Assembly: GCF_003797775.2 (NCBI RefSeq)
Contig: NZ_CP060725.1
Coordinates: forward strand, 2,474,001-2,538,000
Length of the DNA stretch: 64,000 nucleotides
Direction of reading: 5' to 3'
DNA from: Sphingopyxis sp. OPL5
Lineage (GTDB): Bacteria > Pseudomonadota > Alphaproteobacteria > Sphingomonadales > Sphingomonadaceae
The stretch's first letter is position 1; each line of letters begins with the position of its first letter. Made by a program: the position numbers and the translations under genes. The notes beneath the pieces are model-generated. The model saw only the letters and a program-made list of their open reading frames with translations. It had not been told where the DNA came from and made no database searches. Below are positions 1 through 64,000 of the stretch, piece after piece.

Positions 1-1195
1 TGGCGAGCGCGTCGGTCTCTGCGCGATCGACCTCGACCGCTTCAAGGAAATCAACGACGTCCACGGCCACAAGGCCGGCGACGAGGTGCTCGCGCGCATC
101 GCGCAGCGGATGCGCGATGCGCTCGGCCACAATGAATTTGTCGCGCGGCTGGGCGGCGACGAGTTTGTCGCACTGACGCGCTTTACCGATCGGGCGCAGC
201 TGACGGCGTTCGCGGCGCGGCTCGATGCCGAGCTGAAGGCCCCGCTGATTCTGGCGGATTTCGAGGCGCGGCTGGGCGCCAGCATCGGCATCGCGGTCTT
301 CCCCGACGATGCCGCGACCGCCGAGGTGCTGGCGAACAATGCCGACCTCGCGATGTATCGCGCCAAGGCCGATGCCGCGCCGGTGCCGTGCCATTATGAT
401 TCGCAGCTCGACGAGGCGATCCGCGATCAGCGCGAACTCGCCGCCGACCTGCGCCGCGCGATCGACCGCGACGAACTCGACGTCCATTACCAGGTCCAGA
501 CATCGGTCACGAGCGGGGCGGTCACCGGCTATGAGGCGCTGCTGCGCTGGACCCATCCGCAACGCGGCGCGATCCCGCCCGCGGTGTTCATTCCGATCGC
601 CGAATCGAACGGCTTCATCCTCGCGCTCGGCGAATGGGTGCTGCGCCGCGCCTGCGCCGATGCGGCCGCCTGGCCGCACCAGTCGAAGGTCGCGGTCAAT
701 GTGTCGCCGCTGCAGCTGGCGCACGCCGACCTGCCGCGCCTGTTCCACCAGGTGCTGATCGATACCGGCCTGCCGCCGCGGCGGCTGGAGATCGAGCTGA
801 CCGAGACCGCGATCATCGCCGACCGCGACCGCGCGCTGCACGTGCTGCGCCAGATCAAGGCGCTGGGCATCGGGGTCGCGCTCGACGATTTCGGCACCGG
901 CTATTCGTCGCTCGAAACGCTGCGCGCCTTTCCGTTCGACAAGATCAAGCTCGACCGCTTCTTCGCCGCCGAGCTGGAAGGCAATATCCAGTCGACGGCG
1001 ATTTTGCGCGCGGTGCTGGCGCTGGGCAAGAGCCTGTCGATCCCGATCCTGGCGGAAGGGATCGAGACGCGCGAGCAGCTCGAGGTGCTGCGCCGCGAGG
1101 GCTGCGACGAGGCGCAGGGTTTCCTGATCGGCCGCCCGGGCCGCGGGGTCGCGCTGGCAGATGCGGGCGGAGGCTTGGGCGCACAGGCGGCCTGA
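1..1195 (+). CDS. GGDEF/EAL cyclic-di-GMP protein, 5' end cut by window
   Basis: The open frame starts at base 2 and runs in from the left edge, so the N-terminus is missing. The first part is a diguanylate cyclase domain with an intact GGDEF motif (RLGGDEF, about bases 146-166). The second part is an EAL phosphodiesterase domain with the signature GYEALLRW, the asparagine of VNVSPLQL, the glutamate of ELTET, the DDFGTGYSS loop, the lysine of DKIKLDR and the final AQGF. All metal-binding and catalytic residues I know for the family are present, so both activities are possible. Such proteins make or degrade cyclic-di-GMP in response to an N-terminal sensor, which lies outside the window. The short glycine-rich C-terminal tail after GRPGRG is not part of the domain. 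Confidence 0.93.
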   Translation, partial: GERVGLCAIDLDRFKEINDVHGHKAGDEVLARIAQRMRDALGHNEFVARLGGDEFVALTRFTDRAQLTAFAARLDAELKAPLILADFEARLGASIGIAVFPDDAATAEVLANNADLAMYRAKADAAPVPCHYDSQLDEAIRDQRELAADLRRAIDRDELDVHYQVQTSVTSGAVTGYEALLRWTHPQRGAIPPAVFIPIAESNGFILALGEWVLRRACADAAAWPHQSKVAVNVSPLQLAHADLPRLFHQVLIDTGLPPRRLEIELTETAIIADRDRALHVLRQIKALGIGVALDDFGTGYSSLETLRAFPFDKIKLDRFFAAELEGNIQSTAILRAVLALGKSLSIPILAEGIETREQLEVLRREGCDEAQGFLIGRPGRGVALADAGGGLGAQAA

Positions 1196-1266
1196 CGGGT
1201 CGCCCGTCACGTTTTTTTGCGCCGCACAACTTGACCCGCCGTGCCCGCGCCCCGTACGCAAGGAGC

Positions 1267-2910
1267 ATGCCGCACGACACTTCTTTGATCGGAACCGTGG
1301 TCGCGGGCTTGGGGGTCGCCTTTTTGATGGGCGCGCTGGCGCACCGGCTGCGCATTTCGCCGATCGCGGGCTATCTGCTCGCCGGGGTGATGGTCGGGCC
1401 GTTCACCCCGGGCTTCGTTGCCGACACCGGGCTTGCGATGCAGCTCGCCGAGATCGGCGTGATCCTGCTGATGTTCGGGGTCGGCCTGCATTTTTCGCTG
1501 AAAGACCTGTTGTCGGTGCGCAAGATCGCGGTGCCGGGGGCGGTGCTGCAGATCGGGGTGGCGACCGCGCTGGGGATGATGCTCGGGCTGTGGCTCGGCT
1601 GGTCGATCGAGGGCAGCGTGGTCTTCGGCCTCGCGCTGTCGGTCGCCTCGACGGTGGTGCTGCTGCGCGCGTTGCAGGCGCGCGACATGGTCGAGACCGA
1701 AAAGGGACGGATCGCCGTCGGCTGGCTGATCGTCGAGGACCTCGTCATGGTGCTCGCACTGGTGCTGCTGCCCGCGATGTTCGGGGCGCGCGGCGACGAG
1801 GGAACGAGCGCGGGGCTGCTGCAATCGGCGGCGATCGTGCTGGTCAAGGTCGTCGGTTTCGCCGCCTTCATGTTCGTGATCGCGCGGCGGGTGCTGCCCT
1901 GGGTGCTGCACTGGGTCGCGCATTCGGGATCGCGCGAGCTGTTCCGGCTCGCGGTGCTGGCGATCGCGCTAGGGGTCGCGTTCGGCGCGGCGGTGATTTT
2001 CGACGTGAGCTTTGCGCTCGGCGCCTTCTTTGCCGGCATGATCCTCGGCGAGACGCAGCTGTCGCGCCGCGCCGCCGAGGAAACGCTGCCGCTGCGCGAC
2101 GCGTTCGCGGTGCTGTTCTTCGTATCGGTCGGCATGTTGTTCGACCCCAAGGTGCTGATCGAGCAGCCGGGGCCGGTGATCGCGACGGTCGCGATCATCG
2201 TCATCGGCAAATCGGTCGCCGCCTATGCGCTCGTCCGGGCGTTCGGTCACCGGAGCCAGACCGCGCTGACCGTGTCGGTCAGCCTGGCGCAGATCGGCGA
2301 ATTCTCCTTCATTCTCGCCGGGCTGGGGGTCGGGCTCGGGGTGCTGCCCGAAACCGGGCGCGACCTGATCCTCGCCGGCGCGCTGCTGTCGATTCTGTTC
2401 AATCCGATCCTGTTCACCCTCGCGGTGCGGCGCATCCGCGCCGAGCAGCCCGATGCGGCGGAGGAGCCGGTCGCGGCCGAAGCGGCGCCCGCGCCGTGCA
2501 ACGCCGGGGTGGTGCTGATCGGCTATGGCCGCGTCGGCAGCCATATCGGCTCGCTGATCTGCGGCCGCGGTGAGGGGCTGACGGTGATCGAGGACCAGAA
2601 GGACATGGCGGCGGCGGCGAAGCAGGCCGGGGCGACGGTGATCGTCGGCGACGCGACCAAGGAAAGCATCCTGCGGCAGGCGGGAATCGAGGACGCCTCG
2701 ACCCTGCTGATCGCGATCCCCGAAGGGGTCGAGGCGGGGGCGATCGTGCGGCGGGCGCGGGCGATCAATCCCAAACTGCTGATCGTCGCGCGCGCGCATT
2801 CGGACGAGGAGGTGACCGACCTGGTGCGGCGCGGCGCCGACCATGTCGTGATGGCCGAACGCGAGACCGCGTCGCGGATGGCCGAACGGGCGATGCTGGC
2901 GCGGGCTTAG
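1267..2910 (+). CDS. Kef/YbaL-type cation:proton antiporter with TrkA-N domain
   Basis: The protein has 547 residues. Residues 1 to about 390 form roughly twelve hydrophobic segments of the CPA2 (Na+/H+ exchanger) family; from about residue 414 a Rossmann-type TrkA-N domain begins with VVLIGYGRVGSHIG, which binds a dinucleotide and gates transport. The ATG at 1267 is preceded by AAGGAG at 1260-1265, which fixes the start; the frame is open further upstream but that part overlaps the EAL gene in another frame. Family members act in the inner membrane in potassium or other cation efflux linked to electrophile or pH stress. The ion specificity cannot be told from sequence. Confidence 0.9.
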   Translation: MPHDTSLIGTVVAGLGVAFLMGALAHRLRISPIAGYLLAGVMVGPFTPGFVADTGLAMQLAEIGVILLMFGVGLHFSLKDLLSVRKIAVPGAVLQIGVATALGMMLGLWLGWSIEGSVVFGLALSVASTVVLLRALQARDMVETEKGRIAVGWLIVEDLVMVLALVLLPAMFGARGDEGTSAGLLQSAAIVLVKVVGFAAFMFVIARRVLPWVLHWVAHSGSRELFRLAVLAIALGVAFGAAVIFDVSFALGAFFAGMILGETQLSRRAAEETLPLRDAFAVLFFVSVGMLFDPKVLIEQPGPVIATVAIIVIGKSVAAYALVRAFGHRSQTALTVSVSLAQIGEFSFILAGLGVGLGVLPETGRDLILAGALLSILFNPILFTLAVRRIRAEQPDAAEEPVAAEAAPAPCNAGVVLIGYGRVGSHIGSLICGRGEGLTVIEDQKDMAAAAKQAGATVIVGDATKESILRQAGIEDASTLLIAIPEGVEAGAIVRRARAINPKLLIVARAHSDEEVTDLVRRGADHVVMAERETASRMAERAMLARA

Positions 2911-2932
2911 CTTCGCGTCTCATTCTACCTTT

Positions 2933-3009
2933 GTCATCCCCGCGAAAGCGGGGGCCCAGCGAAGGGTAAGTCGACTTACGCACTGGGTCCCCGCTTTCGC
3001 GGGGACGAC
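2933..3009. repeat. Palindromic REP-like element (GCGAAAGCGGGG family)
   Basis: Two arms that begin with gtcatccccgcgaaagcg and end with cgctttcgcggggacgac form a long hairpin with a short centre. It lies between the antiporter gene and recQ. Similar GC-rich palindromes with related arms occur at 10793, 12550 and 40160 in this window, so it belongs to a dispersed family. Confidence 0.8.
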
Positions 3010-3084
3010 GATATTTGAGGATCGATCCCGATATTGAGGAGGTCGGGGCTTCCCCCACTCCCCCAAACTTCCTATCGCCCCGGC

Positions 3085-4860
3085 ATGACCGCCGCCGCGC
3101 TGCTCCCCCTCCTGAAATCGACCTTCGGCTTCGACCATTTCCGTGGCCGCCAGGGCGAAGTCGTCGACCGCGTCATGGCGGGCGAGCGCACGCTCGCGGT
3201 GATGCCGACCGGCGCAGGCAAGTCGCTGACCTATCAGCTGCCCGCGGTCGCGCTGCCCGGCTGTGTCGTCGTCGTGTCGCCGCTGATCGCGCTGATGCAC
3301 GACCAGCTGCGCGGCGCGCGGGCGGCGGGAATCCGCGCGGCGGCGCTGACCAGCGTCGATGCCGATTTCGCCGAGACGCGCCAGCGCTATCGCGACGGCG
3401 ACCTCGACCTGCTTTATGTGGCGCCCGAACGCGCGACCGGCGAGGGGTTTCGCGCGCTGCTCGAGGCGCGCAGCCCGGCGCTGTTCGCGATCGACGAGGC
3501 GCATTGCGTCAGCGAATGGGGGCATGATTTCCGCCCCGATTACCGCCTGCTGCGGCCCTTGCTCGACGCCTTCCCGGCGGTGCCGCGGCTTGCGCTAACC
3601 GCGACCGCCGACAAGCATACGCGCGAGGATATCCTCGTCCAGCTCGGCATCCCCGCGGGCGGACTGATCCTCGCGGGGTTCGACCGGCCGAACATCCGCT
3701 ATGCGATGCGCGGGCGCGTCACCCCGGCGCGCCAGCTCACCGATTTCATCACCGCCAATCCGGGCCCCGGCATCGTCTATTGCCCGACGCGCAGCGGGAC
3801 CGAGAAGCTGGCGAGCCAGCTCGCGGCGGCGACCGGGCGCAAGGTCGCGGCCTATCACGCCGGGCTCGATCCCGAAATCCGGGCGCGGGTGCAGCATGAT
3901 TTCGTCGCGTCGGAGGACGGCATCGTCACCGCGACGGTCGCCTTCGGCATGGGGATCGACAAGCCCGACGTGCGCTTCGTCGCGCACGCCGGGCTGCCGA
4001 AATCGATCGAGGCCTATTATCAGGAAACCGGCCGCGCCGGCCGCGACGGCGACCCGGCCGAGGCGCTCATGCTGTGGGGGGCGACCGACTTCGCGATGGC
4101 GCGGTCGCGATTGGGCGAACTGCCCGAGGCGCGCGTCGCCGGCGAGCGGACACGCCTGAACGCGCTTGGTGCGCTGGTCGAGACGCCGGCGTGCCGCCGC
4201 GCCTTGCTGCTCCGCCATTTCGGCGAAGACCCGCCCGAGCGCTGCGGCAATTGCGACAATTGCCTCGAACCGCCGAGCCGGATCGACGCGACCGAACTGG
4301 CGCGCAAATTGCTCTCGGCGGTGTATCGCACCGGGCAGAGCTTCGGCATCGGCCATGTCGAGGCGGTGCTGACGGGGCGCAGCGACGAGCGGATCGTCAG
4401 TCGCGGCCACGACAAATTGTCGGTGTTCGGCATCGTCGCGGGCGAGGAGGCGCGGCTGATCAAGCCGCTGGTGCGCAGCCTGATGGCGCGCGAGGCGCTC
4501 GCCACGACCGAACATGGCGGGCTGATGCTCGGCCCAGCGGCGCGCCCGGTGCTGAAGGGCGAGGCCGAGGTGCTGATGGCCGAACCGCCGGTGAAACGCA
4601 CGCGGCGCGAGCGCGGCGGCGCGGGCGGGGCGCCGAACCCGGTCGGCGACCCGCTGTTCGACGCGCTGCGCAGCGTCCGGCGCGAACTCGCGGCCGAGGC
4701 GGGGGTGCCGCCCTATGTCGTGTTCCACGACGCGGTGCTGCGCGCGATGGCGACCGAAAAGCCCGGCACTTTGCACGCGATGGGGGCGATCCCGGGAGTC
4801 GGTGCCAAAAAGCTCGAGGCGTGGGGCGATGCGTTTCTGGCGGTGATCAGGCAGTTTTAG
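3085..4860 (+). CDS. recQ: ATP-dependent DNA helicase RecQ
   Basis: This is a 591-residue superfamily-2 DNA helicase. Walker A is PTGAGKS near residue 40, the DEAH box reads AIDEAHCVSEWGHDFRP near residue 137, and the helicase C-terminal lobe contains YYQETGRAGRDG. A zinc-binding segment with cysteines in CGNCDNC follows, and the last 65 residues form an HRDC domain. RecQ unwinds DNA 3' to 5' in recombination repair and restart of stalled forks. The ATG at 3085 is chosen because the helicase homology starts directly after it; the frame extends 17 codons further upstream without a plausible family match. It stands alone between two repeat elements. Confidence 0.95.
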   Translation: MTAAALLPLLKSTFGFDHFRGRQGEVVDRVMAGERTLAVMPTGAGKSLTYQLPAVALPGCVVVVSPLIALMHDQLRGARAAGIRAAALTSVDADFAETRQRYRDGDLDLLYVAPERATGEGFRALLEARSPALFAIDEAHCVSEWGHDFRPDYRLLRPLLDAFPAVPRLALTATADKHTREDILVQLGIPAGGLILAGFDRPNIRYAMRGRVTPARQLTDFITANPGPGIVYCPTRSGTEKLASQLAAATGRKVAAYHAGLDPEIRARVQHDFVASEDGIVTATVAFGMGIDKPDVRFVAHAGLPKSIEAYYQETGRAGRDGDPAEALMLWGATDFAMARSRLGELPEARVAGERTRLNALGALVETPACRRALLLRHFGEDPPERCGNCDNCLEPPSRIDATELARKLLSAVYRTGQSFGIGHVEAVLTGRSDERIVSRGHDKLSVFGIVAGEEARLIKPLVRSLMAREALATTEHGGLMLGPAARPVLKGEAEVLMAEPPVKRTRRERGGAGGAPNPVGDPLFDALRSVRRELAAEAGVPPYVVFHDAVLRAMATEKPGTLHAMGAIPGVGAKKLEAWGDAFLAVIRQF

Positions 4861-4865
4861 AAAAA

Positions 4866-5074
4866 TCTCACGCAAAGGCGCAAAGGCGCGAAGAAGTAGA
4901 ATCTCACACAAAGACACAAAGATGTTGGCGAAAATTGCGAACGGTTCCTGCGCCGCAGGCCAAAAAATGCGCTTCGCGCGGGCCTGTTGCAACGCCGAAG
5001 GTCATTGCCGCCCTCTTTGTGTCTTTGTGTGAGATTCCTTTTTCTTCTTCGCGCCTTTGCGCCTTTGCGTGAGA
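4866..5074. repeat. 209-bp MITE-like inverted repeat
   Basis: The left arm (4866-4921) reads tctcacgcaaaggcgcaaag and onwards; the right arm (5015-5074) is its near-perfect reverse complement, ending ctttgcgtgaga. Each arm carries two internal repeats of the type (G/A)CAAAG. The centre of about 90 bases holds no gene. The long terminal inverted repeats without a coding region suggest a miniature mobile element. It fills most of the 324-base gap between recQ and the next gene. Confidence 0.75.
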
Positions 5075-5184
5075 TCGAAAAAACGCCAAGTTCGCGGTTC
5101 GCTTTACCCCCGCACCGGTCGATTGACAGCAGCCCTCGGCCCAAGCATCTAGGCGGCTCGGGGTCGCAGCCGATGGAGTTTGCC

Positions 5185-6174
5185 ATGCTGCGCTATGCCC
5201 TGCCGATCCTTCCCGCCCTGTTGCTCGCCGTCCCCGCCGCCGCCGCCGCCGAGGAAACACCGGTCGCCTATGGCGACGCGGCGCGTTGCGGGGTGCTCAA
5301 CAGCCTGATGGGGGTGCTCGTCGAGGGCGATGCCGAAGCGGTGCGGACGCGCGAGGCGATGGCGCTGACCTGGTTCGCGCTCGCCAGCGACCGATCGGCG
5401 TTGAGCGACGCCGAGCAGACCGCCGCCTTCGATACGGTGCACAAGGAAGAGGGCGAAGCCGTGGTCGCGCAGCCCGCCGAAGGCAGCGCGCGGGCCGATC
5501 ACCTGATCGGTCGCATGACCGCGTGCGACAAGCTGCGCCGGGCCCATCTCGACGCCTATCGCGACATGGCCGAACTGCTCGCGCTCGCGGCGCCCGAAAA
5601 ATTCGCGGGCGGCGCCGCGCTGGAGCGGCAGGGCAGGGAACCGCCGCCGATCCCGCGCAAGGATTTGAGCTTCGGCGACGGCTGGACCTTTCAGTCGCGC
5701 GGCAACAGCTGCATCGCGACGCGGCCGCTGGCGAAGGATCTGACGCTCGCGCTGCGCTTCACCAATTTCAACGATGGCAATATCTGGCTGAGCGGCAAGG
5801 CGCTGCCGCGCATCGACGAAGGCAAATCCGAGGCGCTGTCGGCGCAGCACGAGAAGGGCGCGAGCGCCGGCGAGGATGCCGAAGGCAATCCGCGCGATCG
5901 GTTCGATCCCGGCGTCGCCTACGCCAATTTCCCGGGCACCGCGATCTTCGTCGATGGCGCGGTGGCGGCGCGCTTCCTTTATGGCGCCACCGAGGAAGGC
6001 GCGACCGATTACAAGCTGGGCGCGCTGCAAGAATATTATTGGCCGACTCTGAAGGCGGGCCGGACGATGCAGGTCAAGGTGCTCGGCAAGGAAATGGGGG
6101 TGGTCCAGCTTGCCGCCGCGGACGGGCTGTGGGCCGAAATGCAGACCTGCATCGACCAATATCCCGACGGCTAG
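5185..6174 (+). CDS. Secreted protein of unknown function
   Basis: The product has 329 residues. It begins with a typical Sec signal peptide (MLRYALPILPALLLAVPAAA, cleavage probably after AAAAA near residue 21). The mature part is soluble, with an alpha-helical first half and a second half rich in aromatic and glycine residues. I recognise no family. The ATG at 5185 is preferred because GGAG lies 5 bases before it; an in-frame ATG at 5173 would add MEFA. It is probably periplasmic. Confidence 0.75.
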   Translation: MLRYALPILPALLLAVPAAAAAEETPVAYGDAARCGVLNSLMGVLVEGDAEAVRTREAMALTWFALASDRSALSDAEQTAAFDTVHKEEGEAVVAQPAEGSARADHLIGRMTACDKLRRAHLDAYRDMAELLALAAPEKFAGGAALERQGREPPPIPRKDLSFGDGWTFQSRGNSCIATRPLAKDLTLALRFTNFNDGNIWLSGKALPRIDEGKSEALSAQHEKGASAGEDAEGNPRDRFDPGVAYANFPGTAIFVDGAVAARFLYGATEEGATDYKLGALQEYYWPTLKAGRTMQVKVLGKEMGVVQLAAADGLWAEMQTCIDQYPDG

Positions 6175-6215
6175 GCATGGTGGCGCCGCCGCGCGCCGTG
6201 AGCTAGCAGACGGCG

Positions 6216-7280
6216 ATGGCGGCGCTGGACATAATCGACCCGATGATTCGCGGCGGCGCGATCGCACTGTTCGCGCTGTGGATTGCTATTTTGGTGCGCG
6301 ACCATCGCGCTGTCCTGTCGGCGCGGGTCGCGATCGCGATGAACGTCGCAATCGTCGCCTATCTGCTGGCGCGGCTGTTCCGACCGCATGGCGCGGCGCT
6401 TTTCCCCTATGTGCTGAGCGATGCCTTGTCGGTGATGGTGCCGGCGCTGTTCTGGCTGTTCGCGCGGCTGTGGTTCGACGACCGGCGGCGGATCGGTTGG
6501 CGCAGTTGGTTGCTGGTGCTGGCGTTCGGCGCGTTGCCGCTGATCCAGGTTGCGCTGATCGCGGTGACCGGGCGCTTCAGCTGGGAGATTTGGGGGGTGG
6601 TGCGGATCGGCATGTTCGCCTTTGCGGTTGCGGGCATGTGGATCGCCTGGCGCGGGCGCGCCAACGACCTGATCGAGGCACGGCGCGGATTCCGGCTCGG
6701 CGTCGTCGGGGCGATCGGCGGCTTCATCCTGCTCGTCACCTTTGTCGAGATGTTTCACAACCGCGACATGAGCCGGGACCTTGGCCGGTCGGTGACGCTC
6801 GTCGCGATCTTCGTCGCGACCTTCATCGTCTCGGTCGGGCTGTACCGGTTTCGCGCAGCCGAATTGTTCGCGGCGCCGGGAGCGTCGACGGAACCCGATG
6901 CGGTGGCGTCGCCCACCGCGCCGTCGCCGCTGGCGCAGCGGTTGCGTGCGGTGATGGCCGATGAGCGCGCCTATCGCGCCGAGGGCTTTTCGATCGCGAT
7001 GCTCGCGGCGCGGCTCGGCGAGCCGGAGTACCGCGTGCGGCGCGCGATCAACGGCGAGATGGGCTATCGCAACTTCACCGCCTTCCTGAACGGCTTCCGG
7101 CTCGACGAGGTCCGCGCCGCGCTCGCCGACCCGGCGCAGCGCGAGGTGCCGATCCTGACGATCGCGCTCGACGCGGGTTTCGGCTCGCTCGGGCCGTTCA
7201 ACCGCGCGTTCCGCGACGCCGAGGCGATGACGCCGAGCGAATATCGCAGCGTCCGACTCGCCGATTCCAGAATCGGCTAG
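6216..7280 (+). CDS. Membrane-anchored AraC-family transcription regulator
   Basis: The 354-residue product has about seven hydrophobic helices in residues 1-215 followed by an AraC-type DNA-binding domain in roughly residues 240-350. The typical second-helix signature is seen in ILTIALDAGFGSLGPFNRAFRDAEAMTPSEYR. This architecture (7TM plus AraC HTH) senses something in or across the membrane and controls nearby genes. The gene directly precedes a sterol-desaturase-family gene on the same strand, a possible target. A second in-frame ATG at 6243 is an alternative start. Confidence 0.87.
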   Translation: MAALDIIDPMIRGGAIALFALWIAILVRDHRAVLSARVAIAMNVAIVAYLLARLFRPHGAALFPYVLSDALSVMVPALFWLFARLWFDDRRRIGWRSWLLVLAFGALPLIQVALIAVTGRFSWEIWGVVRIGMFAFAVAGMWIAWRGRANDLIEARRGFRLGVVGAIGGFILLVTFVEMFHNRDMSRDLGRSVTLVAIFVATFIVSVGLYRFRAAELFAAPGASTEPDAVASPTAPSPLAQRLRAVMADERAYRAEGFSIAMLAARLGEPEYRVRRAINGEMGYRNFTAFLNGFRLDEVRAALADPAQREVPILTIALDAGFGSLGPFNRAFRDAEAMTPSEYRSVRLADSRIG

Positions 7281-7357
7281 CCGTTTTCCGACATCGGGGA
7301 GCGGGGCATCTGCTGCCGTGCTGAAAGGCGGGCATCCAATCCAGACAGGATGCCCCG

Positions 7358-8185
7358 ATGCTCGACGCCTTTCCGCCGCTCGCCAATCTGGTCCACAAAG
7401 GGCCGGTCGTCTTCGCCTTCGACTTCGGTCGCTACCTGGTCGCCGCCGCGCTGGTCGCGGCGATCGTCTGGGGATTGCGGCGGACCAGCCTCAGGACTCG
7501 CAAGATCCAGGCGCGCGAGGCGACGATGGCCGACAGGCGCCGCGAATTCGCGCAATCGGTGCAGACCGTCGCGGTCTATACGGTCGTGTCGGCGTTCATC
7601 ATCTGGGGCGTCGATGCCGGGGTGCTGCACCGGTTCGAGGGCAGCTATGGCTGGGTCGGCGACCTCGCGCTGCTCGCCGCGATCATCGTCGCCCACGACG
7701 CCTATTTCTATTGGGTGCACCGCGCGATGCACCACCCGAAATTGTTCAGGATCTTCCACCGCGCGCATCACCGCTCGATCACCCCGACGCCCTGGGCGGC
7801 GTACAGTTTCGCGATTCCCGAGGCGTTCGTGATGATCGCCTTCGTGCCGATCTGGCTCTTCTTCGTGCCGACCCCGGGCTGGGTGATGCTGAGCTGGATA
7901 TTGTTCCAGATCCTGCGCAACGCGATGGGGCATGCGGGGTTCGAGCTCCACCCGCGCTGGTGGCTGTCGACGCCGTGGACGCGCTGGATCAACACGACGA
8001 CGCACCACGACCTCCACCACAATGGCGGCTTCAACAAGAATTACGGGCTCTATTTCACCTGGTGGGACAAGATGATGGGGACCGAGCATCCGCGTTACGC
8101 CGAGCGTTTTGCCGAGGTGGTGGCCGGCGACCGCGCGGTGGGCGCGAAACCCGCCGACTCAGGCGCAACAGCGGTGGCCGCCTGA
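7358..8185 (+). CDS. Sterol desaturase / fatty acid hydroxylase family protein
   Basis: The 275-residue integral membrane protein has the histidine clusters that hold a di-iron centre in this family: HDAYFYWVHRAMHH, then FHRAHHRS, and later THHDLHH. Several hydrophobic segments surround them. Family members hydroxylate or desaturate lipids or carotenoids using oxygen. The substrate is not evident. A second family member lies 1.7 kb downstream. The C-terminal tail after GTEH is low in conservation. A strong hairpin terminator follows at 8262. Confidence 0.9.
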   Translation: MLDAFPPLANLVHKGPVVFAFDFGRYLVAAALVAAIVWGLRRTSLRTRKIQAREATMADRRREFAQSVQTVAVYTVVSAFIIWGVDAGVLHRFEGSYGWVGDLALLAAIIVAHDAYFYWVHRAMHHPKLFRIFHRAHHRSITPTPWAAYSFAIPEAFVMIAFVPIWLFFVPTPGWVMLSWILFQILRNAMGHAGFELHPRWWLSTPWTRWINTTTHHDLHHNGGFNKNYGLYFTWWDKMMGTEHPRYAERFAEVVAGDRAVGAKPADSGATAVAA

Positions 8186-8261
8186 ACCGAAACCGCCTTC
8201 CCGGGCGAGGGGTTCGGGGAGAAGGCAGTGGGGCGCCGCGCAAGGGCGTCCCGCCTCACGG

Positions 8262-8292
8262 AGCCTGGGGGCGCGGCTCGCGCCCCCAGGCT
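8262..8292. terminator. Hairpin terminator between convergent genes
   Basis: A perfect 12-bp stem (AGCCTGGGGGCG with CGCCCCCAGGCT) encloses a 7-base loop and is followed by TTTCG on the plus strand. It lies between the desaturase gene (+) and the acetyltransferase gene (-), so it may serve both. Confidence 0.7.
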
Positions 8293-8307
8293 TTCGCGCC
8301 TTTCGGT

Positions 8308-8949
8308 TTATCGGCGGGGGCGCTCCGGCGGCGAGATGACCGAGACGATGTCGCTGCGCAGTGTCCAGCTGAGCCGTTCGTAAAGCGCCTTGCCGTCGGC
8401 GGTGGCGACTAGCAGGCATGTGGTGACGCCCCGCGCAACGGCGCGGCGACCGAGTTCGGCCATGATCGCCGAGCCGAGCCCGCGGCGAGCGAACGCCGCT
8501 TCGGTGACGATCTGGTCATAGACGGCGGTGCGGCCATGGATGCCGAGAACGCCGCGCGCGGCGAGCGACCCGTCGCCATGCCTGGCCACCGCCTCGAAAC
8601 GGTCGGTGCTTTCATCGACTTCGATCGCAAAGCCGGGTGTGGGCCGCGCCGCCGGCATGAGGGCGTCGGTCGCCATCAGCCACATCGCGTCGCGCGGCTG
8701 CCAGCGCGGCGGAATATGGGGGAGAATGGCGTCGCGCGGCGCGGCAATGTCGACATAGATATGGGGCGCCGCGACAGCGGCGAACGCATCGGCGGCCGCC
8801 TCCCCCGACACATTCCCCAGAATGAAGCGGCCGGCCTGGTCGGGCTTGCCGACATCGAACCACAGCGCCGGAGGGGTGGTCGTGGCAACCGGATCGCCAA
8901 AGCCGCGCGCCGCGCAATAGCCGAAGGCCCATGTGAAATGATCGTCCAT
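8308..8949 (-). CDS. GNAT-family N-acetyltransferase
   Basis: The 213-residue product ends in a GNAT domain with the acetyl-CoA loop seen as ARRGLGSAIMAELGRRAVARG followed by ALYERLSW. The first 110 residues are an extra domain without obvious homology. The start at 8949 (MDDHFTWAFG) is a choice; ATG at 8961 would add MVVA and neither has a clear ribosome binding site. The acceptor substrate is unknown. Confidence 0.85.
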   Translation of the reverse strand: MDDHFTWAFGYCAARGFGDPVATTTPPALWFDVGKPDQAGRFILGNVSGEAAADAFAAVAAPHIYVDIAAPRDAILPHIPPRWQPRDAMWLMATDALMPAARPTPGFAIEVDESTDRFEAVARHGDGSLAARGVLGIHGRTAVYDQIVTEAAFARRGLGSAIMAELGRRAVARGVTTCLLVATADGKALYERLSWTLRSDIVSVISPPERPRR

Positions 8950-9040
8950 GGCAACGACCATAGGTAAAGCGCCGGGCAAGGAAAGCGGCAACGCAGCTTC
9001 CCGCTTGTCAGCGAGCGGGCGGCGGGAGTAGATCGGCGCC

Positions 9041-9475
9041 ATGAGCGATTTTCGAACCCTGTCCGCCGACTATAGCGTCGCCCCCCAGATTACACTCGAG
9101 GACGTGGCTGAGGCCAAGGCCGCGGGCTTCGCGATGATCGTCAACAACCGGCCCGACGGTGAGGAACCCGCCGCGCCGCAGGGCGACGATATCGCGCATG
9201 CCGCGGCGGCCGAGGGACTGGCCTATGCCGCGATCCCGGTCGGCCATGCGGGCTTCAGCCATCCGCAGCTCGACGCGCTCGACACCCTGCTCGGCGATGC
9301 GACGGGGCCGGTCCTCGCTTATTGCCGCTCGGGCACGCGCTCGACGCATCTGTGGGCGCTGACCCGCGCGCGCGCCGGCGACGATGTCGATGCTATCGTC
9401 GAGGCAGCGGCGAATGCGGGGTATGACCTGAGCGGGCTACGGCCGATGATGGACGCGCTCGCGGGCGACAAATGA
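9041..9475 (+). CDS. TIGR01244/DUF442-family phosphatase-like sulfurtransferase
   Basis: The 144-residue protein resembles the Blh N-terminal-type domain (DUF442, beta-lactamase-hydrolase-like). It starts with the SVAPQIT...DVAEAKAAGF pattern and the VNNRPDGEEP motif and has a phosphatase-like P-loop CRSGTRS near residue 96. In other bacteria such domains are linked to sulfide or persulfide handling together with a metallo-beta-lactamase persulfide dioxygenase, which is not present here. Its stop overlaps the next start (ATGA). Confidence 0.85.
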   Translation: MSDFRTLSADYSVAPQITLEDVAEAKAAGFAMIVNNRPDGEEPAAPQGDDIAHAAAAEGLAYAAIPVGHAGFSHPQLDALDTLLGDATGPVLAYCRSGTRSTHLWALTRARAGDDVDAIVEAAANAGYDLSGLRPMMDALAGDK

Positions 9476-9879
9476 CGCTGGCGGACCTCATCCAATTGGG
9501 CGCTTCGCTGGTCGCGGTGCTGTTCGTCGCCTGGCTGGTCAAGGCCATGGGACTGGGCGCCGATCCGCGCATCGCGGATGAGGCGCATGCGATCCGCCTC
9601 GCCGAAGAGGCCGAGGCGGGGTTCAGGGGCGTCGAGGTCGCGCGCGACCGGGCGGGTTTCGCGGCGATCGTCCGCGATGCCGGGGGGCGCCAGATGCTGG
9701 TCCGCGCGCATGGCAATCATTTCGCGGCGCGCCCGATCGACGCCAGCGTGACCGGTCGGCTCGACAAGGACTTTCTGATCCTGACCATGCCCGAACGCAC
9801 CTTCGGCACGGTGACGCTGCAATTGGGGAAGGACGCGGGGATGTGGGCCAGCCGGATGCGCGAGATCGCCCGTGGATAA
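9472..9879 (+). CDS. Small membrane-anchored protein of unknown function
   Basis: The 135-residue protein has one N-terminal hydrophobic helix (about residues 8-26) and a soluble cytoplasmic part with a region ERTFGTVTLQLG. Similar short proteins are common in sphingomonads but I know no function. It overlaps the upstream gene by 4 bases and the downstream gene by 8, so it is co-translated with the phosphatase-like and hydroxylase-family genes. Confidence 0.8.
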   Translation: MTLADLIQLGASLVAVLFVAWLVKAMGLGADPRIADEAHAIRLAEEAEAGFRGVEVARDRAGFAAIVRDAGGRQMLVRAHGNHFAARPIDASVTGRLDKDFLILTMPERTFGTVTLQLGKDAGMWASRMREIARG

Positions 9880-10786
9880 GCTTCCCGATCCCGTCGTCTA
9901 TGCGGTGCCCGCCTTCATCCTGCTGCTGATCGCCGAGATGATCGTTTCGCTGCGCCGCGACAAAAGTCGCTACGAGGCGCGCGACACGCTGACCTCGCTG
10001 ATGCTCGGCACGGTCAGCCAGGTCGCCGGTGCGCTCGTCGGTGCGGCGGTGGTCGGCATGTCGGTGTGGGTCTATCAGTTCCACCTGTTCGACATCGGCA
10101 TCGATTTCCGGAGCTGGTGGTGGGCGTGGATTCTCTGCTTCTTCCTCGACGATCTGGCTTATTATGCCTTCCACCGCAGCGCGCACCGCGTCCGCTGGTT
10201 CTGGGCGAGCCATGTCATCCACCACAGCTCGCAGCATTATAATCTCTCGACCGCGCTCAGGCAGACATGGACGGGCTTTTTCAGCCTGACCTTCCTCTTC
10301 CGGCTGCCTTTGTTTCTGATCGGCTTTCCGCCCGCGATGGTGTTCTTCTGCGCGGGGCTGAACCTGATCTACCAGTTCTGGATCCATACCGAGGCGATCG
10401 GGCGGATGCCGAAATGGTTCGAGGCAGTGATGAACACCCCGTCGCACCACCGCGTCCATCACGGCGTCAACCCGCGCTACCTCGACGCCAATTATGCCGG
10501 GGTCTTCATCATCTGGGACAAGATGTTCGGCAGCTTCGTCGCCGAGCGCGACGACGAACCGGTGCGCTATGGCATCGTCAAGCAGCTCGGCAGCTTCAAC
10601 ATATTATGGGCCGCGGTCCATGAATGGGTCGGCATCGCCAAGGACGTCTGGCATGCGCCGTGGAAGCACAAGCTCGACTATATGTGGCGCGAGCCCGGCT
10701 GGAGCCACGACGGCAGCCGCGCGACGAGTGCGATGATCAAGGAACGCTGGGCGGCGGGGCGGCCGGTGGAAGAGCCGGCGGAGTAG
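9872..10786 (+). CDS. Sterol desaturase / fatty acid hydroxylase family protein
   Basis: The 304-residue membrane protein carries the di-iron histidine motifs: HRSAHRVRWFWASHVIHHSSQHYN and later HHRVHHG. It starts with GTG at 9872 inside the end of the preceding gene. The family uses oxygen to hydroxylate or desaturate a lipid; ornithine- or hopanoid-like lipids and carotenoids are possible substrates but nothing here decides. It is the last gene of a three-gene operon and is followed by a REP-like hairpin. Confidence 0.9.
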   Translation: MDKLPDPVVYAVPAFILLLIAEMIVSLRRDKSRYEARDTLTSLMLGTVSQVAGALVGAAVVGMSVWVYQFHLFDIGIDFRSWWWAWILCFFLDDLAYYAFHRSAHRVRWFWASHVIHHSSQHYNLSTALRQTWTGFFSLTFLFRLPLFLIGFPPAMVFFCAGLNLIYQFWIHTEAIGRMPKWFEAVMNTPSHHRVHHGVNPRYLDANYAGVFIIWDKMFGSFVAERDDEPVRYGIVKQLGSFNILWAAVHEWVGIAKDVWHAPWKHKLDYMWREPGWSHDGSRATSAMIKERWAAGRPVEEPAE

Positions 10787-10792
10787 GCATCC

Positions 10793-10881
10793 TCGCCCCC
10801 GCGAAGGCGGGGGCCGTTGTCGGCCTTGGTCATCGGCGAAGGCGTAAACTTCCAGCGGCCCCCGCCTTCGCGGGGCGACGA
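10793..10881. repeat. Palindromic REP-like element
   Basis: Arms cgcccccgcgaaggcggggg and cccccgccttcgcgggg flank a 40-base centre. It is related to the elements at 2933 and 40160 and lies just after the hydroxylase-family gene, where it could also stop transcription. Confidence 0.75.
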
Positions 10882-10961
10882 CTAGGGTCTTGCTTCGCCC
10901 GCTAATGACATTCATGTAAGCACCCGACGACCGCCCGCAGGCGGCGCGAGGGGAGCGGCAT

Positions 10962-12548
10962 ATGGATCAGTTCGACATCATCGTCATCGGCGGCGGCAGC
11001 GCGGGGAGCGCGGCGGCGGGCCGGCTGGCCGAGGACGGCAAGCGGACGGTGTGCCTGGTCGAGGCGGGTGGGACGAACGATATCGTCCGCGTCAAGACCC
11101 CGGGCTTCATGCCCTTCATCCCCGAGGCGTCGAACTATCGCTACGACACCGTCCCGCAAAAGGGGCTGAATGGCCGCATCGGATATCAGCCGCGCGGGCG
11201 CGGCCTCGGCGGGTCGAGCGCGATCAACGCGATGGTCTATATTCGCGGCCACCAGTTCGATTACGACCAGTGGCAGGCACTTGGCGCGAGCGGCTGGAGC
11301 TATGCCGACGTGCTGCCATATTTCAAACGCAGCGAGGGCAATGAGCGCGGGGCGGACGATTTCCACGGGAGTGACGGCCCGCTCAATGTCATGGACCAGC
11401 GCTGGCCCAATGTGACGAGCCGGCGCTTCGTCGAAAGCGCGGCGGCGCTGCAACTGCCGCGCACCGCCGATTTCAACGGACCGAATAACGAAGGCTTTGG
11501 CCTCTATCAGACGACGCAAAAGGCGGGCGAGCGCTGGTCGGCGGCGCGCGCCTATGTCGAACCGCTGCGCGGGCGCGCCAATCTCGACATTCGCACCAAG
11601 GCGCTGGTCGAGAAGATCCTCGTCGAGGACGGGCGCGCGACCGGGGTCGTGATCCGGCGCGGTGGTAGCCGGGAGACGCTGCGCGCGCGGGGCGGGGTCA
11701 TCCTGTCGGCGGGGGCCTTCAACAGCCCGCAGATCCTGATGCTGTCGGGGATCGGTCCCGGCGCGCATCTGCAGGAGCAGGGCATCGATGTGGTCGCCGA
11801 CCGCGCCGCGGTGGGCGCCGATTTGCAGGATCATATCGATTATGTGTCGAGTTGGGAGACGCGCTCGACCGATCCCTTCGGCGACAGCCTCGGTGGCAGC
11901 TGGCGGATGCTCAAGGCGATTGTCGAGCACCGGCTGAAACGCACCGGCATCATGACGACCTGCTTCGCCGAAGCGGGCGGCTTCTGGAAATCGCACCCCG
12001 ACCTGCCCGCGCCCGATATCCAATATCATTTCGTGCCCGCGATGCTCGAGGACCATGGCCGGACCAAGGTCAAGGGGCATGGCTTTTCGATCCACGCCTG
12101 CGTGCTCCGCCCGGAGAGCCGCGGCACGGTGCGCCTCGCATCACCGGACGCCGCCGCCGCGCCCGCGATCGATCCGGGCTTCCTGACCGATGACCGTGAC
12201 ATGGCGACGCTCCGCGCCGGGGTGCGGATGATGCACCGCATCGCCGCCGCGCCGCCGCTGTCGGACTATGCCGGCGCCGACCGGCATCCGGTGGACCTCG
12301 CCGACGATGCCGCGCTCGACGCGCTGATCCGCAGCCGAGCCAACACCGTCTATCATCCGGTCGGGACGTGCCGCATGGGCAGCGACGATGCTTCGGTGGT
12401 CGACCCGACGCTGAAGGCGAAGGGCCTCGACGCGCTGTGGGTCGCCGATGCGAGCATCATGCCGCGGCTGGTCAGCGGCAACACCAATGCGCCGAGCATC
12501 ATGATCGGCGAACGCGCGGCGGATTTCGTGAAGGCGGCTTTGGCCTGA
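10962..12548 (+). CDS. GMC-family FAD-dependent oxidoreductase (choline/alcohol dehydrogenase type)
   Basis: The 528-residue flavoprotein starts with the dinucleotide fold [19 protein letters not shown]. The GMC signature [19 protein letters not shown] follows near residue 80, and the second signature [15 protein letters not shown] near residue 250. The C-terminal catalytic region has the histidine in [13 protein letters not shown] and the partner site in [18 protein letters not shown]. Full length for the choline dehydrogenase/BetA-like branch. It oxidises an alcohol; the true substrate cannot be read. The start at 10962 follows a GAGGGGAGCGG ribosome binding site. Confidence 0.92.
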
Positions 12549-12549
12549 C

Positions 12550-12620
12550 GTTCCCCGGCGAAAGCCGGGACCCGGAGAGCTGGCGCGGCGTCGCATGGAC
12601 CCCGGCTTTCGCCGGGGAAC
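12550..12620. repeat. Palindromic REP-like element
   Basis: Arms gttccccggcgaaagccggg and ccggctttcgccggggaac make a long hairpin between the convergent GMC and winged-helix genes. The arms differ from the 2933-type element in sequence but follow the same design. Confidence 0.75.
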
Positions 12621-12627
12621 CGGAGCG

Positions 12628-13167
12628 CTAAGCGCAAGCCTCCGCCAGCACCCGCCCCGTCTCCGTCAGCCCATAGAGACTGCTCGGCGGCCGTCCGTCG
12701 ACCACATCGCGCACGACCAGCCCATGCTTGCCGAGCGCCGTCAGCCCCTGCGACAGCGCGCGCGGGGTTGCGGGGGAGAGCAGCCGCGACAGCGCGTTGA
12801 AGCGGGCGTGCCCGGCGTCGATGCCGGCGACCAGCGGCAGCCCCCAGCGCGTCGCCGCGCCGGGCGGCAGGCCGACTGCCGCCTGCGCCTCCGCGATCGT
12901 CGCGGCGCGCAGTGCGGCGGCGGCCCCGCTTTCGGTGAGGATATATTCGGGGCGCAGCGGGTGGCCGTGGCCGGGATTGCGCTGCACCCAGCCGATCGCC
13001 GCCGCCGCCTCGAGCGTGCGCGTCAGGCTATCGCGCGCGAGCGCGAGCCGCTTCACCAGTTCGACGAACCGCGCGCCCCGGTGCGCGGCGAGATCGGCGA
13101 GCAGCGGGACCAGCCAGCGGTGGCGGGTCAGCTGCGCGAGCAGGGGATCGGGAACGCTTGACGGCAT
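12628..13167 (-). CDS. HxlR-like winged-helix transcription regulator with two HTH units
   Basis: The 179-residue protein contains two winged-helix repeats: residues 10-85 (RWLVPLLADLAAHRGARFVELVKRL) and residues 105-179 (ARFNALSRLLSPATPRALSQGL, ending DGRPPSSLYGLTETGRVLAEA). The second half matches the HxlR pattern of separated helices and a wing followed by YxLTExG. No ligand domain is seen. It sits opposite a VOC-family gene and may control it or the GMC gene; this is a guess from position. Confidence 0.78.
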   Translation of the reverse strand: MPSSVPDPLLAQLTRHRWLVPLLADLAAHRGARFVELVKRLALARDSLTRTLEAAAAIGWVQRNPGHGHPLRPEYILTESGAAAALRAATIAEAQAAVGLPPGAATRWGLPLVAGIDAGHARFNALSRLLSPATPRALSQGLTALGKHGLVVRDVVDGRPPSSLYGLTETGRVLAEACA

Positions 13168-13238
13168 TGGCTAGTAACTATACAAACCAGACTATTGAAG
13201 CAAGCGGATTGGGGCTTGGGTTCCAATTCATAAGCACC

Positions 13239-13321
13239 GTCATTGCGAGGAGCCGCAGGCGACGCGGCAATCCAGAGCGGGCGTCAGTCGCCCTGGATTG
13301 CTTCGCTTCGCTCGCAATGAC
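13239..13321. repeat. MITE-like inverted repeat (gtcattgcgag family)
   Basis: Ends are gtcattgcgaggagccgcag and cgcttcgctcgcaatgac, with a central inverted pair caatccagag/cctggattg. Three further copies are at 20979, 22971 and 24531. This copy lies between a regulator and a VOC gene and may carry part of their promoter region. Confidence 0.85.
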
Positions 13322-13345
13322 GAAGTCCTGGCCAGATAGGGAGAA

Positions 13346-13729
13346 ATGACAATGGCGTTGAAGATCGGGTCCGAACTCACCTGTTCGATGGGGGTCAAGG
13401 ACATGACCGCGTCGATCGCCTGGTACGAACGGGTGATGCTGTGCGAATTGCTCTACCGCGCCGACGAGATCGGCTGGTGCGAGCTCAAATCGCCGATGGC
13501 GGGCGTGAACATCGGGCTGAGCGAGGTCGAGACGGTGGTGCAAGGCGGCGGCGCGACCAACGTCTTCGAGGTCGAGGATATCGAGGCGGCGAAGGCGCAT
13601 CTCGATGCCGAAGGGGTACGGCAGGACGGCGATATCCAGCATATTCCGGGGTTGGTGAAGCTGCTCACCTTCTACGACCCCGACGGCAATGCCTTCATGT
13701 TTTCGCGGTCCGAGGCGGGCGCCGGCTGA
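13346..13729 (+). CDS. VOC-family (glyoxalase/bleomycin-resistance fold) protein
   Basis: The 127-residue protein shows the paired beta-alpha-beta-beta-beta modules of the VOC fold: SMGVKDMTASIAWYERVM at the start and FYDPDGNAFMFSR near the end, the latter typical of metal-binding glyoxalase-type proteins. A GGGAGAA ribosome binding site precedes the start. Substrate unknown. Confidence 0.87.
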   Translation: MTMALKIGSELTCSMGVKDMTASIAWYERVMLCELLYRADEIGWCELKSPMAGVNIGLSEVETVVQGGGATNVFEVEDIEAAKAHLDAEGVRQDGDIQHIPGLVKLLTFYDPDGNAFMFSRSEAGAG

Positions 13730-13999
13730 ACGCCCGATAGCGCAACCCCCGCCGCATTGCTGCCGCGGGGGGTCGCGATGGGTCCGTCTTCAAGCCCGGG
13801 CCCGACTCGCTCATTCTTTCGTCCGAGCGGAAATCCGCAACGCGACGCGTGCGGCGACAGGTACGCGGGCGCTGGCTATTCGGGAGGATTCCGCCGCGGC
13901 GAATCGGGGGCTTTCGCAGCCGCCCCGTGCGCCGGCTGCGGCGCAGAAAAATTCCGCGCCGCGCTTTTCCGGGCTTTTGCGCGATGGCTTATGCTGCGC

Positions 14000-14034
14000 A
14001 CAAAAAAAGAGGGCCGGGACTTGCGTCCCGGCCC
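14000..14034 (-). terminator. Rho-independent terminator of the TonB receptor gene
   Basis: GGGCCGGGAC-TTGC-GTCCCGGCCC (14011-14034) forms a perfect 10-bp stem. Read on the minus strand it is followed by CTCTTTTTTTG, a classic intrinsic terminator 150 bases after the receptor stop. The rest of the gap 13730-14183 holds no gene that I can support. Confidence 0.85.
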
Positions 14035-14183
14035 AGCCTTTCAGGCTCTCCCCTCCTGAAACTCTTGATGGTTGAATGCCATATTAATGTCATGATGGAA
14101 AGGCCTAAATTTGCATCACCACTGCCTATTTATTGTGCGCCTGCGAAGGCGGGCCGCCGCGAACGGCAACCCGCCCCGATCGT

Positions 14184-16553
14184 CTAGAAGCTCTGGCGCG
14201 CGGTGATGCCGAAGGTGCGCGGCTGACCAACGGTATAGCCGAGGCGCGCCCGGCCGCCGCGTTCGCGGTCGAACGAGAGCAGGGCGTTTTCGTCGAGCAG
14301 ATTGTTGACATAGACGCTGAGCGACAGGCCGCTTTCGAAATCGACCCCGGCGCTGAGATTGACCAGCTGGTAGTCGGGCAGTTCAAGGTCGACCGTCGTC
14401 GCGGCGTTCGCCGGGGCGCCGCCGAAAGGCAGGCCGTGGACGAAGGTGCGCGGGTTGTTTTCCTGATCCGCGGGCTGGGTGTAGCGCGCGCCGACATGCT
14501 GGAACGAGGCCGCGAGATAGGCCGACGCGCTGTCCGAGACCGGGAATTCATAGCTGCCCGATGCGGACAGCTGGAACTTCGGAACCGAGGGCAGGCGGTT
14601 GCCTTCGCGGATGCCCGTCGCGGTGGCGAGCACGCCGGGCAGGGTAGTGTCGAACTCGGCCTCGATCAGGCTGCCCGACAGGTTGAGGTCGAGTCCGTCG
14701 ATCGGGTTCACCCCGAGCTCGACCTCGACCCCCATCGAATGCGCCTTGGGGACGTTGAAGACGATGCGCGACGAGCAGCTGCCGGCGTCGAGCGTGACCT
14801 GGAGGTTGCGGATGTCGTTGTAGAAGGCGGCGGTGTTCAAGGTGAAGCCGCGGCCCTTCGACTTCACGCCGACTTCATAGTTCCACAAGGTCTCGTCGTC
14901 ATAATCCTGGAAGCCGCCGAACAGCGCCGCGTCGCTCGGCGAGCAGAGCGGCAGGTTGAGTGGATCGTTGACCCCGCCGAGGCGAAAGCCCTTCGACGCC
15001 TGCGCATTGACGCTGACATTGTCGGCGACGTCGTAGCTCAGCAGCACGCGCGGACTGATGCCGTTCGAGCGCGTCTTGTCGCGGCGGCGGTCGCCGTTCG
15101 CGAACAATCCGCCGGTGACGAAGCGCCGCGTCTCGACGAAGTCGTAATAGCGGCCGCCGACCGTAACGTCGAAGGCGTCGGTGATCGAATAGGTGCCTTC
15201 GCCGAAGATCGCGAGCTGCTTGATCTTATAGGGCAGGTCGGCGTTGTACGGCGAGTTGGCGGGGAAGCCGTTGGCGACCGCCGCCGAGGTGCCCGCGCCG
15301 AGCGTCGCATCGGTGAAGGCGTCATAACCGGGGGTGGGCAGGCGCTGGCGATAGAAGCGGTCGGTACTCGAATAGAAACCGCCGAACACCCATTGGAAGG
15401 CGCTGTCATAATCCGACGCGAGGCGGACTTCCTGGGTGAAGGTTTTGAGGTCGGTGGTGTCGACGAGGGCCGATGGCAGCAATACCCCGGCGGTCGGGAA
15501 ACCGAGGTCGACCGAGACCGAACCGGTCAGCGCGCTCGCGTCGCGGCTGACGAGGATGTCGCGGTTGGTGTAGCTGGTCACCGAGGTGACCGAAACGCCG
15601 TCGAGCTTGGCGTTCATCACCAGGTCGGCGATCAGCGTCTTGTCCTCGAACGCTTCGCGCAGCAGCAGATATTGCTCGCGCTCGTCATAGGTCACCTGCG
15701 GGCGCGTGGTGGTGAAGCGGTTGCCATAGAGATTATAGATATCCTGGCGGTTGAAGCCGTCGGCGGTCACCTTTTGATAGACGATGCGCGGGGTGATGGT
15801 GACGTCGTCGACGGGTTCGAAGGTCACCGCGAGGCGCCCGCCATAACGTTCGCCGCTGTTGACGTCGTTGCCGCCCGCGGGGCCGACCGCGTTGATGAAG
15901 CCGCCGTAGCGCGTGTAATAGCCGACCGCGCGCACCGCCGCCTTGTCGCCGAGCGGGACGTTGATCGCGCCTTTCAGATGACCCCCGATATCGTCGCCGT
16001 CGACGAGGTTGAGGTTCGCCTCGACGCTGCCTTCGGTCACGCCGAGCTTGGGCTGGTTGGTGATGTAGCGGATCGTGCCGCCGACCGACCCCGACCCGAA
16101 CAGCGTGCCCTGCGGCCCGCGCAGCGTTTCGACGCGGTTGAGGTCGAAAAGGTCGATGTCGGGGGTGAAGAGCGAGAGCGAGATGACGCTTTCGTCGAGA
16201 TAGACGCCGACCTGTTCCTTGACCCCGGGCTGGTCGCGCACGACCTGTCCCGCCGACACGCCGCGGACCGACACCTGGCTCTGGCCGGGGCCAAGGTTTT
16301 GCACCGACAGGCCGGCGACGTTGCGCGACAGATCCTCGAGCGTCACCGCCCCCGACCTCTGGATGTCGGCGGCGGTCTGCGCGTTGATCGAAAAGGGGAT
16401 GTCCTGAAGATTGGCGTCGCGCTTGGTCGCGGTGACGATGATGATGTTGCTGTCGTCTTCCTCGGCGGCGGCGTCCTGCGCGGCGGCGGGCGTAACGAAA
16501 TTGGCCAGCGCGAGCGTCGAAAGCCCGGCCAGCAGCATAGTGCGAGCATGCAT
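14184..16553 (-). CDS. TonB-dependent outer-membrane receptor
   Basis: The 789-residue protein has a signal peptide (MHARTMLLAGLSTLALANFV...AAAQ), a TonB-box-like segment (NIIIVTATKR) and a plug domain (VQNLGPGQSQVSVRGVSAGQ, VETLRGPQGTLFGSGSVGGTIRY). The rest is a 22-strand barrel ending in the usual terminal phenylalanine. It imports a large or scarce nutrient across the outer membrane with energy from TonB-ExbBD. The substrate is not given by its neighbours. The ATG at 16553 is chosen because AGAGGAA precedes it and the signal peptide begins there; the frame is open for another 63 codons. It lacks an STN domain, unlike the receptor at 48244. Confidence 0.92.
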   Translation of the reverse strand: MHARTMLLAGLSTLALANFVTPAAAQDAAAEEDDSNIIIVTATKRDANLQDIPFSINAQTAADIQRSGAVTLEDLSRNVAGLSVQNLGPGQSQVSVRGVSAGQVVRDQPGVKEQVGVYLDESVISLSLFTPDIDLFDLNRVETLRGPQGTLFGSGSVGGTIRYITNQPKLGVTEGSVEANLNLVDGDDIGGHLKGAINVPLGDKAAVRAVGYYTRYGGFINAVGPAGGNDVNSGERYGGRLAVTFEPVDDVTITPRIVYQKVTADGFNRQDIYNLYGNRFTTTRPQVTYDEREQYLLLREAFEDKTLIADLVMNAKLDGVSVTSVTSYTNRDILVSRDASALTGSVSVDLGFPTAGVLLPSALVDTTDLKTFTQEVRLASDYDSAFQWVFGGFYSSTDRFYRQRLPTPGYDAFTDATLGAGTSAAVANGFPANSPYNADLPYKIKQLAIFGEGTYSITDAFDVTVGGRYYDFVETRRFVTGGLFANGDRRRDKTRSNGISPRVLLSYDVADNVSVNAQASKGFRLGGVNDPLNLPLCSPSDAALFGGFQDYDDETLWNYEVGVKSKGRGFTLNTAAFYNDIRNLQVTLDAGSCSSRIVFNVPKAHSMGVEVELGVNPIDGLDLNLSGSLIEAEFDTTLPGVLATATGIREGNRLPSVPKFQLSASGSYEFPVSDSASAYLAASFQHVGARYTQPADQENNPRTFVHGLPFGGAPANAATTVDLELPDYQLVNLSAGVDFESGLSLSVYVNNLLDENALLSFDRERGGRARLGYTVGQPRTFGITARQSF

Positions 16554-16795
16554 GATGTTTTCCTCTCTGAGCAGCGCGGGACTATCTTGTCCCGTCGCGG
16601 CGAGAGGAGTGCGCCTCTTGTCACAAATGCGCAATGGGGTCCGAATCGCGCGTAACAAAATGTCGGCGCGCTGTTGCATTGCTGCCACATGCCGAAGCGC
16701 CAGGTCGCCTGGGTGCGTCGCCGCTAGGCCGCTGGGCCGCAAGCAAAAAAAAGCCGGAGACCTGGTCCGGGCCCGCGGCCGCCCCGGCCGCCATC

Positions 16796-16825
16796 GAAAA
16801 AAAAGGCCGGGGACAAGCCCCGGCC
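16796..16825 (-). terminator. Rho-independent terminator of glnK-amtB
   Basis: GGCCGGGG-ACAA-GCCCCGGCC (16805-16825, with one extra base in an arm) followed on the minus strand by TTTTTTTTC. It lies 80 bases after the amtB stop. A second GC hairpin with an A/T tract lies at 16745-16790. The 352-base gap to the receptor start has nothing else I can name. Confidence 0.85.
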
Positions 16826-16905
16826 AGTGGTTCGCAGGAGGAACCTGGGTTGGACCCCGCCGCCTTTTTTAAAGAGGAGAGAGCGGCGGCGGGTGTCCAG
16901 TCTCG

Positions 16906-18285
16906 TCAATAATTATAGGCACGCTCGCCATGTTCGCCGAGGTCGAGGCCTTCGCGCTCCACCTCTTCGCTGACGCGCAGGCCGGTCAGCGCCTTGGCGA
17001 TGTAGATCGCGATCGCGGTGCCGATGGTCGACCAGATGATGGTGGTGACAACCGCCATGACCTGCGTCGTGATCTGCGGGCCGAGGGCATAGTCTTCGCC
17101 CGCCGGGCCGCCGAGCGCGACCAGCATGGTGAAGGCGGTGCCGATCGCGCCGACCATGCCGCCGATGCCGTGGATGCCGAAGGCGTCGAGCGAGTCGTCA
17201 TAGCCGAGCTTGGCCTTGAGCTTGGTCACCGCGAAGTAGCAGACGACCGAGGCGACCGCGCCGAGCAGGATCGCACCGAACGGACCGGCGTTGCCGGCGG
17301 CCGGGGTGATCGCGACGAGGCCGGCGATGACGCCCGAGCAGAAGCCGAGCGCCGAAGGCTTGTGGCCGCTGACCTTTTCGGCGAGCATCCAGACGAGCGC
17401 GGCGGCGGCGGTGGCGACCATCGTGTTGATCATCGCGAGGCCCGCCGAGCCATTGGCTTCGAGTGCCGAGCCGGCGTTGAAGCCGAACCAGCCCACCCAC
17501 AGCAGGCCGGTGCCGATCATCGTCATGGTCAGCGAGTGCGGCGCCATGATTTCCTTCTGGTAGCCGATGCGCTTGCCGAGGATGATCGCGGCGACCAGCG
17601 CCGAGACGCCGGCGTTGATGTGGACCACGGTGCCGCCGGCGAAGTCGAGCGCGGCCGGCGTGTCGGTGCCGAACATGCCGCCTTCGAAGAACAGGCCGCC
17701 GCCCGCCCACACCATGTGTGCGATCGGGAAATAGACGATGGTCAGCCAGATCGCGCCGAACACGAGCATGGCCGAGAATTTGAGGCGCTCGACGACCGAG
17801 CCGAGGACCAGCGCGAGGGTGATCGCGGCGAAGGTCATCTGGAACGAGATGAACACATATTCGCTGATCACTTCGTCGGTGAAGGTCGCGCCGGTCGAGT
17901 CGGCGGTGACGCCCGACAGGAAGAATTTGCCCCAGCTGATAAAGGCGTTGCCCTCGGGCCCGAAGGCGAGGCCATAGCCGTAGCTGACCCAGATCAGCAT
18001 CGCGAGACAGGCGGCGGCGCCGACCTGCGTCATCGTCGACAGCATGTTCTTGGTGCGCGTCAGGCCGCCGTAGAAGAGCGCGAGGCCCGGCAGGATCATC
18101 AGCAGGACGAGGACGGTGGCGGTCATCATCCAGGCGTTATTGCCCGGGTTGGCGACTGCGGGTGCCGCTTCGGCGGCGGGCGCCGCGGCGGCGGCTGCCG
18201 CTTCCTGCGCCCACACGGGCAGCGCGGCGAACAGTGCGAGGCCCGCAGCCCCGGCGGTCGCCGCAAATTTGTTTGCGAACGTCAT
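16906..18285 (-). CDS. amtB: Ammonium transporter AmtB
   Basis: The 459-residue membrane protein has a signal peptide and an alanine-rich periplasmic linker before about eleven transmembrane helices. Family motifs are seen: LFYGGLTRTKNMLSTM near residue 75, DFAGGTVVHINAGVSALVAA near residue 210 and FGIHGIGGMVGAIGTAF near residue 370, including the pore histidines of VVHIN and FGIHG. It conducts ammonium into the cell and is blocked by the PII protein encoded just upstream. The ATG at 18285 follows GGGGGAAG. It is transcribed with glnK from the sigma-54 promoter at 18676. Confidence 0.96.
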   Translation of the reverse strand: MTFANKFAATAGAAGLALFAALPVWAQEAAAAAAAPAAEAAPAVANPGNNAWMMTATVLVLLMILPGLALFYGGLTRTKNMLSTMTQVGAAACLAMLIWVSYGYGLAFGPEGNAFISWGKFFLSGVTADSTGATFTDEVISEYVFISFQMTFAAITLALVLGSVVERLKFSAMLVFGAIWLTIVYFPIAHMVWAGGGLFFEGGMFGTDTPAALDFAGGTVVHINAGVSALVAAIILGKRIGYQKEIMAPHSLTMTMIGTGLLWVGWFGFNAGSALEANGSAGLAMINTMVATAAAALVWMLAEKVSGHKPSALGFCSGVIAGLVAITPAAGNAGPFGAILLGAVASVVCYFAVTKLKAKLGYDDSLDAFGIHGIGGMVGAIGTAFTMLVALGGPAGEDYALGPQITTQVMAVVTTIIWSTIGTAIAIYIAKALTGLRVSEEVEREGLDLGEHGERAYNY

Positions 18286-18302
18286 TGCTTCCCCCTTTAT
18301 CA

Positions 18303-18656
<354 letters not shown>

Positions 18657-18675
18657 TTATTGGCAGATGTTGCAC

Positions 18676-18692
18676 TGCAACAGCCGTGCCAA
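18676..18692 (-). promoter_or_regulatory. Sigma-54 promoter of glnK-amtB
   Basis: The minus strand reads TTGGCACGGCTGTTGCA, a perfect match to the sigma-54 consensus (TGGCAC-N5-TTGC). It sits 35 bases upstream of the glnK start codon, so transcription would begin near 18665. This implies control by NtrC under nitrogen limitation. Confidence 0.9.
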
Positions 18693-18847
18693 ATTGCGCG
18701 GGCGGGGGTTGAGTTAACATTTTGTGACGAATTGGCGCGCGCAGGCGATCGATTGAGTCAGTGGAATGGGCAGGCGAGGCAGCGCGATGCCTAAATTATG
18801 GGCAGGGACGTAACCCGCCCGCCCCTTAGGGGAGGGGCTTTCCCAGG

Positions 18848-19546
18848 CTATCCCGCCCGCTCGAAGCGCGCCCAGATCGGCAGATGGTCCGACGCGCGCG
18901 CCGCGAGCGCGCTGCGATGCACCCCGGCGTCGACCGCCTGCAGGTCGGGCGAGGCGAAGATGCGGTCGAGTTTCGCCACCGGGCGGCGGCTGTGGAAGCT
19001 GTGGCCGGTGTCGACGAGCCGATGGCGTTCGCCGAAATCATGGAGGCAGCCGCCCTGGTTGCGCCATTCGTTGCAGTCGCCCATCAGGATCGTCGGCAGG
19101 TCCTCGCCCGCCGCGAGGTGATGGAGGATTGCGCGCGCCTGTTGCCGCCGCCGCAGCCCCGAAATGTCGAGATGCATGCCGACGACGCGCAGCCGCGTAT
19201 CGCCGATGCGCACCGTCGCCGCGACCGCGCCGCGCGGTTCGAGCGTCGGCAGATGGAGTGCGTGGCTCTCCTCGACTTCGGCGCCCTTGCGCACCAGCAG
19301 CGCATTGCCGTGCCAGCCGATGGCATAGGGACGCCCGCCGAGCAGGTCGACCGGCACATAGTCGCTATGCTCTTCGAACATATGCGGCGGGATCGCGCTG
19401 GCGCGGGTCCCGAAGCGGCGGTCGGCCTCCTGCAGTGCGACGATATCGGCGTCGAGTTCGCGCAGCACCGACAGCACCCGCCCCGGATCGCGGCGCCGGT
19501 CGAGACCGATGCCCTTGCGCATATTGTAACTGGCGACCTTGATCAT
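18848..19546 (-). CDS. Endonuclease/exonuclease/phosphatase family protein
   Basis: The 232-residue protein has the EEP-fold motifs: ASYNMRKGIG at the start, VALQEADRR (metal-binding glutamate), MGDCNEWRNQ and the final SDHLPIWARF with the catalytic Asp-His. There is no signal peptide, so it acts in the cytoplasm, on nucleic acid or a phospho-substrate. The start MIKVASYN at 19546 is preferred; ATG at 19555 is possible. Confidence 0.87.
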   Translation of the reverse strand: MIKVASYNMRKGIGLDRRRDPGRVLSVLRELDADIVALQEADRRFGTRASAIPPHMFEEHSDYVPVDLLGGRPYAIGWHGNALLVRKGAEVEESHALHLPTLEPRGAVAATVRIGDTRLRVVGMHLDISGLRRRQQARAILHHLAAGEDLPTILMGDCNEWRNQGGCLHDFGERHRLVDTGHSFHSRRPVAKLDRIFASPDLQAVDAGVHRSALAARASDHLPIWARFERAG

Positions 19547-19597
19547 GGCGGGCATTTTCACAGGATTATGGACGTCTGAGCAAGGCTTAGGTTGCGT

Positions 19598-19810
19598 TCA
19601 ACCGGCGCCGAACTCCGCCATCAAGGCCTGCGCCTCGACCAGATCGTCGTCGAGCACCATCACCCGCACCGGGATGAGCAGGCCGACGCTTTCGGCGATA
19701 TTCATGCCGGCGTCGAAACACACGGCATGGACGCCGGCGCTTTCGAGCCGGCCACGCAGCAATTCGGCCTCGACCCCGTTCGGCAGGCGTACCAGCTCGA
19801 CGAGCGCCAT
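19598..19810 (-). CDS. DUF2007-type small signal-transducing-like protein
   Basis: The 70-residue protein fits the DUF2007 pattern: MALVELVRLPNGVEAELLRGRLESAGVHAVCFD, then a VMVLDDDLVEAQALMAEF tail. The fold resembles PII-like small proteins; the function is not established. The start overlaps the stop of the upstream gene by one base (TGATG). Confidence 0.82.
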   Translation of the reverse strand: MALVELVRLPNGVEAELLRGRLESAGVHAVCFDAGMNIAESVGLLIPVRVMVLDDDLVEAQALMAEFGAG

Positions 19811-20376
19811 CAGGCCGGGTCGCCGGTGATGAAACGGTCGGTCGGGCGGGTCGGCAGGCCGTCGATGCTCCTGGTGCGTTCCTGGAATTTCTCGACCCAC
19901 AGCACCGGGTCGGCCTGGCGGTGATATTTCTGCAGCGTGTCGCGTTCGTGCTGCAATTCCATCATCGGCACGCCCCAGCCGCAACTGGTCTGCACGCTGT
20001 CGACGTCGATCACGAAGATCTGGCGGGTGCCGGGGATCAGGGTGAAAGGGCTGGCGATCGTCTCCCATTCATCGTCCTGCGGCAGCACCGCGCGGCCGCG
20101 GCCATAGATGCGCAGGATCAGCGCGCTGCGGTCGAAGGCGCAGAACATGATGGTGATGCGCCCGTCGGCGGCGAGATGCGCGTGCGTCTCGTTGCCCGAT
20201 CCGCCGAGGTCGAGATAGGCGACCCGGCTTTCGGACAGCACCCGGAAGCTGTCGGCATAGCCCTTGGGCGACAGGTTGATCCGCGCATCGGCGGCGGCGG
20301 TCGCGGTGAAGAAGACCGGTTGCTTCTCGATGAAAGCGATATGCTTGTCGGTCAGGCTGTCGGTGAAATCGGCCAT
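19810..20376 (-). CDS. Pyridoxamine 5'-phosphate oxidase family protein
   Basis: The 188-residue protein matches the FMN-binding split-barrel branch: QPVFFTATAAADARINLSPKGYADSFRVL, SGNETHAHLAADGRITIMFCAFD and the GWGVPMMEL segment. Members reduce flavins or bind F420/FMN and heme; the reaction here is unknown. It is cotranslated with the DUF2007 gene. Confidence 0.87.
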   Translation of the reverse strand: MADFTDSLTDKHIAFIEKQPVFFTATAAADARINLSPKGYADSFRVLSESRVAYLDLGGSGNETHAHLAADGRITIMFCAFDRSALILRIYGRGRAVLPQDDEWETIASPFTLIPGTRQIFVIDVDSVQTSCGWGVPMMELQHERDTLQKYHRQADPVLWVEKFQERTRSIDGLPTRPTDRFITGDPA

Positions 20377-20410
20377 GTCGGGGCTCCGCAAGATCGGTGT
20401 GGCGGGCTTA

Positions 20411-20983
20411 TCACCAATTTTTGCCTTCCTCCACCGCCGCCTGCTCCTCGGGGCGTGTCGTGCGGCCGAGCACCGCGTTGCGATGCGGGAAGCGGCCGAA
20501 GCGGTCGACGATGGCGAAATGCTTCTGCGCATAGTCCTGGAACATCGGATCTGCGAGCTGGCCGAACAGGCGCAAGGATTCGCGCTGGTCGGCGAGGTCC
20601 TCGCTGTGCTGATAGGGGAGATAGGCGAACTGGCGCCGCGCGTCGGGCCAGGCCTTGTCCCAGCCGTGCGCGACGATGCCGCGCGCGATCGCGCGGGCGA
20701 GATCGTCGGTAGCAAAGGCATCGGCGGATCCGCGAAAGATATTGCGCGGCACCTGATCGAACAGGATCGCCGCGGCCAGCGCGGTGTCGGGGTCGGTCAG
20801 GAAGCTGGCGGCCGGCAGCGCGCGCAGCGCTTCGTGCCAGTCGCCGGCCAGCGCGCGGATGTCGGTGTCGAAATCCGGCCCGCCGCCATACCAGTCGTCC
20901 ATGCCATGCGCGTCGAACCAGAAGGTCAGGAGTTGCGCCGGCCAGTCGGCGGGCGGGGCGGGGGCTTTCATTTCATCCGTCAT
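20411..20983 (-). CDS. DUF924 family protein
   Basis: The 190-residue helical protein matches DUF924: LLTFWFDAH at the start, ILFDQVPRNIFRGSADAFATD in the middle and FLPYQHSE-like FAYLPYQHSEDLADQRESLRLF. It is thought to have a tetratricopeptide-like fold; role unknown. The first four residues come from the end of an inverted-repeat element at 20979, so the ATG at 20971 (MKAPAPP) may be the original start. Confidence 0.88.
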   Translation of the reverse strand: MTDEMKAPAPPADWPAQLLTFWFDAHGMDDWYGGGPDFDTDIRALAGDWHEALRALPAASFLTDPDTALAAAILFDQVPRNIFRGSADAFATDDLARAIARGIVAHGWDKAWPDARRQFAYLPYQHSEDLADQRESLRLFGQLADPMFQDYAQKHFAIVDRFGRFPHRNAVLGRTTRPEEQAAVEEGKNW

Positions 20984-21060
20984 TGCGAGCGAAGCGAAGC
21001 AATCCAGAGCCGTTTACGCAACCCTGGATTGCTTCGTCGCCTTCGGCTCCTCGCAATGAC
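20979..21060. repeat. MITE-like inverted repeat (gtcattgcgag family)
   Basis: Ends gtcattgcgagcgaagcgaa and ctcctcgcaatgac enclose a central inverted caatccag/ctggattg. It overlaps the first codons of the DUF924 gene, which suggests insertion at the gene's 5' end. Confidence 0.85.
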
Positions 21061-21074
21061 GGGGCTTTTTGGCG

Positions 21075-21476
21075 CTATTCGGCCTTGGGACGGCGGTACG
21101 GCACGAACTCGCCGAGCGACACGAAGCCGCTGTACATCTGGCTGGTGCGGTCGCGCAGCTGGACGGTGTCGATGCTGCACAGCTGGCTGCCGGTCAATTT
21201 GGTGACGAGAATATCGTCGTCGTCGAGCGATTCGGCGCCGCCCTTCGGCCGGTTGACCCAAAGGGTGCTACCGATGCGATAGACGATCGCGGTGCCGTCG
21301 ATGATCGTGGTGCTGTTCGATCCGGTCAGCTGGATGCAGTTTTGCGGTTCGCCCGCGACGCGGCCGTCGAGCAATTTTTCGAGCTGCTGCTCGCCGGTCA
21401 GCTTTTCCTTCGCCGATGCGGCGGGCGCGGCGGCCACCGCGGCGGCGGCGATGATAGTGGCGATAAACGGACGCAT
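21075..21476 (-). CDS. Secreted small protein of unknown function
   Basis: The 133-residue protein has a signal peptide (MRPFIATIIAAAAVAAAPAASA) and a mature part with two cysteines (PQNCIQL and SQLCSID), which could form a disulfide in the periplasm. Similar proteins are common in sphingomonads. An AGGAG site precedes the ATG at 21476. Confidence 0.8.
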   Translation of the reverse strand: MRPFIATIIAAAAVAAAPAASAKEKLTGEQQLEKLLDGRVAGEPQNCIQLTGSNSTTIIDGTAIVYRIGSTLWVNRPKGGAESLDDDDILVTKLTGSQLCSIDTVQLRDRTSQMYSGFVSLGEFVPYRRPKAE

Positions 21477-21557
21477 GGTTCGACTCCTGTCATTCAACAC
21501 ACACCCTCTGCCGCCGATATAGGGCATCTCGTCTGAACGACAACTGACTCAGGCATG

Positions 21558-21605
21558 GTGACCTGGCCGCTCCCTCGCGCCTGCGGGAGGGACCGGCCAG
21601 GTCAC
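21558..21605. terminator. Large hairpin, probable terminator
   Basis: Arms GTGACCTGGCCG and CGGCCAGGTCAC (12 bp) flank an inner hairpin ctccctcgcg/cgggagg. It lies between two minus-strand genes, directly after the upstream 408-aa gene. There is no U tract. Confidence 0.55.
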
Positions 21606-21615
21606 GCGCGTGCGT

Positions 21616-22842
21616 TCAGCAGGCGCCGTCGGGCAGCGGAATGCCCAGCGGGCCCTTGCATTTCTTTTTCTTGGCGGGCGGTGCGGCCTCGCCGCTGCTG
21701 CTCCCGCTCGACGCGCCGCCGCCGCTCATGCCGCCGAAATCGGCGCCGACCATCAGCATCGTGTACGAGCGGAAGCGCACCTTCGCGGTCCAGTCGATGT
21801 TCCACACCCCCGTCGCGGGCTTGGGCGGATAGGAGAAGTTCGCCTCGGGGCCAAAGGCGTTGAGGTTGCCCATCATGAACTCGCCCGACGATTTCTTGAC
21901 CTCGGCGGGGATCTGGCACGTCGTCTGCGATGGCGGCATCACGATCTTCTTGGTGATCAGGTTGGCGACCACCGACGGCGGCAGCCAGTCCCACAGCCCG
22001 CCGCCGAATTCCTTGGTCGCGCTGCTCGTCCACCAGACGATGTCGCCGACGTCGTTCTTGCCGCTTCCGTTACCCATGCCGCCGATCGTCCAGGCGGCAT
22101 AGCCCGTCGCATTGGTCACCGGGTTCCAGCGGATCGTCACCGACCCGTCGGCCTGGTCGGCGGTCGAGGCCTGCAGCGCGGGCATATAATCCTGCGCGAG
22201 GGTGAAATTGATGTCGTTGCCGACATTGCTCGCAACGCGGTGCGCGCCGAGCAGGCTGCTGTCCTTGGACGGCATCTTGGTCGACTTGCCGTTCGGCCAT
22301 TCCATATAGGATTTGCTGTTCGACGGCGACACTTCGCGGACGATCGGCACGGCGGTCGAGAAGAGGTTCGGCGGCACCTGACCCGCCGCGACCTTGGCGA
22401 AATCGATGATCACCGGCTGCCCCGGCCCCGCCTTGGCGCCGCAGCCCCAATAGAGCAGCAGGCGCCCCTTCGGCCGTTCGAATTCGGTCGGGTAGGTGCC
22501 GTCCTTGCGCTCGGGCGCGATCAGCGGCACCGATTTGCCAAGCTTCGCCTGCGGCAGGAAAAAATGATCGCCCTTCGGCGGCGGCGCGGTCGGCAACTCG
22601 TTCGAGCCGAGGCGCAGGACCAGCTGGCGCGCCAACGCGCTGTCGGGGCCGCCGCCGAACATCATGCTCATCGCGCCGCCCATGCCGCCCTTGCCTCCGC
22701 CCATCGCGGCGAAGCCCGACATCGTCGCGGCGTCCATCTCATAGCGTTCCTTGGGACCGGTGGTCTTCTGCTGCGCCGCGACGGGCGCGGTCAGCATCGC
22801 GGCGATGACCGCGAGCGAGGTGAATTGGAAAGTCTTGCGCAT
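21616..22842 (-). CDS. Secreted protein of unknown function with Gly/Met-rich and Lys-rich segments
   Basis: The 408-residue protein has a signal peptide (MRKTFQFTSLAVIAAMLTAPVAA). A Gly/Met-rich stretch (about residues 47-65) is followed by a large beta-rich domain; the C-terminus is Ser/Gly-rich and ends KKKKCKGPLG...GAC with two cysteines. Members occur in sphingomonads; no function is known to me. A fibronectin-like segment (SVTIRWNPVTNATGYAAW) is seen near residue 235. Confidence 0.8.
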   Translation of the reverse strand: MRKTFQFTSLAVIAAMLTAPVAAQQKTTGPKERYEMDAATMSGFAAMGGGKGGMGGAMSMMFGGGPDSALARQLVLRLGSNELPTAPPPKGDHFFLPQAKLGKSVPLIAPERKDGTYPTEFERPKGRLLLYWGCGAKAGPGQPVIIDFAKVAAGQVPPNLFSTAVPIVREVSPSNSKSYMEWPNGKSTKMPSKDSSLLGAHRVASNVGNDINFTLAQDYMPALQASTADQADGSVTIRWNPVTNATGYAAWTIGGMGNGSGKNDVGDIVWWTSSATKEFGGGLWDWLPPSVVANLITKKIVMPPSQTTCQIPAEVKKSSGEFMMGNLNAFGPEANFSYPPKPATGVWNIDWTAKVRFRSYTMLMVGADFGGMSGGGASSGSSSGEAAPPAKKKKCKGPLGIPLPDGAC

Positions 22843-22970
22843 AATTCCTCCCTGCGACCGGAGGTTCTGCCTCCGGGGAAAAGCTCATGCGACCCAATTT
22901 CTGCTTTATGTTTGAGAGGCGTATAGGCGCGAGATTGGCGAAGGCCAAGTGATGCGCGTCACAGAATCCC

Positions 22971-23045
22971 GTCATTGCGAGCGAAGCGAAGCAATCCAGA
23001 GCGGTGTACGCCTACTCTGGATTGCTTCGCTTCGCTCGCAATGAC
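22971..23045. repeat. MITE-like inverted repeat (gtcattgcgag family)
   Basis: Ends gtcattgcgagcgaagcgaa and cttcgctcgcaatgac, with central caatccag/ctggattg. It is almost a perfect palindrome and lies 14 bases after the tldD stop. Confidence 0.88.
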
Positions 23046-23058
23046 GGAGAGAGGGGCG

Positions 23059-24486
23059 TTAAGCCGTCCCGCCCACCGTCAGCCCGCTCACCAGCAGGGT
23101 CGGCTGGCCGACGCCCGCGGGGACGCTCTGGCCGCCCTTGCCGCACACACCGATGCCCTCGTCGAGCGCCATGTCGTTGCCGATTCCGGTGACCTTCGTG
23201 AGCACGCTCGGCCCGTCGCCGATCAGCGTCGCGCCCTTGATCGGGGCGCCGAGCTTGCCATTTTCGATCTTATACGCCTCGGTGCAGCTGAACACGAATT
23301 TGCCAGACACGATGTCGACCTGCCCGCCGCCCATGCTTTTGGCAAAGATGCCGTTCTTGACGCGGCTCAGCAGTTCGGCGGGATCGTCGTTGCCGCCCTT
23401 CATGAAGGTGTTGGTCATCCGCGGCATCGGCGCATGGGCAAAGCTTTCGCGGCGCCCGTTGCCGGTCGGCGCCATGCCCATCAGCCGCGCGTTGAGCCGG
23501 TCCTGCATATAGCCCTTGAGCATGCCATCCTCGATCAGCACCGTCTCGCTGGTCGGGGTGCCCTCGTCGTCGATGCTCAGCGAACCGCGCCGTTCGGCGA
23601 GGCTGCCGTCGTCGACGACGGTGACGCCTGCCGCCGCGACGCGCTCACCGATACGGCCCGAAAAGGCGCTGGTGCCCTTGCGGTTGAAATCGCCCTCGAG
23701 CCCGTGGCCGATCGCTTCATGGAGCAGCACGCCGGGCCAGCCGGGACCGAGCAGCACGGTCATCTCGCCCGCCGGGGCGTCGACCGCCTCGAGATTGACG
23801 AGCGCCTGCGCCAGCGCCTCGTCGATCGCGCGGTTCCACTGCGCCTCTTCGAACAGATGGTCGTACATGTAACGGCCGCCGAGGCCGAAATAGCCGCTCT
23901 CGCGCCGGCCATTCTCCTCGACCACGATCGACACGTTGAGGCGGACGAGCGGGCGGATGTCGGTCGCGAGGAAGCCGTCGGCGCGGACGATCTCGACCAC
24001 CGACCAGCTGCCGGCGAGCGCGACCGAGACCTGCGCGATGCGCGGATCGCGCGCGCGGGCGGCGGCGTCGATCTGCTGGCACAGCGCGACCTTCTTGGCG
24101 AAGGGGATCAGGTCGAGCGGATTGGCCTCGCCATAAAGATGGCGGTTGGTCCGCGCGGGGGCGGCGGCGTGCGGCTGGTTCGCGGGGTCGAGCAGCGCGA
24201 GCGTCTCGGCGGCGCGGCGGATCGCAGGGGCGCTGATGTCGCTGGCATGGGCAAAGCCCGTCATCTCGCCCGACACCGCGCGCAGCCCGAAACCCGCGTC
24301 GGTGGAATAATCGGCGGTCTTGAGCCGCCCGTCGTCGAAGCCGAAGCTCTCGGTCGCGCGATATTGCAGGTAGAGTTCGCCGTCATCGGCCTTGGCGAGC
24401 GCTTCCTTCGCGAGCTTCTGCGCAAGATCGGGATCGAGCGCATCGGCGCGATAGAGGAAGCGGCGGGGATCGGTGGGGCTTGTCAT
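23059..24486 (-). CDS. tldD: Metalloprotease TldD
   Basis: The 475-residue protein is full length for TldD. The zinc motif HExxxH is seen as LLHEAIGHGLEGD near residue 260. Other family segments are QYRATESFGFDDG, YSTDAGFGLRAV and the C-terminal GIGVCGKGGQSVPAGVGQPTLLVSGLTVGG. With PmbA (TldE), TldD degrades unfolded peptides and trims peptide natural products such as microcin B17; the partner gene is not in the window. Its presence in a lasso-peptide producer need not be connected, as the gene is widely conserved. Confidence 0.95.
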   Translation of the reverse strand: MTSPTDPRRFLYRADALDPDLAQKLAKEALAKADDGELYLQYRATESFGFDDGRLKTADYSTDAGFGLRAVSGEMTGFAHASDISAPAIRRAAETLALLDPANQPHAAAPARTNRHLYGEANPLDLIPFAKKVALCQQIDAAARARDPRIAQVSVALAGSWSVVEIVRADGFLATDIRPLVRLNVSIVVEENGRRESGYFGLGGRYMYDHLFEEAQWNRAIDEALAQALVNLEAVDAPAGEMTVLLGPGWPGVLLHEAIGHGLEGDFNRKGTSAFSGRIGERVAAAGVTVVDDGSLAERRGSLSIDDEGTPTSETVLIEDGMLKGYMQDRLNARLMGMAPTGNGRRESFAHAPMPRMTNTFMKGGNDDPAELLSRVKNGIFAKSMGGGQVDIVSGKFVFSCTEAYKIENGKLGAPIKGATLIGDGPSVLTKVTGIGNDMALDEGIGVCGKGGQSVPAGVGQPTLLVSGLTVGGTA

Positions 24487-24530
24487 GAGGCCGATATAGG
24501 CGCGCGTCCGACGGTCCGCAAATGCTCATG

Positions 24531-24621
24531 GTCATTGCGAGCGCAGCGAAGCAATCTCCAGCTATCCGCCTTGCGCGATATCGATGGCTGGAGATTGCTT
24601 CGCTGCGCTCCTCGCAATGAC
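24531..24621. repeat. MITE-like inverted repeat (gtcattgcgag family)
   Basis: Ends gtcattgcgagcgcagcgaa and ctgcgctcctcgcaatgac flank a longer centre (caatctccagc/gctggagattg). It sits between tldD and the first DUF4402 gene. Confidence 0.85.
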
Positions 24622-24628
24622 GGGAGGC

Positions 24629-25198
24629 TCAGAGATAATTGACCGTCAGCGTAAACGTTCCGCTGTAATCGCCCTCGGGCTGGTTCGCGGGGACGGTGAG
24701 CGTGCCGCCGATATAATAGGTCTGCACGCCGCTCGGCAGCAGGGTCGCGCCGAGCAGCGCGATGCCGCCGCCGCTGGTGCTCGCGGCGCGGACCAAAGTG
24801 GCGGTCATAGGCGTCGCGCCGCCGCCGGCCCGTACCAGCGTCACCGACGTGCTGCCCGACACGGTGATCAGCAATATGCCGCCGGTGCCCTGGAACTGCG
24901 CGCGCTGCGCGTCGTTGCCGACCGCGGTGGCGCCGCCGCTGGTCGTGCGCGCGCCGGTGAGGGCGTTGACGCTGACGGTGCCGCCGGTGGCGCCGCTGAT
25001 GATCGTCCCGAAATCGAGATCGTCGGTCTTGACGAGGCTGTTCGGCCGGACGACCGTCGCGGTTGTCGTCCCGGGCATGTCGGCGGCGTGCGCAGGCGCC
25101 GCCAGCGCGATCAGCGCTGCGGCGATGGCCGGGACGCGCGCGGCGGCCCGACGATGGCTGGTCCCTGGAATCCCCACGATTCTGCTCCTGTCTGGCAC
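24629..25198 (-). CDS. DUF4402 surface/secreted protein (first of three)
   Basis: The 189-residue protein has a signal peptide ending APAHA and a DUF4402 domain: LDFGTIISG...GGTVSV near residue 62 and the terminal QPEGDYSGTFTLTVNYL. DUF4402 proteins have a beta-sandwich, pilin-like fold and are exported; two paralogues follow at 25558 and 26120. The start may be one of several codons, as the region before the signal core is Arg-rich. Confidence 0.85.
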   Translation of the reverse strand: MPDRSRIVGIPGTSHRRAAARVPAIAAALIALAAPAHAADMPGTTTATVVRPNSLVKTDDLDFGTIISGATGGTVSVNALTGARTTSGGATAVGNDAQRAQFQGTGGILLITVSGSTSVTLVRAGGGATPMTATLVRAASTSGGGIALLGATLLPSGVQTYYIGGTLTVPANQPEGDYSGTFTLTVNYL

Positions 25199-25282
25199 AG
25201 ACTATGCCAGCGGGGTGTGAACCGATGATGCTTTGGCTTGGTAAAGGCGGCGTTTACGCCTTGCGCCGCCGCCAAGGATCAA

Positions 25283-25333
25283 CCCTTATCGGCGATCCCG
25301 CCGACGCTTACCCTTTATCGGCGATCCCGCCGA
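25283..25333. repeat. Short direct repeat around the zinc-finger gene stop
   Basis: The 22-23-base unit cc(c)ttatcggcgatcccgccga occurs at 25283-25304 and again at 25311-25333, the second copy inside the last codons of the zinc-finger gene. It looks like a small tandem duplication of the gene's 3' end. Confidence 0.7.
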
Positions 25334-25505
25334 TCAGCACGAAGCGCCGGTCGCAATAGCCGCAGTCGGCAAAGCCCTCATCGGTGTCGATCTCGAGCCA
25401 GACGCGCGGATGGCCGAGCGCGGCGTTGGCGAGGCCGTCGCCGGTGCCGTCGCAGGCGACGCGGGTCTTGGGCGTGCGGATGGTTTCGGGCGTGTTCTGG
25501 GTCAT
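25308..25505 (-). CDS. Zinc-finger domain protein (zf-CHCC, NDUFS6-like)
   Basis: The 65-residue protein has the zf-CHCC pattern: cysteine in VACDGTG, histidine in GHPRVWLEID and the pair CGYC. Its mitochondrial relative NDUFS6 is part of respiratory complex I; alphaproteobacteria carry such a small protein. The start MTQNTPETI at 25505 gives the usual length. Confidence 0.88.
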   Translation of the reverse strand: MTQNTPETIRTPKTRVACDGTGDGLANAALGHPRVWLEIDTDEGFADCGYCDRRFVLIGGIADKG

Positions 25506-25557
25506 CGACGGCGCCCATAGCAAGCGCGCGGCAGCGCCGCAATCGGGTCTGCGCGGG

Positions 25558-26112
25558 CTATTGATAGTTGAAGGTGACCGAAAAGCTGCCGCTATAGTCG
25601 CCCTCGGCCTGGTTGGCGTTGACGCGCAGTCGGCCGCCGACCGCAAAGCCGACGACGCCATTGGTGCCGGTGATGCGAAAATTGTTGCCGTTGCCGATCT
25701 GCGACAGGCCGGTGAGCGCGCCGATCTCGAAATCGTCGACGCGCATCGCCTCGCCCGGGCCGGTCAGGACGATCTGGTTCGACCCGGTCTTGATGACGAC
25801 GCGGTTGGCGCTGCCCTGCCCCGCGAAGCGCGCCGGGCGCGCGTCGCCCGACGCCGCGACCACGCCGCCCGAGGTCGTGACCGCGCCGGACGGGGCGACG
25901 GTCACAGTGCCGATCGTCGCCGACGGAATGATCGATCCGAAGTCGAGCTGTTCGATATTGGTCAGCGACATGGGTTCGAGCACCAGCGCGCTCGCCTGGC
26001 CCTGCGTCTGCTGCGCGGCTACCGGCATCGTCCAGAACGCCGCCATGACGGCACCGGCAAGCGCGTTCCCCCCGAAACGCGCCAGTGGTCCCCCGGTGCC
26101 GTCGCCCCACAT
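25558..26112 (-). CDS. DUF4402 surface/secreted protein (second of three)
   Basis: The 184-residue protein has an N-terminal export signal (cleavage probably after MPVAA) and the DUF4402 domain from IEQLDFGSIIPS to the terminal AEGDYSGSFSVTFNYQ. It is only 8 bases downstream of its paralogue at 26120, so the two are very likely one transcript. Confidence 0.85.
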   Translation of the reverse strand: MWGDGTGGPLARFGGNALAGAVMAAFWTMPVAAQQTQGQASALVLEPMSLTNIEQLDFGSIIPSATIGTVTVAPSGAVTTSGGVVAASGDARPARFAGQGSANRVVIKTGSNQIVLTGPGEAMRVDDFEIGALTGLSQIGNGNNFRITGTNGVVGFAVGGRLRVNANQAEGDYSGSFSVTFNYQ

Positions 26113-26119
26113 ACGGCGA

Positions 26120-26692
26120 TCAGAGATAGTTCAAGGTGATGGTGAAGGTCCCGCTGTAGTCGCCCGGCGCCTGGTTGGCGTTGACGTCGAGCGTCGCGCC
26201 GACCGGGAAATTATAGTTGCCGAGCGTCGAGGCGATGCGAAAGCGCGTCGGGGTGGTCGACAGGATCGCGGTGGGCGTGCTGCCGATCTCGAAATTACGC
26301 ACGCGCATCTGCTGTCCGGGGCCGGTGATGAAGATCTGGTTCGCGCCGAGCGAGATATTGACCTCGCGGTTGTACGAGCCGAGCCCGGTGAAACGCGCGG
26401 GTTCGCCGTCATTCCCGGCCAGCGTCGCGCCACCGGTCCGCGTCCGGGAGCCGTCGGGCAGGATACGCACCGTCCCCGCCGCGTTCGACGCGATGATGTC
26501 GCCGAAGTCGAGGTCGTTAACCTTGAAGAAGGAAAGGGGCCGCAGCACGATGGCTTCGGCTTCGCCCTGCGCGTTGTTCTGCGCGTGCGCCGACGGAGCG
26601 GCGAACGGTGCAAAAGCGAGCGTCAGGGCGGCTAGGCCGCGCCGGCGAAGCGGCGGGCAGATGATGTGTCTGGTCCTCACATCACCCCTCAT
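26120..26692 (-). CDS. DUF4402 surface/secreted protein (third of three)
   Basis: The 190-residue protein begins MRGDVRTRHIICPPL and has a signal peptide ending SAHAQ, then DUF4402 (VNDLDFGDIIASN, and terminal APGDYSGTFTITLNYL). The start at 26692 fits the short gap to the divergent ABC gene; the frame is open far upstream but only as an antisense shadow of that gene. Confidence 0.85.
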   Translation of the reverse strand: MRGDVRTRHIICPPLRRRGLAALTLAFAPFAAPSAHAQNNAQGEAEAIVLRPLSFFKVNDLDFGDIIASNAAGTVRILPDGSRTRTGGATLAGNDGEPARFTGLGSYNREVNISLGANQIFITGPGQQMRVRNFEIGSTPTAILSTTPTRFRIASTLGNYNFPVGATLDVNANQAPGDYSGTFTITLNYL

Positions 26693-26791
26693 AAGGGCGA
26701 TGTGACAAAATATGCTTACCCGCCATGGTAAAGATTTCCTTGCCGGAACACGGGCTTTCGCGAGCAGCGCGGCGCGGCTATGGAAGCGGCC

Positions 26792-27715
26792 ATGACCGAA
26801 GCCGCCATCCGCATCGACGCCGTCTCCAAACTCTATGCCGGCGGCAAGCAAGCGCTCGACAATGTCAGTTTCGACGTGCCGCGCGGGCAGATTTTCGGGC
26901 TGCTCGGGCCGAATGGTGCGGGCAAGTCGACCCTGATCAACATCCTCGCGGGACTGGTCAACAAGACCGCCGGGTCGGCGAGCATCTGGGGCTTCGACAT
27001 CGACGCCGATCCCAGAAACGCCAAATACTCGATCGGCATCGTGCCGCAGGAAATCGTTTTCGACCCGTTTTTCACGCCTTTCGAGACGCTGGAGAATCAG
27101 GCGGGGCTGTACGGCGTGCCCAAGGCGAAGCGCATTTCGGACGAACTGCTCGCCGCGGTCCACCTGACCGACAAGCGCGACGCCTATGCGCGGACGTTGT
27201 CCGGAGGGATGAAGCGGCGCTTGCTGGTGGCGAAGGCGATGGTCCATTCGCCGCCGATCATCGTGCTCGACGAACCGACCGCGGGGGTCGACATCGAGCT
27301 GCGCCAGCAGCTCTGGTCCTACGTCCAGTCGCTCAACGATCGCGGCGTCACCGTGGTGCTGACGACCCACTATCTGGAGGAAGCTGAGCAGCTGTGCGAC
27401 CGCATCGCGATCATTAACCACGGGCGGCTGATCGCCAACAAGCCGACCCGCGAACTGGTCGACATGGCGCGCGAGAAGATCGTCGTCGTGACGCTCGACG
27501 CCGACGTCACCGCCCTGCCGTCGCACCCCGCCTTCGACAAGGTCGAGCGCGAAGGCGAGCGAGGCCTCGCGATCCACTACAACAAGGACCGCACCAACGC
27601 GGGCGAAGTGCTCGCCGCAGTCAACGCGATGGGGCATGGCATCGTCGACGTCTCGACCCGCGAAGCCGACCTCGAGGATGTGTTCCTCAACCTGACGCGC
27701 GCGGCGAATGGCTAG
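26792..27715 (+). CDS. ABC transporter ATP-binding protein
   Basis: The 307-residue ATPase has Walker A GPNGAGKS near residue 40, the Q-loop GIVPQEI, the signature LSGGMKRR, Walker B IIVLDEPTAGVD and the H-loop TTHYLEEAEQ. This is the type that works with an ABC-2 membrane permease, as in YadG/YadH exporters. No permease gene follows; the next gene is a 66-residue protein. The start at 26792 has a GGAAG site; ATG at 26780 is possible. Confidence 0.93.
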   Translation: MTEAAIRIDAVSKLYAGGKQALDNVSFDVPRGQIFGLLGPNGAGKSTLINILAGLVNKTAGSASIWGFDIDADPRNAKYSIGIVPQEIVFDPFFTPFETLENQAGLYGVPKAKRISDELLAAVHLTDKRDAYARTLSGGMKRRLLVAKAMVHSPPIIVLDEPTAGVDIELRQQLWSYVQSLNDRGVTVVLTTHYLEEAEQLCDRIAIINHGRLIANKPTRELVDMAREKIVVVTLDADVTALPSHPAFDKVEREGERGLAIHYNKDRTNAGEVLAAVNAMGHGIVDVSTREADLEDVFLNLTRAANG

Positions 27716-27908
27716 CACGGGCGAGCCGCTGGCGGGCATGACCCTCAACGAGCGGCTCTATGCTCTCGGTCTGTTCGACCGCTTTGATAAGGCGCTGGCC
27801 GGTCGCAATCGCGATGCGCTGCGGACGATCCTGATCGAGGTCGAAGTCTCGGACGTCGATGAGACGACAGACCAACTGCTCAATTCGCCGCCGGAGGTAG
27901 ATTTTTGA
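27708..27908 (+). CDS. Small protein of unknown function
   Basis: The 66-residue acidic, mostly helical protein (MNERLYALGLF-like core TLNERLYALGLFDRFDKAL) overlaps the ABC gene by 8 bases and nadB by 4, so it is translated from the same message. Short proteins of this kind occur in sphingomonads; I know no function. Confidence 0.75.
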   Translation: MASTGEPLAGMTLNERLYALGLFDRFDKALAGRNRDALRTILIEVEVSDVDETTDQLLNSPPEVDF

Positions 27909-29491
27909 CCGACACCACCCCCCACGACGTCATCATCGTCGGCTCCGGCGCCGCGGGGCTCACTGCGGCGATCGCGCTCGCCGATCATTGCCGCGTGCTC
28001 GTGCTCGCCAAGGGCGAACTCACCGGCGGCTCGACCGCTTGGGCGCAGGGCGGGATCGCCGCGGTGCTCGATGCGGGCGACACCTTCGAAAATCATATCG
28101 AGGACACGATGGTCGCGGGCGCCGGGCTCAACCGGCGCGAGACGGTCGAGTTCGTCGTAGAGAATGCGCCGCACGCCATCGAGCGGCTCGTCGAGATGGG
28201 GGTGCCCTTCAACAAGGACAGCGACGCGCTGCACCTGACGCGCGAGGGTGGCCATTCGCACCGCCGCATCGTCCATGTCGACGACGCGACCGGCTGGGCG
28301 GTGCAGGCTGCCTTGCTCAAGACCGCCGAGGCGCATCCGAACATCACGCTGCTGCCCGGACAGGCGTGCATCGACCTGATTACCGGCCGCCACGAGGAAC
28401 GTTACTCAGGATCGGGCCGCGTCTGGGGTGTCTATGCGCTCGATGAAAAGAGCGGTGAGGTCCATGCGCATGTCGGCCGCGCGACGATCCTTGCCAGCGG
28501 CGGCGCGGGGCGTGTCTACCAATTCTCGACCGCCCCCCGAGGCGCGACCGGCGACGGCATCGCGATGGCCTGGCGCGCCGGCGCGCGCGTCTCGAACATG
28601 GAAATGATGCAGTTCCACCCGACCTGCCTCTACAATCTCGAGGTCAAGAATTTCCTGATCACCGAGGCGGTGCGCGGCGAGGGCGGCATCCTCAAGCATC
28701 CGGTCACCGGCCACCGCTATATGCCCGATTATGACGCGCGCGCCGAACTGGCGCCGCGCGACGTCGTGGCGCGCGCCAACGACGACCAGATCAAGCGCTC
28801 GGGGCTCGACTATGTCCATCTCGACATCAGCCACCTCGACCCCGATTTCGTCGCGGGGCATTTCCCGAACATCTATGAAAAGCTGCTGACGCTCGGCATC
28901 GACATGACGAAGGGGCCGATCCCGGTGGTGCCCGCGCAGCATTATACCTGCGGCGGGGTGCTAATCGACCTCGACGGGCGCACCGACCTGCCGGGGTTGT
29001 ACGCGGCGGGCGAATGCACAGAAAGCGGGCTGCACGGCGCCAACCGCCTCGCGTCGAACAGCCTGCTCGAATGTTTCGTGTTCGGCGAGGCCGCGGCGAA
29101 GGACATCGTCGCGCGCTGGGATCAACTCGAGACTCCCCCGCCGATCCGGCCATGGGACGAAAGCCGCGTCACCGACAGTGACGAAGAGGTGATCATCAAG
29201 CAGAACTGGACCGAAATCCGCCGCTTCATGTGGAATTATGTCGGCATCGTGCGCACCACCAAAAGGCTGGAACGCGCGCAGCACCGCATCAACATGATGA
29301 CCCACGAGGTCGAGGATTATTACGGCCATTTCCGCGTCACCACCGACCTGATCGAACTGCGCAACCTCCTGCAATGCGCCGAACTGATCGTGAAGAGCGC
29401 GCTCCACCGCAAGGAAAGCCGCGGGCTGCATTATACGCTCGATTATCCGGACATGCTGCCGGTGGCGGTCGATACGGTGCTGGTGCCGTGA
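27905..29491 (+). CDS. nadB: L-aspartate oxidase NadB
   Basis: The 528-residue FAD enzyme oxidises L-aspartate to iminoaspartate, the first step of NAD biosynthesis. It has the FAD fold DVIIVGSGAAGLTAAIAL, GGSTAWAQGGIAAVL, the HSHRRIVHVDDATGW active-site region and the C-terminal GLHGANRLASNSLLECFVFG. The start is TTG at 27905, overlapping the stop of the small gene before it. The nadA and nadC partners are not nearby. Confidence 0.94.
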   Translation: MTDTTPHDVIIVGSGAAGLTAAIALADHCRVLVLAKGELTGGSTAWAQGGIAAVLDAGDTFENHIEDTMVAGAGLNRRETVEFVVENAPHAIERLVEMGVPFNKDSDALHLTREGGHSHRRIVHVDDATGWAVQAALLKTAEAHPNITLLPGQACIDLITGRHEERYSGSGRVWGVYALDEKSGEVHAHVGRATILASGGAGRVYQFSTAPRGATGDGIAMAWRAGARVSNMEMMQFHPTCLYNLEVKNFLITEAVRGEGGILKHPVTGHRYMPDYDARAELAPRDVVARANDDQIKRSGLDYVHLDISHLDPDFVAGHFPNIYEKLLTLGIDMTKGPIPVVPAQHYTCGGVLIDLDGRTDLPGLYAAGECTESGLHGANRLASNSLLECFVFGEAAAKDIVARWDQLETPPPIRPWDESRVTDSDEEVIIKQNWTEIRRFMWNYVGIVRTTKRLERAQHRINMMTHEVEDYYGHFRVTTDLIELRNLLQCAELIVKSALHRKESRGLHYTLDYPDMLPVAVDTVLVP

Positions 29492-29494
29492 GCG

Positions 29495-30277
29495 ATGGCT
29501 AGGGCGGCGTCCCCTTCAAGACTGCCGCCGCCCTATCTGCGGCGCGTGTCGCGGCGCGACGCTCAAGCGGACCCGGATGCGTCGCAGATCGACCCGGATC
29601 ATTATCCTTTCAACATTCCGCTGTTCGCCGACCCGGCTTTCGAAATGACGTTCGAGCGGCCGGTGACCATCCTGGTCGGCGAGAATGGGTCCGGCAAATC
29701 CACCTTGCTCGAAGCGATCGCGGTTCTGGCGGGCTTCAGCGAGGGCGGTGGGGGCTATGGCCATAGGGCCGTGGGCGCTTCGAGCATCTCGGGCGGCGAC
29801 GGCGGCGCCTTGGCGGACGCTCTTCGCGGCGGCTGGCTGCCCAAGGTGAGCCAGGGTTTCTTTTTCCGCGCCGAAACCTTCTTTTCGCTGGCCCGCTACG
29901 TCGACGAAGCAGCGCATGATGTCGGCGCGGCCCCGCCCGATTATCTGTCCTGGTCGCACGGCGAAGGCTTTCTGAACTTCTTCGACGAACGCGCCGATCG
30001 CCGAGGCATCTATATATTCGACGAACCCGAATCGGCGCTTTCGCCGTCCCGGCAGTTCGATTTCCTGAAGTTACTTCGCCGAATTCAGCGCGCCGGCAAT
30101 GCCCAGGTCATCATGGCGACGCATTCGCCGATCCTGATGGCGCTGCCCGATGCCGATTTGTGGCAGATCGATCGCTTCTCCGTCCAGCCGACGACGCTGG
30201 AAGAGACCGCGCATTACCGCCTTTACAACGAGTTCATCCGGTACCCGCACGAGACGGTCGAGGCGATGATCGAATAG
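29495..30277 (+). CDS. AAA-family ATP-binding protein
   Basis: The 260-residue protein has Walker A VGENGSGKSTLLEAI near residue 64, Walker B GIYIFDEPESALSP near residue 172 and ATHSPILM, the pattern of SMC/OLD-type ATPases. The signature motif region is short. Such single-domain ATPases are common; some act in DNA repair or defence, but there is no partner gene here. It follows nadB by 3 bases. Confidence 0.87.
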   Translation: MARAASPSRLPPPYLRRVSRRDAQADPDASQIDPDHYPFNIPLFADPAFEMTFERPVTILVGENGSGKSTLLEAIAVLAGFSEGGGGYGHRAVGASSISGGDGGALADALRGGWLPKVSQGFFFRAETFFSLARYVDEAAHDVGAAPPDYLSWSHGEGFLNFFDERADRRGIYIFDEPESALSPSRQFDFLKLLRRIQRAGNAQVIMATHSPILMALPDADLWQIDRFSVQPTTLEETAHYRLYNEFIRYPHETVEAMIE

Positions 30278-30280
30278 GCG

Positions 30281-30526
30281 TCAGCCGCCGATCCCCAGCA
30301 ACCGCCCAACAAAAATCAGCACGATCGCCCCGACCACCGAAGCGAAACACCCCGCGCCATGGAATTCACGCTGGCCGCGTGAGGTGACGAGTCCCGCGAG
30401 CAAGGAGCCGCCGATGCCGAGCAATATCGTCGCGATCCATCCCATCTCGACCGCGCCGGGATAGAAGAATCGCGCCAGCGCGCCGATCAGCAGGCCGGTG
30501 ATGATGGCGCCGATGATGTTGATCAT
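30281..30526 (-). CDS. GlsB/YeaQ/YmgE family membrane protein
   Basis: The 81-residue protein has three hydrophobic segments with the family patterns IGALARFFYPG and GWIATILLGIGGSLLAG. The family is linked to stress responses; function unclear. Its start overlaps the stop of the upstream M20 gene (ATGA). Confidence 0.88.
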   Translation of the reverse strand: MINIIGAIITGLLIGALARFFYPGAVEMGWIATILLGIGGSLLAGLVTSRGQREFHGAGCFASVVGAIVLIFVGRLLGIGG

Positions 30527-31728
30527 GCCTCGAACCCTCCTTCCAGAAACCGCTCCGCCAGCGCCGCGTGCAGCGCCGCGCCGCGCGCCATGACCTTTTC
30601 GTCGAGCACCATGCGGTTCGAGTGCAGCCCGCAGCAGCTCCGCCAGTCGCTGCCCTGCTCGCTCGCGCCAAGCCAGAACATCGCGCCCGGGACCTTTTCG
30701 AGCACATAGGCGAAATCCTCGGCGCCCATCACCGGATGGTCCATCGTCATCCACGCCGCCTCGCCGAACGTCTCCTCGACGACGGCTTGGCCGAAAGCTG
30801 CGGCGCGGCTGTCGCAGACGGTGACCGGAAAGCCCTCGACGATCTCGACCTCGGCGGTGCAGCCATGCGCCTCGGCGATCGCGGGGGCGAGGCGGCGCAA
30901 GTCGGCGGCGACCGCGGCACGGCGGTGCGGCGACAGGGTGCGGATCGTGCCGAGCAACTCGGCGGTCTCGGGGATGATGTTGTTCGTCGTGCCGGCGGCG
31001 ATCCTGGCGATCGTCACCACAGCGGGGTCGAACACCGAGACGCGGCGCGTGACCATCGTCTGGATCGCGGTGACGATCGAACAGGCGACGGGAATGGGAT
31101 CAATGGCGTCATGCGGCATCGAGGCGTGGCCGCCCGCGCCCTTGACGGTGATCGACAGCACGTCGGACGAGGCGAGCAGCGCTCCGGGGCGCCCCGCGAA
31201 CACCCCATGCGGCGCGTTGGGCATGATGTGCAGCGCGAAGGCCGCGTCGGGCAGCGGATCGAGCAGCCCGTCATCGAGCATGAAGCGCGCGCCATGATGG
31301 CCCTCCTCGCCCGGCTGGAACATGAACACCACCGTGCCCGGCAGGCGATCGCGCGCGGCGCACAGCAGTTTCGCCGCACCGACGAGCATCGCGACATGGG
31401 TGTCGTGCCCGCAGGCATGCATCGCGCCGCTGGTTTCGGAGGTGAAGTCGAGGCCGGTGTCCTCGATCAACGGCAGCGCATCCATGTCGCCGCGCAGCAG
31501 CACGGTGCGCCCGTTCGCGGGACCGCGCAAAATGGCAACCAGTCCGCTGGTCGACGGCCCCTCGCGAAACTCGAGCGGCAGCCCGGCGAGCGCATCCTTG
31601 ATCTTCGCCAGCGTCTTGGGGTTCTGCAGGCCGAGCTCGGGTTCGCGGTGGATCGCGCGGCGCAGGTCGACGAGGTCGGGAAGGATGGTGTCGGCCTCAG
31701 TCGGCCAGCTGTGCGTAAGATTGTCCAT
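30523..31728 (-). CDS. M20-family metallopeptidase/amidohydrolase
   Basis: The 401-residue enzyme has the zinc ligands of the hippurate hydrolase/IAA-amino-acid hydrolase branch: HACGHDTHVAML near residue 107 and GEEGHHGARFM near residue 140, and the dimerisation lid between. It hydrolyses N-acyl amino acids or related amides. No signal peptide. It is the third gene of a minus-strand operon with the SRPBCC-membrane protein and the desaturase. Confidence 0.92.
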   Translation of the reverse strand: MDNLTHSWPTEADTILPDLVDLRRAIHREPELGLQNPKTLAKIKDALAGLPLEFREGPSTSGLVAILRGPANGRTVLLRGDMDALPLIEDTGLDFTSETSGAMHACGHDTHVAMLVGAAKLLCAARDRLPGTVVFMFQPGEEGHHGARFMLDDGLLDPLPDAAFALHIMPNAPHGVFAGRPGALLASSDVLSITVKGAGGHASMPHDAIDPIPVACSIVTAIQTMVTRRVSVFDPAVVTIARIAAGTTNNIIPETAELLGTIRTLSPHRRAAVAADLRRLAPAIAEAHGCTAEVEIVEGFPVTVCDSRAAAFGQAVVEETFGEAAWMTMDHPVMGAEDFAYVLEKVPGAMFWLGASEQGSDWRSCCGLHSNRMVLDEKVMARGAALHAALAERFLEGGFEA

Positions 31729-33103
31729 GCGGCGAGTGTGCCGCCAAGCCCGCCTCGTGTCGAGGCGCCTTTACGCGGCTTTCGGCGTCGCGCCGCACGT
31801 CGGTCAGCACCCGCGTCACATTCTGCTTGATCGCCCAGCGCGCGATGGGTTCCCAATAGAGGCCGGGGTCGATGCGCAGGACATGGTCGGCGCGTGCGGT
31901 CAGCCGGGTGCGACCGCCGGGAAGCGGCACCAAGTCGAAGCGCGTCTCGCCGGTGTCGAAAGTGCCGATCAGATGCGGGGTGTGGAGTTTCCTGTAGGGG
32001 CTCATTTCCTCCATCGCGGGCGGCTGGCGGACGACGCGGAACGCCAATGTGCGGCCGGGTTTCCAGACGGTGATACGCTCGTCGGCGGTGCCGGTGGAAA
32101 AGGTGCCGATTCGGTGCGCGCCTTCGCCTTCGCCGGCGATGCGGCTCGCGACGGGATAGGCCAGCCCCGCGAGGCCGACGAGCCCGGGACTTTCGGCGAC
32201 CGGGCGGTTCGCGGTCAGGCTGGCCCATACCGCCCCGGGCGGCGCGGCGATGGTGATGCTGGTGCGGGTGACGATCGGCAGTTCGGGCGGCATCGCGGCG
32301 TCGACCAGGAAAACCAAGGGCAGGGCCGCAACGCTGTAAAGCGGCGTCTGCGGTCCAAGCGGCTTCGCGACGCCGCGTCCGATGAGGCCGCCGACGATCG
32401 CGAGTCCCGCCGCGAGCGGCGCGATCAGCAGGATGCAGAGCAGACCCTCGAGCGCGAGCATCAGCAAGGCGAGCGTGCCGAGCAGCCCCGCCAGCGCCAC
32501 CGCGACGAGGGTTTCGCCGCGGCTGCGCAACGTGCCGCGGTTGACGATATAGCCGGTGATGACCCCGACCAGAAAGGGCGTGAGCACGAACAGGCCCCAG
32601 CCATAGGCGCCCATCGTCGCCCCGGACACCGCGACCGCGAGGACGATCAGCGCCATTCCCGCGACGGTTCCGCGCGCCAACTGATGCGGCGGGGCAGGGT
32701 TGCCGACGCGCTCGGGCGCGGGCGATCCCGCGCGGCGGCGCCATAACAGGGTGAGGACGAACGCCGCGAAGATCTGGATCGTCGGCACCATCGTCAGCAG
32801 CGCCAGCCCTCCACCGCGCCTGAGCCGATCGGCGCGGCGCAGCGACAGGAAAACGAGCGCCGTCGATATCGCGAGGCAGAAGGCGAAGCCGCCGATCGCG
32901 ACGAGTGGCGAAATCCCGGGCAGCATGGCGAGCTGGCGGATCGGAAAGAGCCAGAACATCCGGTCGAACGCCAGCGGGGCGGCGTGGCCGTAAAAGGCAA
33001 GCGCGACGAGGCCGTGTTGCGACAGGATCAGCGCCGCGGCGGCCAGCGCATACCGAATGGCATCGGGCAGTTCGGCGAGCAGGCGGTGCAGCAGGGTTTT
33101 CAT
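31697..33103 (-). CDS. Membrane protein with C-terminal SRPBCC domain
   Basis: The 468-residue protein has about eight hydrophobic helices (residues 1-290) followed by an SRPBCC/START-like domain (residues 300-455; ITIAAPPGAVWASL, RIGTFSTGTADERITVWKPGR, TRLTARADH). The combination suggests a lipid- or hydrophobic-ligand-binding role at the membrane. It overlaps the desaturase gene by one base (TGATG) and the M20 gene by 32 bases. I do not recognise the full architecture. Confidence 0.78.
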   Translation of the reverse strand: MKTLLHRLLAELPDAIRYALAAAALILSQHGLVALAFYGHAAPLAFDRMFWLFPIRQLAMLPGISPLVAIGGFAFCLAISTALVFLSLRRADRLRRGGGLALLTMVPTIQIFAAFVLTLLWRRRAGSPAPERVGNPAPPHQLARGTVAGMALIVLAVAVSGATMGAYGWGLFVLTPFLVGVITGYIVNRGTLRSRGETLVAVALAGLLGTLALLMLALEGLLCILLIAPLAAGLAIVGGLIGRGVAKPLGPQTPLYSVAALPLVFLVDAAMPPELPIVTRTSITIAAPPGAVWASLTANRPVAESPGLVGLAGLAYPVASRIAGEGEGAHRIGTFSTGTADERITVWKPGRTLAFRVVRQPPAMEEMSPYRKLHTPHLIGTFDTGETRFDLVPLPGGRTRLTARADHVLRIDPGLYWEPIARWAIKQNVTRVLTDVRRDAESRVKAPRHEAGLAAHSPHGQSYAQLAD

Positions 33104-34053
33104 CACGCGCCGGCCCCCGCGAGCGGGGCGGCATGCGCTGCGCCGGGCGCCACGATGCTCAGCCCGCTGCGCGCGCCAAGCGTCGCGGGGGTCTGGACGT
33201 CCCACATCAGCCCGAGCCGCTCGCCCAGGCGGATGAAGGCGTAACCCCAGTCGCTCTGCCCGGGATGCAGCCCGATCCGCGCCGATCCTGGATAGGCGTG
33301 ATGATTATTGTGCCACGCCTCGCCCATCGTCGGGATCGCCGCCCAGGGCACATCAAACGCCTGCACGCCATGCGCGTCGACGGTCCAGTGCTGCGGCCCG
33401 CGGTTGTGCGCGAGATGGCCGACGAGCCAATGGCCGTGATTGGCGACCGCGACCCGCGCGGCGACGCCCCAGATTACCCAGCCCCAGCCGCCGATCGCGA
33501 AGAATAGCAGCGCGACAGGCAATTGCTGCCAGCGCCACGTCTTTTCCAGCCAGCCGTAAAAAGGGTCTCGGTCGAGTTCGCCGAAATCGAAGCGCGGCGG
33601 GTCGTCGAGGTCGAGGCGGCAGTAAATCTGCCACCAGGCATCGCGGACGATGTTTGTGCCATGGCGCAGGAAGGGGTGGCAATCGGCCTGCCGCTGCGCC
33701 CAGTCGCGCGTGTCGTGGGCGCGGACGATGCCATAGGGGCCTGCCATGCCGACGAAGGCGCCGAACCAGACGAGGGTGCGGGTCAGCCAGCGCGGCGCGG
33801 CGAAGCTGCCGTGGATCATCATCCGGTGGTACCCGACGCTGTGCCCCAGCAGCAGCGCGGCGCCGGTGGTGGCGAAGAAGAGCAGGATCGCCGAAGGGGT
33901 GAGGAAGAAGGGACCGGCGGCGAGCGCGACCAGCGCCATGCCGCCGTTCCAGACGATGCTCGGCAGGTCGGCGCGGACGGTGCCGGCACGCGGGTCGGGG
34001 CCGGACTCGTCGATCAGGAAGTTCACCGCATGGGGGTCCTGTTCGCTGCGCAT
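33103..34053 (-). CDS. Acyl-CoA/fatty-acid desaturase
   Basis: The 316-residue membrane protein has the three histidine boxes of delta-9-type desaturases: GHSVGYHRMMIH, VRAHDTRDWAQRQADCH and EAWHNNHHAYPG. The start at 34053 follows AGAGGAG. It is the first gene of a three-gene minus operon, divergent from an ArsR regulator, with a palindrome in between that probably serves as operator. It would introduce double bonds into membrane fatty acids. Confidence 0.92.
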   Translation of the reverse strand: MRSEQDPHAVNFLIDESGPDPRAGTVRADLPSIVWNGGMALVALAAGPFFLTPSAILLFFATTGAALLLGHSVGYHRMMIHGSFAAPRWLTRTLVWFGAFVGMAGPYGIVRAHDTRDWAQRQADCHPFLRHGTNIVRDAWWQIYCRLDLDDPPRFDFGELDRDPFYGWLEKTWRWQQLPVALLFFAIGGWGWVIWGVAARVAVANHGHWLVGHLAHNRGPQHWTVDAHGVQAFDVPWAAIPTMGEAWHNNHHAYPGSARIGLHPGQSDWGYAFIRLGERLGLMWDVQTPATLGARSGLSIVAPGAAHAAPLAGAGA

Positions 34054-34080
34054 CGCCCGACTCCTCTGATACAAAGAATA

Positions 34081-34094
34081 TAAGTAATTACTTA
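34081..34094. promoter_or_regulatory. 14-bp palindromic operator between desaturase and ArsR genes
   Basis: TAAGTAATTACTTA is a perfect palindrome in an AT-rich stretch. On the minus strand it lies next to a TATATT-like -10 for the desaturase operon, and on the plus strand 49 bases before the ArsR gene. It fits an ArsR-family binding site, so the regulator probably controls both. Confidence 0.7.
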
Positions 34095-34142
34095 AATAAA
34101 TTATTGCTTGTCAAGGGCGATCGGCTTGCCCATTTTGAGGCA

Positions 34143-34469
34143 ATGGAACGGGTTTTTCAGGCATTGGCGTCGACGCCGCGGCGGCGGATTCTCGCCTATC
34201 TCGCGCATGCCGAGCTCAGCGCGGGCGACATCGCGGCGCGCTTCGAGATGAGCAAGCCCGCAGTGTCGCAGCATCTGTCGGTGCTCGAAAACGCCGGGCT
34301 GATCGCCAGCGAAAAGCGCGGCCAGTTCGTCTTTTATCGGCTTGTGCCCGATGCGCTGACCAATGTGCTCAACGGCTATGTTCAGGAAGTTTGCCCCGTT
34401 TCGCGTCCGCTGAAGGCCGAATCGCGCGCGCTGGCCGAGCAGCAGAAGGGCGAAGCGGCGGGCGACTAG
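34143..34469 (+). CDS. ArsR/SmtB-family transcription repressor
   Basis: The 108-residue winged-helix protein starts MERVFQALASTPRRRILAYLA and has the recognition helix region FEMSKPAVSQHLSVLENAGLI and the wing GQFVFYRLV. There are no obvious metal-binding cysteines in the DNA-binding helix, so it is more likely of the SdpR-like branch. A TTG at 34104 would give an extended start, but the ATG at 34143 fits the family. It is divergent from the desaturase operon. Confidence 0.88.
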   Translation: MERVFQALASTPRRRILAYLAHAELSAGDIAARFEMSKPAVSQHLSVLENAGLIASEKRGQFVFYRLVPDALTNVLNGYVQEVCPVSRPLKAESRALAEQQKGEAAGD

Positions 34470-34497
34470 CCACGGCCACCGACGGGGGTGTCGCCGC

Positions 34498-35220
34498 CTA
34501 GACCAGCCGCATCAGGACCAGCTTTGCCGCCGCTTGCGCCCGATTGACCGCGTCGAGCTTGCGGCGCGCATTGTCGACATGGAAGCGCACGGTCGATTCG
34601 GCGAGTCCCAGGATCACCGAAATCTCCCAGTCGGTCTTGCCCTCGGCAACGAAGGCGAGGCAGTCGCGCTCGCGTGCGGTGAGATCGGGATCGGGATCGT
34701 CGGCGAGGACGGTCGCTTCCAGAAGATATTCGGTCAGGAGCAGCCCGGCGAGTTGCACCGAGCGCCGTGCGGGGTCGGCGTCGCGATCGGAAAAGCCGAT
34801 ATGCGCCGACGCGATCGCGCCCTTCGGCCCATAGGATGTCGCGCACAGCGCCTCGCTCACCCCGGCCTCGCCGAGCGCGTCCCAATAGGCGCCGAAGCGT
34901 GGGTCGCCGTGCGGCGCGAAATCGCCAAAGGCGTAGCGTGTCCGCCCCTCCATGATCGGACGCAGCAACGGATTGCAGTCGAAACAGACATAGTTGAAGG
35001 CGGCGCTGCCCGGCCAGCTTTCGGGCGCGACGCGGCGAACGACGCCGCCCGCGGCCCAGTGGCTCTTCGCGGTGAGGCGGGTCGTCGGTCGGCGATAGAC
35101 GCGGGTCTGCAGATAGGTCACGCCGAGCGGCGCGGCGGCGGCGAAAAAGATGTCGCTGGCCTCGGCCGGAGACCTGTCCTGCCATGGGTCGACGATGTCC
35201 AGTATCTCGGCCGTAATCAT
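34498..35220 (-). CDS. LuxR-type regulator without a luxI partner (solo)
   Basis: The 240-residue protein has an N-terminal autoinducer-binding-like domain (FGDFAPHGDPRFGAYW...GEAGVSEALCATSYGP) and a C-terminal LuxR HTH (LTARERDCLAFVAEGKTDWEISVILGLAESTVRFHVDNARRKL). There is no LuxI gene next to it, so it is a solo that may respond to signals from the luxI at 53482 or from others. It is divergent from a four-gene operon of unknown function with a 20-bp inverted repeat in between. The start at 35220 (MITAEILD) is preferred over an extension at 35244. Confidence 0.88.
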   Translation of the reverse strand: MITAEILDIVDPWQDRSPAEASDIFFAAAAPLGVTYLQTRVYRRPTTRLTAKSHWAAGGVVRRVAPESWPGSAAFNYVCFDCNPLLRPIMEGRTRYAFGDFAPHGDPRFGAYWDALGEAGVSEALCATSYGPKGAIASAHIGFSDRDADPARRSVQLAGLLLTEYLLEATVLADDPDPDLTARERDCLAFVAEGKTDWEISVILGLAESTVRFHVDNARRKLDAVNRAQAAAKLVLMRLV

Positions 35221-35301
35221 CGCGTTCTCCGCGAATAGTGCCACTCAATCGCGCAATGAACGGTTTTCCATCGTCGCGTATCGCCCGGCAACTCTCGAAT
35301 C

Positions 35302-35321
35302 CGGGGGGTATTCATCCCCCG
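35302..35321. promoter_or_regulatory. 20-bp inverted repeat, candidate lux-type box
   Basis: CGGGGG-GTATTCAT-CCCCCG has 6-bp perfect arms in a 20-bp frame, the length of lux boxes. It lies 82 bases upstream of the solo luxR start and 45 bases upstream of the divergent operon, so it is a likely binding site for the LuxR protein. Confidence 0.5.
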
Positions 35322-35365
35322 TTCCCGACCAATAAATGCCTCATCCTCAATGCGGAGTCGAGATC

Positions 35366-35620
35366 ATGACCGAATTAATCAGCGTCAATGTCTATCTGTC
35401 GAACTATGTTCACGGATCCGGAAACTACAAGATTTTCGTCGAGGGTCCGGGCGGAAATCAGGAAGCGCCGGGGGTCACGAGCGCGAACTTCAATCTGCAG
35501 AAGGACGGCCATTATTGGGCTTATGGCCAATATGTCGGGGGCAACAGCACGCGTGCGCGGCACGGGCATTCCTTCTTCGCCGGCAACAGCGCGATCAGCG
35601 TCGACATGAACCGCGACTAG
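35366..35620 (+). CDS. Small protein of unknown function, first in LuxR-linked operon
   Basis: The 84-residue soluble protein (MTELISVNVYLSNYVHGSGNYKI) is rich in Asn, Gly and Tyr and ends GNSAISVDMNRD. No signal peptide. I recognise no family. Its repeated polar residues and lack of hydrophobic helices suggest a small beta-rich protein. It is the first gene of a four-gene operon divergent from the LuxR solo. Confidence 0.7.
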   Translation: MTELISVNVYLSNYVHGSGNYKIFVEGPGGNQEAPGVTSANFNLQKDGHYWAYGQYVGGNSTRARHGHSFFAGNSAISVDMNRD

Positions 35621-35631
35621 GCGGCAAGGCG

Positions 35632-36480
35632 ATGGCCAACCCCCTGTTCACCCCGCGCGGCCCGCCGCCGCCGCCCGCCGGACCCCAGCCGTTCCGCACC
35701 AAGGACGGCGAGCTGAGCTTCCTCGTGCCCGAGGGATGGCAGGCGACGGGGGCGATCCAGGTCGAACCGCCCGCGAACCGCTATGTCATCCTCGACGCCA
35801 CCGGACCCGACGATGCGCTGATCTTTTGCGGGCATCCCGACCTGCCGCAGCGCTATCTCGTTCCCGCACCGTGGCACGGGATGCTGCAGCCGGGGCGGCG
35901 CACCAAGTTCGGCGACGGGCCGACCGCGCAATGGCTGCTCCCGGCGCCGCTCGCGACGGCGCCGCAGATGGCGCAGCATCTCGCGACGCGGCGCTTCGGC
36001 GACCTCGTGCTGACCCATGTCGTGCCGCATCAGAAACTGCTTGACGACACGCGCAAGGGCGCCGCCGACGCCGGGGTCTTTCCGGGCTACATCGATGCCT
36101 GCGACGCCGGCTTTGCGTCGATCGACGGGCGTTTCGTCGGCCAGATCCAGCTTGTCGTCTTCGGCGGCGGCAACCCCGGCGACACCTGGCAGGTCGAATT
36201 TATATCGGGTTTCCGCTGCGTGCCCGACGCGCGCGCGGCGGTCGCCGCGCTGTTCGACGCGGTGATGGCCTCGATCGTCATCGGCGCCGAATGGCAACGC
36301 CAAAACCCCGACCAAGTGTCGCAGGATGCGCTCGATAGCTTCGATGCCAAGCATCGTGCCGCCGATGCAGCCGATCGCTATGCGCTCGTCACGCACCGCA
36401 ATGCGGTGGACGCGATCCGCGACGGCATCCTCGGCGTGATCAAGGGGCGCAAGCCGGGGGGCGATCGTGGCAACCTCTGA
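35632..36480 (+). CDS. Protein of unknown function with DcrB-like N-terminal segment
   Basis: The 282-residue protein starts MANPLFTPRGPPPPPAG and has a segment FRTKDGELSFLVPEGWQATGAI that resembles the start of DUF1795/DcrB-type domains. There is no signal peptide and the C-terminal half (DRYALVTHRNAVDAIRDGILGVI) is helical. The resemblance is weak, so the function is unknown. The third gene overlaps its end. Confidence 0.7.
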   Translation: MANPLFTPRGPPPPPAGPQPFRTKDGELSFLVPEGWQATGAIQVEPPANRYVILDATGPDDALIFCGHPDLPQRYLVPAPWHGMLQPGRRTKFGDGPTAQWLLPAPLATAPQMAQHLATRRFGDLVLTHVVPHQKLLDDTRKGAADAGVFPGYIDACDAGFASIDGRFVGQIQLVVFGGGNPGDTWQVEFISGFRCVPDARAAVAALFDAVMASIVIGAEWQRQNPDQVSQDALDSFDAKHRAADAADRYALVTHRNAVDAIRDGILGVIKGRKPGGDRGNL

Positions 36481-36802
36481 TATGGTCGATCCGCTCGCGC
36501 TGCTCGGCGCGATCATGACCTTGTCGCGCGACGCCGCCGCCGAAGCGCGCGCCGAGCTCGGCAATTTACAATCGGCCTATCTCGATCAGGGCAATCCGGT
36601 GCCGGGGGCGCTGCTCGACCTGTGGCGCTGCCGCGTCGTCCATTGGGAAGCGCAGATCGCCGCTTTGGCGGCGTTGTCGCGCGGCACGGCGCAAGCGCCC
36701 GCGGTCGATGCCGTCACCGCGCCGCTGCTGGCGTGGCTGGAGATGGTCAAACCCGACGCCCCGCCGGCCGGCGGCGGCGTAGCGCACGGAAGGGACGCAT
36801 GA
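36467..36802 (+). CDS. Hypothetical helical protein of LuxR-linked operon
   Basis: The 111-residue protein is mostly helical (AEARAELGNLQSAYLDQGNPVPGALLDLWRCRVVHWEAQIA). It starts with GTG at 36467 behind a GGGGGG ribosome-binding stretch; ATG at 36482 is an alternative. It overlaps the previous gene by 14 bases and the next by 4. No family recognised. Confidence 0.65.
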   Translation: MATSDMVDPLALLGAIMTLSRDAAAEARAELGNLQSAYLDQGNPVPGALLDLWRCRVVHWEAQIAALAALSRGTAQAPAVDAVTAPLLAWLEMVKPDAPPAGGGVAHGRDA

Positions 36803-37032
36803 TGACGACCGAACTGAAACTGTCGACCTTGACGGTGGGCAAACCGAAAGTGGGGCACCCGCTCAACGGCGAGGTCGCGTTCGTCGCGCAGGAGCAGGCC
36901 AAGGGTTATGGCGTCATGGCGCGGGTGATGTTCAATTTCGACTTCGACGAAGGCGCATCCTTCACCGACATCGAGGCGACGGTGAAGCGCGAGGCCAAGC
37001 TATGGTTCCAGCGCTGCGCCGACATGCTTTGA
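36799..37032 (+). CDS. Small protein of unknown function, last in LuxR-linked operon
   Basis: The 77-residue protein (MMTTELKLSTLTVGKPKVGHPLNGEVAF) overlaps the previous gene by ATGA and has a segment YGVMARVMFNFDFDEGASFTDIEATV. It may interact with the upstream products. No family recognised. Confidence 0.7.
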   Translation: MMTTELKLSTLTVGKPKVGHPLNGEVAFVAQEQAKGYGVMARVMFNFDFDEGASFTDIEATVKREAKLWFQRCADML

Positions 37033-37041
37033 AGGGTTCGC

Positions 37042-37581
37042 TCAGTCTGCGCGTTCGATGAACGCCGGCGGGACATGATCGACCAGCCAGACGCCGTTGC
37101 TCGAAACGCGAAACTCGGCGCCCGCCGCGGCAAGTGCGGCGGCGGAAATCCGTAACAGGACCGGCTTCCCGCGCCGCGCGCCGACGATCGAGGCCGTGCG
37201 TTCGTCGGGCGACAGATGGACATGGTGCCGCGCCATCGGCCGCAAGCCCTCGGCCATGATCGCGGGCAGATATTTCTCGACCGTGCCGTGGAACAGAAAT
37301 TCGGGCGGCGCGGTCACGGGCCAACCGAGGTCGATCGGGATCGAATGCCCCTGCCGCGCGCGGATCAGCTGGCCGTCGGGCGAGATTTCGAAGCGGTTCT
37401 TGTCGCTCTCGGCGACGACGCGTTGCAGGTCTTCAGCGGCATGCGGCAGCTCCGCGCGCGCCAGCGCCTCGATCACCGCGTCGACCTCGGCCCAGCCCGC
37501 CGGGTCGATGGCGATCCCGCCCGCGTCGGGCCGGTGTCGCAGCCAATAGGAAAGCGACTTCGATATTTTCTTGTCGTCCAT
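37042..37581 (-). CDS. kptA: RNA 2'-phosphotransferase (KptA/Tpt1 family)
   Basis: The 179-residue protein has the family motifs SKSLSYWLRHRPD at the start, RARQGHSIPID, FLFHGTVEKYLPAI and RHHVHLSPDERTA. In yeast Tpt1 removes a 2'-phosphate from spliced tRNA, moving it to NAD+; the bacterial enzyme has the same activity in vitro but its natural substrate is not known. It is followed on the same strand 5 bases away from an acyl-CoA dehydrogenase gene, an unrelated pairing. Confidence 0.93.
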   Translation of the reverse strand: MDDKKISKSLSYWLRHRPDAGGIAIDPAGWAEVDAVIEALARAELPHAAEDLQRVVAESDKNRFEISPDGQLIRARQGHSIPIDLGWPVTAPPEFLFHGTVEKYLPAIMAEGLRPMARHHVHLSPDERTASIVGARRGKPVLLRISAAALAAAGAEFRVSSNGVWLVDHVPPAFIERAD

Positions 37582-37586
37582 GGTGC

Positions 37587-38762
37587 CTAACGTTTGCCCC
37601 CGAACAACTGCCGCCCGGCCAGGTCGAGCATGATTTCCTCGCTCCCCCCGCCGATCGCGTTGACGCGGACCTCGCGGTAGATGCGCTCGACCTTGCTGCC
37701 GGTGAGATAACTCGCGCCGCCAAGCACCTGCGCCGCCTCGCGCGCGACCGACTCCAGCATCCGCGTCGCCTGGACCTTGAGCATCGCGAAGTCGGCGGGG
37801 CGGTCCTTGCCATTCTTGACCTGCCAGGCGGCGAGGTCGACCCACGCCTGCGTCGCCTCGATCTGGCGCTCCATGTCGGCGAGCTTGATGCGGATCGACT
37901 GGTGGCCGACGAGCGGCTTGCCGAAGGTTTCGCGGTTTTGCGCCCATGCGGCGGCCTCGGCGAGCGCGACGCGCGCATAGGCGCAGCAGCCCATCGCCAT
38001 GCCGAGCCGCTCGCTGTTGAAATTGCGCATGATGCCGATGAAGCCGCCATTTTCGGGTCCGATCAGGTTCGCTGCCGGTACGCGCACGTCGCTGAAATGG
38101 ATCGCGGCGGTGTCGCTGCAACGCCAGCCCATCTTGTCGAGCCGAGTGCGTTCGACGCCCGGCGAATCCATCTCGATCAGCAGCAGCGAAATGCCCGCCG
38201 CACCCGGCCCGCCCGTGCGCACCGCGCAGGTCAGCCAGTCGGCGCGCATGCCGCTGGTGATGAACATCTTGCCGCCGTTGACCACATAGTGATCGCCGTC
38301 GCGCACGGCCGTGGTCTTGAGATTGGCGACGTCGCTGCCGCCGCCCGCCTCGGTGATACCGAGCGCGATGATCTTCTCGCCCGCGAGCACCGGCGGCGCG
38401 ACGCGCTGTTTCAATTCCTCCGAGCCGAGCGCGAGGATCGGCGGCAGCCCGATGCCGTGCGTCATCAGCGACGCGCCGAGCCCGCCCGCGCCGACCGCAG
38501 CGAGTTCCTCGGTCAGCACCAGCCCGTGAAAATTGTCGAAGCCTTCCGAATGCCCGCCATATTGCTCGGGATAACGCAGGCCCAATATGCCGGCCTCGGC
38601 GGCCTTTTTGTGCAGCTCGCGCGGCAGTTCGCCCTCCGCCTCCCAGCGGTCGATATGCGGTGCGATCTCGCGCTCGACGAACCGCCGCACGCTCTGCGCC
38701 AGCGCCTCATGGGTTTCGTCATAATAGGGCGAACGTGCGCGCCAGTCGTCGAAAGCTGTCAT
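37587..38762 (-). CDS. Acyl-CoA dehydrogenase
   Basis: The 391-residue flavoprotein has the family signatures: GITEAGGGSDVANLKTTAV near residue 120, the Ser/Gly pattern MFITSGMRADWLTCAVRTG and the C-terminal QVLGGASYLTGSKVERIYREVRVNAIGGGSEEIMLDLAGRQL with the catalytic-base Glu region. It oxidises an acyl-CoA to the enoyl-CoA with electrons passed to ETF. Substrate chain unknown. It lies upstream of kptA on the minus strand. Confidence 0.93.
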   Translation of the reverse strand: MTAFDDWRARSPYYDETHEALAQSVRRFVEREIAPHIDRWEAEGELPRELHKKAAEAGILGLRYPEQYGGHSEGFDNFHGLVLTEELAAVGAGGLGASLMTHGIGLPPILALGSEELKQRVAPPVLAGEKIIALGITEAGGGSDVANLKTTAVRDGDHYVVNGGKMFITSGMRADWLTCAVRTGGPGAAGISLLLIEMDSPGVERTRLDKMGWRCSDTAAIHFSDVRVPAANLIGPENGGFIGIMRNFNSERLGMAMGCCAYARVALAEAAAWAQNRETFGKPLVGHQSIRIKLADMERQIEATQAWVDLAAWQVKNGKDRPADFAMLKVQATRMLESVAREAAQVLGGASYLTGSKVERIYREVRVNAIGGGSEEIMLDLAGRQLFGGKR

Positions 38763-38896
38763 GGTGCGATGCTGCGCGGGGCTTACGTAAACGTCAAGCG
38801 ACGTTTCCCTGACCGCGAAACTGCATAGCATATGCCTTCCCGTTATACGAGCCGTCTCGGGCTTGCGCCGCGCCCTCAAGCGGTTAGGGTCGCGCT

Positions 38897-40153
38897 ATGA
38901 ACAAGTCGCACCTGCTCGCCGGCCTTGCCGCATTCGCCCTTCTCTCCACCCCTGTCCTGGCCCAGAAAACGCCCGAGGCGATCGCCGAGGCGGCGCTCAA
39001 GAAGGCGCCGGTCTTCGACGGGCATAACGACGTGCCGTGGGAGCTGCGGGGCAGCGTCGGCAATGTGATCAACGATTTCGACTTCAACGACACCACCAGG
39101 CCCAAGCCCGACGGCAGCGTGATGCACACCGACATCCAGCGGCTGCGCAAGGGCCATGTCGGCGCGCAATTCTGGTCGGTCTATGTGCCGTCGAATACGA
39201 ACGAGCAGCAGGCGGTGCAGCAGACGATCGAACAGATCGACGTCGCGAAGCGGCTGATCGCGCGCTATCCGAACGACCTCGGCTTCGCCCAGACCTCGGC
39301 CGAACTCAAAAGCCAGATGAAGGCGGGCAAGGTCGCGGGCATGCTCGGCGCCGAGGGCGGCCAGTCGATCGGCTCGTCGCTCGCGGTGCTGCGCCAGCTT
39401 TACGGCATGGGCGTGCGCTATATGACGCTGACCCACGGCAAGACCACGCCCTGGGCCGACAGCGCGACCGACGCGCCGCAGCACGACGGACTCACCGATT
39501 TCGGCAAGCAGGTCGTTCGTGAAATGAACCGCATCGGCATGATCGTCGACCTCAGCCATGTCAGCGAAGCGACGATGAAGGATGCGCTCGAGGTGTCGAA
39601 GGCGCCGGTGATGTTCAGCCATTCGGGGGTGCGCGCGGTCAACGACCACCCCCGCAACGTCCCCGATTCGGTGCTGCCCGCGGTCAAGGCGAACGGCGGC
39701 GTCGTGATGGTCGTGCTCTATGCGGCCTTCCTCGATCCCAAATTGCGTGAGCATGGCCTGTCGCGCACCGCCCAAAAGGCGCGGCTCGACGCGCAATATG
39801 TCGGCAACCCCGATGGCGCCGTCGCAGCGCTCAAGGCGTGGGACGCGGCGAATCCGCCGCCGCAGACGCCGATCGGTATCGCGGCCGACCATATCGATTA
39901 TCTCAAGAAGACGATCGGCGTCGATCATATCGGTATCGGCGGCGACTATGACGGCATGGACGCGACCCCGGTCGGGCTGGAGGATGTCACCGGCTATCCG
40001 CGCCTGTTCGCCGAACTGGCGCGGCGCGGTTATACCCAGGCCGAGCTCGAGAAGATTTCGAGCGGCAACATGCTGCGCGTGCTGAAGGCGGTCGAGGCCT
40101 ATGCGGCGAGCCAGAAGGGCCAGCCGCCGATCGAGACGCCCGTCGCGAAATAA
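38897..40153 (+). CDS. Membrane dipeptidase (M19 family), secreted
   Basis: The 418-residue protein has a signal peptide (MNKSHLLAGLAAFALLSTPVLA) and the renal-dipeptidase-type zinc motifs: FDGHNDVPWELR, GAEGGQSIGSSL, VDLSHVSEATM, FSHSGVRAVNDHPRN and IGIGGDYDGMD. It hydrolyses dipeptides, including dehydropeptides and some D-amino-acid peptides, in the periplasm. The final residues are a Glu/Ala-rich tail. Confidence 0.92.
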   Translation: MNKSHLLAGLAAFALLSTPVLAQKTPEAIAEAALKKAPVFDGHNDVPWELRGSVGNVINDFDFNDTTRPKPDGSVMHTDIQRLRKGHVGAQFWSVYVPSNTNEQQAVQQTIEQIDVAKRLIARYPNDLGFAQTSAELKSQMKAGKVAGMLGAEGGQSIGSSLAVLRQLYGMGVRYMTLTHGKTTPWADSATDAPQHDGLTDFGKQVVREMNRIGMIVDLSHVSEATMKDALEVSKAPVMFSHSGVRAVNDHPRNVPDSVLPAVKANGGVVMVVLYAAFLDPKLREHGLSRTAQKARLDAQYVGNPDGAVAALKAWDAANPPPQTPIGIAADHIDYLKKTIGVDHIGIGGDYDGMDATPVGLEDVTGYPRLFAELARRGYTQAELEKISSGNMLRVLKAVEAYAASQKGQPPIETPVAK

Positions 40154-40159
40154 CGCCCC

Positions 40160-40247
40160 GTCGCCCCCGCGCAGGCGGGGGCCGCTGTCGGTTTACGCAG
40201 CGGTGCAAGACCAAGCCGATAGCGGCTCCCGCCTGCGCGGGGGCGAC
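40160..40247. repeat. Palindromic REP-like element
   Basis: Arms gtcgcccccgcgcaggcggg and cccgcctgcgcgggggcgac flank a centre gccgctgtcgg/ccgatagcggc that is also inverted. It reaches to within 3 bases of the end of the convergent DoxX gene. Confidence 0.8.
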
Positions 40248-40249
40248 TG

Positions 40250-40663
40250 TCATTTCTTGGCGAACGGCCAGTCGGTCACCCCGCCCGCCCACAGCGCCCA
40301 CCAGATGATCACCGGCTGCAGCGCGAGACGCGGGCCATGGTACCACCAGCTCAGCGTCTCGCCGCCGATCGCGACATGGGCGAACGCGTGGTGGAAATTC
40401 GCGGGCCAGACGCACAGCGCATAGAGAGCGAGGCCCCAGCCCGCCGCCTTGCGCACCTGCGGGATCATCAGCCCCGCCGCACCGGCGAGTTCGGCGACGC
40501 CGGTCGCGGCGACGACGTCGGCGGGAAAGGGCACCCAGGACGGGGTGATCGCCAGAAAAGGCGCGGGGGTCGCGAGGTGGCGATAGCCCGCATAGGCATA
40601 AGCGAGCGCGAGCAGCCAGCGCAGCGCGGTGCGGACCGGGCTTTCGGGCTTGCCTGGGCTCAT
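40250..40663 (-). CDS. DoxX-family membrane protein
   Basis: The 137-residue protein has four hydrophobic segments and the family pattern ALAYAYAGYRHLATPAPF and FPADVVAATGVAELAGAAGLM. DoxX-like proteins are small membrane proteins linked to thiol redox homeostasis in some bacteria; here it is divergent from a thioredoxin-like gene, with 21 bases between the starts, which fits a redox role. Confidence 0.87.
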   Translation of the reverse strand: MSPGKPESPVRTALRWLLALAYAYAGYRHLATPAPFLAITPSWVPFPADVVAATGVAELAGAAGLMIPQVRKAAGWGLALYALCVWPANFHHAFAHVAIGGETLSWWYHGPRLALQPVIIWWALWAGGVTDWPFAKK

Positions 40664-40684
40664 GTTTTTTCGTCTAGTCGTGCC

Positions 40685-41185
40685 ATGAAGATCATTCCTG
40701 CCCGCCTGCTGTTCGCGCCGCTCGCTGCCCTGCTGCTGCTCGGCGCCTCGCCGGGCAAGACGCCGACCCCGGGCTTTGCCGCCCCGGCCTTCACCCTCAC
40801 CACCTTCGACAAGCGCAAGGTGACGCTGGCCGAGATGAAGGGCAAGGTCGTCGTGATCAACTATTGGGCGACCTGGTGCGCGCCGTGCAAGGCCGAAATG
40901 CCGATGATGCATCGCTATTTCAAAGCCAATCAGGCGCGCGGGCTCGAGATGTTCGGGGTGACGACCGAGGACAGCGTTCCCAAGGCGCAGCTGAAGAAGG
41001 TCAGCGACGTGCTCTCCTATCCGCTGTCGAACCGGATGACCGGCAATTATGGGTCGATCGATAATGCGGTGCCCTCGACCTATATCATCGATCGCAAGGG
41101 CATCGTCCGCCACGCCAAGAAGGGTGCTTACACCGACCGCGAGTTCAAGGCGGCGCTCGACCCGCTGTTGGCGGAAGCGCCCTAG
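40685..41185 (+). CDS. TlpA/ResA-like periplasmic thioredoxin-fold protein
   Basis: The 166-residue protein has a signal peptide (MKIIPARLLFAPLAALLLLGAS) and a thioredoxin fold with the redox motif WCAPC (NYWATWCAPCKAEMP). It would reduce or form disulfides in the periplasm. It is divergent from the DoxX gene. Confidence 0.93.
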   Translation: MKIIPARLLFAPLAALLLLGASPGKTPTPGFAAPAFTLTTFDKRKVTLAEMKGKVVVINYWATWCAPCKAEMPMMHRYFKANQARGLEMFGVTTEDSVPKAQLKKVSDVLSYPLSNRMTGNYGSIDNAVPSTYIIDRKGIVRHAKKGAYTDREFKAALDPLLAEAP

Positions 41186-41197
41186 GTTCCGCACCCC

Positions 41198-41273
41198 GTT
41201 CGTATCGAGCGAAGTCGAGATACGTTTGGCGGCTTATGCGGTCGCGTGTCTCGACTTCGCTCGACACGAGCGG
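41198..41273. repeat. Inverted repeat (cgagcgaagtcgaga family)
   Basis: Arms atcgagcgaagtcgagatac and gtctcgacttcgctcgacac surround a 30-base centre. This is a third family of palindrome in the window; it lies between convergent genes. Confidence 0.8.
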
Positions 41274-41289
41274 AAAGAGAAGCTGATCC

Positions 41290-42582
41290 TTACCGTCCGA
41301 TCGCCGCCAGCATCGCTTCGACGCTGGTGAATTTTTCGCGCGGGTTGCCGTCGAGCGCGGCGGCGACCTCGGCGGCTTCGATCTTGCGCCAGTCGCGAAA
41401 GGTGACCGGCACGACATCGCGGCTCGCGAGCAAGGCGTCGAGTCCCGCGCGTCCCGCCTTGCCGCCGCCGCGCCCGACATCCTCGATCACCATTTCGGCG
41501 ATGCGGATACCGTCGGGCTTGTTGGTGCCGATCGTCCCCGACGGCCCGCGCCGCGCCCAGCCGACGCAATAAAGGCCCGGCAGGATCCGCCCGTCGGTGT
41601 TGGCGAAGCGTCCGCGACCATGCTCATAGGGCACGCCCGGGATCGGCGGGGTCTGGTACCCGATGCAGCTGACCACCAGCCCTGCTTCGATCGTGTAGGT
41701 TTCGCCGGTCGCGACCGAGCGCAGTTCGGCGTCGAGTTTGGTGCGTTCGACGACGACGCGCTGGACCTTGCCGTCCCCCTCGATCGCCACCGGCATCGCG
41801 AAGAAATCGAAATCGATCGTCACCGGCTTGGCGACGGGGTTGGCGCTGAAACTGCGCAAATGCGTCACCGACTTGCGCATGCCGGGTTCGAGCAGCGCAT
41901 CGTCGCCCTCGGGCGGCAGGTCGGCGGGGTCGACGCGCGGGCTGGCGCGTTCGAGATGGCCGAGTTCGCCGAGTTCCTTGGGCGTCATCGCGATCTGGTG
42001 CGGCCCGCGGCGGCCGAGAATATGGATATGGCGCACCGCGCTGCCCGCCAGCGTCTCGCGGGCGTGGGCGACGATGTCGCTGCCCGCGAATTCACCCGGC
42101 GTCTTGGCGAGGATGCGCGCGACGTCCAATGCGACATTGCCGTTGCCGATCACCGCGACCCCGGCGGCGGTCAGCCGCGGGTCGAGGCCTGCGAAATCGG
42201 GATGGCCATTGTACCAGCCGACGAAGGCGGCGCTGCCGATCACCCCGGGCAGATCGGCACCCGGAATGTCGAGCGGCCGGTCGTTCGGCGCCCCGGTCGC
42301 GAGCACGACCGCGTCGTATAGCCCGACCAGCTCGTCGATCGTCACGTCGGTGCCGACCGAGACATGGCCGACGAAGCGGACATTGTCGGCGAGCGCGACG
42401 CCTTCGTAACGGCGCGACACTGCCTTGATCGACTGGTGGTCGGGGGCGACCCCGGTGCGGATCAGGCCATAGGGGACGGGCAGGCGGTCGATGACGTCGA
42501 CGGCGATGTCCTCGGCTTTCTGCAAGGTTTCGGCGGTATAATAGCCGGCCGGACCCGAACCGACGATCGCGACATGACGCAT
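41290..42582 (-). CDS. FAD-dependent ferredoxin/adrenodoxin-type NADP reductase
   Basis: The 430-residue protein has FAD-binding VAIVGSGPAGYYTAETL, the NADP-site VAVIGNGNVALDVARIL and the FprA/adrenodoxin-reductase motif GWARRGPSGTIGTNKPDG near residue 345. It transfers electrons between NADPH and a ferredoxin. The ferredoxin gene is not next to it. It ends the core region; the tRNA gene follows. Confidence 0.93.
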   Translation of the reverse strand: MRHVAIVGSGPAGYYTAETLQKAEDIAVDVIDRLPVPYGLIRTGVAPDHQSIKAVSRRYEGVALADNVRFVGHVSVGTDVTIDELVGLYDAVVLATGAPNDRPLDIPGADLPGVIGSAAFVGWYNGHPDFAGLDPRLTAAGVAVIGNGNVALDVARILAKTPGEFAGSDIVAHARETLAGSAVRHIHILGRRGPHQIAMTPKELGELGHLERASPRVDPADLPPEGDDALLEPGMRKSVTHLRSFSANPVAKPVTIDFDFFAMPVAIEGDGKVQRVVVERTKLDAELRSVATGETYTIEAGLVVSCIGYQTPPIPGVPYEHGRGRFANTDGRILPGLYCVGWARRGPSGTIGTNKPDGIRIAEMVIEDVGRGGGKAGRAGLDALLASRDVVPVTFRDWRKIEAAEVAAALDGNPREKFTSVEAMLAAIGR

Positions 42583-42741
42583 TCAGCCCACTCCTTCGGG
42601 GTGTCCGCATGGGTCAGCGGCCCCCTTGTCTTGTTATGCGGCGATGCTAGCGGCGATTTGCGACAGGGCAAGGGGCAGCGATCAACAGGCCGCAACGGCC
42701 TTGACAGCGGGCATGCGGAATCATAATGCGCCCGCCTCTGC

Positions 42742-42815
42742 TGCCCTGTCGTCTAATGGTAAGACTGCGGTTTCTGATACCGCCTATCGAGGTTCGAATC
42801 CTCGCGGGGCATCCA
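42742..42815 (+). tRNA. tRNA-Gln (anticodon CTG)
   Basis: The 74-base gene folds as a cloverleaf: acceptor TGCCCTG with CGGGGCA, discriminator T, then encoded CCA; D-loop CTAATGGTAAG; anticodon stem GCGGT/ACCGC with loop TTCTGAT (anticodon CTG); T-arm CGAGG-TTCGAAT-CCTCG. tRNA-Gln(CTG) reads CAG codons. The 3' half (GGTTCGAATCCTCG...CCA) is a usual integrase attachment site and marks the border to the accessory region. Confidence 0.95.
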
Positions 42816-43388
42816 GACTTTCTCGCTAAGAAATTGATTTAGCGGGATAATTTTGGAAGCCGGAAGGCTTCCTCCCTCATCTCCTCCCTCAGACAGCTTT
42901 GCCAACAATGGCGAAGAATAGCGGACAATCGGTCAGAATCTCTAACTTTTCACCGGGAATTCTGACCAACCTTGGCCCGCCGAGCGGCGGACGAGGATCC
43001 AGATGCTGTGAGAGCATTCGAGCGGCCGTTAGGGCCAACGGGCGCCCGTATTGGGGCCGCGCAATTCCCGCTGGCGGAGATCTTGGGCTGCGTACTCCAA
43101 TTACATCCATATTCGGTTCCAGTTTTGGTTGCTGATCACGATCGATCTGTTGGAAATGAACGCCCGCCCGTACAGTCAACTTGGGCGAGTGACCGGGCTC
43201 CGTCACGTATGTCCAGGCAATAGCTAAAGGTGGCGGTGCGTGCTCCAGACGCGCGTTTCCTTTGCTCGGTCACTTTTTCAAAGAAGTCCGGCCGATAATA
43301 ATTGGATTATAAAATGGATGGCATTTTCATGGACGCATAGCTTCGGATTGCGACTCATCTCGGTCGCATCTTGAAGAGAGGAAATGCC
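42816..43388. other. 573-base gap between tRNA-Gln and lasso precursor; no gene supported
   Basis: Several short frames exist in both directions, such as a 105-codon minus frame at 42889-43206, but they resemble no family. This is the expected place of an integrase beside an attachment site, so it may hold integrase remnants. Near the right end TATAAA (43308-43313) is a -10 candidate for the lasso operon, with an inverted GCGAC-8-GTCGC in the leader (43351-43369) and AGAGAGG before the precursor ATG. Confidence 0.5.
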
Positions 43389-43529
43389 ATGCAAAACGTC
43401 GAACATGAAGCTGGCCTCGTCGATCTCGGCGACGCACGCATCGAAACCCGGGGCGTCGATCCCGAGGGTCCGCTCGATTTCCAGACCGGACTGCGGAAGA
43501 TCGGCGGCGGCATCCAGGCAGCCGACTGA
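43389..43529 (+). CDS. Lasso peptide precursor, sphingopyxin-like
   Basis: The precursor has 46 residues. The leader (1-21) ends RIETR with the conserved threonine (Thr20) two positions before the core. The core is 25 residues from Gly22. Its first nine are GVDPEGPLD, so the ring is most likely Gly1 to Asp9 (Asp30 of the precursor); the tail has LRKIGGGI and ends QAAD. From memory sphingopyxin I shares the pattern G-x-x-P-x-G-P-x-D and a tail with GGI and a final acidic residue. Basic residues Arg36 and Lys37 in the tail differ from the acidic tail I recall for that peptide. The B and C enzymes follow directly. AGAGAGG precedes the ATG. Confidence 0.9.
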   Translation: MQNVEHEAGLVDLGDARIETRGVDPEGPLDFQTGLRKIGGGIQAAD

Positions 43530-43537
43530 TCCGTCTG

Positions 43538-43564
43538 GCGTGCGGTTCCTTGTGGGCCGCACGC
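43538..43564 (+). other. Intergenic hairpin between lasso precursor and B gene
   Basis: GCGTGCGG and CCGCACGC form a perfect 8-bp stem with an 11-base loop in the 55-base gap. In other proteobacterial lasso clusters a hairpin after the precursor is thought to raise precursor mRNA relative to enzymes by stabilising or partly terminating the message; the same is likely here. Confidence 0.6.
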
Positions 43565-43584
43565 TACCGGATCGGCCCATTCCC

Positions 43585-44286
43585 ATGAGTACCATCATCA
43601 CCGATTTGGCGGCGAAGGACGCTCTTTCTCGCATCGAACGGTCTGAAGCGCGTGCATCGCTTCGCACGGGTCTGCGCATCCGCCCTCAATTGCGGGTACG
43701 CCTGATCGGCTCCCGCTATGTGTTCCTTGACCTGACCGCGAGCCGCTATTTTCTGCTCGAAGGGGTGGGGGCCGAGCGCTTTGCTTCTTTTTGCGATGAG
43801 ACCGCAAATGACGACGACATCGGCTGGCTGCATGAGCGACGTATCATAGAGCTTGGGGCGCCGCTCGCGCCCCCGCCCCTCCCGTTCCCTCCTGCGTGCA
43901 GCGTTTTCGATGCGCCGCCACCGCGCGCGCGTCCGTGGCTTGTCGCTGAAGCGCTCGCCGAACAAAGCCTTGCGCGCCGCCGCGTGCGCCAAGAAACACT
44001 CGCTGAGTTGCTGAAACCTGCCGAGGCTTGCACATTCGATCCCGACGCCTGCCGTGCGATTGCCGCCGCCTGCCGCGCTGCCGCGCGCTACCGATCGGCT
44101 GCCGACCAGTGCCTCCCGAATGCGCTCGCAATGCGAAAAATGCTCGCGCGCCGCGGCATCGGCGCAGACCTGGTCATTGGCGTAATGCTGCCGTTCGCGG
44201 CGCATTGCTGGCTGCAGTCTGGCGACTTGGTGCTGAGCGACCCGTTCGGGAGTGTACAGAACTTCCACCCGTTGGTCGCCACATGA
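43585..44286 (+). CDS. Lasso peptide B protein: fused RRE and leader peptidase
   Basis: The 233-residue protein has a PqqD-like RiPP recognition element in roughly residues 25-90 (RPQLRVRLIGSRYVFLDLTASRYFLLEGVG) that binds the leader. The C-terminal half is a transglutaminase-like cysteine protease: Cys176 in DQCLPNALAMRKMLARRG, His207 in PFAAHCWL and Asp219 in LSDPF form the triad. It cuts the leader off so that C can close the ring. The frame is open upstream to 43384, but the precursor gene lies there; ATG at 43585 is the usual type of start. Overlap with C is ATGA. Confidence 0.93.
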   Translation: MSTIITDLAAKDALSRIERSEARASLRTGLRIRPQLRVRLIGSRYVFLDLTASRYFLLEGVGAERFASFCDETANDDDIGWLHERRIIELGAPLAPPPLPFPPACSVFDAPPPRARPWLVAEALAEQSLARRRVRQETLAELLKPAEACTFDPDACRAIAAACRAAARYRSAADQCLPNALAMRKMLARRGIGADLVIGVMLPFAAHCWLQSGDLVLSDPFGSVQNFHPLVAT

Positions 44287-46028
44287 GCTTCTGGGTCCGG
44301 ATCGAGATTGGGTCTCAAGGCCGGGCTCCGATCGACGAACGCGAGGGCGCCACTGGTTTTGCGGGTCGCTCCGCGCGCGTCTGGAGCGGAGTGCCGTTGA
44401 TCTCGCTTGGGAGGCGCGGTTGCGTAGCAGGCTATCTTTTCCGTCGTGACCACCCCTGCGGCCGCATTCTCGTTCTAGACGAAGATGCGATCGCTAAGGC
44501 AATCGCGACGCGCGGCGCGTCTTTACTCACCGACTATTGGGGCGGCTATGTTGCGCTCGTCGAAAGCGAAAACGGCGATGTCCATGTGATGCGCGATCCA
44601 TCAGGCCTGCTGCCCTGTTATGTCCGCCATGAACAGGACATCACTCGCCTCGCGAGCGACATGACCGAGCTTGCGAAACCAGGCGGGGCCACCGTCAATT
44701 TCAACGTTCTTGCGAAGTGGTTCGCGAGTATCGATGCCCTCGGCCGCCAAACCGGTATCGCCGGTATTGAGGAGCTTCTTCCTGGCGAGTGCCTGACAGT
44801 GACCGAAACAGGAACGCGCACCAGCCTTGCTTGGTCGCCGTGGGACCATTTTCCACGGCGTTACAGGAGCAGCTTCGCCGACAACGTCGGCGCTTTGCGC
44901 GCGGCCGTCAAAATGTCGGTGGGCGCATGGACGACCTGCTTTGACTCCATACTGCTCGGCGTCTCGGGCGGGGTCGACAGCAGCATCGTTGCAGCCGCTG
45001 CAATGCCGCGAACGCCGGGGCTTCGGCTCCTCACATTTGTCGAGGCCGGCACCGAAGGGGACGAGCGGCGCTATGCCGAGGCGCTCGCTTTCAAGCTGGG
45101 CGCATCGCTCGCCACAGCGAATTTCGAACTCGCGACGGTCGATATAATCAAACCGACATTGCCGCACTTTCCAGTCCCGCTCGCACTGCCGATCTTTCAG
45201 GCGATCGAGACCACTCACCGAGACGAGGAACGTTGCAAGCCGATTAGCGCCTTTTTTACTGGCAACGGCGGCGACAATGTCTTCTGCAACATGCACAGCG
45301 CTGCGCCTCTTGCCGACCGGCTGATTGCGCATGGCCCAACGCCAGGTGCGTGGCGCACGGCGCGGGACCTCACCGATCTCACTGGTTCGTCCATCGCCGA
45401 GGTTGCCCGCCGTGGCTGGCACCGGCTCCGCGATCGCCGAGAACCGCACCTTATCCGCTTCGACTTGATGGGCCTGACCTCGCGAGCCGCCATTGCCGCG
45501 ATCGCCGAAGATGATCGCCATCCCTGGCTCGCGGCACCGCCTGGCGCGCTGCCAGGTCAAAAAGCCTATGTCGCAATGCAGGCTCGCGGACAGAAGAGCG
45601 TCGAGCTTTACCCGCGGCAGCGGCGCGCGCCACAGATCGCACCGCTTCTCTCGCAACCAATCGCCGAACTGTGCCTATCGATCCCGACCTGGCATTCCGT
45701 GCAGGGCGGCCGCGATCGCGCGGTGGCGCGAGCGGCCTTTGCGGTCGACCTCCCGCCGCTGATCGCAGACCGCCGGACGAAGGGAAGTCCGCAAGGGTTT
45801 CTGCGCCGTATCTTCGATGCACAACTGCCGGCGGCCCTGGACCTCTTACGCGGCGGGCGCCTTGTCGATGCCGGAATTGTCGATCCCCTCTTTATCGACC
45901 GCGCTGGCGAGGGAGTATGGCGTGACGATGGGCGCGATCTTCGCATCCTGACCTTTTGCGCCGCCGAAACATGGGTACGATGGTGGGAAGGTGGCGGTGC
46001 ATCGCCTGACGGCACCGCCGCTGAATAG
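44283..46028 (+). CDS. Lasso peptide cyclase C (asparagine-synthetase-like)
   Basis: The 581-residue protein has a glutaminase-like N-terminal half (residues 1-170) without the catalytic Cys2 (MSFW), and an ATP-pyrophosphatase half with SGGVDSS at residues 228-234. It adenylates the ring carboxylate (predicted Asp9) and lets the free Gly1 amine attack it, making the macrolactam. Length and motif match lasso C proteins. The start overlaps the B stop by ATGA; the frame is open 85 codons upstream, but that part is inside B in another frame. Confidence 0.93.
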   Translation: MSFWVRIEIGSQGRAPIDEREGATGFAGRSARVWSGVPLISLGRRGCVAGYLFRRDHPCGRILVLDEDAIAKAIATRGASLLTDYWGGYVALVESENGDVHVMRDPSGLLPCYVRHEQDITRLASDMTELAKPGGATVNFNVLAKWFASIDALGRQTGIAGIEELLPGECLTVTETGTRTSLAWSPWDHFPRRYRSSFADNVGALRAAVKMSVGAWTTCFDSILLGVSGGVDSSIVAAAAMPRTPGLRLLTFVEAGTEGDERRYAEALAFKLGASLATANFELATVDIIKPTLPHFPVPLALPIFQAIETTHRDEERCKPISAFFTGNGGDNVFCNMHSAAPLADRLIAHGPTPGAWRTARDLTDLTGSSIAEVARRGWHRLRDRREPHLIRFDLMGLTSRAAIAAIAEDDRHPWLAAPPGALPGQKAYVAMQARGQKSVELYPRQRRAPQIAPLLSQPIAELCLSIPTWHSVQGGRDRAVARAAFAVDLPPLIADRRTKGSPQGFLRRIFDAQLPAALDLLRGGRLVDAGIVDPLFIDRAGEGVWRDDGRDLRILTFCAAETWVRWWEGGGASPDGTAAE

Positions 46029-46033
46029 TCGCG

Positions 46034-48241
46034 CTAGCGGCAGCGATTCGGTAGCGCCGCCGCCATTGCATCCCACCTAGCATAGCGCTCCGCGAACGGA
46101 GACTCCCGATCGCGTTTGCCGAGCAACCAATAATCGAACCACGCGATATTTTCCTCCATCGCCGCCATGCGATTCGACGGGATGTGAAAGACATGGGTTT
46201 CGTCTGATGCCGCGCCCTCGCCCGGGAACAGACTAATCTGGGCCGGAACGCCGGCCTTACGAAGCGCGCGATAGAAGTCGATCGACGCGACATGAGGCGC
46301 CGCGATCTGTTGAAGTATCGCGCCGCAGGCCTTGCTCGCGCGAAGCGATGGCGACAGCGCGAGATAGTTGGGGAGCGCCTTCGGATCGTAAGGCAGCCCC
46401 GCGAAGATCGCGACATAATAGTCCGGCATATCGGCCGCCATCGCGGGCTCGAGAAAGCCGCCATCGCCACTAGATGCGGCGCGAAACACATGGGACTGGG
46501 TCATGGCCACGTTCACCAGCTGCGAACCGCGGCTATATCCCGCAATCCCGACACGCTCGCGATCGATAATGCCTTCGTCGGCCAGTTCAAAGACGGCATC
46601 CTCGAAGCTTGCAGCGCCCGTGAGCCAGAGCAGCTCCCGCATCCGCTCTGGCGGGAGCGTGGTTCCCTGAAGGCCCCACGCCTGCTCGGCCGCGCGAAGG
46701 TCGGCATTCAGCCGGCTGCTCGCCTCGTTGATGAGAAGCACGACGTAACCGCGCTCGGCGAGCGTCTGGACGGGATATTCCCATTGATTGTCCTGCAGCG
46801 CAAAGCGCTGGTCGGCATCATTGCCATGATTGACGACAATGGCGGGATAGCGCTGGCCTTTCACATAATCACGCGGCCAGACGACATAGCCAGTAACCTT
46901 GTGGCCGTAGCGATTGGTCCAGCTGCGCGGCGTGACCTGCAAGGGGGCAATCTTGTCATGCTCAGGCGATACCGAGGCGACGGTCCGTACCCGCCCCGAC
47001 GCGATATCGACGGTGACGAGCGACGGCGGCAGCGTCTGCCCTTCGGCGAGGCACGCCGCGATTGCGAGCGTCGGGTTGAAGTCGCATTTCGTGAGACTGC
47101 CGTCGCCCCATATGGGCCGCACCCCCCGCCGGTCGATCACCCCGATTCCGAAGCGCGGATCGTCAAGTGCGCGAATGTTAACGACTGTCTGGTTTCCGTC
47201 GGGCGCCCACAGGCCGCCGAAGGCAGCGCCGTGGCCGATCGAGAACGGGAACCTGCCATAGCTGTGCCGTCGTCCGTCTTCGCCGATCTCGACGATTTCG
47301 CGCGTGTCGCCAAGGCCATCGGACGCCAATTGCCCACCGCGCGGCCCCTTCATCTGCCAATAGACATAGTCACGGGTCGATGCGATCGCGCGAGCGCGGC
47401 CTTCGACAAACGACCAGGCCATCGTCACGCGTCGTTCGATGCCTTCTCGGTCAACTTCCATGACGGGATATTGAACTTCTTCCCCCGTCCAGATGACATC
47501 GCCCTTCGACGCGATAGTCGACCGGTCGCTGCGCGGACGGCGCGCGATCAACGTGACCTTCCCGTCGGGAGCACGGAGATAAAGCGACGCGGTCGCCTGA
47601 CCCAGTCGTCGCCGCAATCCGCGTTGTTCGCTCACCTTCTCATCGATCAGGATCTGGCGCTCGTCGCTTGCGGAGTCGAGCGTGATGAAGAAGAGCCGGC
47701 GCCCGTCAGGCGACCAGTTGTAGGCGCGCACCCCGACCGTCAGTGGCCCATGAGCATAACCTGGCAGTATCCGGTCTTCGACTTCGCCGAAACGCGCGGT
47801 GGCCGGATGGGTGACGATCGGCTCGATTGGACCTCCGGGCTCGATCCGGTAGAGCTGCACGCCATCGCCTCGGTCGATCAACGCGCTCCACGCAGCGCTC
47901 CCCGGAATGCGGCGCAGCTGGTCGATCCAGGGGGCGCGAAGCAACTCGCGACTTGCGCCGCTTTCGAGATCGACCAGCGTCAGCCGTGCGAGCGTCGTGT
48001 CGCTGACGGCATCAGCGACGCGCGTCACATAAGCGGCACTTTTGCCGTCGGCGGCGATCGCGATCGACCACAGCCGGGGCACAGTGAGCTGGTCGGCGAG
48101 CGTCCAGCGTCGCGCTGCCTCTCCATGAACCGCGGCCCTCAGGGCGGGCGTTCCATCGGCCTTTCCGACCATGGCGATGGCAGGCGCGGAAAGCAGAAAA
48201 GTGAGCGCTGACGTATAGCCGAGCGTGAGGTTCGCAGCCAT
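46034..48241 (-). CDS. Lasso peptide isopeptidase (prolyl-oligopeptidase family)
   Basis: The 735-residue protein has a signal peptide (MAANLTLGYTSALTFLLSAPAIA), a beta-propeller half and an alpha/beta-hydrolase half with the nucleophile Ser570 in GYSRGS, followed by DETHVFHIPSNR with the catalytic histidine. It matches the AtxE/SpI-IsoP-type isopeptidases that open the lasso isopeptide bond in the periplasm. The stop is 5 bases from the C stop (convergent). The ATG at 48241 lies just after the TonB receptor stop; two GTG codons at 48250 and 48247 would overlap it. It is the last gene of the sigma/FecR/TonB operon. Confidence 0.9.
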   Translation of the reverse strand: MAANLTLGYTSALTFLLSAPAIAMVGKADGTPALRAAVHGEAARRWTLADQLTVPRLWSIAIAADGKSAAYVTRVADAVSDTTLARLTLVDLESGASRELLRAPWIDQLRRIPGSAAWSALIDRGDGVQLYRIEPGGPIEPIVTHPATARFGEVEDRILPGYAHGPLTVGVRAYNWSPDGRRLFFITLDSASDERQILIDEKVSEQRGLRRRLGQATASLYLRAPDGKVTLIARRPRSDRSTIASKGDVIWTGEEVQYPVMEVDREGIERRVTMAWSFVEGRARAIASTRDYVYWQMKGPRGGQLASDGLGDTREIVEIGEDGRRHSYGRFPFSIGHGAAFGGLWAPDGNQTVVNIRALDDPRFGIGVIDRRGVRPIWGDGSLTKCDFNPTLAIAACLAEGQTLPPSLVTVDIASGRVRTVASVSPEHDKIAPLQVTPRSWTNRYGHKVTGYVVWPRDYVKGQRYPAIVVNHGNDADQRFALQDNQWEYPVQTLAERGYVVLLINEASSRLNADLRAAEQAWGLQGTTLPPERMRELLWLTGAASFEDAVFELADEGIIDRERVGIAGYSRGSQLVNVAMTQSHVFRAASSGDGGFLEPAMAADMPDYYVAIFAGLPYDPKALPNYLALSPSLRASKACGAILQQIAAPHVASIDFYRALRKAGVPAQISLFPGEGAASDETHVFHIPSNRMAAMEENIAWFDYWLLGKRDRESPFAERYARWDAMAAALPNRCR

Positions 48242-48243
48242 GC

Positions 48244-50775
48244 TCACCACTCCTGACGCACGGTGAAGCCGAGGAAGCGTCCGGCTGGAGAATAGCTCGT
48301 CGTATCGTAGGGCGTATCGGCGGCTGAAGTCGTCACGATCGGCGCCGGTTTCGCATTCAAGAGGTTCAGCCCCGCGAGCGATACGCGCGTCCCACGCCCG
48401 ACTTTGACCTCGCCGTTAAGATCGACGGTGGTAAGGCCGCGCACCGCCACCGCAGGCGACCGGCGCGCGTCGGTGATCGCTGCCGAATGGCTGACGAAAG
48501 CCGAGAGCGACAGGCGGTCGGTCGACCAGCTCGCACCGCCGCGTGCGCGGAAGCGCGCTGGGTGGAAGAGAGTTCCAGCGAGCCGAGTCACTAGCGCGTC
48601 GGGACGGAGTTGCTGGCGACTGCGCAGCAGGGTGCCCGCCGCGGTGAGCGTCAGGTCGCCGCCGCCGAGGGAAATCCGGTAGCGCAACGACAGGTCGGCA
48701 CCGCGATAGCGCTGGCGAGCGATGTTGCGATCGCGCAGATCGAGAAAGGCGACAACGTTCGCCGGGTCATAGGCCGCTCCGCTCGCATTCTGGAATGGAG
48801 GCAAGGCGTCGTTGATGATCTCGCCCTGAAACGCCGCGGTCGGCGCGCGGATGATTGAGTCCGCGAAGATCGGATTGTCGAGGGCGCCAAGCGACGATGC
48901 GAACGGCGTTGCCACGCGGTCGCGATAATCGATGTCGAACCAGGCCGCGGTAATTTCCAGACCGTCCGCAGGCGTAATCTGCGCGCTCAGTGTCCAGTTC
49001 TCCGACCGCTCGGGACCGATCCGGCTGTCGGACCCGGCGGCATAGAGTACCGTCGCGCCGGCGGGGAGGCCGGCCCCGTACCGTGCTGCGGGCGCGAGAA
49101 CGGCCGAGTAGCCGCTATATTGCTGCAATAGTGTGGGCATCTTGAAGGAGCGGCCCCACGAGACCCCGAGCCGAAGCATGCCGACCGGTTCCCACACCAG
49201 TCCGAGCTTGGGCGTGAGGATACCCTTGGAGTCCGAATAATCCTCGAAGCGCAGCGCGCCAGTGAGCGAAATTCGATGCAACCCCGCCAATTCCTGGGCC
49301 GGGGCCGCGATCGGCAGATGAATTTCACTATAAGCGAAGATCGCGTCGCGCCGCTTCACAAGATCGCCCACCGCGCCGCCTGTCTTTAGTTGATTGCGCC
49401 GAGCTCCGGCGCCGATCGCAAGCCGAATATCGCCTGCTGGAAGCGCGAACAGCGGCCCCTGAAACCCTCCCTCGACCGCGAGATTGCGGTTGAAGAAGCG
49501 CCGGTCGAAACTCGCGATCTCGGCGCCGCCCGCGAATAGCTTGGTCACCCCGGCAGTTCGATCCGTGCCGTAGAAGCCGCTGGTCTTGAAAGTCCAGTCG
49601 TCCCCCATTTCCACTTTGAGCGTCGGCGCAACACCGAAAATCTCCGAGCGAGTCGCCGCGTCAATCCCCGATGTGCGCGGATCGGCAGTGAGGGTGAATC
49701 CCGTTATCGCGTGGTTGCGGCTATTCTTGTACAGCATGTCTGCCGACAGCGTTACATTGGTGCCGAGCGCCTGGTGCCCGCTGATCAGTACGGAATGACG
49801 CCGTTGCGTGGGAAAGAGGGTGCTCGCCGGGTTCGCGGCGCCGGTATAGGAACGGTCCCCGGCAAAGATCGCGGTCGACCGGCTATAGTCATACGCGGCA
49901 ATCACGCCGCCCGACCTCCAGCGCGTGCCACCGAGCAGACCATATTGTTGCTGGACGTTCCCGCCGTCGGTCGAGGCACCGACACGCGCCATCGCAGACG
50001 CACCGTCATAGTCGCGTTTCAGGATGATATTGACGACGCCTGCTACCGCGTCCGCGCCATAGATTGCCGATGCTCCGTCGGCGACGATTTCGACACGTTC
50101 AACCGCCGACACCGGGATTGCGCTGACGTCGATTACCGATGACACGCCGGTGTAGGCGAAGCGATTGCCGTTGAGCAACGTCAGCGTCGCGTTGGGACCA
50201 ATCCCACGCAGGTTGAAAGTCGAGGCGCCGTTGACGTTGGCATTTTCATTGCCCGCGCCCTGTCCATTTCCGATGCCGGGATTCTGACCGCCCCCGAAGT
50301 TCTGCGGCAGGCTGCGCGCGACTTCGCCGAGATCGTTCTGGCCGGCTTTGCGAATATCTTCGGAGGTTATCCGAATGACCGGCGCGGCGGGAGCAACGCC
50401 GGCAATTCGGGAACCCGTCACGATGATGGGTTCGTCGTTCGAAGCAGCCAAGGGCGCCACTGCACTCCGCGAAATGATGACCGAGCCGGCTTCGAACCTC
50501 GCTGTGAGCCCGCTGTCCTTCAGCAGCGCGTCGATCGCTTCGCGCGTCGTCAGCTCGCCTTTAAGGGGCGGCGCTGTCTTTCCTTCAAGATCGCGCGACG
50601 AAGCATATAGTTCGACATTGGCGGTCTTGGCGGCGCTGCGCAGCGCGTCACCGAGATCCTGGGAGGGTATATCGTAGGACTGGCGCTGCTGTTGCATTGC
50701 CAGTGCCACCGCCGGCGAGAGACAGGCGGCACTTCCGATCAGTAGCGCTACCAGCGAACGGGACTTTTTCAACAT
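48244..50775 (-). CDS. TonB-dependent receptor with STN signalling domain
   Basis: The 843-residue protein has a signal peptide (MLKKSRSLVALLIGSAACLSPAVALA) followed by an STN domain (residues 35-100; QSYDIPSQDLGDALRSAAKTANVELYAS, EAIDALLKDSGLTARFEAGSVII), which talks to FecR. Then come the plug (EPIIVTGSRIAG, ATLTLLNGNRFAYTG) and the barrel, ending in TVRQEW. It probably takes up the mature lasso peptide from outside. ATG at 50775 follows GGGGGAG; GTG at 50781 is the other choice. Overlaps or adjoins the isopeptidase gene. Confidence 0.93.
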   Translation of the reverse strand: MLKKSRSLVALLIGSAACLSPAVALAMQQQRQSYDIPSQDLGDALRSAAKTANVELYASSRDLEGKTAPPLKGELTTREAIDALLKDSGLTARFEAGSVIISRSAVAPLAASNDEPIIVTGSRIAGVAPAAPVIRITSEDIRKAGQNDLGEVARSLPQNFGGGQNPGIGNGQGAGNENANVNGASTFNLRGIGPNATLTLLNGNRFAYTGVSSVIDVSAIPVSAVERVEIVADGASAIYGADAVAGVVNIILKRDYDGASAMARVGASTDGGNVQQQYGLLGGTRWRSGGVIAAYDYSRSTAIFAGDRSYTGAANPASTLFPTQRRHSVLISGHQALGTNVTLSADMLYKNSRNHAITGFTLTADPRTSGIDAATRSEIFGVAPTLKVEMGDDWTFKTSGFYGTDRTAGVTKLFAGGAEIASFDRRFFNRNLAVEGGFQGPLFALPAGDIRLAIGAGARRNQLKTGGAVGDLVKRRDAIFAYSEIHLPIAAPAQELAGLHRISLTGALRFEDYSDSKGILTPKLGLVWEPVGMLRLGVSWGRSFKMPTLLQQYSGYSAVLAPAARYGAGLPAGATVLYAAGSDSRIGPERSENWTLSAQITPADGLEITAAWFDIDYRDRVATPFASSLGALDNPIFADSIIRAPTAAFQGEIINDALPPFQNASGAAYDPANVVAFLDLRDRNIARQRYRGADLSLRYRISLGGGDLTLTAAGTLLRSRQQLRPDALVTRLAGTLFHPARFRARGGASWSTDRLSLSAFVSHSAAITDARRSPAVAVRGLTTVDLNGEVKVGRGTRVSLAGLNLLNAKPAPIVTTSAADTPYDTTSYSPAGRFLGFTVRQEW

Positions 50776-50872
50776 TATCACTCCCCCATATTCTCGGCCG
50801 TGCTTCAGGCAGGCGGCCAGTGGGGGTGCGTTGACGGGGCGAAAGGGAGCCCCTTAGTCTTGCGGTGAAAAA

Positions 50873-51862
50873 TTATCGGCGGCGCAGATGGATGGCGTCC
50901 GGCGAGCGTTCGACTCTGAGACCGAACAGATTTGCGATCCGTTCAACGAAGGCATCGGTCTCGCTAAGATGAAAACGGCCGGAAACCTCAAGCGCTGCGC
51001 TTGTCCCATCGTCGATCACGATCGGGATGACGGCATAGCGATTGGCCTCGGCAACCAGTCGGTCGAGCCTTATCGAACGATATTCCGCCCAGCCTTCGGG
51101 CCAGCTTGCGGGAATGCTAGACGCCTGCGCAACTTCGAGCTGCAACTTGCCATCACGCCGATAGGTCAGCGTCTTTCCCTGTGACAGCGCCGTCGCCGGG
51201 CCGACTTTCGCGTCTGCGCGCAGTGCGGCTTCGCCGCGCCGGAGGACCGCGCTGACCGTTCCTGCCTCGTCGAGGCTCAGATCGATCTCGGCATTGTTCG
51301 CGATTGTCGTGCCTCGCCCCGCGTCAATATGAAGCGGGATATCCTGTCTGGCGGCGGAAAGACGGACCCGGCCCTTGATCAGGCGGACGGTGCGGTCTCC
51401 GTCCCCGAATGCGACGTCCAGGCGGCTGTCGGTATCGAGCGTCGCGCTCGAGCCGTCGGCAAGCCGGAACGTGCGGATCTCGCCGCGCTGCGTAATCAGG
51501 GGTTCGGCGGCGCGCGCGATCGAGGCGCTGCCGGGCTGGCCGGGAAGGGAGGCGCCTCCAGCCCCGATTGCTACAATCAGGAGTGCGATTGCGGTCGCGG
51601 CAGCGCCCCACGGCAGCCAGCTGCGAACCCGGCCCCGCCGCGCTTCGGTATGGCCTGTTCCGTGGCGCTGTGATGTTTTGAGAACCGCCAAGGCCGCCAT
51701 GCGGCGTTCGGCGCGGCGATAGGCTTCGCCATGATCGGCCGATGCGAGGAGCCATGCTTCAAACTCGCCGCGCAGCGCGCCGGCTTCCTCGCCGCGCATC
51801 TTGATCAGCCACGCCTGGGCCACCTCATCGACGGGATAGTCGCCGCCGCTTGTGCTGGTCAT
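50873..51862 (-). CDS. FecR-type anti-sigma/sigma-regulator membrane protein
   Basis: The 329-residue protein has the N-terminal DUF4880 segment (VDEVAQAWLIKMRGEEAGALRGEFEAWLLASADHGEAYRRAERRMAAL), one transmembrane helix (SWLPWGAAATAIALLIVAIGA), the FecR domain and a C-terminal STN-like segment. It carries the signal from the receptor's STN domain in the periplasm to the sigma factor in the cytoplasm. Its start overlaps the stop of the sigma gene by ATGA. Confidence 0.92.
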   Translation of the reverse strand: MTSTSGGDYPVDEVAQAWLIKMRGEEAGALRGEFEAWLLASADHGEAYRRAERRMAALAVLKTSQRHGTGHTEARRGRVRSWLPWGAAATAIALLIVAIGAGGASLPGQPGSASIARAAEPLITQRGEIRTFRLADGSSATLDTDSRLDVAFGDGDRTVRLIKGRVRLSAARQDIPLHIDAGRGTTIANNAEIDLSLDEAGTVSAVLRRGEAALRADAKVGPATALSQGKTLTYRRDGKLQLEVAQASSIPASWPEGWAEYRSIRLDRLVAEANRYAVIPIVIDDGTSAALEVSGRFHLSETDAFVERIANLFGLRVERSPDAIHLRRR

Positions 51863-52488
51863 CGGCCGCCGTCCACCACCTTTGAAATTCGACCGAGCGC
51901 TTTCATCATATGATATTCTACCGTCGCGATGCTGATGCCAAGCAGCTCGTGTATCTCGCGATAACTGAGTTCGTCCACCCGGTGCATCAGGAAAATGCGC
52001 TGCGTTTTTGGCGGCATGGCGTCAACGGCGGCTTCGTACAATCGCAGCAAGTCCGCCGCTTCAAGGTTCCATTCCTGCGCCGCAGGCGTTGCCCCGTCGC
52101 ACTCCTCGCGAAGCGGAAAGAAGGTCGCCCGCGCGGACTTCTGGCGCCGCGCGCGATCAATCAGGAGATTTTGGGCGATGCGGCGAAGAAACCCACCCGG
52201 GTTGACGAGCTGGTGGCGCTGTTCGCTGCCCGCTGCGCGCGCGAAGACTTCCTGAACGAGATCGGGGGCTTCCTCCGGTCCCGCTTTGCGGCGCAGAAAA
52301 TGAAAAAGCGACGTCCGATGCGCTCGATACGCCGCGTCGAGATCATGCGCGCCTCCAGACCGCTCTTCGACTGAGAGTGGGCGATCGTCCGGATGCGCGT
52401 GGCACGCTGAAGACACCGAAAAAGGGTGGCGCGGCGGGGCGCGGTCGCCGCAGGTACAGGAAGACACGACACATAATCCCGGAGGCAC
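51859..52488 (-). CDS. ECF sigma factor, FecI-like
   Basis: The protein has sigma-2 (LDAAYRAHRTSLFHFLRRKAGPEEAPDLVQEVFARAAG) and sigma-4 (AVDAMPPKTQRIFLMHRVDELSYREIHELLGISIATVEYHMMKAL) regions. It should start transcription of the TonB receptor-isopeptidase genes when released by FecR. The start is uncertain: GTG at 52488 gives 209 residues, and GTG at 52416 gives 185, closer to the usual FecI length; no in-frame ATG exists near the domain. It is the first gene of the operon. Confidence 0.87.
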   Translation of the reverse strand: MPPGLCVVSSCTCGDRAPPRHPFSVSSACHAHPDDRPLSVEERSGGAHDLDAAYRAHRTSLFHFLRRKAGPEEAPDLVQEVFARAAGSEQRHQLVNPGGFLRRIAQNLLIDRARRQKSARATFFPLREECDGATPAAQEWNLEAADLLRLYEAAVDAMPPKTQRIFLMHRVDELSYREIHELLGISIATVEYHMMKALGRISKVVDGGR

Positions 52489-52624
52489 GAGCAGGACCTT
52501 CCAGCCGCGGCCGGATATCTCGCTCCCAGTGCTGTGCCGCCGTTCGGTCGCTCGCGCGATCCATGGTCCGGTTGGGCCGCCGGTCCGTATGGGGACTGGC
52601 GCATATAATGCCTGGCGAAATATT

Positions 52625-52658
52625 CCGCGCAGGAGCTGCCAGCGATGCTCCTGCGCGG
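52625..52658. terminator. 12-bp hairpin after the luxI-linked gene
   Basis: CCGCGCAGGAGC and GCTCCTGCGCGG enclose a 10-base loop. No U tract is seen. It lies in the gap between the truncated dioxygenase gene (-) and the sigma gene and could end messages from luxI. Confidence 0.5.
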
Positions 52659-52663
52659 TGGAG

Positions 52664-53485
52664 TCATGTCAATTCTGGACGTCTGTGACAAGCTAAAGCG
52701 TCACCCGATGGCTGCTGATGCTCAGGGCTGGCGGCCTGGATGCCCGGCAAGCGTCCGGGCGTAGTTCGCCGCTTCATGCGCGCGCCGCTCGTGATAGCGG
52801 AGCATGAGATTGCGAACCTGCGCCTGCGGCTCGGCATCGGCGACGGCGATTGCGATCGCTTCGACCTCCGCTTCCACATCGGCGAGGATCGTCGCGTCGA
52901 ATTGCCGCGATAGCTGAAGCCGGTCACCGATCGCGGCGATGCTCGCGACGATCTCGCTGTTCGATGAGCGTTCGGCAATGGCGAGGAACAGGATTTCGCC
53001 ATCCCTTTTACGCCGTGGCTCTCCGGAAAGATACGTGTGGCGCCATTGTCTTTCGTGAACGGAGTGAGCGGCCACAGCACATTGACCAGATATTCCTGGG
53101 TGCCGTCCGCGCCGCGCCACATATCGTGGTCGCGGTGCGGAAACTGCCGTACCTCGCCGGGATGGATTTCGATCGCTTGGGTGAGATTCAGCTGGATCCG
53201 GTCGCAGCCGGTCCCGAGGATCGTTTCGACAGCGGAAAGGATGATCGGGTTAAGCACCAGATCGGCCATATGCGGCGACCTTTTGAGCAGGCTGCCGAAC
53301 CGTTTCGTGCGGCGACCATAGAAATTGCCTTCACAAAAGGGCGTCGCAGCAAAGATGGGTTCGAGATCCCTCGCGAGCGCATGGACGCGCCCGATCGCCT
53401 CGTTGCGCATGATGCAGTAGCCTTTGTGGCGCAGCTCATCGACGAGCAGGCCAGGAAGATCGGCTTCGGTCAGATCCTTTTTCAT
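52664..53485 (-). pseudogene. Truncated phytanoyl-CoA dioxygenase-family gene
   Basis: From ATG at 53485 the first 165 or so residues match the PhyH family (Fe(II)/2-oxoglutarate dioxygenases): MKKDLTEADLPGLLVDELRHKGYCIMRNEA, then the metal pair in PHRDHDMW and the LTPFTKDNGATRIFPESH stretch. At about base 53000 the homology stops, before the second metal histidine and the 2-oxoglutarate arginine. The frame continues to 52664 with low-quality sequence. The gene overlaps the luxI stop by ATGA, so luxI and this gene were once cotranslated. Confidence 0.8.
52722..53003 (-). pseudogene. Remnant of a GntR-family regulator (FCD domain tail)
   Basis: In another frame than the PhyH fragment, codons from about 53003 to 52722 encode DGEILFLAIAERSSNSEIV...RLQLSR and later EVEAIAIAVADAEPQAQV...MLRYHERR, which fits the C-terminal ligand domain of FadR-type GntR proteins (FHxAIAxASGN...EHxAIxxAxxxxD). 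The DNA-binding half is gone. A deletion appears to have joined this tail to the PhyH gene. GntR regulators are frequent in proteobacterial lasso clusters. Assignment is from pattern only. Confidence 0.6.
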
Positions 53486-54108
53486 AGCCCCGGCTCCCCG
53501 CTTTCCTCGAACTTGAGGACAAGCGGCGCGTAGGTGCCGGTGCGCTGCAACCCGGGGAGCGTGTCCTCGTCGACAGCTATGCTGAGGGCGAGTATCCGGC
53601 ACGCGCCATCCCGGTGGACTGGACCCAGCGTGCGGCATGTCCAGCCGAATTTGCTGATCGTGTGATACCAGCCAGCTTCGGCGACGCCGACATATTCGCT
53701 TATGCCATGATGCAGCGCGTAGTCTGCGAGCGCGGTGACCAACTGGTTCCGCGCGTCGCGGTGCTCGGCCGGCGTTTGCGCGGGGTCGAGGCAGAAGCGG
53801 CTGATCTCCCACACGCCTTCGCCGGACGGGGGGCCGTCGGCGCAAAGCTGCGGATAGACATCGCCGAGAAGGTGCGGCGCCGTTGTCGGCAGCAGTCGCA
53901 CCGAAGCCCGGTGGCGCAGATCATCGGGATCGAGCAGGATGAGGTAACGCGCGTCCGGCGTATCGAACTGGTCGAGCTCGAAGCGGCCATCGAGGGCGGG
54001 CAAATCCCATTGCAACTTGTCGATGAAGACCTGCTTTCGGGCCGCGAACATGGCGCGAAGGGATGCATTCCCGGGCGCGTCATGCGCCCGCGTGGATTGA
54101 GTGATCAT
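53482..54108 (-). CDS. luxI: Acyl-homoserine-lactone synthase LuxI
   Basis: The 208-residue protein has the LuxI core: MFAARKQVFIDKLQWDLP, ELDQFDTPDARYLIL, ASVRLLPTTAPHLLGDVYPQLC and VWEISRFCLD. The conserved Arg, Trp, Asp and Arg of the family are present. It makes an acyl-homoserine lactone from S-adenosylmethionine and acyl-ACP. AAGGAAT precedes the ATG at 54108. A LuxR gene and a lux-box-like palindrome lie upstream. Confidence 0.93.
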   Translation of the reverse strand: MITQSTRAHDAPGNASLRAMFAARKQVFIDKLQWDLPALDGRFELDQFDTPDARYLILLDPDDLRHRASVRLLPTTAPHLLGDVYPQLCADGPPSGEGVWEISRFCLDPAQTPAEHRDARNQLVTALADYALHHGISEYVGVAEAGWYHTISKFGWTCRTLGPVHRDGACRILALSIAVDEDTLPGLQRTGTYAPLVLKFEESGEPGL

Positions 54109-54163
54109 GATGATTCCTTGGCTGTGGTGCCGGAATCAGACCATCAATCCCGCGGGACGACTA

Positions 54164-54179
54164 TGCCCATTTCTGGGCA
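54164..54179. promoter_or_regulatory. Candidate lux box upstream of luxI
   Basis: TGCCCATTTCTGGGCA has perfect 6-bp arms around TTTC and lies 56-71 bases upstream of the luxI start, between luxR and luxI. The GCCCA...TGGGC core is what I expect for sphingomonad lux boxes. It would give autoinduction of luxI. Confidence 0.55.
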
Positions 54180-54205
54180 ATCTTTGTGCGCTTTTCTGCT
54201 CCTCG

Positions 54206-54958
54206 TCAGAGCGGCCGCCACCAGTCGTAAACGTCCGAAAAGCCGATGACCCCGTCGAACAGGGCGCAGAGGATCAGCATTTGTCGACAAGGCACCGAAT
54301 AGCGCTCGCGCGCGATCTTGAGATGACGGACCACGGTCTCTTCGCTGATGCCGAGGATGCCGGCGGTCTCTCCGGCGGTCTTGCCGCGGGCCGACCAGAG
54401 CACACATTCGCGCTGTCGCTCGGTCAGCACCGCTCTCCGGGTGTAGGAGCCTGTACCGATAAGCTGCCGCGCCGAGGCGAGCGCGACCGCGCCGACGATC
54501 TCGGCGGCATGGAGCATCTCGACAGGGATATTGCCATTGGGAGCAACCGCAAAGGAGCAGCTGCCCGTGGCTTCGCCCGGCAAGTGCCGCGGCACCGTGA
54601 ATCCGTCGCCGATACCGCTCTCGCGGGCGACCTTTAGCAACTGGCGGTCGCCGAGGGAGAGCGGGATATATTGATCGACATCGCGCCATTGGAAACCCGT
54701 CATGGAGCGTTCGCCGGCGCGCCGGATCGGATCGGTGCCGCTGAGGTCAAAGCCGACATAGACATTCGCCCAGGCGTCGGGATAATTATGCACGAGCATC
54801 GATGCGGCTTCGTCGGCGCCGCGGCGATCGAAGGCGAGCGCGAAAAGATCAAACCCCATGCGCCTGGCGGCGTTCGACAAGGCGGCAAAGAGCCGCTCCT
54901 CCTTGTCGGCGCCTGATATATCGTGTGCGAGTTCCTCCGTCAGATCAAAATGCTTCAC
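54206..54958 (-). CDS. luxR: LuxR-family autoinducer-binding regulator
   Basis: The 250-residue protein has an autoinducer-binding domain with VYVGFDLSGTDPIRRAGERSMTGFQWRDV and a C-terminal LuxR HTH (LTERQRECVLWSARGKTAGETAGILGISEETVVRHLKIARERY). It binds the acyl-homoserine lactone made by LuxI and controls target promoters. It lies directly upstream of luxI on the same strand. Confidence 0.93.
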   Translation of the reverse strand: MKHFDLTEELAHDISGADKEERLFAALSNAARRMGFDLFALAFDRRGADEAASMLVHNYPDAWANVYVGFDLSGTDPIRRAGERSMTGFQWRDVDQYIPLSLGDRQLLKVARESGIGDGFTVPRHLPGEATGSCSFAVAPNGNIPVEMLHAAEIVGAVALASARQLIGTGSYTRRAVLTERQRECVLWSARGKTAGETAGILGISEETVVRHLKIARERYSVPCRQMLILCALFDGVIGFSDVYDWWRPL

Positions 54959-55464
54959 GTCGATTCATCGGCCGCCGGCACGGTCCCGACCCGTCCGCCC
55001 GCGATCCGCTCCATGGCTCATCGCTCCCGGTTCCTCTCCGGGAAACAATGAAGATGGACAAGCTGCGCGATGGTCCTCGCATTGCGGTGGGCCGCTGTTG
55101 TCACAGCCATTCCTGCAATGCCGATCGCATCTTCGGTGTAACAACAGGAAATGAGACGATAAAGCGGCTTGGTGTACCAATTGGACCCAGATTGACACCA
55201 ATGGGCCACATTCTGGACCGGACCGCGACAGGCCTCGAAACGGGCCGACGCACATGGTTGATGATCGTCCCTTGGCCTTTTACCGACGACAAGGATCTTG
55301 CTTTGATTTCGCGATCATCAAACCGGCAGCCTTGCCCATGAATCGCGGACGGTTGCATGTGACAAACGCTCTAACTGAATTGCGATGAGTCAGAGGTTTT
55401 GTCACATCGCGAACGGAGCAACGGGGTCTGTCCTACATTGTCTGGCCATGGCATTGAGGGTCCA
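54959..55464. other. 506-base gap upstream of luxR; no gene supported
   Basis: Only short frames in both directions are seen, none like a known family. The stretch holds a GntR-type palindrome (55169-55180) and may include the luxR promoter and remains of genes lost by deletion. Confidence 0.5.
55169..55180. promoter_or_regulatory. GntR/FadR-type operator-like palindrome
   Basis: TTGGTGTACCAA (TTGGT-2-ACCAA) fits the FadR-type GntR consensus. No GntR gene remains in the window except the fragment at 52722, so it may be a fossil operator. Confidence 0.4.
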
Positions 55465-55590
55465 ATGGATCGGGAACCGAAAGGGAAGTCGCGTGCGCTG
55501 GCGATCGAATTCTGGTTCGCCACCGCGCTGGTCGGCGGCTCCTTCCTTGCCGGACTCGTCGGCGCGATCCGGTCGCTGTTCGGCGGGTGA
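55465..55590 (+). CDS. 41-residue single-helix membrane protein
   Basis: MDREPKGKSRALAIEFW is followed by one hydrophobic helix (FATALVGGSFLAGLVGAIRSLF). Similar short proteins occur in sphingomonad mobile elements. The start is chosen so that the basic segment precedes the helix; an upstream in-frame ATG at 55399 is less likely. Function unknown. Confidence 0.55.
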   Translation: MDREPKGKSRALAIEFWFATALVGGSFLAGLVGAIRSLFGG

Positions 55591-55614
55591 CGCATTGCCG
55601 CACGATCCGGATTC

Positions 55615-56262
55615 TCAAAGGAGAGTGGCGGTATCCACGCTCTGGGCCTTGCGGCTGAACCAGGGCACGTCGGACCGCTCGACCTCCAGCCGGCTTGCCG
55701 GATATTGGGTAACGAGCTTCATCGCCTCCTCAGCCGATGCTTGCAGCCAGCTATCATGATCGGCGGCATGAAGGATGACCGGCATCCGGTCGTGAATGTC
55801 GAAAAGCTCCTCGGTCGCGTCGACCATCACCATCGTATAACAGTCGCCCCATTCGTCGGTGGGGCGCCACAATCCCGCACAGGCGGCGAGCGGCTGGTCG
55901 GCGACGCGGAGCCAGGTGCGCGTCATTTTGCCCTTCTCGCCTTCGGCCTCGGCGAAGGCCGTGATCGGGATGAGACAACGTTGCGCGGGATTGGTGAACC
56001 AGCTTCGCCAGAAGGTCATCAGCTTGTCGTCGCGGGCATTGTTGACGGGCTTGGGCTTGCTTGTCGGCTTCATATGCTTGAGCCGGACCGGGAAGCCCCA
56101 GGTCATCGATTGGAGGGCGCGCGTGCCCGCATCCTCGCGGACCACGAAGCCCTGTCCGCCGGGATAGACTTCTCCGGGCTGCGCATTGGTGAGCGGCCGC
56201 CGCGCGCCGAATGCCGAGGCCACTTCGGCGACCGAAGCCTTGAGGGTCACGAGATTGCACAT
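55615..56262 (-). CDS. SOS response-associated peptidase (SRAP/YedK/HMCES family)
   Basis: The 215-residue protein starts MCNLV with the catalytic Cys2 that forms a covalent bond to abasic sites in single-stranded DNA. Other family parts are RCLIPITAFAEAEG (the usual glutamate region), CAGLWRPTDEWGDCYTMVMV and IHDRMPVIL with the conserved histidine. It shields abasic sites during replication. It belongs to a minus-strand group behind a LexA box. Confidence 0.93.
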   Translation of the reverse strand: MCNLVTLKASVAEVASAFGARRPLTNAQPGEVYPGGQGFVVREDAGTRALQSMTWGFPVRLKHMKPTSKPKPVNNARDDKLMTFWRSWFTNPAQRCLIPITAFAEAEGEKGKMTRTWLRVADQPLAACAGLWRPTDEWGDCYTMVMVDATEELFDIHDRMPVILHAADHDSWLQASAEEAMKLVTQYPASRLEVERSDVPWFSRKAQSVDTATLL

Positions 56263-56289
56263 GGCGGCGGTCCCCTTGGGCGGTGTCGG

Positions 56290-56802
56290 TCAGGCCGCGC
56301 CGAGCATTTCGTCGAAATTCTGCTGGATCGGCGGCATGATGCTGAAGCTATTCTTGGGGAAAGGTCGCAACATGTCCAGTGGTGGCCGCGCGCCCATCAG
56401 CCAGTCGAACCAGTCTTCGGGGCGCACGACAGCGACATGGCGATCCTTGTGCGGCGCCAGATCGTCATAGGCCGGGACGGTGAGCGCTGCGAAACTCTCT
56501 GGCCACAAGCGATGCGCCGGACGCCAGACCGCCGCGATGCAGAAGAAGGGCTCGTCGGTGATGAGGCTTGCAGCATAAACTGTCCTGCCGCGCTTCACGA
56601 GGCCGAACTCATTGGCGAGCAACAGGCAGGGCCGATCGATGATGGCGGTCTCGGATTTCAACAGCGGAATCTGGAACACTTCGGGATCGCGCGAAGGCAG
56701 ACCCCAGAGCATCTCCTTCTCGCGCTCGCGTTGGCCATCCCACACCATCACGCGGTGGAGCTTGCCGATGCCGACAAGCGCGTCGTCCGTCTCGGTATCC
56801 AT
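56290..56802 (-). CDS. SRAP-like paralogue lacking the catalytic Cys2
   Basis: The 170-residue protein shares the SRAP C-terminal pattern (CLLLANEFGLVKRGRTVYAASL, FFCIAAVWRPA, VPAYDDLAPHKDRHVAVVRPEDWFDWL) with its neighbour but begins MDTETDDALVGIGKLHRVMVWDG, with no cysteine at position 2. It therefore cannot form the usual DNA crosslink and may bind abasic DNA or the partner in another way. The next gene (SRAP proper) is 27 bases downstream. The frame is open upstream but without homology. Confidence 0.82.
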   Translation of the reverse strand: MDTETDDALVGIGKLHRVMVWDGQREREKEMLWGLPSRDPEVFQIPLLKSETAIIDRPCLLLANEFGLVKRGRTVYAASLITDEPFFCIAAVWRPAHRLWPESFAALTVPAYDDLAPHKDRHVAVVRPEDWFDWLMGARPPLDMLRPFPKNSFSIMPPIQQNFDEMLGAA

Positions 56803-56813
56803 GAACTCAGTCC

Positions 56814-57143
56814 TCAGGCGCGAAAGCGGCTGAGCGCACGCTTCCATTCGCGCTCGTCCGGCATGGGCAGGGCAATGTCTTCGGGGCCGGGATCGACAAG
56901 CTCGATCCGCACCGGGCGAATACGCTTGCCGGTCCGGGCGCCGCAGCGGACGCACCAGAATTTCTGCCGCGCCTTGAAAAGATCGTCGTCCCACATCTTG
57001 CACTGGAAGCGCCACCAGATCCCATAAGGATTGAAGGTCGCACTATGGCCGCAGCGGCAGACCGGCTTGATCGCGCGGAACCACGCGGCCGCCTCGAAGA
57101 TGTGCGTCGCGCGGGGCTGTCCGTCCTTTGTCCAGCCGCCCAC
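56814..57143 (-). CDS. Zinc-ribbon-like protein of sphingomonad mobile elements
   Basis: The 109-residue protein has cysteine pairs in CRCGHS and CVRCGAR (also FQCKMW), which suggests a zinc ribbon. It starts with GTG just after the preceding gene's stop. No named family is known to me; the context suggests a DNA-binding accessory role. Confidence 0.75.
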   Translation of the reverse strand: MGGWTKDGQPRATHIFEAAAWFRAIKPVCRCGHSATFNPYGIWWRFQCKMWDDDLFKARQKFWCVRCGARTGKRIRPVRIELVDPGPEDIALPMPDEREWKRALSRFRA

Positions 57144-57144
57144 G

Positions 57145-57336
57145 TCACAAGGATAGTCCGAGCTGATCGGGGCTGGCCGGCTCTGGGCCGGCCTTCACGC
57201 TCTCGCCGATCGCGCGCGCGAGCTCGAACGCCGCCTCGACGCGGATATGGCTGGTCGGCGCAGTGATGCCGACGCGGGCCCAGCCAGGAGCGGCAAGGAT
57301 GGTCTCGGCGACTCGGGCGGTATCGATAGTGTCCAT
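57145..57336 (-). CDS. Small DUF6771-like protein
   Basis: The 63-residue helical protein (VAETILAAPGWARVGITAPTSHIRVEAAFELARAIGESV) resembles short proteins annotated as DUF6771 in sphingomonads. It is the first gene of the minus-strand SRAP group. A LexA box ends 10 bases upstream of the start. Confidence 0.75.
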   Translation of the reverse strand: MDTIDTARVAETILAAPGWARVGITAPTSHIRVEAAFELARAIGESVKAGPEPASPDQLGLSL

Positions 57337-57345
57337 GCCCTATGA

Positions 57346-57360
57346 GAACATAGGAAGAAC
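57346..57360 (-). promoter_or_regulatory. LexA box (GTTC-N7-GTTC)
   Basis: The minus strand reads GTTC-TTCCTAT-GTTC, the perfect alphaproteobacterial LexA consensus. It sits directly upstream of the DUF6771-like gene and so should place the operon containing both SRAP proteins under SOS control. Confidence 0.82.
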
Positions 57361-57415
57361 AATTTGACAAGTCTGGGGGCGTTTTAGGATCGGACAGCGC
57401 CAGCGCACGTCGGCC

Positions 57416-57521
57416 GTGCGGCGGCGGTGCCGCCGCACGAGAGGTCGAGGAGAGCCGGGAAACCGGGACGGACTGGGCGCGGCGAGAGAGGCTCGCCGCC
57501 GGTCCGCCGTGGAGACCTGAA
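57416..57521 (+). promoter_or_regulatory. Structured 5' leader before ardC
   Basis: It holds a perfect hairpin (GTGCGGCGGC-GGT-GCCGCCGCAC, 57416-57438), then gaggagagccgggaaaccgg, GGACGG, a second hairpin GGCGAG-AGAG-(G)CTCGCC and cggtccgccgtggaga just before the ardC start. The 3' part matches the two leaders at 58915 and 59910 in order and spacing. Confidence 0.6.
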
Positions 57522-58502
57522 ATGCCCCAACATGCAGCACCCCACCACCAAGGCGGCGCGCGCGCGTCGCTTTATGAAGACATCACCAGCCGGATCATCG
57601 CGGAGCTCGAAGCCGGGCGCCTTCCCTGGGTGCAGCCATGGGATGCGGGCCAGGCCGCGGTCGGCCTTCCTTACAATGTCGTGAGCGACCGGCGCTACAG
57701 CGGTATCAACATCCTCACCCTCTGGCATGCGGTGCTCACTCGCGGCTTTCGCGGACATGGCTTCCTGACCTTTCGGCAGGCCGCGGCGCTTGGCGGTGCG
57801 GTCCGGCGCGGCGAGCGCGGTATCGGCGTCGTTTACACACGGCGAGCAGGAACCGACGCTTCGGAGCCGCGCAAAGACGGAAAGGGCGAGCCGAAGGGTG
57901 GCTTTTCCTTCCTGAAGCAGTTCACCGTCTTCTCGGTCGAACAATGCGACGGGCTGCCCGACACATATCATGCCTCCGCGCCGCCGATCCCCGAGGGCCT
58001 GATCCAGCCGCAGGCAGAGGCGCTGATCGCAGCCACCGGCGCGGACTTCCGGATCGGCGGGGCGTCGGCCTATTACAGCCCGCGCCACGATTTCGTCGCA
58101 GTGCCGCGCCCGGACGATTTTTACGAACCGATCAACTGGCACCGGACCGCGTTCCACGAACTTGGCCACTGGACGGGCCATGACAGCCGTCTGGATCGCG
58201 ACCAGACCGGCAGCTTCGGCTCGAAGCTCTATGGCCATGAAGAACTCATCGCGGAAATGGCCGGCGCCTTCGTCTGCGCGGCGCTCGGCATCGCGCCGAG
58301 CGTGCGCCATGCAGATTATATCGGCTCCTGGCTCGAGATCATCCGCGAGGATCATCGCGCGATCCTGCGCGCTGCCAGTGCCGCCTCGAAGGCGGCCGAC
58401 TATCTTCTCGCCTTCCGGTCCGAGGCGGCGGCTGATGCCGTCGCGTCGCGCACACGGCGAAGCGCCAATGACGACGCGCACATCGGGGGGATCGCGGCAT
58501 GA
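57522..58502 (+). CDS. ardC: ArdC-type antirestriction protein with zincin domain
   Basis: The 326-residue protein has an N-terminal single-strand-DNA-binding domain (SLYEDITSRIIAELEAGRLPWVQPW, NVVSDRRYSGINIL) and a C-terminal metallopeptidase-like domain with TAFHELGHWTGH (HExxH) near residue 210 and EELIAEMAGAFVC. ArdC proteins protect incoming plasmid or ICE DNA from restriction during conjugation. It overlaps the next gene by ATGA. Confidence 0.94.
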   Translation: MPQHAAPHHQGGARASLYEDITSRIIAELEAGRLPWVQPWDAGQAAVGLPYNVVSDRRYSGINILTLWHAVLTRGFRGHGFLTFRQAAALGGAVRRGERGIGVVYTRRAGTDASEPRKDGKGEPKGGFSFLKQFTVFSVEQCDGLPDTYHASAPPIPEGLIQPQAEALIAATGADFRIGGASAYYSPRHDFVAVPRPDDFYEPINWHRTAFHELGHWTGHDSRLDRDQTGSFGSKLYGHEELIAEMAGAFVCAALGIAPSVRHADYIGSWLEIIREDHRAILRAASAASKAADYLLAFRSEAAADAVASRTRRSANDDAHIGGIAA

Positions 58503-58900
58503 AACTGCTCACCCCCGAAATCGCCGCTCGCCTCGCGGCCAACGCCCGTGCGCGGCTTGATGCGCTTGAGTGCGGCACGCGCGAGCCCGATCCAAAACCC
58601 GTGGTGCGTTTCTTCAATCCGGTCGGCGCCGCAACCTGGCTCGCGACCGAGATCGACACGGACGGCATATTGTTCGGCCTCGCCGATCTGGGGTTCGGCT
58701 GTCCGGAATCGGGCAGCTTCTCAGCTGCCGAACTCGAGGCGGTGCGGCTCCCATATGGTCTCGGCATCGAGCGCGATCTCCATTTCGAAGCGACGCATCC
58801 GCTCTCGGTCTATGCCGAAGCCGCCCGCACCGCGGGTTCGATCATCGTCGGCGAGCGGCGCCTCCGCGCGGCGGCGCGCCGGCTTTCCGGGCGCGGCTGA
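58499..58900 (+). CDS. DUF2958 protein
   Basis: The 133-residue protein starts MKLLTPEIAARLAAN and has PVVRFFNPVGAATWLATEIDTDGILFGLADLGFGCPESGSFS, the clear DUF2958 pattern. It commonly accompanies ardC in mobile elements; function unknown. Confidence 0.92.
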   Translation: MKLLTPEIAARLAANARARLDALECGTREPDPKPVVRFFNPVGAATWLATEIDTDGILFGLADLGFGCPESGSFSAAELEAVRLPYGLGIERDLHFEATHPLSVYAEAARTAGSIIVGERRLRAAARRLSGRG

Positions 58901-58914
58901 TGGCGCGCGCCTTG

Positions 58915-59019
58915 TCCGGGGCCGCCGGTGGCGGCCCCATAAGAGGAAGAGGGACGCCGGGGCTTCAGGACGGGCTGGTGAGCCGGGAGAATGTCTCGCG
59001 GCGGTCCGTCATGGAGAAG
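58915..59019 (+). promoter_or_regulatory. Structured 5' leader before the DUF6878-like gene
   Basis: A hairpin GGGGCCGCC-GGT-GGCGGCCCC (58916-58936) is followed by gaggaagagggacgcc, then a nested stem: GACGGG (58969-58974) pairs with TCCGTC (59005-59010), and inside it CCGGGAGA pairs with TCTCGCGG around ATG. It ends atggagaagg, the ribosome binding site. Confidence 0.65.
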
Positions 59020-59023
59020 GATG

Positions 59024-59509
59024 ATGGACGAAGAGACACCTGCTGCAACACCCGCGATCGCGCCGGATTTCGCCGATATCTTGCGCCGGCACAGCGCCCA
59101 TGAAGCGCGCGTCGCCGAACTGTTTCCCGCCAACAAGGCCGCGGTGCTGAAGGCGCTCGGCGAGCAGGGCATCGCCAAAGTGCTGGTTCGCTTCGACGGG
59201 GCTGGCGATAGCGGTCAGATCGAGGAGGTCATAGCCTTTGGCGACGATGGCACCGAACGCCCGATCCCGGACGCCGCCGTCGCGTTGCAGAAAATCGCCT
59301 TCGGTGACGATGCGCCCCAGACCGTCGCGGAGACGCTGGACGAGGCGATCGACAACCTTGCCTATGCGCTGCTGCAGTCCAGCCATGGCGGCTGGGAGAA
59401 TAATGAGGGCGCCTATGGCGACTTCACCTTCGACGTCGCGGCCGGTCTCATCACGCTCGAATATAATGAGCGATACGAGACGAGCGAACTCTTCAGCCAT
59501 GTATATTGA
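59024..59509 (+). CDS. DUF6878-like ICE protein
   Basis: The 161-residue acidic protein (PDFADILRRHSAHEARVAELFPANKAAVLKAL, SSHGGWENNEGAYGDFTFDV, ITLEYNERY) resembles DUF6878 proteins of sphingomonad mobile elements. Start choice: ATG at 59024 has 7-base spacing to GGAG; ATG at 59021 is possible. Function unknown. Confidence 0.82.
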   Translation: MDEETPAATPAIAPDFADILRRHSAHEARVAELFPANKAAVLKALGEQGIAKVLVRFDGAGDSGQIEEVIAFGDDGTERPIPDAAVALQKIAFGDDAPQTVAETLDEAIDNLAYALLQSSHGGWENNEGAYGDFTFDVAAGLITLEYNERYETSELFSHVY

Positions 59510-59520
59510 CGGAGGATCTG

Positions 59521-59886
59521 ATGGGACATTGTTATCACCACGCGCTGTCCAGCGTGAAGAAATGGGGCGGCTGCCCGGAAGATTTTCAGCCGTTGCACCA
59601 ATGGTTCGACGAGCCTTCCAAGCTGATCACCGCCGATTTCCGGCACCGCGCGCTTCGCCATCATGCCGAGGGCATCTTCATGCTCGAGCGCTTCTTCGGT
59701 CCTGCCATCATGATTTCAACCGGGCGCGCCGTGCCGGTTCGGCTGATTGGCGAACAGCATGTGCGCGAGGATCTCGGCTTCATTCCGAGCTTTGCCGATT
59801 GGGTCCGGTGCATCCGGCCTGAACCGTGGATGGGCCGGGCGCAGCCCATTCATGCGGCCGTCGATCCTTTCGCGATCGCGGCTTGA
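59521..59886 (+). CDS. DUF6915-like ICE protein
   Basis: The 121-residue protein starts MGHCYHHALSSVKKWGG and contains KLITADFRHRALRHHAEGIFMLE and IGEQHVREDLGFIPSFADW, a pattern I associate with DUF6915. Many histidines could bind a metal. Function unknown. It is 11 bases after the DUF6878-like gene. Confidence 0.82.
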   Translation: MGHCYHHALSSVKKWGGCPEDFQPLHQWFDEPSKLITADFRHRALRHHAEGIFMLERFFGPAIMISTGRAVPVRLIGEQHVREDLGFIPSFADWVRCIRPEPWMGRAQPIHAAVDPFAIAA

Positions 59887-59909
59887 ATCACCCAGGCTCC
59901 GCTAACCGG

Positions 59910-60008
59910 CGAGGCGCGGCTATCTCCGCATCGAGGAAGAGGGCCGCGCCTCGGCCATGACGGGTTTCAAGAGCCGGGAGAGTGTCTCGCGGCGGCCCGT
60001 CATGGAGA
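59910..60008 (+). promoter_or_regulatory. Structured 5' leader before parB
   Basis: GAGGCGCGGC pairs with GCCGCGCCTC across gaggaagag; then GACGGG (59959-59964) pairs with CCCGTC (59996-60001), enclosing CCGGGAGA-GTG-TCTCGCGG. The last 45 bases are nearly identical to the leader at 58915, ending atggagaa before the parB start. Confidence 0.65.
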
Positions 60009-60014
60009 ATGGCC

Positions 60015-60611
60015 ATGGCCAGAGCAAAGCAGAAGATCGTCCTCAGCCCGTCGCGCGACATTCCGTTCGACCAACTGATCCTGTCCCAGTCCAATGTCCG
60101 GCGCGTGAAAGCCGGCGTGTCGATCGGCGAGCTTGCCGACGACATCGCCCGCCGCACCCTGCTGCAGAGCCTCAATGTGCGGCCGCACATCGGCGACGAT
60201 GGCGAGGCAACCGGCAAGTTCGAAATTCCTGCCGGCGGTCGGCGCTACCGCGCGCTCGAACTGCTCGTGAAGCAGAAGCGCCTCGCGAAGGACGCGCCGG
60301 TGCCTTGCATCATCCAGTCGGCGACCGGCATCCTCGCCGAAGAGGACAGCTACGCCGAAAATGCCGTGCGCGAAAATCTGCACCCGCTCGACCAGTTCCG
60401 CGCCATGCAGGCGATGGTCGACAAAGGCAATGAGGTCGAAGCGATCGCGGCGCATTTCATGACCACGCCCGCGGTGGTGCGCCAGCGCCTTAAGCTCGCC
60501 TCGGTGTCGCCCGCACTGCACGACCTCTATGCCGCGGACGACATGACTCTCGACCAACTAATGGCCTTCACGGTGTCGGACGACAACTGGTCGAAGGAAC
60601 TCAACCAATGA
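60015..60611 (+). pseudogene. ParB-family gene truncated and joined to the 3' end of trbF
   Basis: The first 190 residues match the N-terminal part of the large ParB/Spo0J-like proteins of sphingomonad ICEs (FDQLILSQSNVRRVKAGVSIGELADDIARRTLLQSLNVRP, GGRRYRALELLVKQKRLAKDAPVPCI, EDSYAENAVRENLHPLDQFRAMQ). After DQLMAFTVSDD (about base 60584) the homology ends and the codons NWSKELNQ follow, which fit the end of trbF, as trbG starts 4 bases later with the usual ATGA overlap. The full protein would be three times as long. A deletion between parB and trbF explains this. Confidence 0.8.
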
Positions 60612-61462
60612 CGACGCCTCATTCCCTCCCGATCATGCTCGGGGTTACCCTTGCCCTGCTCGCAGCACCCGCGGCGGCAAGCGATCCGGCCGATCCCCGC
60701 CAGCGCGTCGGTCGCGCCAACGCCGAGGCGCGGGTCCAGCCCGATCGCCAAGGCTATCGAAATGCCATCCAGCAATATGCATGGTCAGAAGGCGCGCTCT
60801 TCCAAGTCTATGCCGCGCCCGGGCAGGTCACCGATATCGTGCTGCAGGAAGGCGAACAACTAGTCGGTCCCGGTCCGGTCGCCTCGGGCGACACGGTGCG
60901 CTGGATTATCGGCGACACGGTGAGCGGTGCGGGCGCGCGGCGCCGCGTCCATATCCTGGTGAAGCCAACCCGTTCGGACATCATGACCAACATGATCATC
61001 AACACCGACCGTCGCACCTATCATGTCGAACTGCGCGCGACCGCCGCATCCTATATGGCATCGGTCTCCTGGACCTATCCTGCCGACGAGCTCATCGCCT
61101 TGCAAGTCGCCGAAGCCGAGGCAGCGCGCGCCGCGCCCGTCGCCGGGGCGATCGATCTCGCGGCGCTCAATTTCCGCTACCGGATTGCGGGCGATAAGGT
61201 CGATTGGCGCCCGGTGCGCGCCTTCGACGACACGCGCCAGCTCTTCATCGAGTTCGGCGCGGATATCGCCACGGGCGACATGCCGCCGCTGTTCGTCCTC
61301 GGCGGCAGCGGCGAGGCTGAACTCGTCAACTACCGGGTGCAGGGGCGCTATATGATCGTCGATCGCCTCTTCGAGCGCGGCGAGCTTCGCCTGGGCGCCG
61401 GGAAACAGGCGCGGACCGTCCGGATCGAGCGCGAGACGCCGCGCCGCCGGGGCCGGTCATGA
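60608..61462 (+). CDS. trbG: Conjugal transfer protein TrbG (VirB9-like)
   Basis: The 284-residue protein has a signal peptide (MTTPHSLPIMLGVTLALLAAPAAA) and the VirB9/CagX-type domains (LFQVYAAPGQVTDIVLQEGEQLVG, DRRTYHVELRATAASYMASVSWTYP, QGRYMIVDRLFERGELRLG). It forms part of the outer-membrane core of the type IV secretion channel. Overlaps trbI by ATGA. With most other trb genes missing it cannot make a channel by itself. Confidence 0.93.
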   Translation: MTTPHSLPIMLGVTLALLAAPAAASDPADPRQRVGRANAEARVQPDRQGYRNAIQQYAWSEGALFQVYAAPGQVTDIVLQEGEQLVGPGPVASGDTVRWIIGDTVSGAGARRRVHILVKPTRSDIMTNMIINTDRRTYHVELRATAASYMASVSWTYPADELIALQVAEAEAARAAPVAGAIDLAALNFRYRIAGDKVDWRPVRAFDDTRQLFIEFGADIATGDMPPLFVLGGSGEAELVNYRVQGRYMIVDRLFERGELRLGAGKQARTVRIERETPRRRGRS

Positions 61463-62685
61463 CCGAGCGCGAGGACCAGGCCATGCCGCTCGCCGAGGCG
61501 CCGGGTGTGGACGATCGCGCCGCGCAGCCACTCGACGCCGACGCCTTCCGTCTGCGCGGCGACCCTCCGCGGGTCATGCGCCTGTCGCGCAAGACGCTGG
61601 CGACCATCGGTGCTGCCGGGGGGATCGCGATCGGCGGCGCCCTGCTCTGGGCGCTGCAACCTTCGGCACCCAAGTCGTCCAAGAATCTCTATTCGGCCGA
61701 CACGGCGAACCGCGCCGAGGTCGTGACGGGCGCGCCCGCGGATTATGGCAAGGTGCCGAAACTGGGACCGCCGCTTCCCGGCGACCTCGGCCGACCGATC
61801 GTCGCGGCGCAGCGCGATGGCGAAACCGTCCCGGCGCCGCCGATGGGCAGTCCGTCGACTGGCACACGCTCACCGGCCGACGAGGCGCGCGACCGGGCGC
61901 GGCAGGAGCGTGAAGCCGCCACCACCAGTCGTCTCTTTCTCGGCGGAGGGTCCGCGGCTGCAGGCATGGCCGAGGCGCTGCGCGGATCGATCGAGCCTGC
62001 CGTGGCCGCACCGGCGCCGGTAGCCGGTGAGCGGAGCCCGGTCGCGGCGCGCCGTGCCTTTCTCGAAGGCGGCGCCGGCAAACCGAACGAAAGTCCCGAA
62101 CGCATTGGCGGACCCAGCTCGCCCTACATCCTCCAGAGCGGGAGCGTCATCCCGGCGGCGCTGATCACCGGCATCCGCTCCGACTTGCCCGGGCAGGTCA
62201 CCGCGCAGGTGACGCAAAATGTCTATGACAGTCCGACCGGCCGGATCCTGCTCATTCCGCAGGGGGCGCGGCTCGTCGGCGACTATGACAGCGAAATCGC
62301 CGCAGGGCAGGAACGCGTGCTGCTTGCCTGGGACCGGTTGATTCTGCCCGGCGGCCGGTCGATCCGGCTCGATCGCCAGCCCGGCACCGATGCACGCGGC
62401 ATGGCGGGGCTTGCCGATCGCACCGACCATCATTGGGGATCGATGCTGCGTGCGGCGCTTGTCTCGACCTTGCTCGGGGCCGGTGCCGAGCTTGGCTCGG
62501 ACGGCGATGACGCGATCGTCAGGGCGATTCGCGACGGGTCGCAGGATACGGTCAACCAGTCGGGACGGCGGCTCGTCGAGCGCCAGATGAACATCCCGCC
62601 GACCCTGACGATCCGTCCCGGCTTCGCGCTGCGCGTCCTGGTGACGCGCGATTTGATCCTCGAGCCCGAGGAAGCAGCGCGATGA
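61459..62685 (+). CDS. trbI: Conjugal transfer protein TrbI (VirB10-like)
   Basis: The 408-residue protein has a cytoplasmic N-terminus, one transmembrane helix (TLATIGAAGGIAIGGALLWAL), a proline-rich periplasmic linker and the VirB10 domain (SVIPAALITGIRSDLPGQVTAQVTQNVYDSPTG, IPQGARLVGDYDS, TIRPGFALRVLVTRDLIL). It spans both membranes in the type IV channel. Overlaps the DUF2274 gene by ATGA. Confidence 0.94.
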   Translation: MTEREDQAMPLAEAPGVDDRAAQPLDADAFRLRGDPPRVMRLSRKTLATIGAAGGIAIGGALLWALQPSAPKSSKNLYSADTANRAEVVTGAPADYGKVPKLGPPLPGDLGRPIVAAQRDGETVPAPPMGSPSTGTRSPADEARDRARQEREAATTSRLFLGGGSAAAGMAEALRGSIEPAVAAPAPVAGERSPVAARRAFLEGGAGKPNESPERIGGPSSPYILQSGSVIPAALITGIRSDLPGQVTAQVTQNVYDSPTGRILLIPQGARLVGDYDSEIAAGQERVLLAWDRLILPGGRSIRLDRQPGTDARGMAGLADRTDHHWGSMLRAALVSTLLGAGAELGSDGDDAIVRAIRDGSQDTVNQSGRRLVERQMNIPPTLTIRPGFALRVLVTRDLILEPEEAAR

Positions 62686-62903
62686 GCAAGCTCAGACTCG
62701 GGCCAATCGCCGACGACAAGCCGGTGAAGCTTGCCATCGAATTGCCCGGTGCGCTGCACCGCGAACTGATCGCCTATGCCGAGGTTCATGCGAAGGCCAC
62801 CGGTCTCGCCGAACCCATGCCGCCGGAGAAGATTGCCGTGCCGATGATCGAGCGGTTCATCGCGAGCGACCGGGGCTTTGCGACCGCGCGCCGCCGGCGA
62901 TGA
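62682..62903 (+). CDS. DUF2274 conjugal-transfer-linked protein
   Basis: The 73-residue protein (MSKLRLGPIADDKPVKLAIELP, LHRELIAYAEVHAKATG, PPEKIAVPMIERFIASDR) is the DUF2274 protein always found after trbI in this type of element. It looks like a small ribbon-helix-helix-type protein. It ends the transfer remnant. Confidence 0.92.
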   Translation: MSKLRLGPIADDKPVKLAIELPGALHRELIAYAEVHAKATGLAEPMPPEKIAVPMIERFIASDRGFATARRRR

Positions 62904-62913
62904 CATTTGGCGA

Positions 62914-63060
62914 TCATGCGCGCCGTCCCGGACGCGCCGGTGCAGGCAATTTATAAGTGGGGCTGTCGGGCTTGCAACGCACCGCCCAGATGATGGCGGG
63001 CAGCGAACGCATCAGCTCGCGAATGGCGAGGCAGCCCAATATCAGTAGCAATTCGGTCAT
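62914..63060 (-). CDS. 48-residue membrane protein, convergent to DUF2274 gene
   Basis: MTELLLILGCLAIRELMRSL begins with one hydrophobic helix and is followed by a basic tail (KLPAPARPGRR). A strong GGAGAGGAG site lies 6 bases before the ATG at 63060. Small proteins like this are seen near trbI in sphingomonad elements. Function unknown. Confidence 0.6.
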   Translation of the reverse strand: MTELLLILGCLAIRELMRSLPAIIWAVRCKPDSPTYKLPAPARPGRRA

Positions 63061-63421
63061 GGGCAGCTCCTCTCCCTATCCATTTGCATCATCCTATGTC
63101 CGCTCTCGGTGCGTTACCGCCGTCCGATAGAGCAAAAGCCCAGACAGAATCTTGTCCGCCAGCCGGCGGTATGGACACGATTCCATCCGAAACCGCTGCC
63201 GCGCGGAACGGATGGACGGTCGGCTCGAACCGCCACCGATCGCCCAATTGTCGGGAACCCACAAAAGCGTCATCAAGCCTCCAGTTCCGCAAAAGAGATC
63301 GAGCCGGTGCGGTTTCGACCGGTTTTGACCCTATGCCGCTTCCGCACACCGCTGATCCGCGGCTTTCCGCCCCGATTTTCCGCTTTATCGTCTTCGCATG
63401 CGGTCGCTAGCATCACGCGGG

Positions 63422-63468
63422 CGGACACGTCTGCCCGAATAGACGGGTGAAACGGACACATCTGTCCG
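63422..63468. repeat. Pair of 16-bp direct repeats with dyad symmetry
   Basis: CGGACACGTCTGCCCG (63422-63437) and CGGACACATCTGTCCG (63453-63468) differ at two positions and begin 31 bases apart, three helical turns. The second is a perfect palindrome with arms CGGACA/TGTCCG. This fits two binding sites for one dimeric regulator. Confidence 0.6.
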
Positions 63469-63827
63469 CCACCGCTTGGGTGCGGTTTGATTTTGCGTCT
63501 CATGCCGCGATTATGGACGATCGGGCGTTCAGGATCATGTGTCCCGATTCCAGGATCTTGTTTTCCCGCCAGCGGTCTCGGCGAGGGCCTTCGCTGAGAA
63601 AATCGATCATTGGGCGGCTCCATAAAAGGTCGATGGGCGGCAAGTGACCACGCTCGGCCGCGGCTTGCTACCGTTCCATAATGCCCGGGATGCGATCGAC
63701 CCCCGTCCGTCAACGGACGCCACTGATCGATTTTCCGGCTTCATGCCGCGAACCCGCACCGAACCAGGACCTATGGTATCGTTTCCATAAAAGTCGAATT
63801 GATCTTGACACGGTAAGCGGCATCCTT

Positions 63828-63849
63828 CATTTCAATCAATATCGAAATG
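63828..63849. promoter_or_regulatory. Operator-like inverted repeat before ArsR gene
   Basis: CATTTC-10-GAAATG (with ATATC in the centre) lies 12 bases before the start codon and just after a TTGACA-type -35. It is a likely autoregulatory operator. Confidence 0.6.
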
Positions 63850-63860
63850 AGGAAGAGACC

Positions 63861-64000
63861 ATGGATTCGACATCGGCCATCGACGCGCTGGGCGCGCTTG
63901 CACAGGAGCATCGGCTCGCGCTGTTCCGACTGCTCGTGCAGGCGGGCGGTCGGGGAATGGCGGCGGGCGCGATCGCCGAGGCGCTCGGCGTCCCCAACAG
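63861..64000 (+). CDS. ArsR-family regulator, 3' end cut by window
   Basis: The visible 46 residues (MDSTSAIDALGALAQEHRLALFRLLVQAG...MAAGAIAEALGVPN) are the N-terminal half of an ArsR winged-helix domain. A GAGGAAGAG site precedes the start. The ligand cannot be told from this part; arsenic-responsive ArsR proteins often begin this way. Confidence 0.85.
   Translation, partial: MDSTSAIDALGALAQEHRLALFRLLVQAGGRGMAAGAIAEALGVPN

Follow-up and report, generated by a model that had tools for sequence, protein, structure and literature searches.

The window, i.e., the whole stretch of 64,000 nucleotides analysed here, carries what is, judged from its sequence, a complete sphingopyxin-like lasso-peptide cluster of the isopeptidase type, comprising the precursor (A), the B protein, the C cyclase, the isopeptidase, an STN-type TonB-dependent receptor, a FecR protein and an ECF sigma factor. 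Such a system had been proposed in a sequence-only reading of this DNA, and every gene it named lies where it had placed it, with domain matches for each. The precursor gene (43389..43529, forward strand) encodes 46 residues, namely a leader of 21 residues, ending in DLGDARIETR in the ORF translation, and a core of 25 residues, GVDPEGPLDFQTGLRKIGGGIQAAD. As that reading had it, Thr occupies leader position -2 and a Gly1-Asp9 ring is predicted; the Asp at core position 9 falls within the span (Asp/Glu at 7-9) that marks precursors of the isopeptidase clade. The precursor barely exceeds the cut-off of the Pfam Subterisin family (PF24178; 27.1 bits, cut-off 27, E 4e-6) and stays below the curated cut-off of the benenodin family (NF033522; 26.1 bits, cut-off 33). 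That it is a chance ORF was rejected because same-family precursors stand at the equivalent place in related loci and because position 9 is consistently acidic (Asp in 13 and Glu in one of the 14 listed cores of its group); membership of a precursor family and conserved promoter elements argue likewise. For the core minus one water, the calculated mass is 2492.266, with [M+2H]2+ at 1247.140 and [M+3H]3+ at 831.763.

While the cluster is of a known type, its core is a chemically new member, which by its sequence belongs to an Arg/Lys-tailed Sphingopyxis subfamily in which Arg/Lys in the tail is a common trait. The suggestion that the peptide may be unknown thus holds in part: a search of open-access papers, though not of published supplementary tables of predicted cores, did not turn up the core string, but the core is not unique to this strain, the identical one recurring at least once more, in another Sphingopyxis species (G062). 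As for the idea that the precursor gene falls below the usual length limits of gene finders, the NCBI annotation often calls precursors of 42-47 residues, with one inspected cluster lacking an annotated precursor. Two conserved elements lie upstream of the precursor on the forward strand, namely an AT-rich palindrome and candidate operator, ATAATTGGATTATAAAATGG (43298..43317), and a GCGAC/GTCGC inverted repeat, TGCGACTCATYTCGGTCGC (43349..43367). The former is the sole site in the 64 kb at two mismatches or fewer and occurs in none of 100 shuffles, the pattern having been built from these very sites; palindromes of this type align upstream of the first precursors in other class-1 loci. The latter is matched exactly in 18 of 136 loci, some of them overlapping, and is also aligned upstream of precursors in related loci.

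Downstream of the precursor, the B gene (43585..44286, forward strand) encodes an N-terminal RRE-like region joined to a C-terminal cysteine protease. The protease is of the B2 type, matching Transglut_core3 and the NCBIfam model lasso_biosyn_B2 (64.7 bits, cut-off 33), and its Cys-His-Asp set, Cys176, His207 and Asp219, is invariant in 12 homologues. The fused N-terminal region is likely an RRE: the Pfam and NCBIfam RRE models have no match in the 12 homologues, the best PDB profile match is TfuB1 (6jx3_B, profile positions 9-76, weak at E 0.021), and a low-confidence structural model (pLDDT 57.8) places strands followed by helices at 30-90. The C protein (44283..46028, forward strand), with its SGGVDSS motif, is an asparagine synthetase-like lasso cyclase that matches Pfam Asn_synthase (59.6 bits, cut-off 21) and scores far below the cut-offs of the NCBIfam lasso cyclase models NF033561 and NF033535.

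Convergent with A-B-C, a receiver operon reads on the reverse strand in the order ECF sigma factor, FecR, TonB receptor and isopeptidase, and domain matches bear out the earlier assignment of all four. The FecI-like sigma factor (51859..52488) has ECF sigma domains above cut-off, as has the FecR-type anti-sigma/signal protein (50873..51862) its FecR domain, and the receptor (48244..50775) combines STN, Plug and barrel domains. The isopeptidase (46034..48241), adjoining C, is of the Peptidase_S9 family with the motif GYSRGSQ; the starts of receptor and isopeptidase are taken as ATG 50775 and ATG 48241, respectively. It aligns over its full length (residues 18-734, E 1.2e-192) with PDB 5jrk, which we take to be the sphingopyxin I isopeptidase, and is as such of the sphingopyxin I type. 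Astexin/benenodin-type clusters (AtxE2, PDB 5txc) share with the window the convergence of A-B-C with an operon for isopeptidase, receptor, FecR and sigma factor, but the window isopeptidase is alignable to AtxE2 over residues 379-728 only and falls below the curated cut-off of the Atxe2 model (NF033523; 171.9 bits, cut-off 400), as does the precursor for benenodin.

The closest likeness is to the sphingopyxin I-type cluster of S. alaskensis RB2256 (isopeptidase PDB 5jrk/5jrl; locus L133), in which gene set and order are those of the window, the core has Gly1 and an acidic residue 9, and the isopeptidase is alignable over its full length. Identity is 42% for the cyclase, 45% for the isopeptidase and 57% for the receptor, and the window core of 25 residues, with Arg-Lys in its tail, differs from the sphingopyxin I-type core of 26 residues with a tail charge of -5. 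In RB2256, LuxR, LuxI, PhyH and GntR genes precede the ECF gene, whereas PhyH and GntR are broken in the window. Both LuxI matches of RB2256 adjoin lasso clusters, the isopeptidase of one scoring 1630 bits against 5jrk.

The ECF operon of the window is immediately preceded by LuxR and LuxI genes and by what is left of PhyH and GntR, all on the reverse strand. The adjoining LuxR and LuxI genes are absent from the sequence-only reading, and we regard them as a more novel feature than the lasso genes. The LuxR-type AHL receptor/regulator (54206..54958) has PF03472 and PF00196 domains, and the LuxI-type AHL synthase (53482..54108) matches PF00765 (78.4 bits, cut-off 24), with no other LuxI match in the genome of the strain at E 1e-10. 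In its translation, RKQVFIDKLQW fits the spacing of the conserved LuxI residues R24, F28 and W34 (PMC3704786), so that domains and residues alike identify a LuxI/LuxR AHL pair. A lux-box-like palindrome, ATTGCCCAGAAATGGGCATA (54162..54181), lies 54-73 nt upstream of luxI; because a search allowing two mismatches does no better than chance, the pattern was not accepted as significant by itself, and the evidence for it is the recurrence of variants upstream of luxI in related loci, scored with a matrix that included the window site. A second lux-box-like site preceding A was considered and rejected, none in the window standing above background. A 724-nt deletion broke both remaining genes. The phyH remnant (52996..53485, lower bound approximate) retains the N-terminal part of a phytanoyl-CoA dioxygenase-like gene and is out of frame after the deletion, while the GntR remnant (52728..52994) is a C-terminal part only, without the DNA-binding domain, and matches residues 113-201 of the GntR of locus L099 (PF00392) at 84% identity, the sole match of that protein in this genome at E 0.001. 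The sister species with the same core, G062, has an uninterrupted GntR match and its LuxR-LuxI genes about 113 kb away.

The association recurs well beyond the window. Across 80 Sphingopyxis genomes, 92 of 133 cyclase matches (split matches counted separately) lie within 12 kb of LuxI, where about two would be expected, and 93 of 127 LuxI matches have a cyclase match no more than 12 kb away. In a family sample of 199 genomes, 22 of 48 cyclase matches from other genera are within 16 kb of LuxI, against about 0.5 expected, and 26 are unlinked; the linked genomes span about 17 genus labels by hand count. Chance expectations assume random placement on genomes of 4.2 Mb (genus set) or of the listed size (family set), and the counts are not independent because the genomes are related. 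All 22 linked LuxI are among the 34 most like that of the window and none among the other 44, the cut at 34 having been picked post hoc. LuxR, LuxI, PhyH and C are present in all 22 linked loci outside the genus, B in 21 and GntR in 20. Conversely, of 44 sphingopyxin-type isopeptidases, 11 lack a LuxI in the surrounding 12 kb (seven with none on the contig, four with a distant one). Loci L112-L131 and L144-L165 were picked for a nearby LuxI, and LuxI frequency is therefore readable only from the 80- and 199-genome counts.

Of 62 stretches compared, 56 hold both LuxI and a cyclase (L134, among the other six, ends before its LuxI), and the LuxI-lasso unit is arranged in three ways, at one cluster end or the other, on chromosomes and plasmids. 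L094, mis-called in that its LuxI is part of a neighbouring orphan module, was left out of a count of 55 stretches, 49 of which have luxI reading toward a lasso operon. Many independent events were rejected as the source of the three arrangements, since four changes suffice on a LuxI tree of 57 rows with no row dropped; L103 and L146 have long branches in this tree, and the L103 row may be the second, more distant LuxI of its locus. With so few changes, the conserved linkage could be one old block that was co-inherited, and the quorum-sensing genes might merely hitchhike with an ordinary lasso cluster, side by side on mobile DNA through common ancestry and devoid of regulatory link. Three annotated linked clusters with shared gene order on conjugative or mobilizable plasmids (NZ_CP076395, NZ_CP016458, NC_015579) fit this account, as do five inspected plasmid lasso clusters that list no LuxI. 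We nonetheless hold it to be unlikely, given the orientation of luxI largely kept through arrangements at either cluster end, the LuxI-lasso linkage seen in 22 genomes outside the genus, and the position of GntR. In the plasmid clusters that list no LuxI, gntR immediately precedes A (or B, if A is unannotated), as would be expected if GntR were a lasso regulator that quorum sensing took over; where LuxI is present, GntR is next to luxI-phyH.

The preferred reading, which we think probable as a whole, i.e., for the parts together with lasso formation, the sensing relay and quorum gating, is that the window holds a supercluster composed of the A-B-C biosynthesis operon, the convergent receiver operon and a unit for AHL quorum sensing. 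Which parts are present, how they are ordered, that they recur and that this strain has lost phyH and gntR is read directly from the DNA. The RRE-like domain of B would bind the leader, which B would then remove, and C would close Gly1 onto Asp9 to give a threaded lasso of 25 residues, the core minus one water. Once outside the cell, the peptide would bind its cognate STN receptor, whose signal, passed on by FecR and the ECF factor, would switch on receptor and isopeptidase; after import, the peptide would be opened by the isopeptidase. LuxR with AHL would act at the palindrome before luxI and drive luxI-phyH-gntR. Read-through from there would extend into the ECF-receptor-isopeptidase operon in the window arrangement and into A-B-C in the other common one. 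For GntR, the lasso promoter is the probable site of action, its operator there being, at a guess, ATAATTGGATTATAAAATGG. From this drive, read-through and action of GntR we infer quorum control of the lasso genes, whose making and sensing would therefore be gated by cell density; with GntR and PhyH lost in the window strain, the relay is probably broken or short-cut there. More tentatively, at odds we would put slightly short of even, luxR-luxI-phyH-gntR may form a dedicated Sphingomonadaceae AHL lineage largely serving lasso circuits, in which AHL would gate making or sensing and the lasso would be a second, strain-specific signal, read by the STN receptor, FecR and ECF factor and erased by the isopeptidase.

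Other roles of the peptide were considered. The lasso might mainly be a siderophore-like carrier or a scavenged nutrient, imported with cargo by the receptor and relieved of it by the isopeptidase; this is compatible with quorum timing and does not exclude the preferred reading. The receiver operon is indeed FecIRA-like, and a siderophore-like function was proposed for such clusters in two papers (PMC9266682, PMC11006600). The sphingopyxin I isopeptidase is reported to have cut only its own among the lasso peptides tested, a narrow specificity that would fit signalling equally well. We know of no cargo for the window core, and rate the carrier or nutrient role as somewhat unlikely. Some lasso peptides are antibacterial, and the isopeptidase might then serve self-protection. 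This seems quite improbable here, since, according to a review (PMC9266682), known lassos of isopeptidase clusters other than astexin-1 are without antimicrobial activity. No ABC exporter is present, moreover, among the 17 proteins scanned, which are part of the ORFs between 38.9 and 58.5 kb.

The pairing of luxI and phyH in sphingomonads is already published (Gan 2013, 2015), those luxR-luxI-phyH loci having three genes in common with the window, where phyH is a remnant. One luxI of these papers, Lpl262, is on plasmid Lpl of strain PP1Y, where luxR-luxI-phyH-gntR are next to a lasso cluster; neither main text has the words lasso or asparagine synth. AHL regulators embedded in biosynthetic clusters, as in the window, have been described for luxR-linked clusters (Brotherton 2018), in a main text without the words lasso or Sphing. 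No paper linking the luxI-phyH pairing to lasso peptides was found in the open literature, subscription papers and supplements lying outside that search.

The recurrence of the pairing in many related bacteria suggests density-controlled lasso peptides. To our knowledge, neither what isopeptidase-type lasso peptides do in nature and what triggers them nor what many sphingomonad LuxI/LuxR systems control is settled; the recurring linkage offers one answer to both questions. The loss of GntR in the window strain, set against the intact GntR match in the sister species with the same core, provides a ready natural comparison. Sphingopyxins I and II presumably come from S. alaskensis, whose strain RB2256 has an isopeptidase with a crystal structure (5jrk). 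Both peptides were made in E. coli (PMC7549694). If a dedicated, lasso-running AHL lineage does exist, the sphingomonad luxI-phyH operon would be part of lasso clusters.

The lasso region of the window, i.e., positions 2474001-2538000 of a single-contig genome of 4.68 Mb, was checked by gene-by-gene re-translation, and the precursor (A), protease (B), cyclase (C), isopeptidase, receptor, FecR and sigma factor claimed by the sequence-only reading were all present. The precursor (43389-43529) is composed of a leader of 21 residues, ending in ...DLGDARIETR, and a core of 25 residues, GVDPEGPLDFQTGLRKIGGGIQAAD; A and B are spaced by 55 nt, B and C overlap by 4 nt, and the isopeptidase, receptor, FecR and sigma factor genes are convergent with them. 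Every lasso gene is supported by Pfam, and the window proteins score under the cut-offs of the NCBIfam cyclase and Atxe2 isopeptidase models. The isopeptidase aligned over residues 18-734 (E 1.2e-192) with PDB 5jrk, which we take to be the structure published for the sphingopyxin I isopeptidase in Fage 2016, and the cyclase is the sole cyclase match in its genome. The C-terminal half of B is a B2 protease, in which Cys176, His207 and Asp219 are invariant among 12 homologues. Its N-terminal region gave no direct RRE family match; the top PDB match of the B profile is TfuB1 (6jx3; E 0.021), presumably a lasso RRE protein, and residues 30-90 form strands then helices in a low-confidence model (pLDDT 57.8), an RRE being likely fused to the protease. 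The cluster is a further member of an already known type. Directly upstream of the sigma factor gene stand luxI (53482-54108), the sole LuxI match in the genome, and luxR (54206-54958); a phyH-like gene separates luxI from the sigma factor gene.

Considering the 80 genomes of the genus, 93 of the 127 LuxI matches lie at most 12 kb from a cyclase match and, reciprocally, 92/133 cyclase matches at most 12 kb from LuxI, for which random placement would give about 2. Among the sphingopyxin-type isopeptidases of the genus, 33 of 44 have LuxI within 12 kb; the remaining 11 comprise 7 without LuxI on their contig and 4 far from one, and the core GIKQLGEPDFEDGDHYGLVGAISTDD is common to four of these 11 loci (G071, G031, G061 and G022:C45). 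Outside the genus, in a family sample of 199 genomes, 22 of 48 cyclase matches, in 22 genomes, lie at most 16 kb from LuxI (about 0.5 expected by chance) and 26 are unlinked. All 22 linked LuxI fall among the 34 most similar to that of the window, a cut set after inspecting the list, and none of the other 44 LuxI of the family sample is linked to a cyclase. LuxR, LuxI, PhyH and cyclase are found at each of these 22 places, B at 21 (L149 being cut), candidate precursors at 21 and GntR at 20. Twenty loci of the genus (L112-L131), picked because LuxI is near, are lasso clusters too, with precursor candidates and LuxI in 20/20. The tie between the lasso cluster and the LuxI unit, i.e., luxR-luxI-phyH-gntR, is a variant architecture well supported by these counts and, as far as searchable, undescribed.

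Sphingopyxis alaskensis RB2256 (G001, 12 kb of a small contig being 100% identical to plasmid NC_008036.1) has two LuxI matches. One adjoins a cluster with core GEALIDQDVGGGRQQFLTGIAQD (L131), which we assume to be sphingopyxin II, and the other a cluster (L133) whose isopeptidase matches 5jrk with 1630 bits. For RB2256, Gan 2015 tabulates two luxR/luxI pairs of the canonical kind, and no solos.

Annotation of 56 stretches that contain both LuxI and a cyclase shows the LuxI unit reading into A-B-C in 32 of them (L094 being a mis-call), into the ECF-receptor-isopeptidase operon in 18, and in the opposite direction from the ECF gene in 6; PhyH is present in 52 and GntR in 53. On a 57-row LuxI tree the arrangement has to change four times, and the link thus seems to be old, with a small number of later rearrangements. 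In the window, a tRNA-Gln(CTG) (42742-42815) precedes the precursor by 0.6 kb; both this tRNA and the FAD-AhpC-M19 flank are also found in L096 and L102, i.e., the same site, and the corresponding place holds a tRNA-Arg in L101 and no tRNA in others. As these flanks differ between loci, the cluster occupies different sites in the genus. The link between lasso cluster and LuxI unit is directly visible in three plasmid records, namely Sphingopyxis indica pMC4, Blastomonas sp. RAC04 pBSY18_2 and Novosphingobium sp. PP1Y Lpl. Six further plasmid records, with incomplete gene tables, were inspected: in S. fribergensis, S. panacis, Caulobacter rhizosphaerae, N. resinovorum and Sphingobium sp. RAC03, gntR precedes A (or B where A is unannotated) and the displayed stretch contains no LuxI; in the sixth, Asticcacaulis excentricus M6 (L142, NZ_AP018829), luxR-luxI lies about 13 kb from the lasso cyclase. 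In this organism, outside the Sphingomonadaceae, the pair stands beyond an ECF and three HTH genes.

As regards the peptide, precursors in related loci were located by leader pattern. The window's group comprises 14 listed cores from 11 genomes, each of 25 residues, in which position 9 is Asp in 13 and Glu in 1 and the tail bears one or two Arg/Lys at a net charge of +1 to -2; the 11 S. alaskensis-type cores listed for comparison have 25 to 27 residues and a tail charge of -2 to -5, with one Arg or Lys also present in 4/11. The basic residues earlier considered unusual thus recur across the 14 cores and are a trait of the subfamily. In a second species, G062, the core is identical to GVDPEGPLDFQTGLRKIGGGIQAAD and the cyclase 94% identical. 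Six strings, either cores or fragments of them, were looked for in the main texts of open-access papers, and none occurs there. Tandem precursors, two per cluster, occur in L099, L107 and L102 (e.g., GVDVEGPIDFQTLLKIRNGGIQAED and GVDVEGPVDLQTLMKIRHGGISDDD). In sphingopyxin I-type clusters (L029, from G001, L030 and L032), a second precursor-like ORF lies between cyclase and isopeptidase, at about 3290 in cyclase-strand numbering, with core GLEPVGPVEEDTGSRYIPFAGIGEYD in L029 and L030 and a variant in L032; that of L029 is possibly an overlooked lasso peptide of S. alaskensis.

On the receiver side, 43 of 44 sphingopyxin-type isopeptidases adjoin a cyclase and are convergent with it, the pairs being counted as 44 since one cyclase is split. 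The exception is a receptor-isopeptidase pair of G035 without its own biosynthesis genes, beside a complete cluster (L094). This receiver module (L094 12783-19040; ECF 29%, FecR 26%, receptor 58%, isopeptidase 55%) lacks its own A/B/C, is followed by a distant LuxI, and may listen for a lasso peptide of foreign origin. In two loci of the window subfamily (L097 and L098, from G014 and G015), the 6.7-7.3 kb upstream of the receptor hold no recognisable FecR, ECF or LuxI.

At the place corresponding to the window remnants (52728-53485), relatives carry phyH intact together with the gene of a GntR regulator, except that L102 is without PhyH. Compared with both L096 and L099, 724 nt are missing within these remnants, which removes the C-terminal part of phyH and the DNA-binding domain of gntR; the sole match to the L099 GntR in the window genome is the remnant itself. 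Loss of GntR may have left the lasso cluster of this strain either freed or silenced. In G062 (L108, L096), which shares the window core, LuxR-LuxI (93%, 92%) lies about 113 kb from the lasso cluster; the LuxI there is shortened and borders on another lasso isopeptidase, and the frame of phyH begins with a conjugation-protein-like stretch, presumably TrbF, which points to a large insertion that parted luxI from phyH.

The window luxI is preceded, at 54-73 nt, by a palindrome, ATTGCCCAGAAATGGGCATA, variants of which stand before luxI in related loci; since these very sites went into the weight matrix and matches with two mismatches occur no less often than chance predicts, the evidence is its positional conservation. 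The region before A has two conserved elements, an AT-rich palindrome (43298-43317) and TGCGACTCATYTCGGTCGC (43349-43367), and yielded no lux-box-like site. The luxI-phyH linkage is already published, and both papers give a quorum-sensing-regulated luxI-phyH operon as a hypothesis cited from other work (PMC3704786, PMC4288048). The word "lasso" is absent from their main texts and from that of a survey of luxR-linked clusters (PMC5872303). PMC13352647 and PMC12670498 lack the words quorum, luxI and luxR, PMC9266682 and PMC5067487 the word "quorum", and PMC7549694 the words quorum, luxI and homoserine; in PMC8498205, AHLs come up in the introduction alone. Among the open-access papers listed by the literature searches, no title or abstract opening ties AHL quorum sensing to a sphingomonad lasso cluster. 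A sphingomonad mutated in a lasso B gene is reported to have lost phenanthrene use (PMC11006600).

From gene content read in the DNA, we infer regulation, product, export and function as follows. AHL would gate the operon, i.e., the receiver genes in one arrangement and the biosynthesis genes in another, with GntR as a likely relay between the AHL system and the lasso genes; the cell would make the lasso peptide, sense it through the cognate receptor and destroy it with the isopeptidase. Taken as a whole, and discounted slightly for the unlinked cyclases and for the family scores under their cut-offs, an AHL-gated lasso circuit is the best explanation and a probable one.
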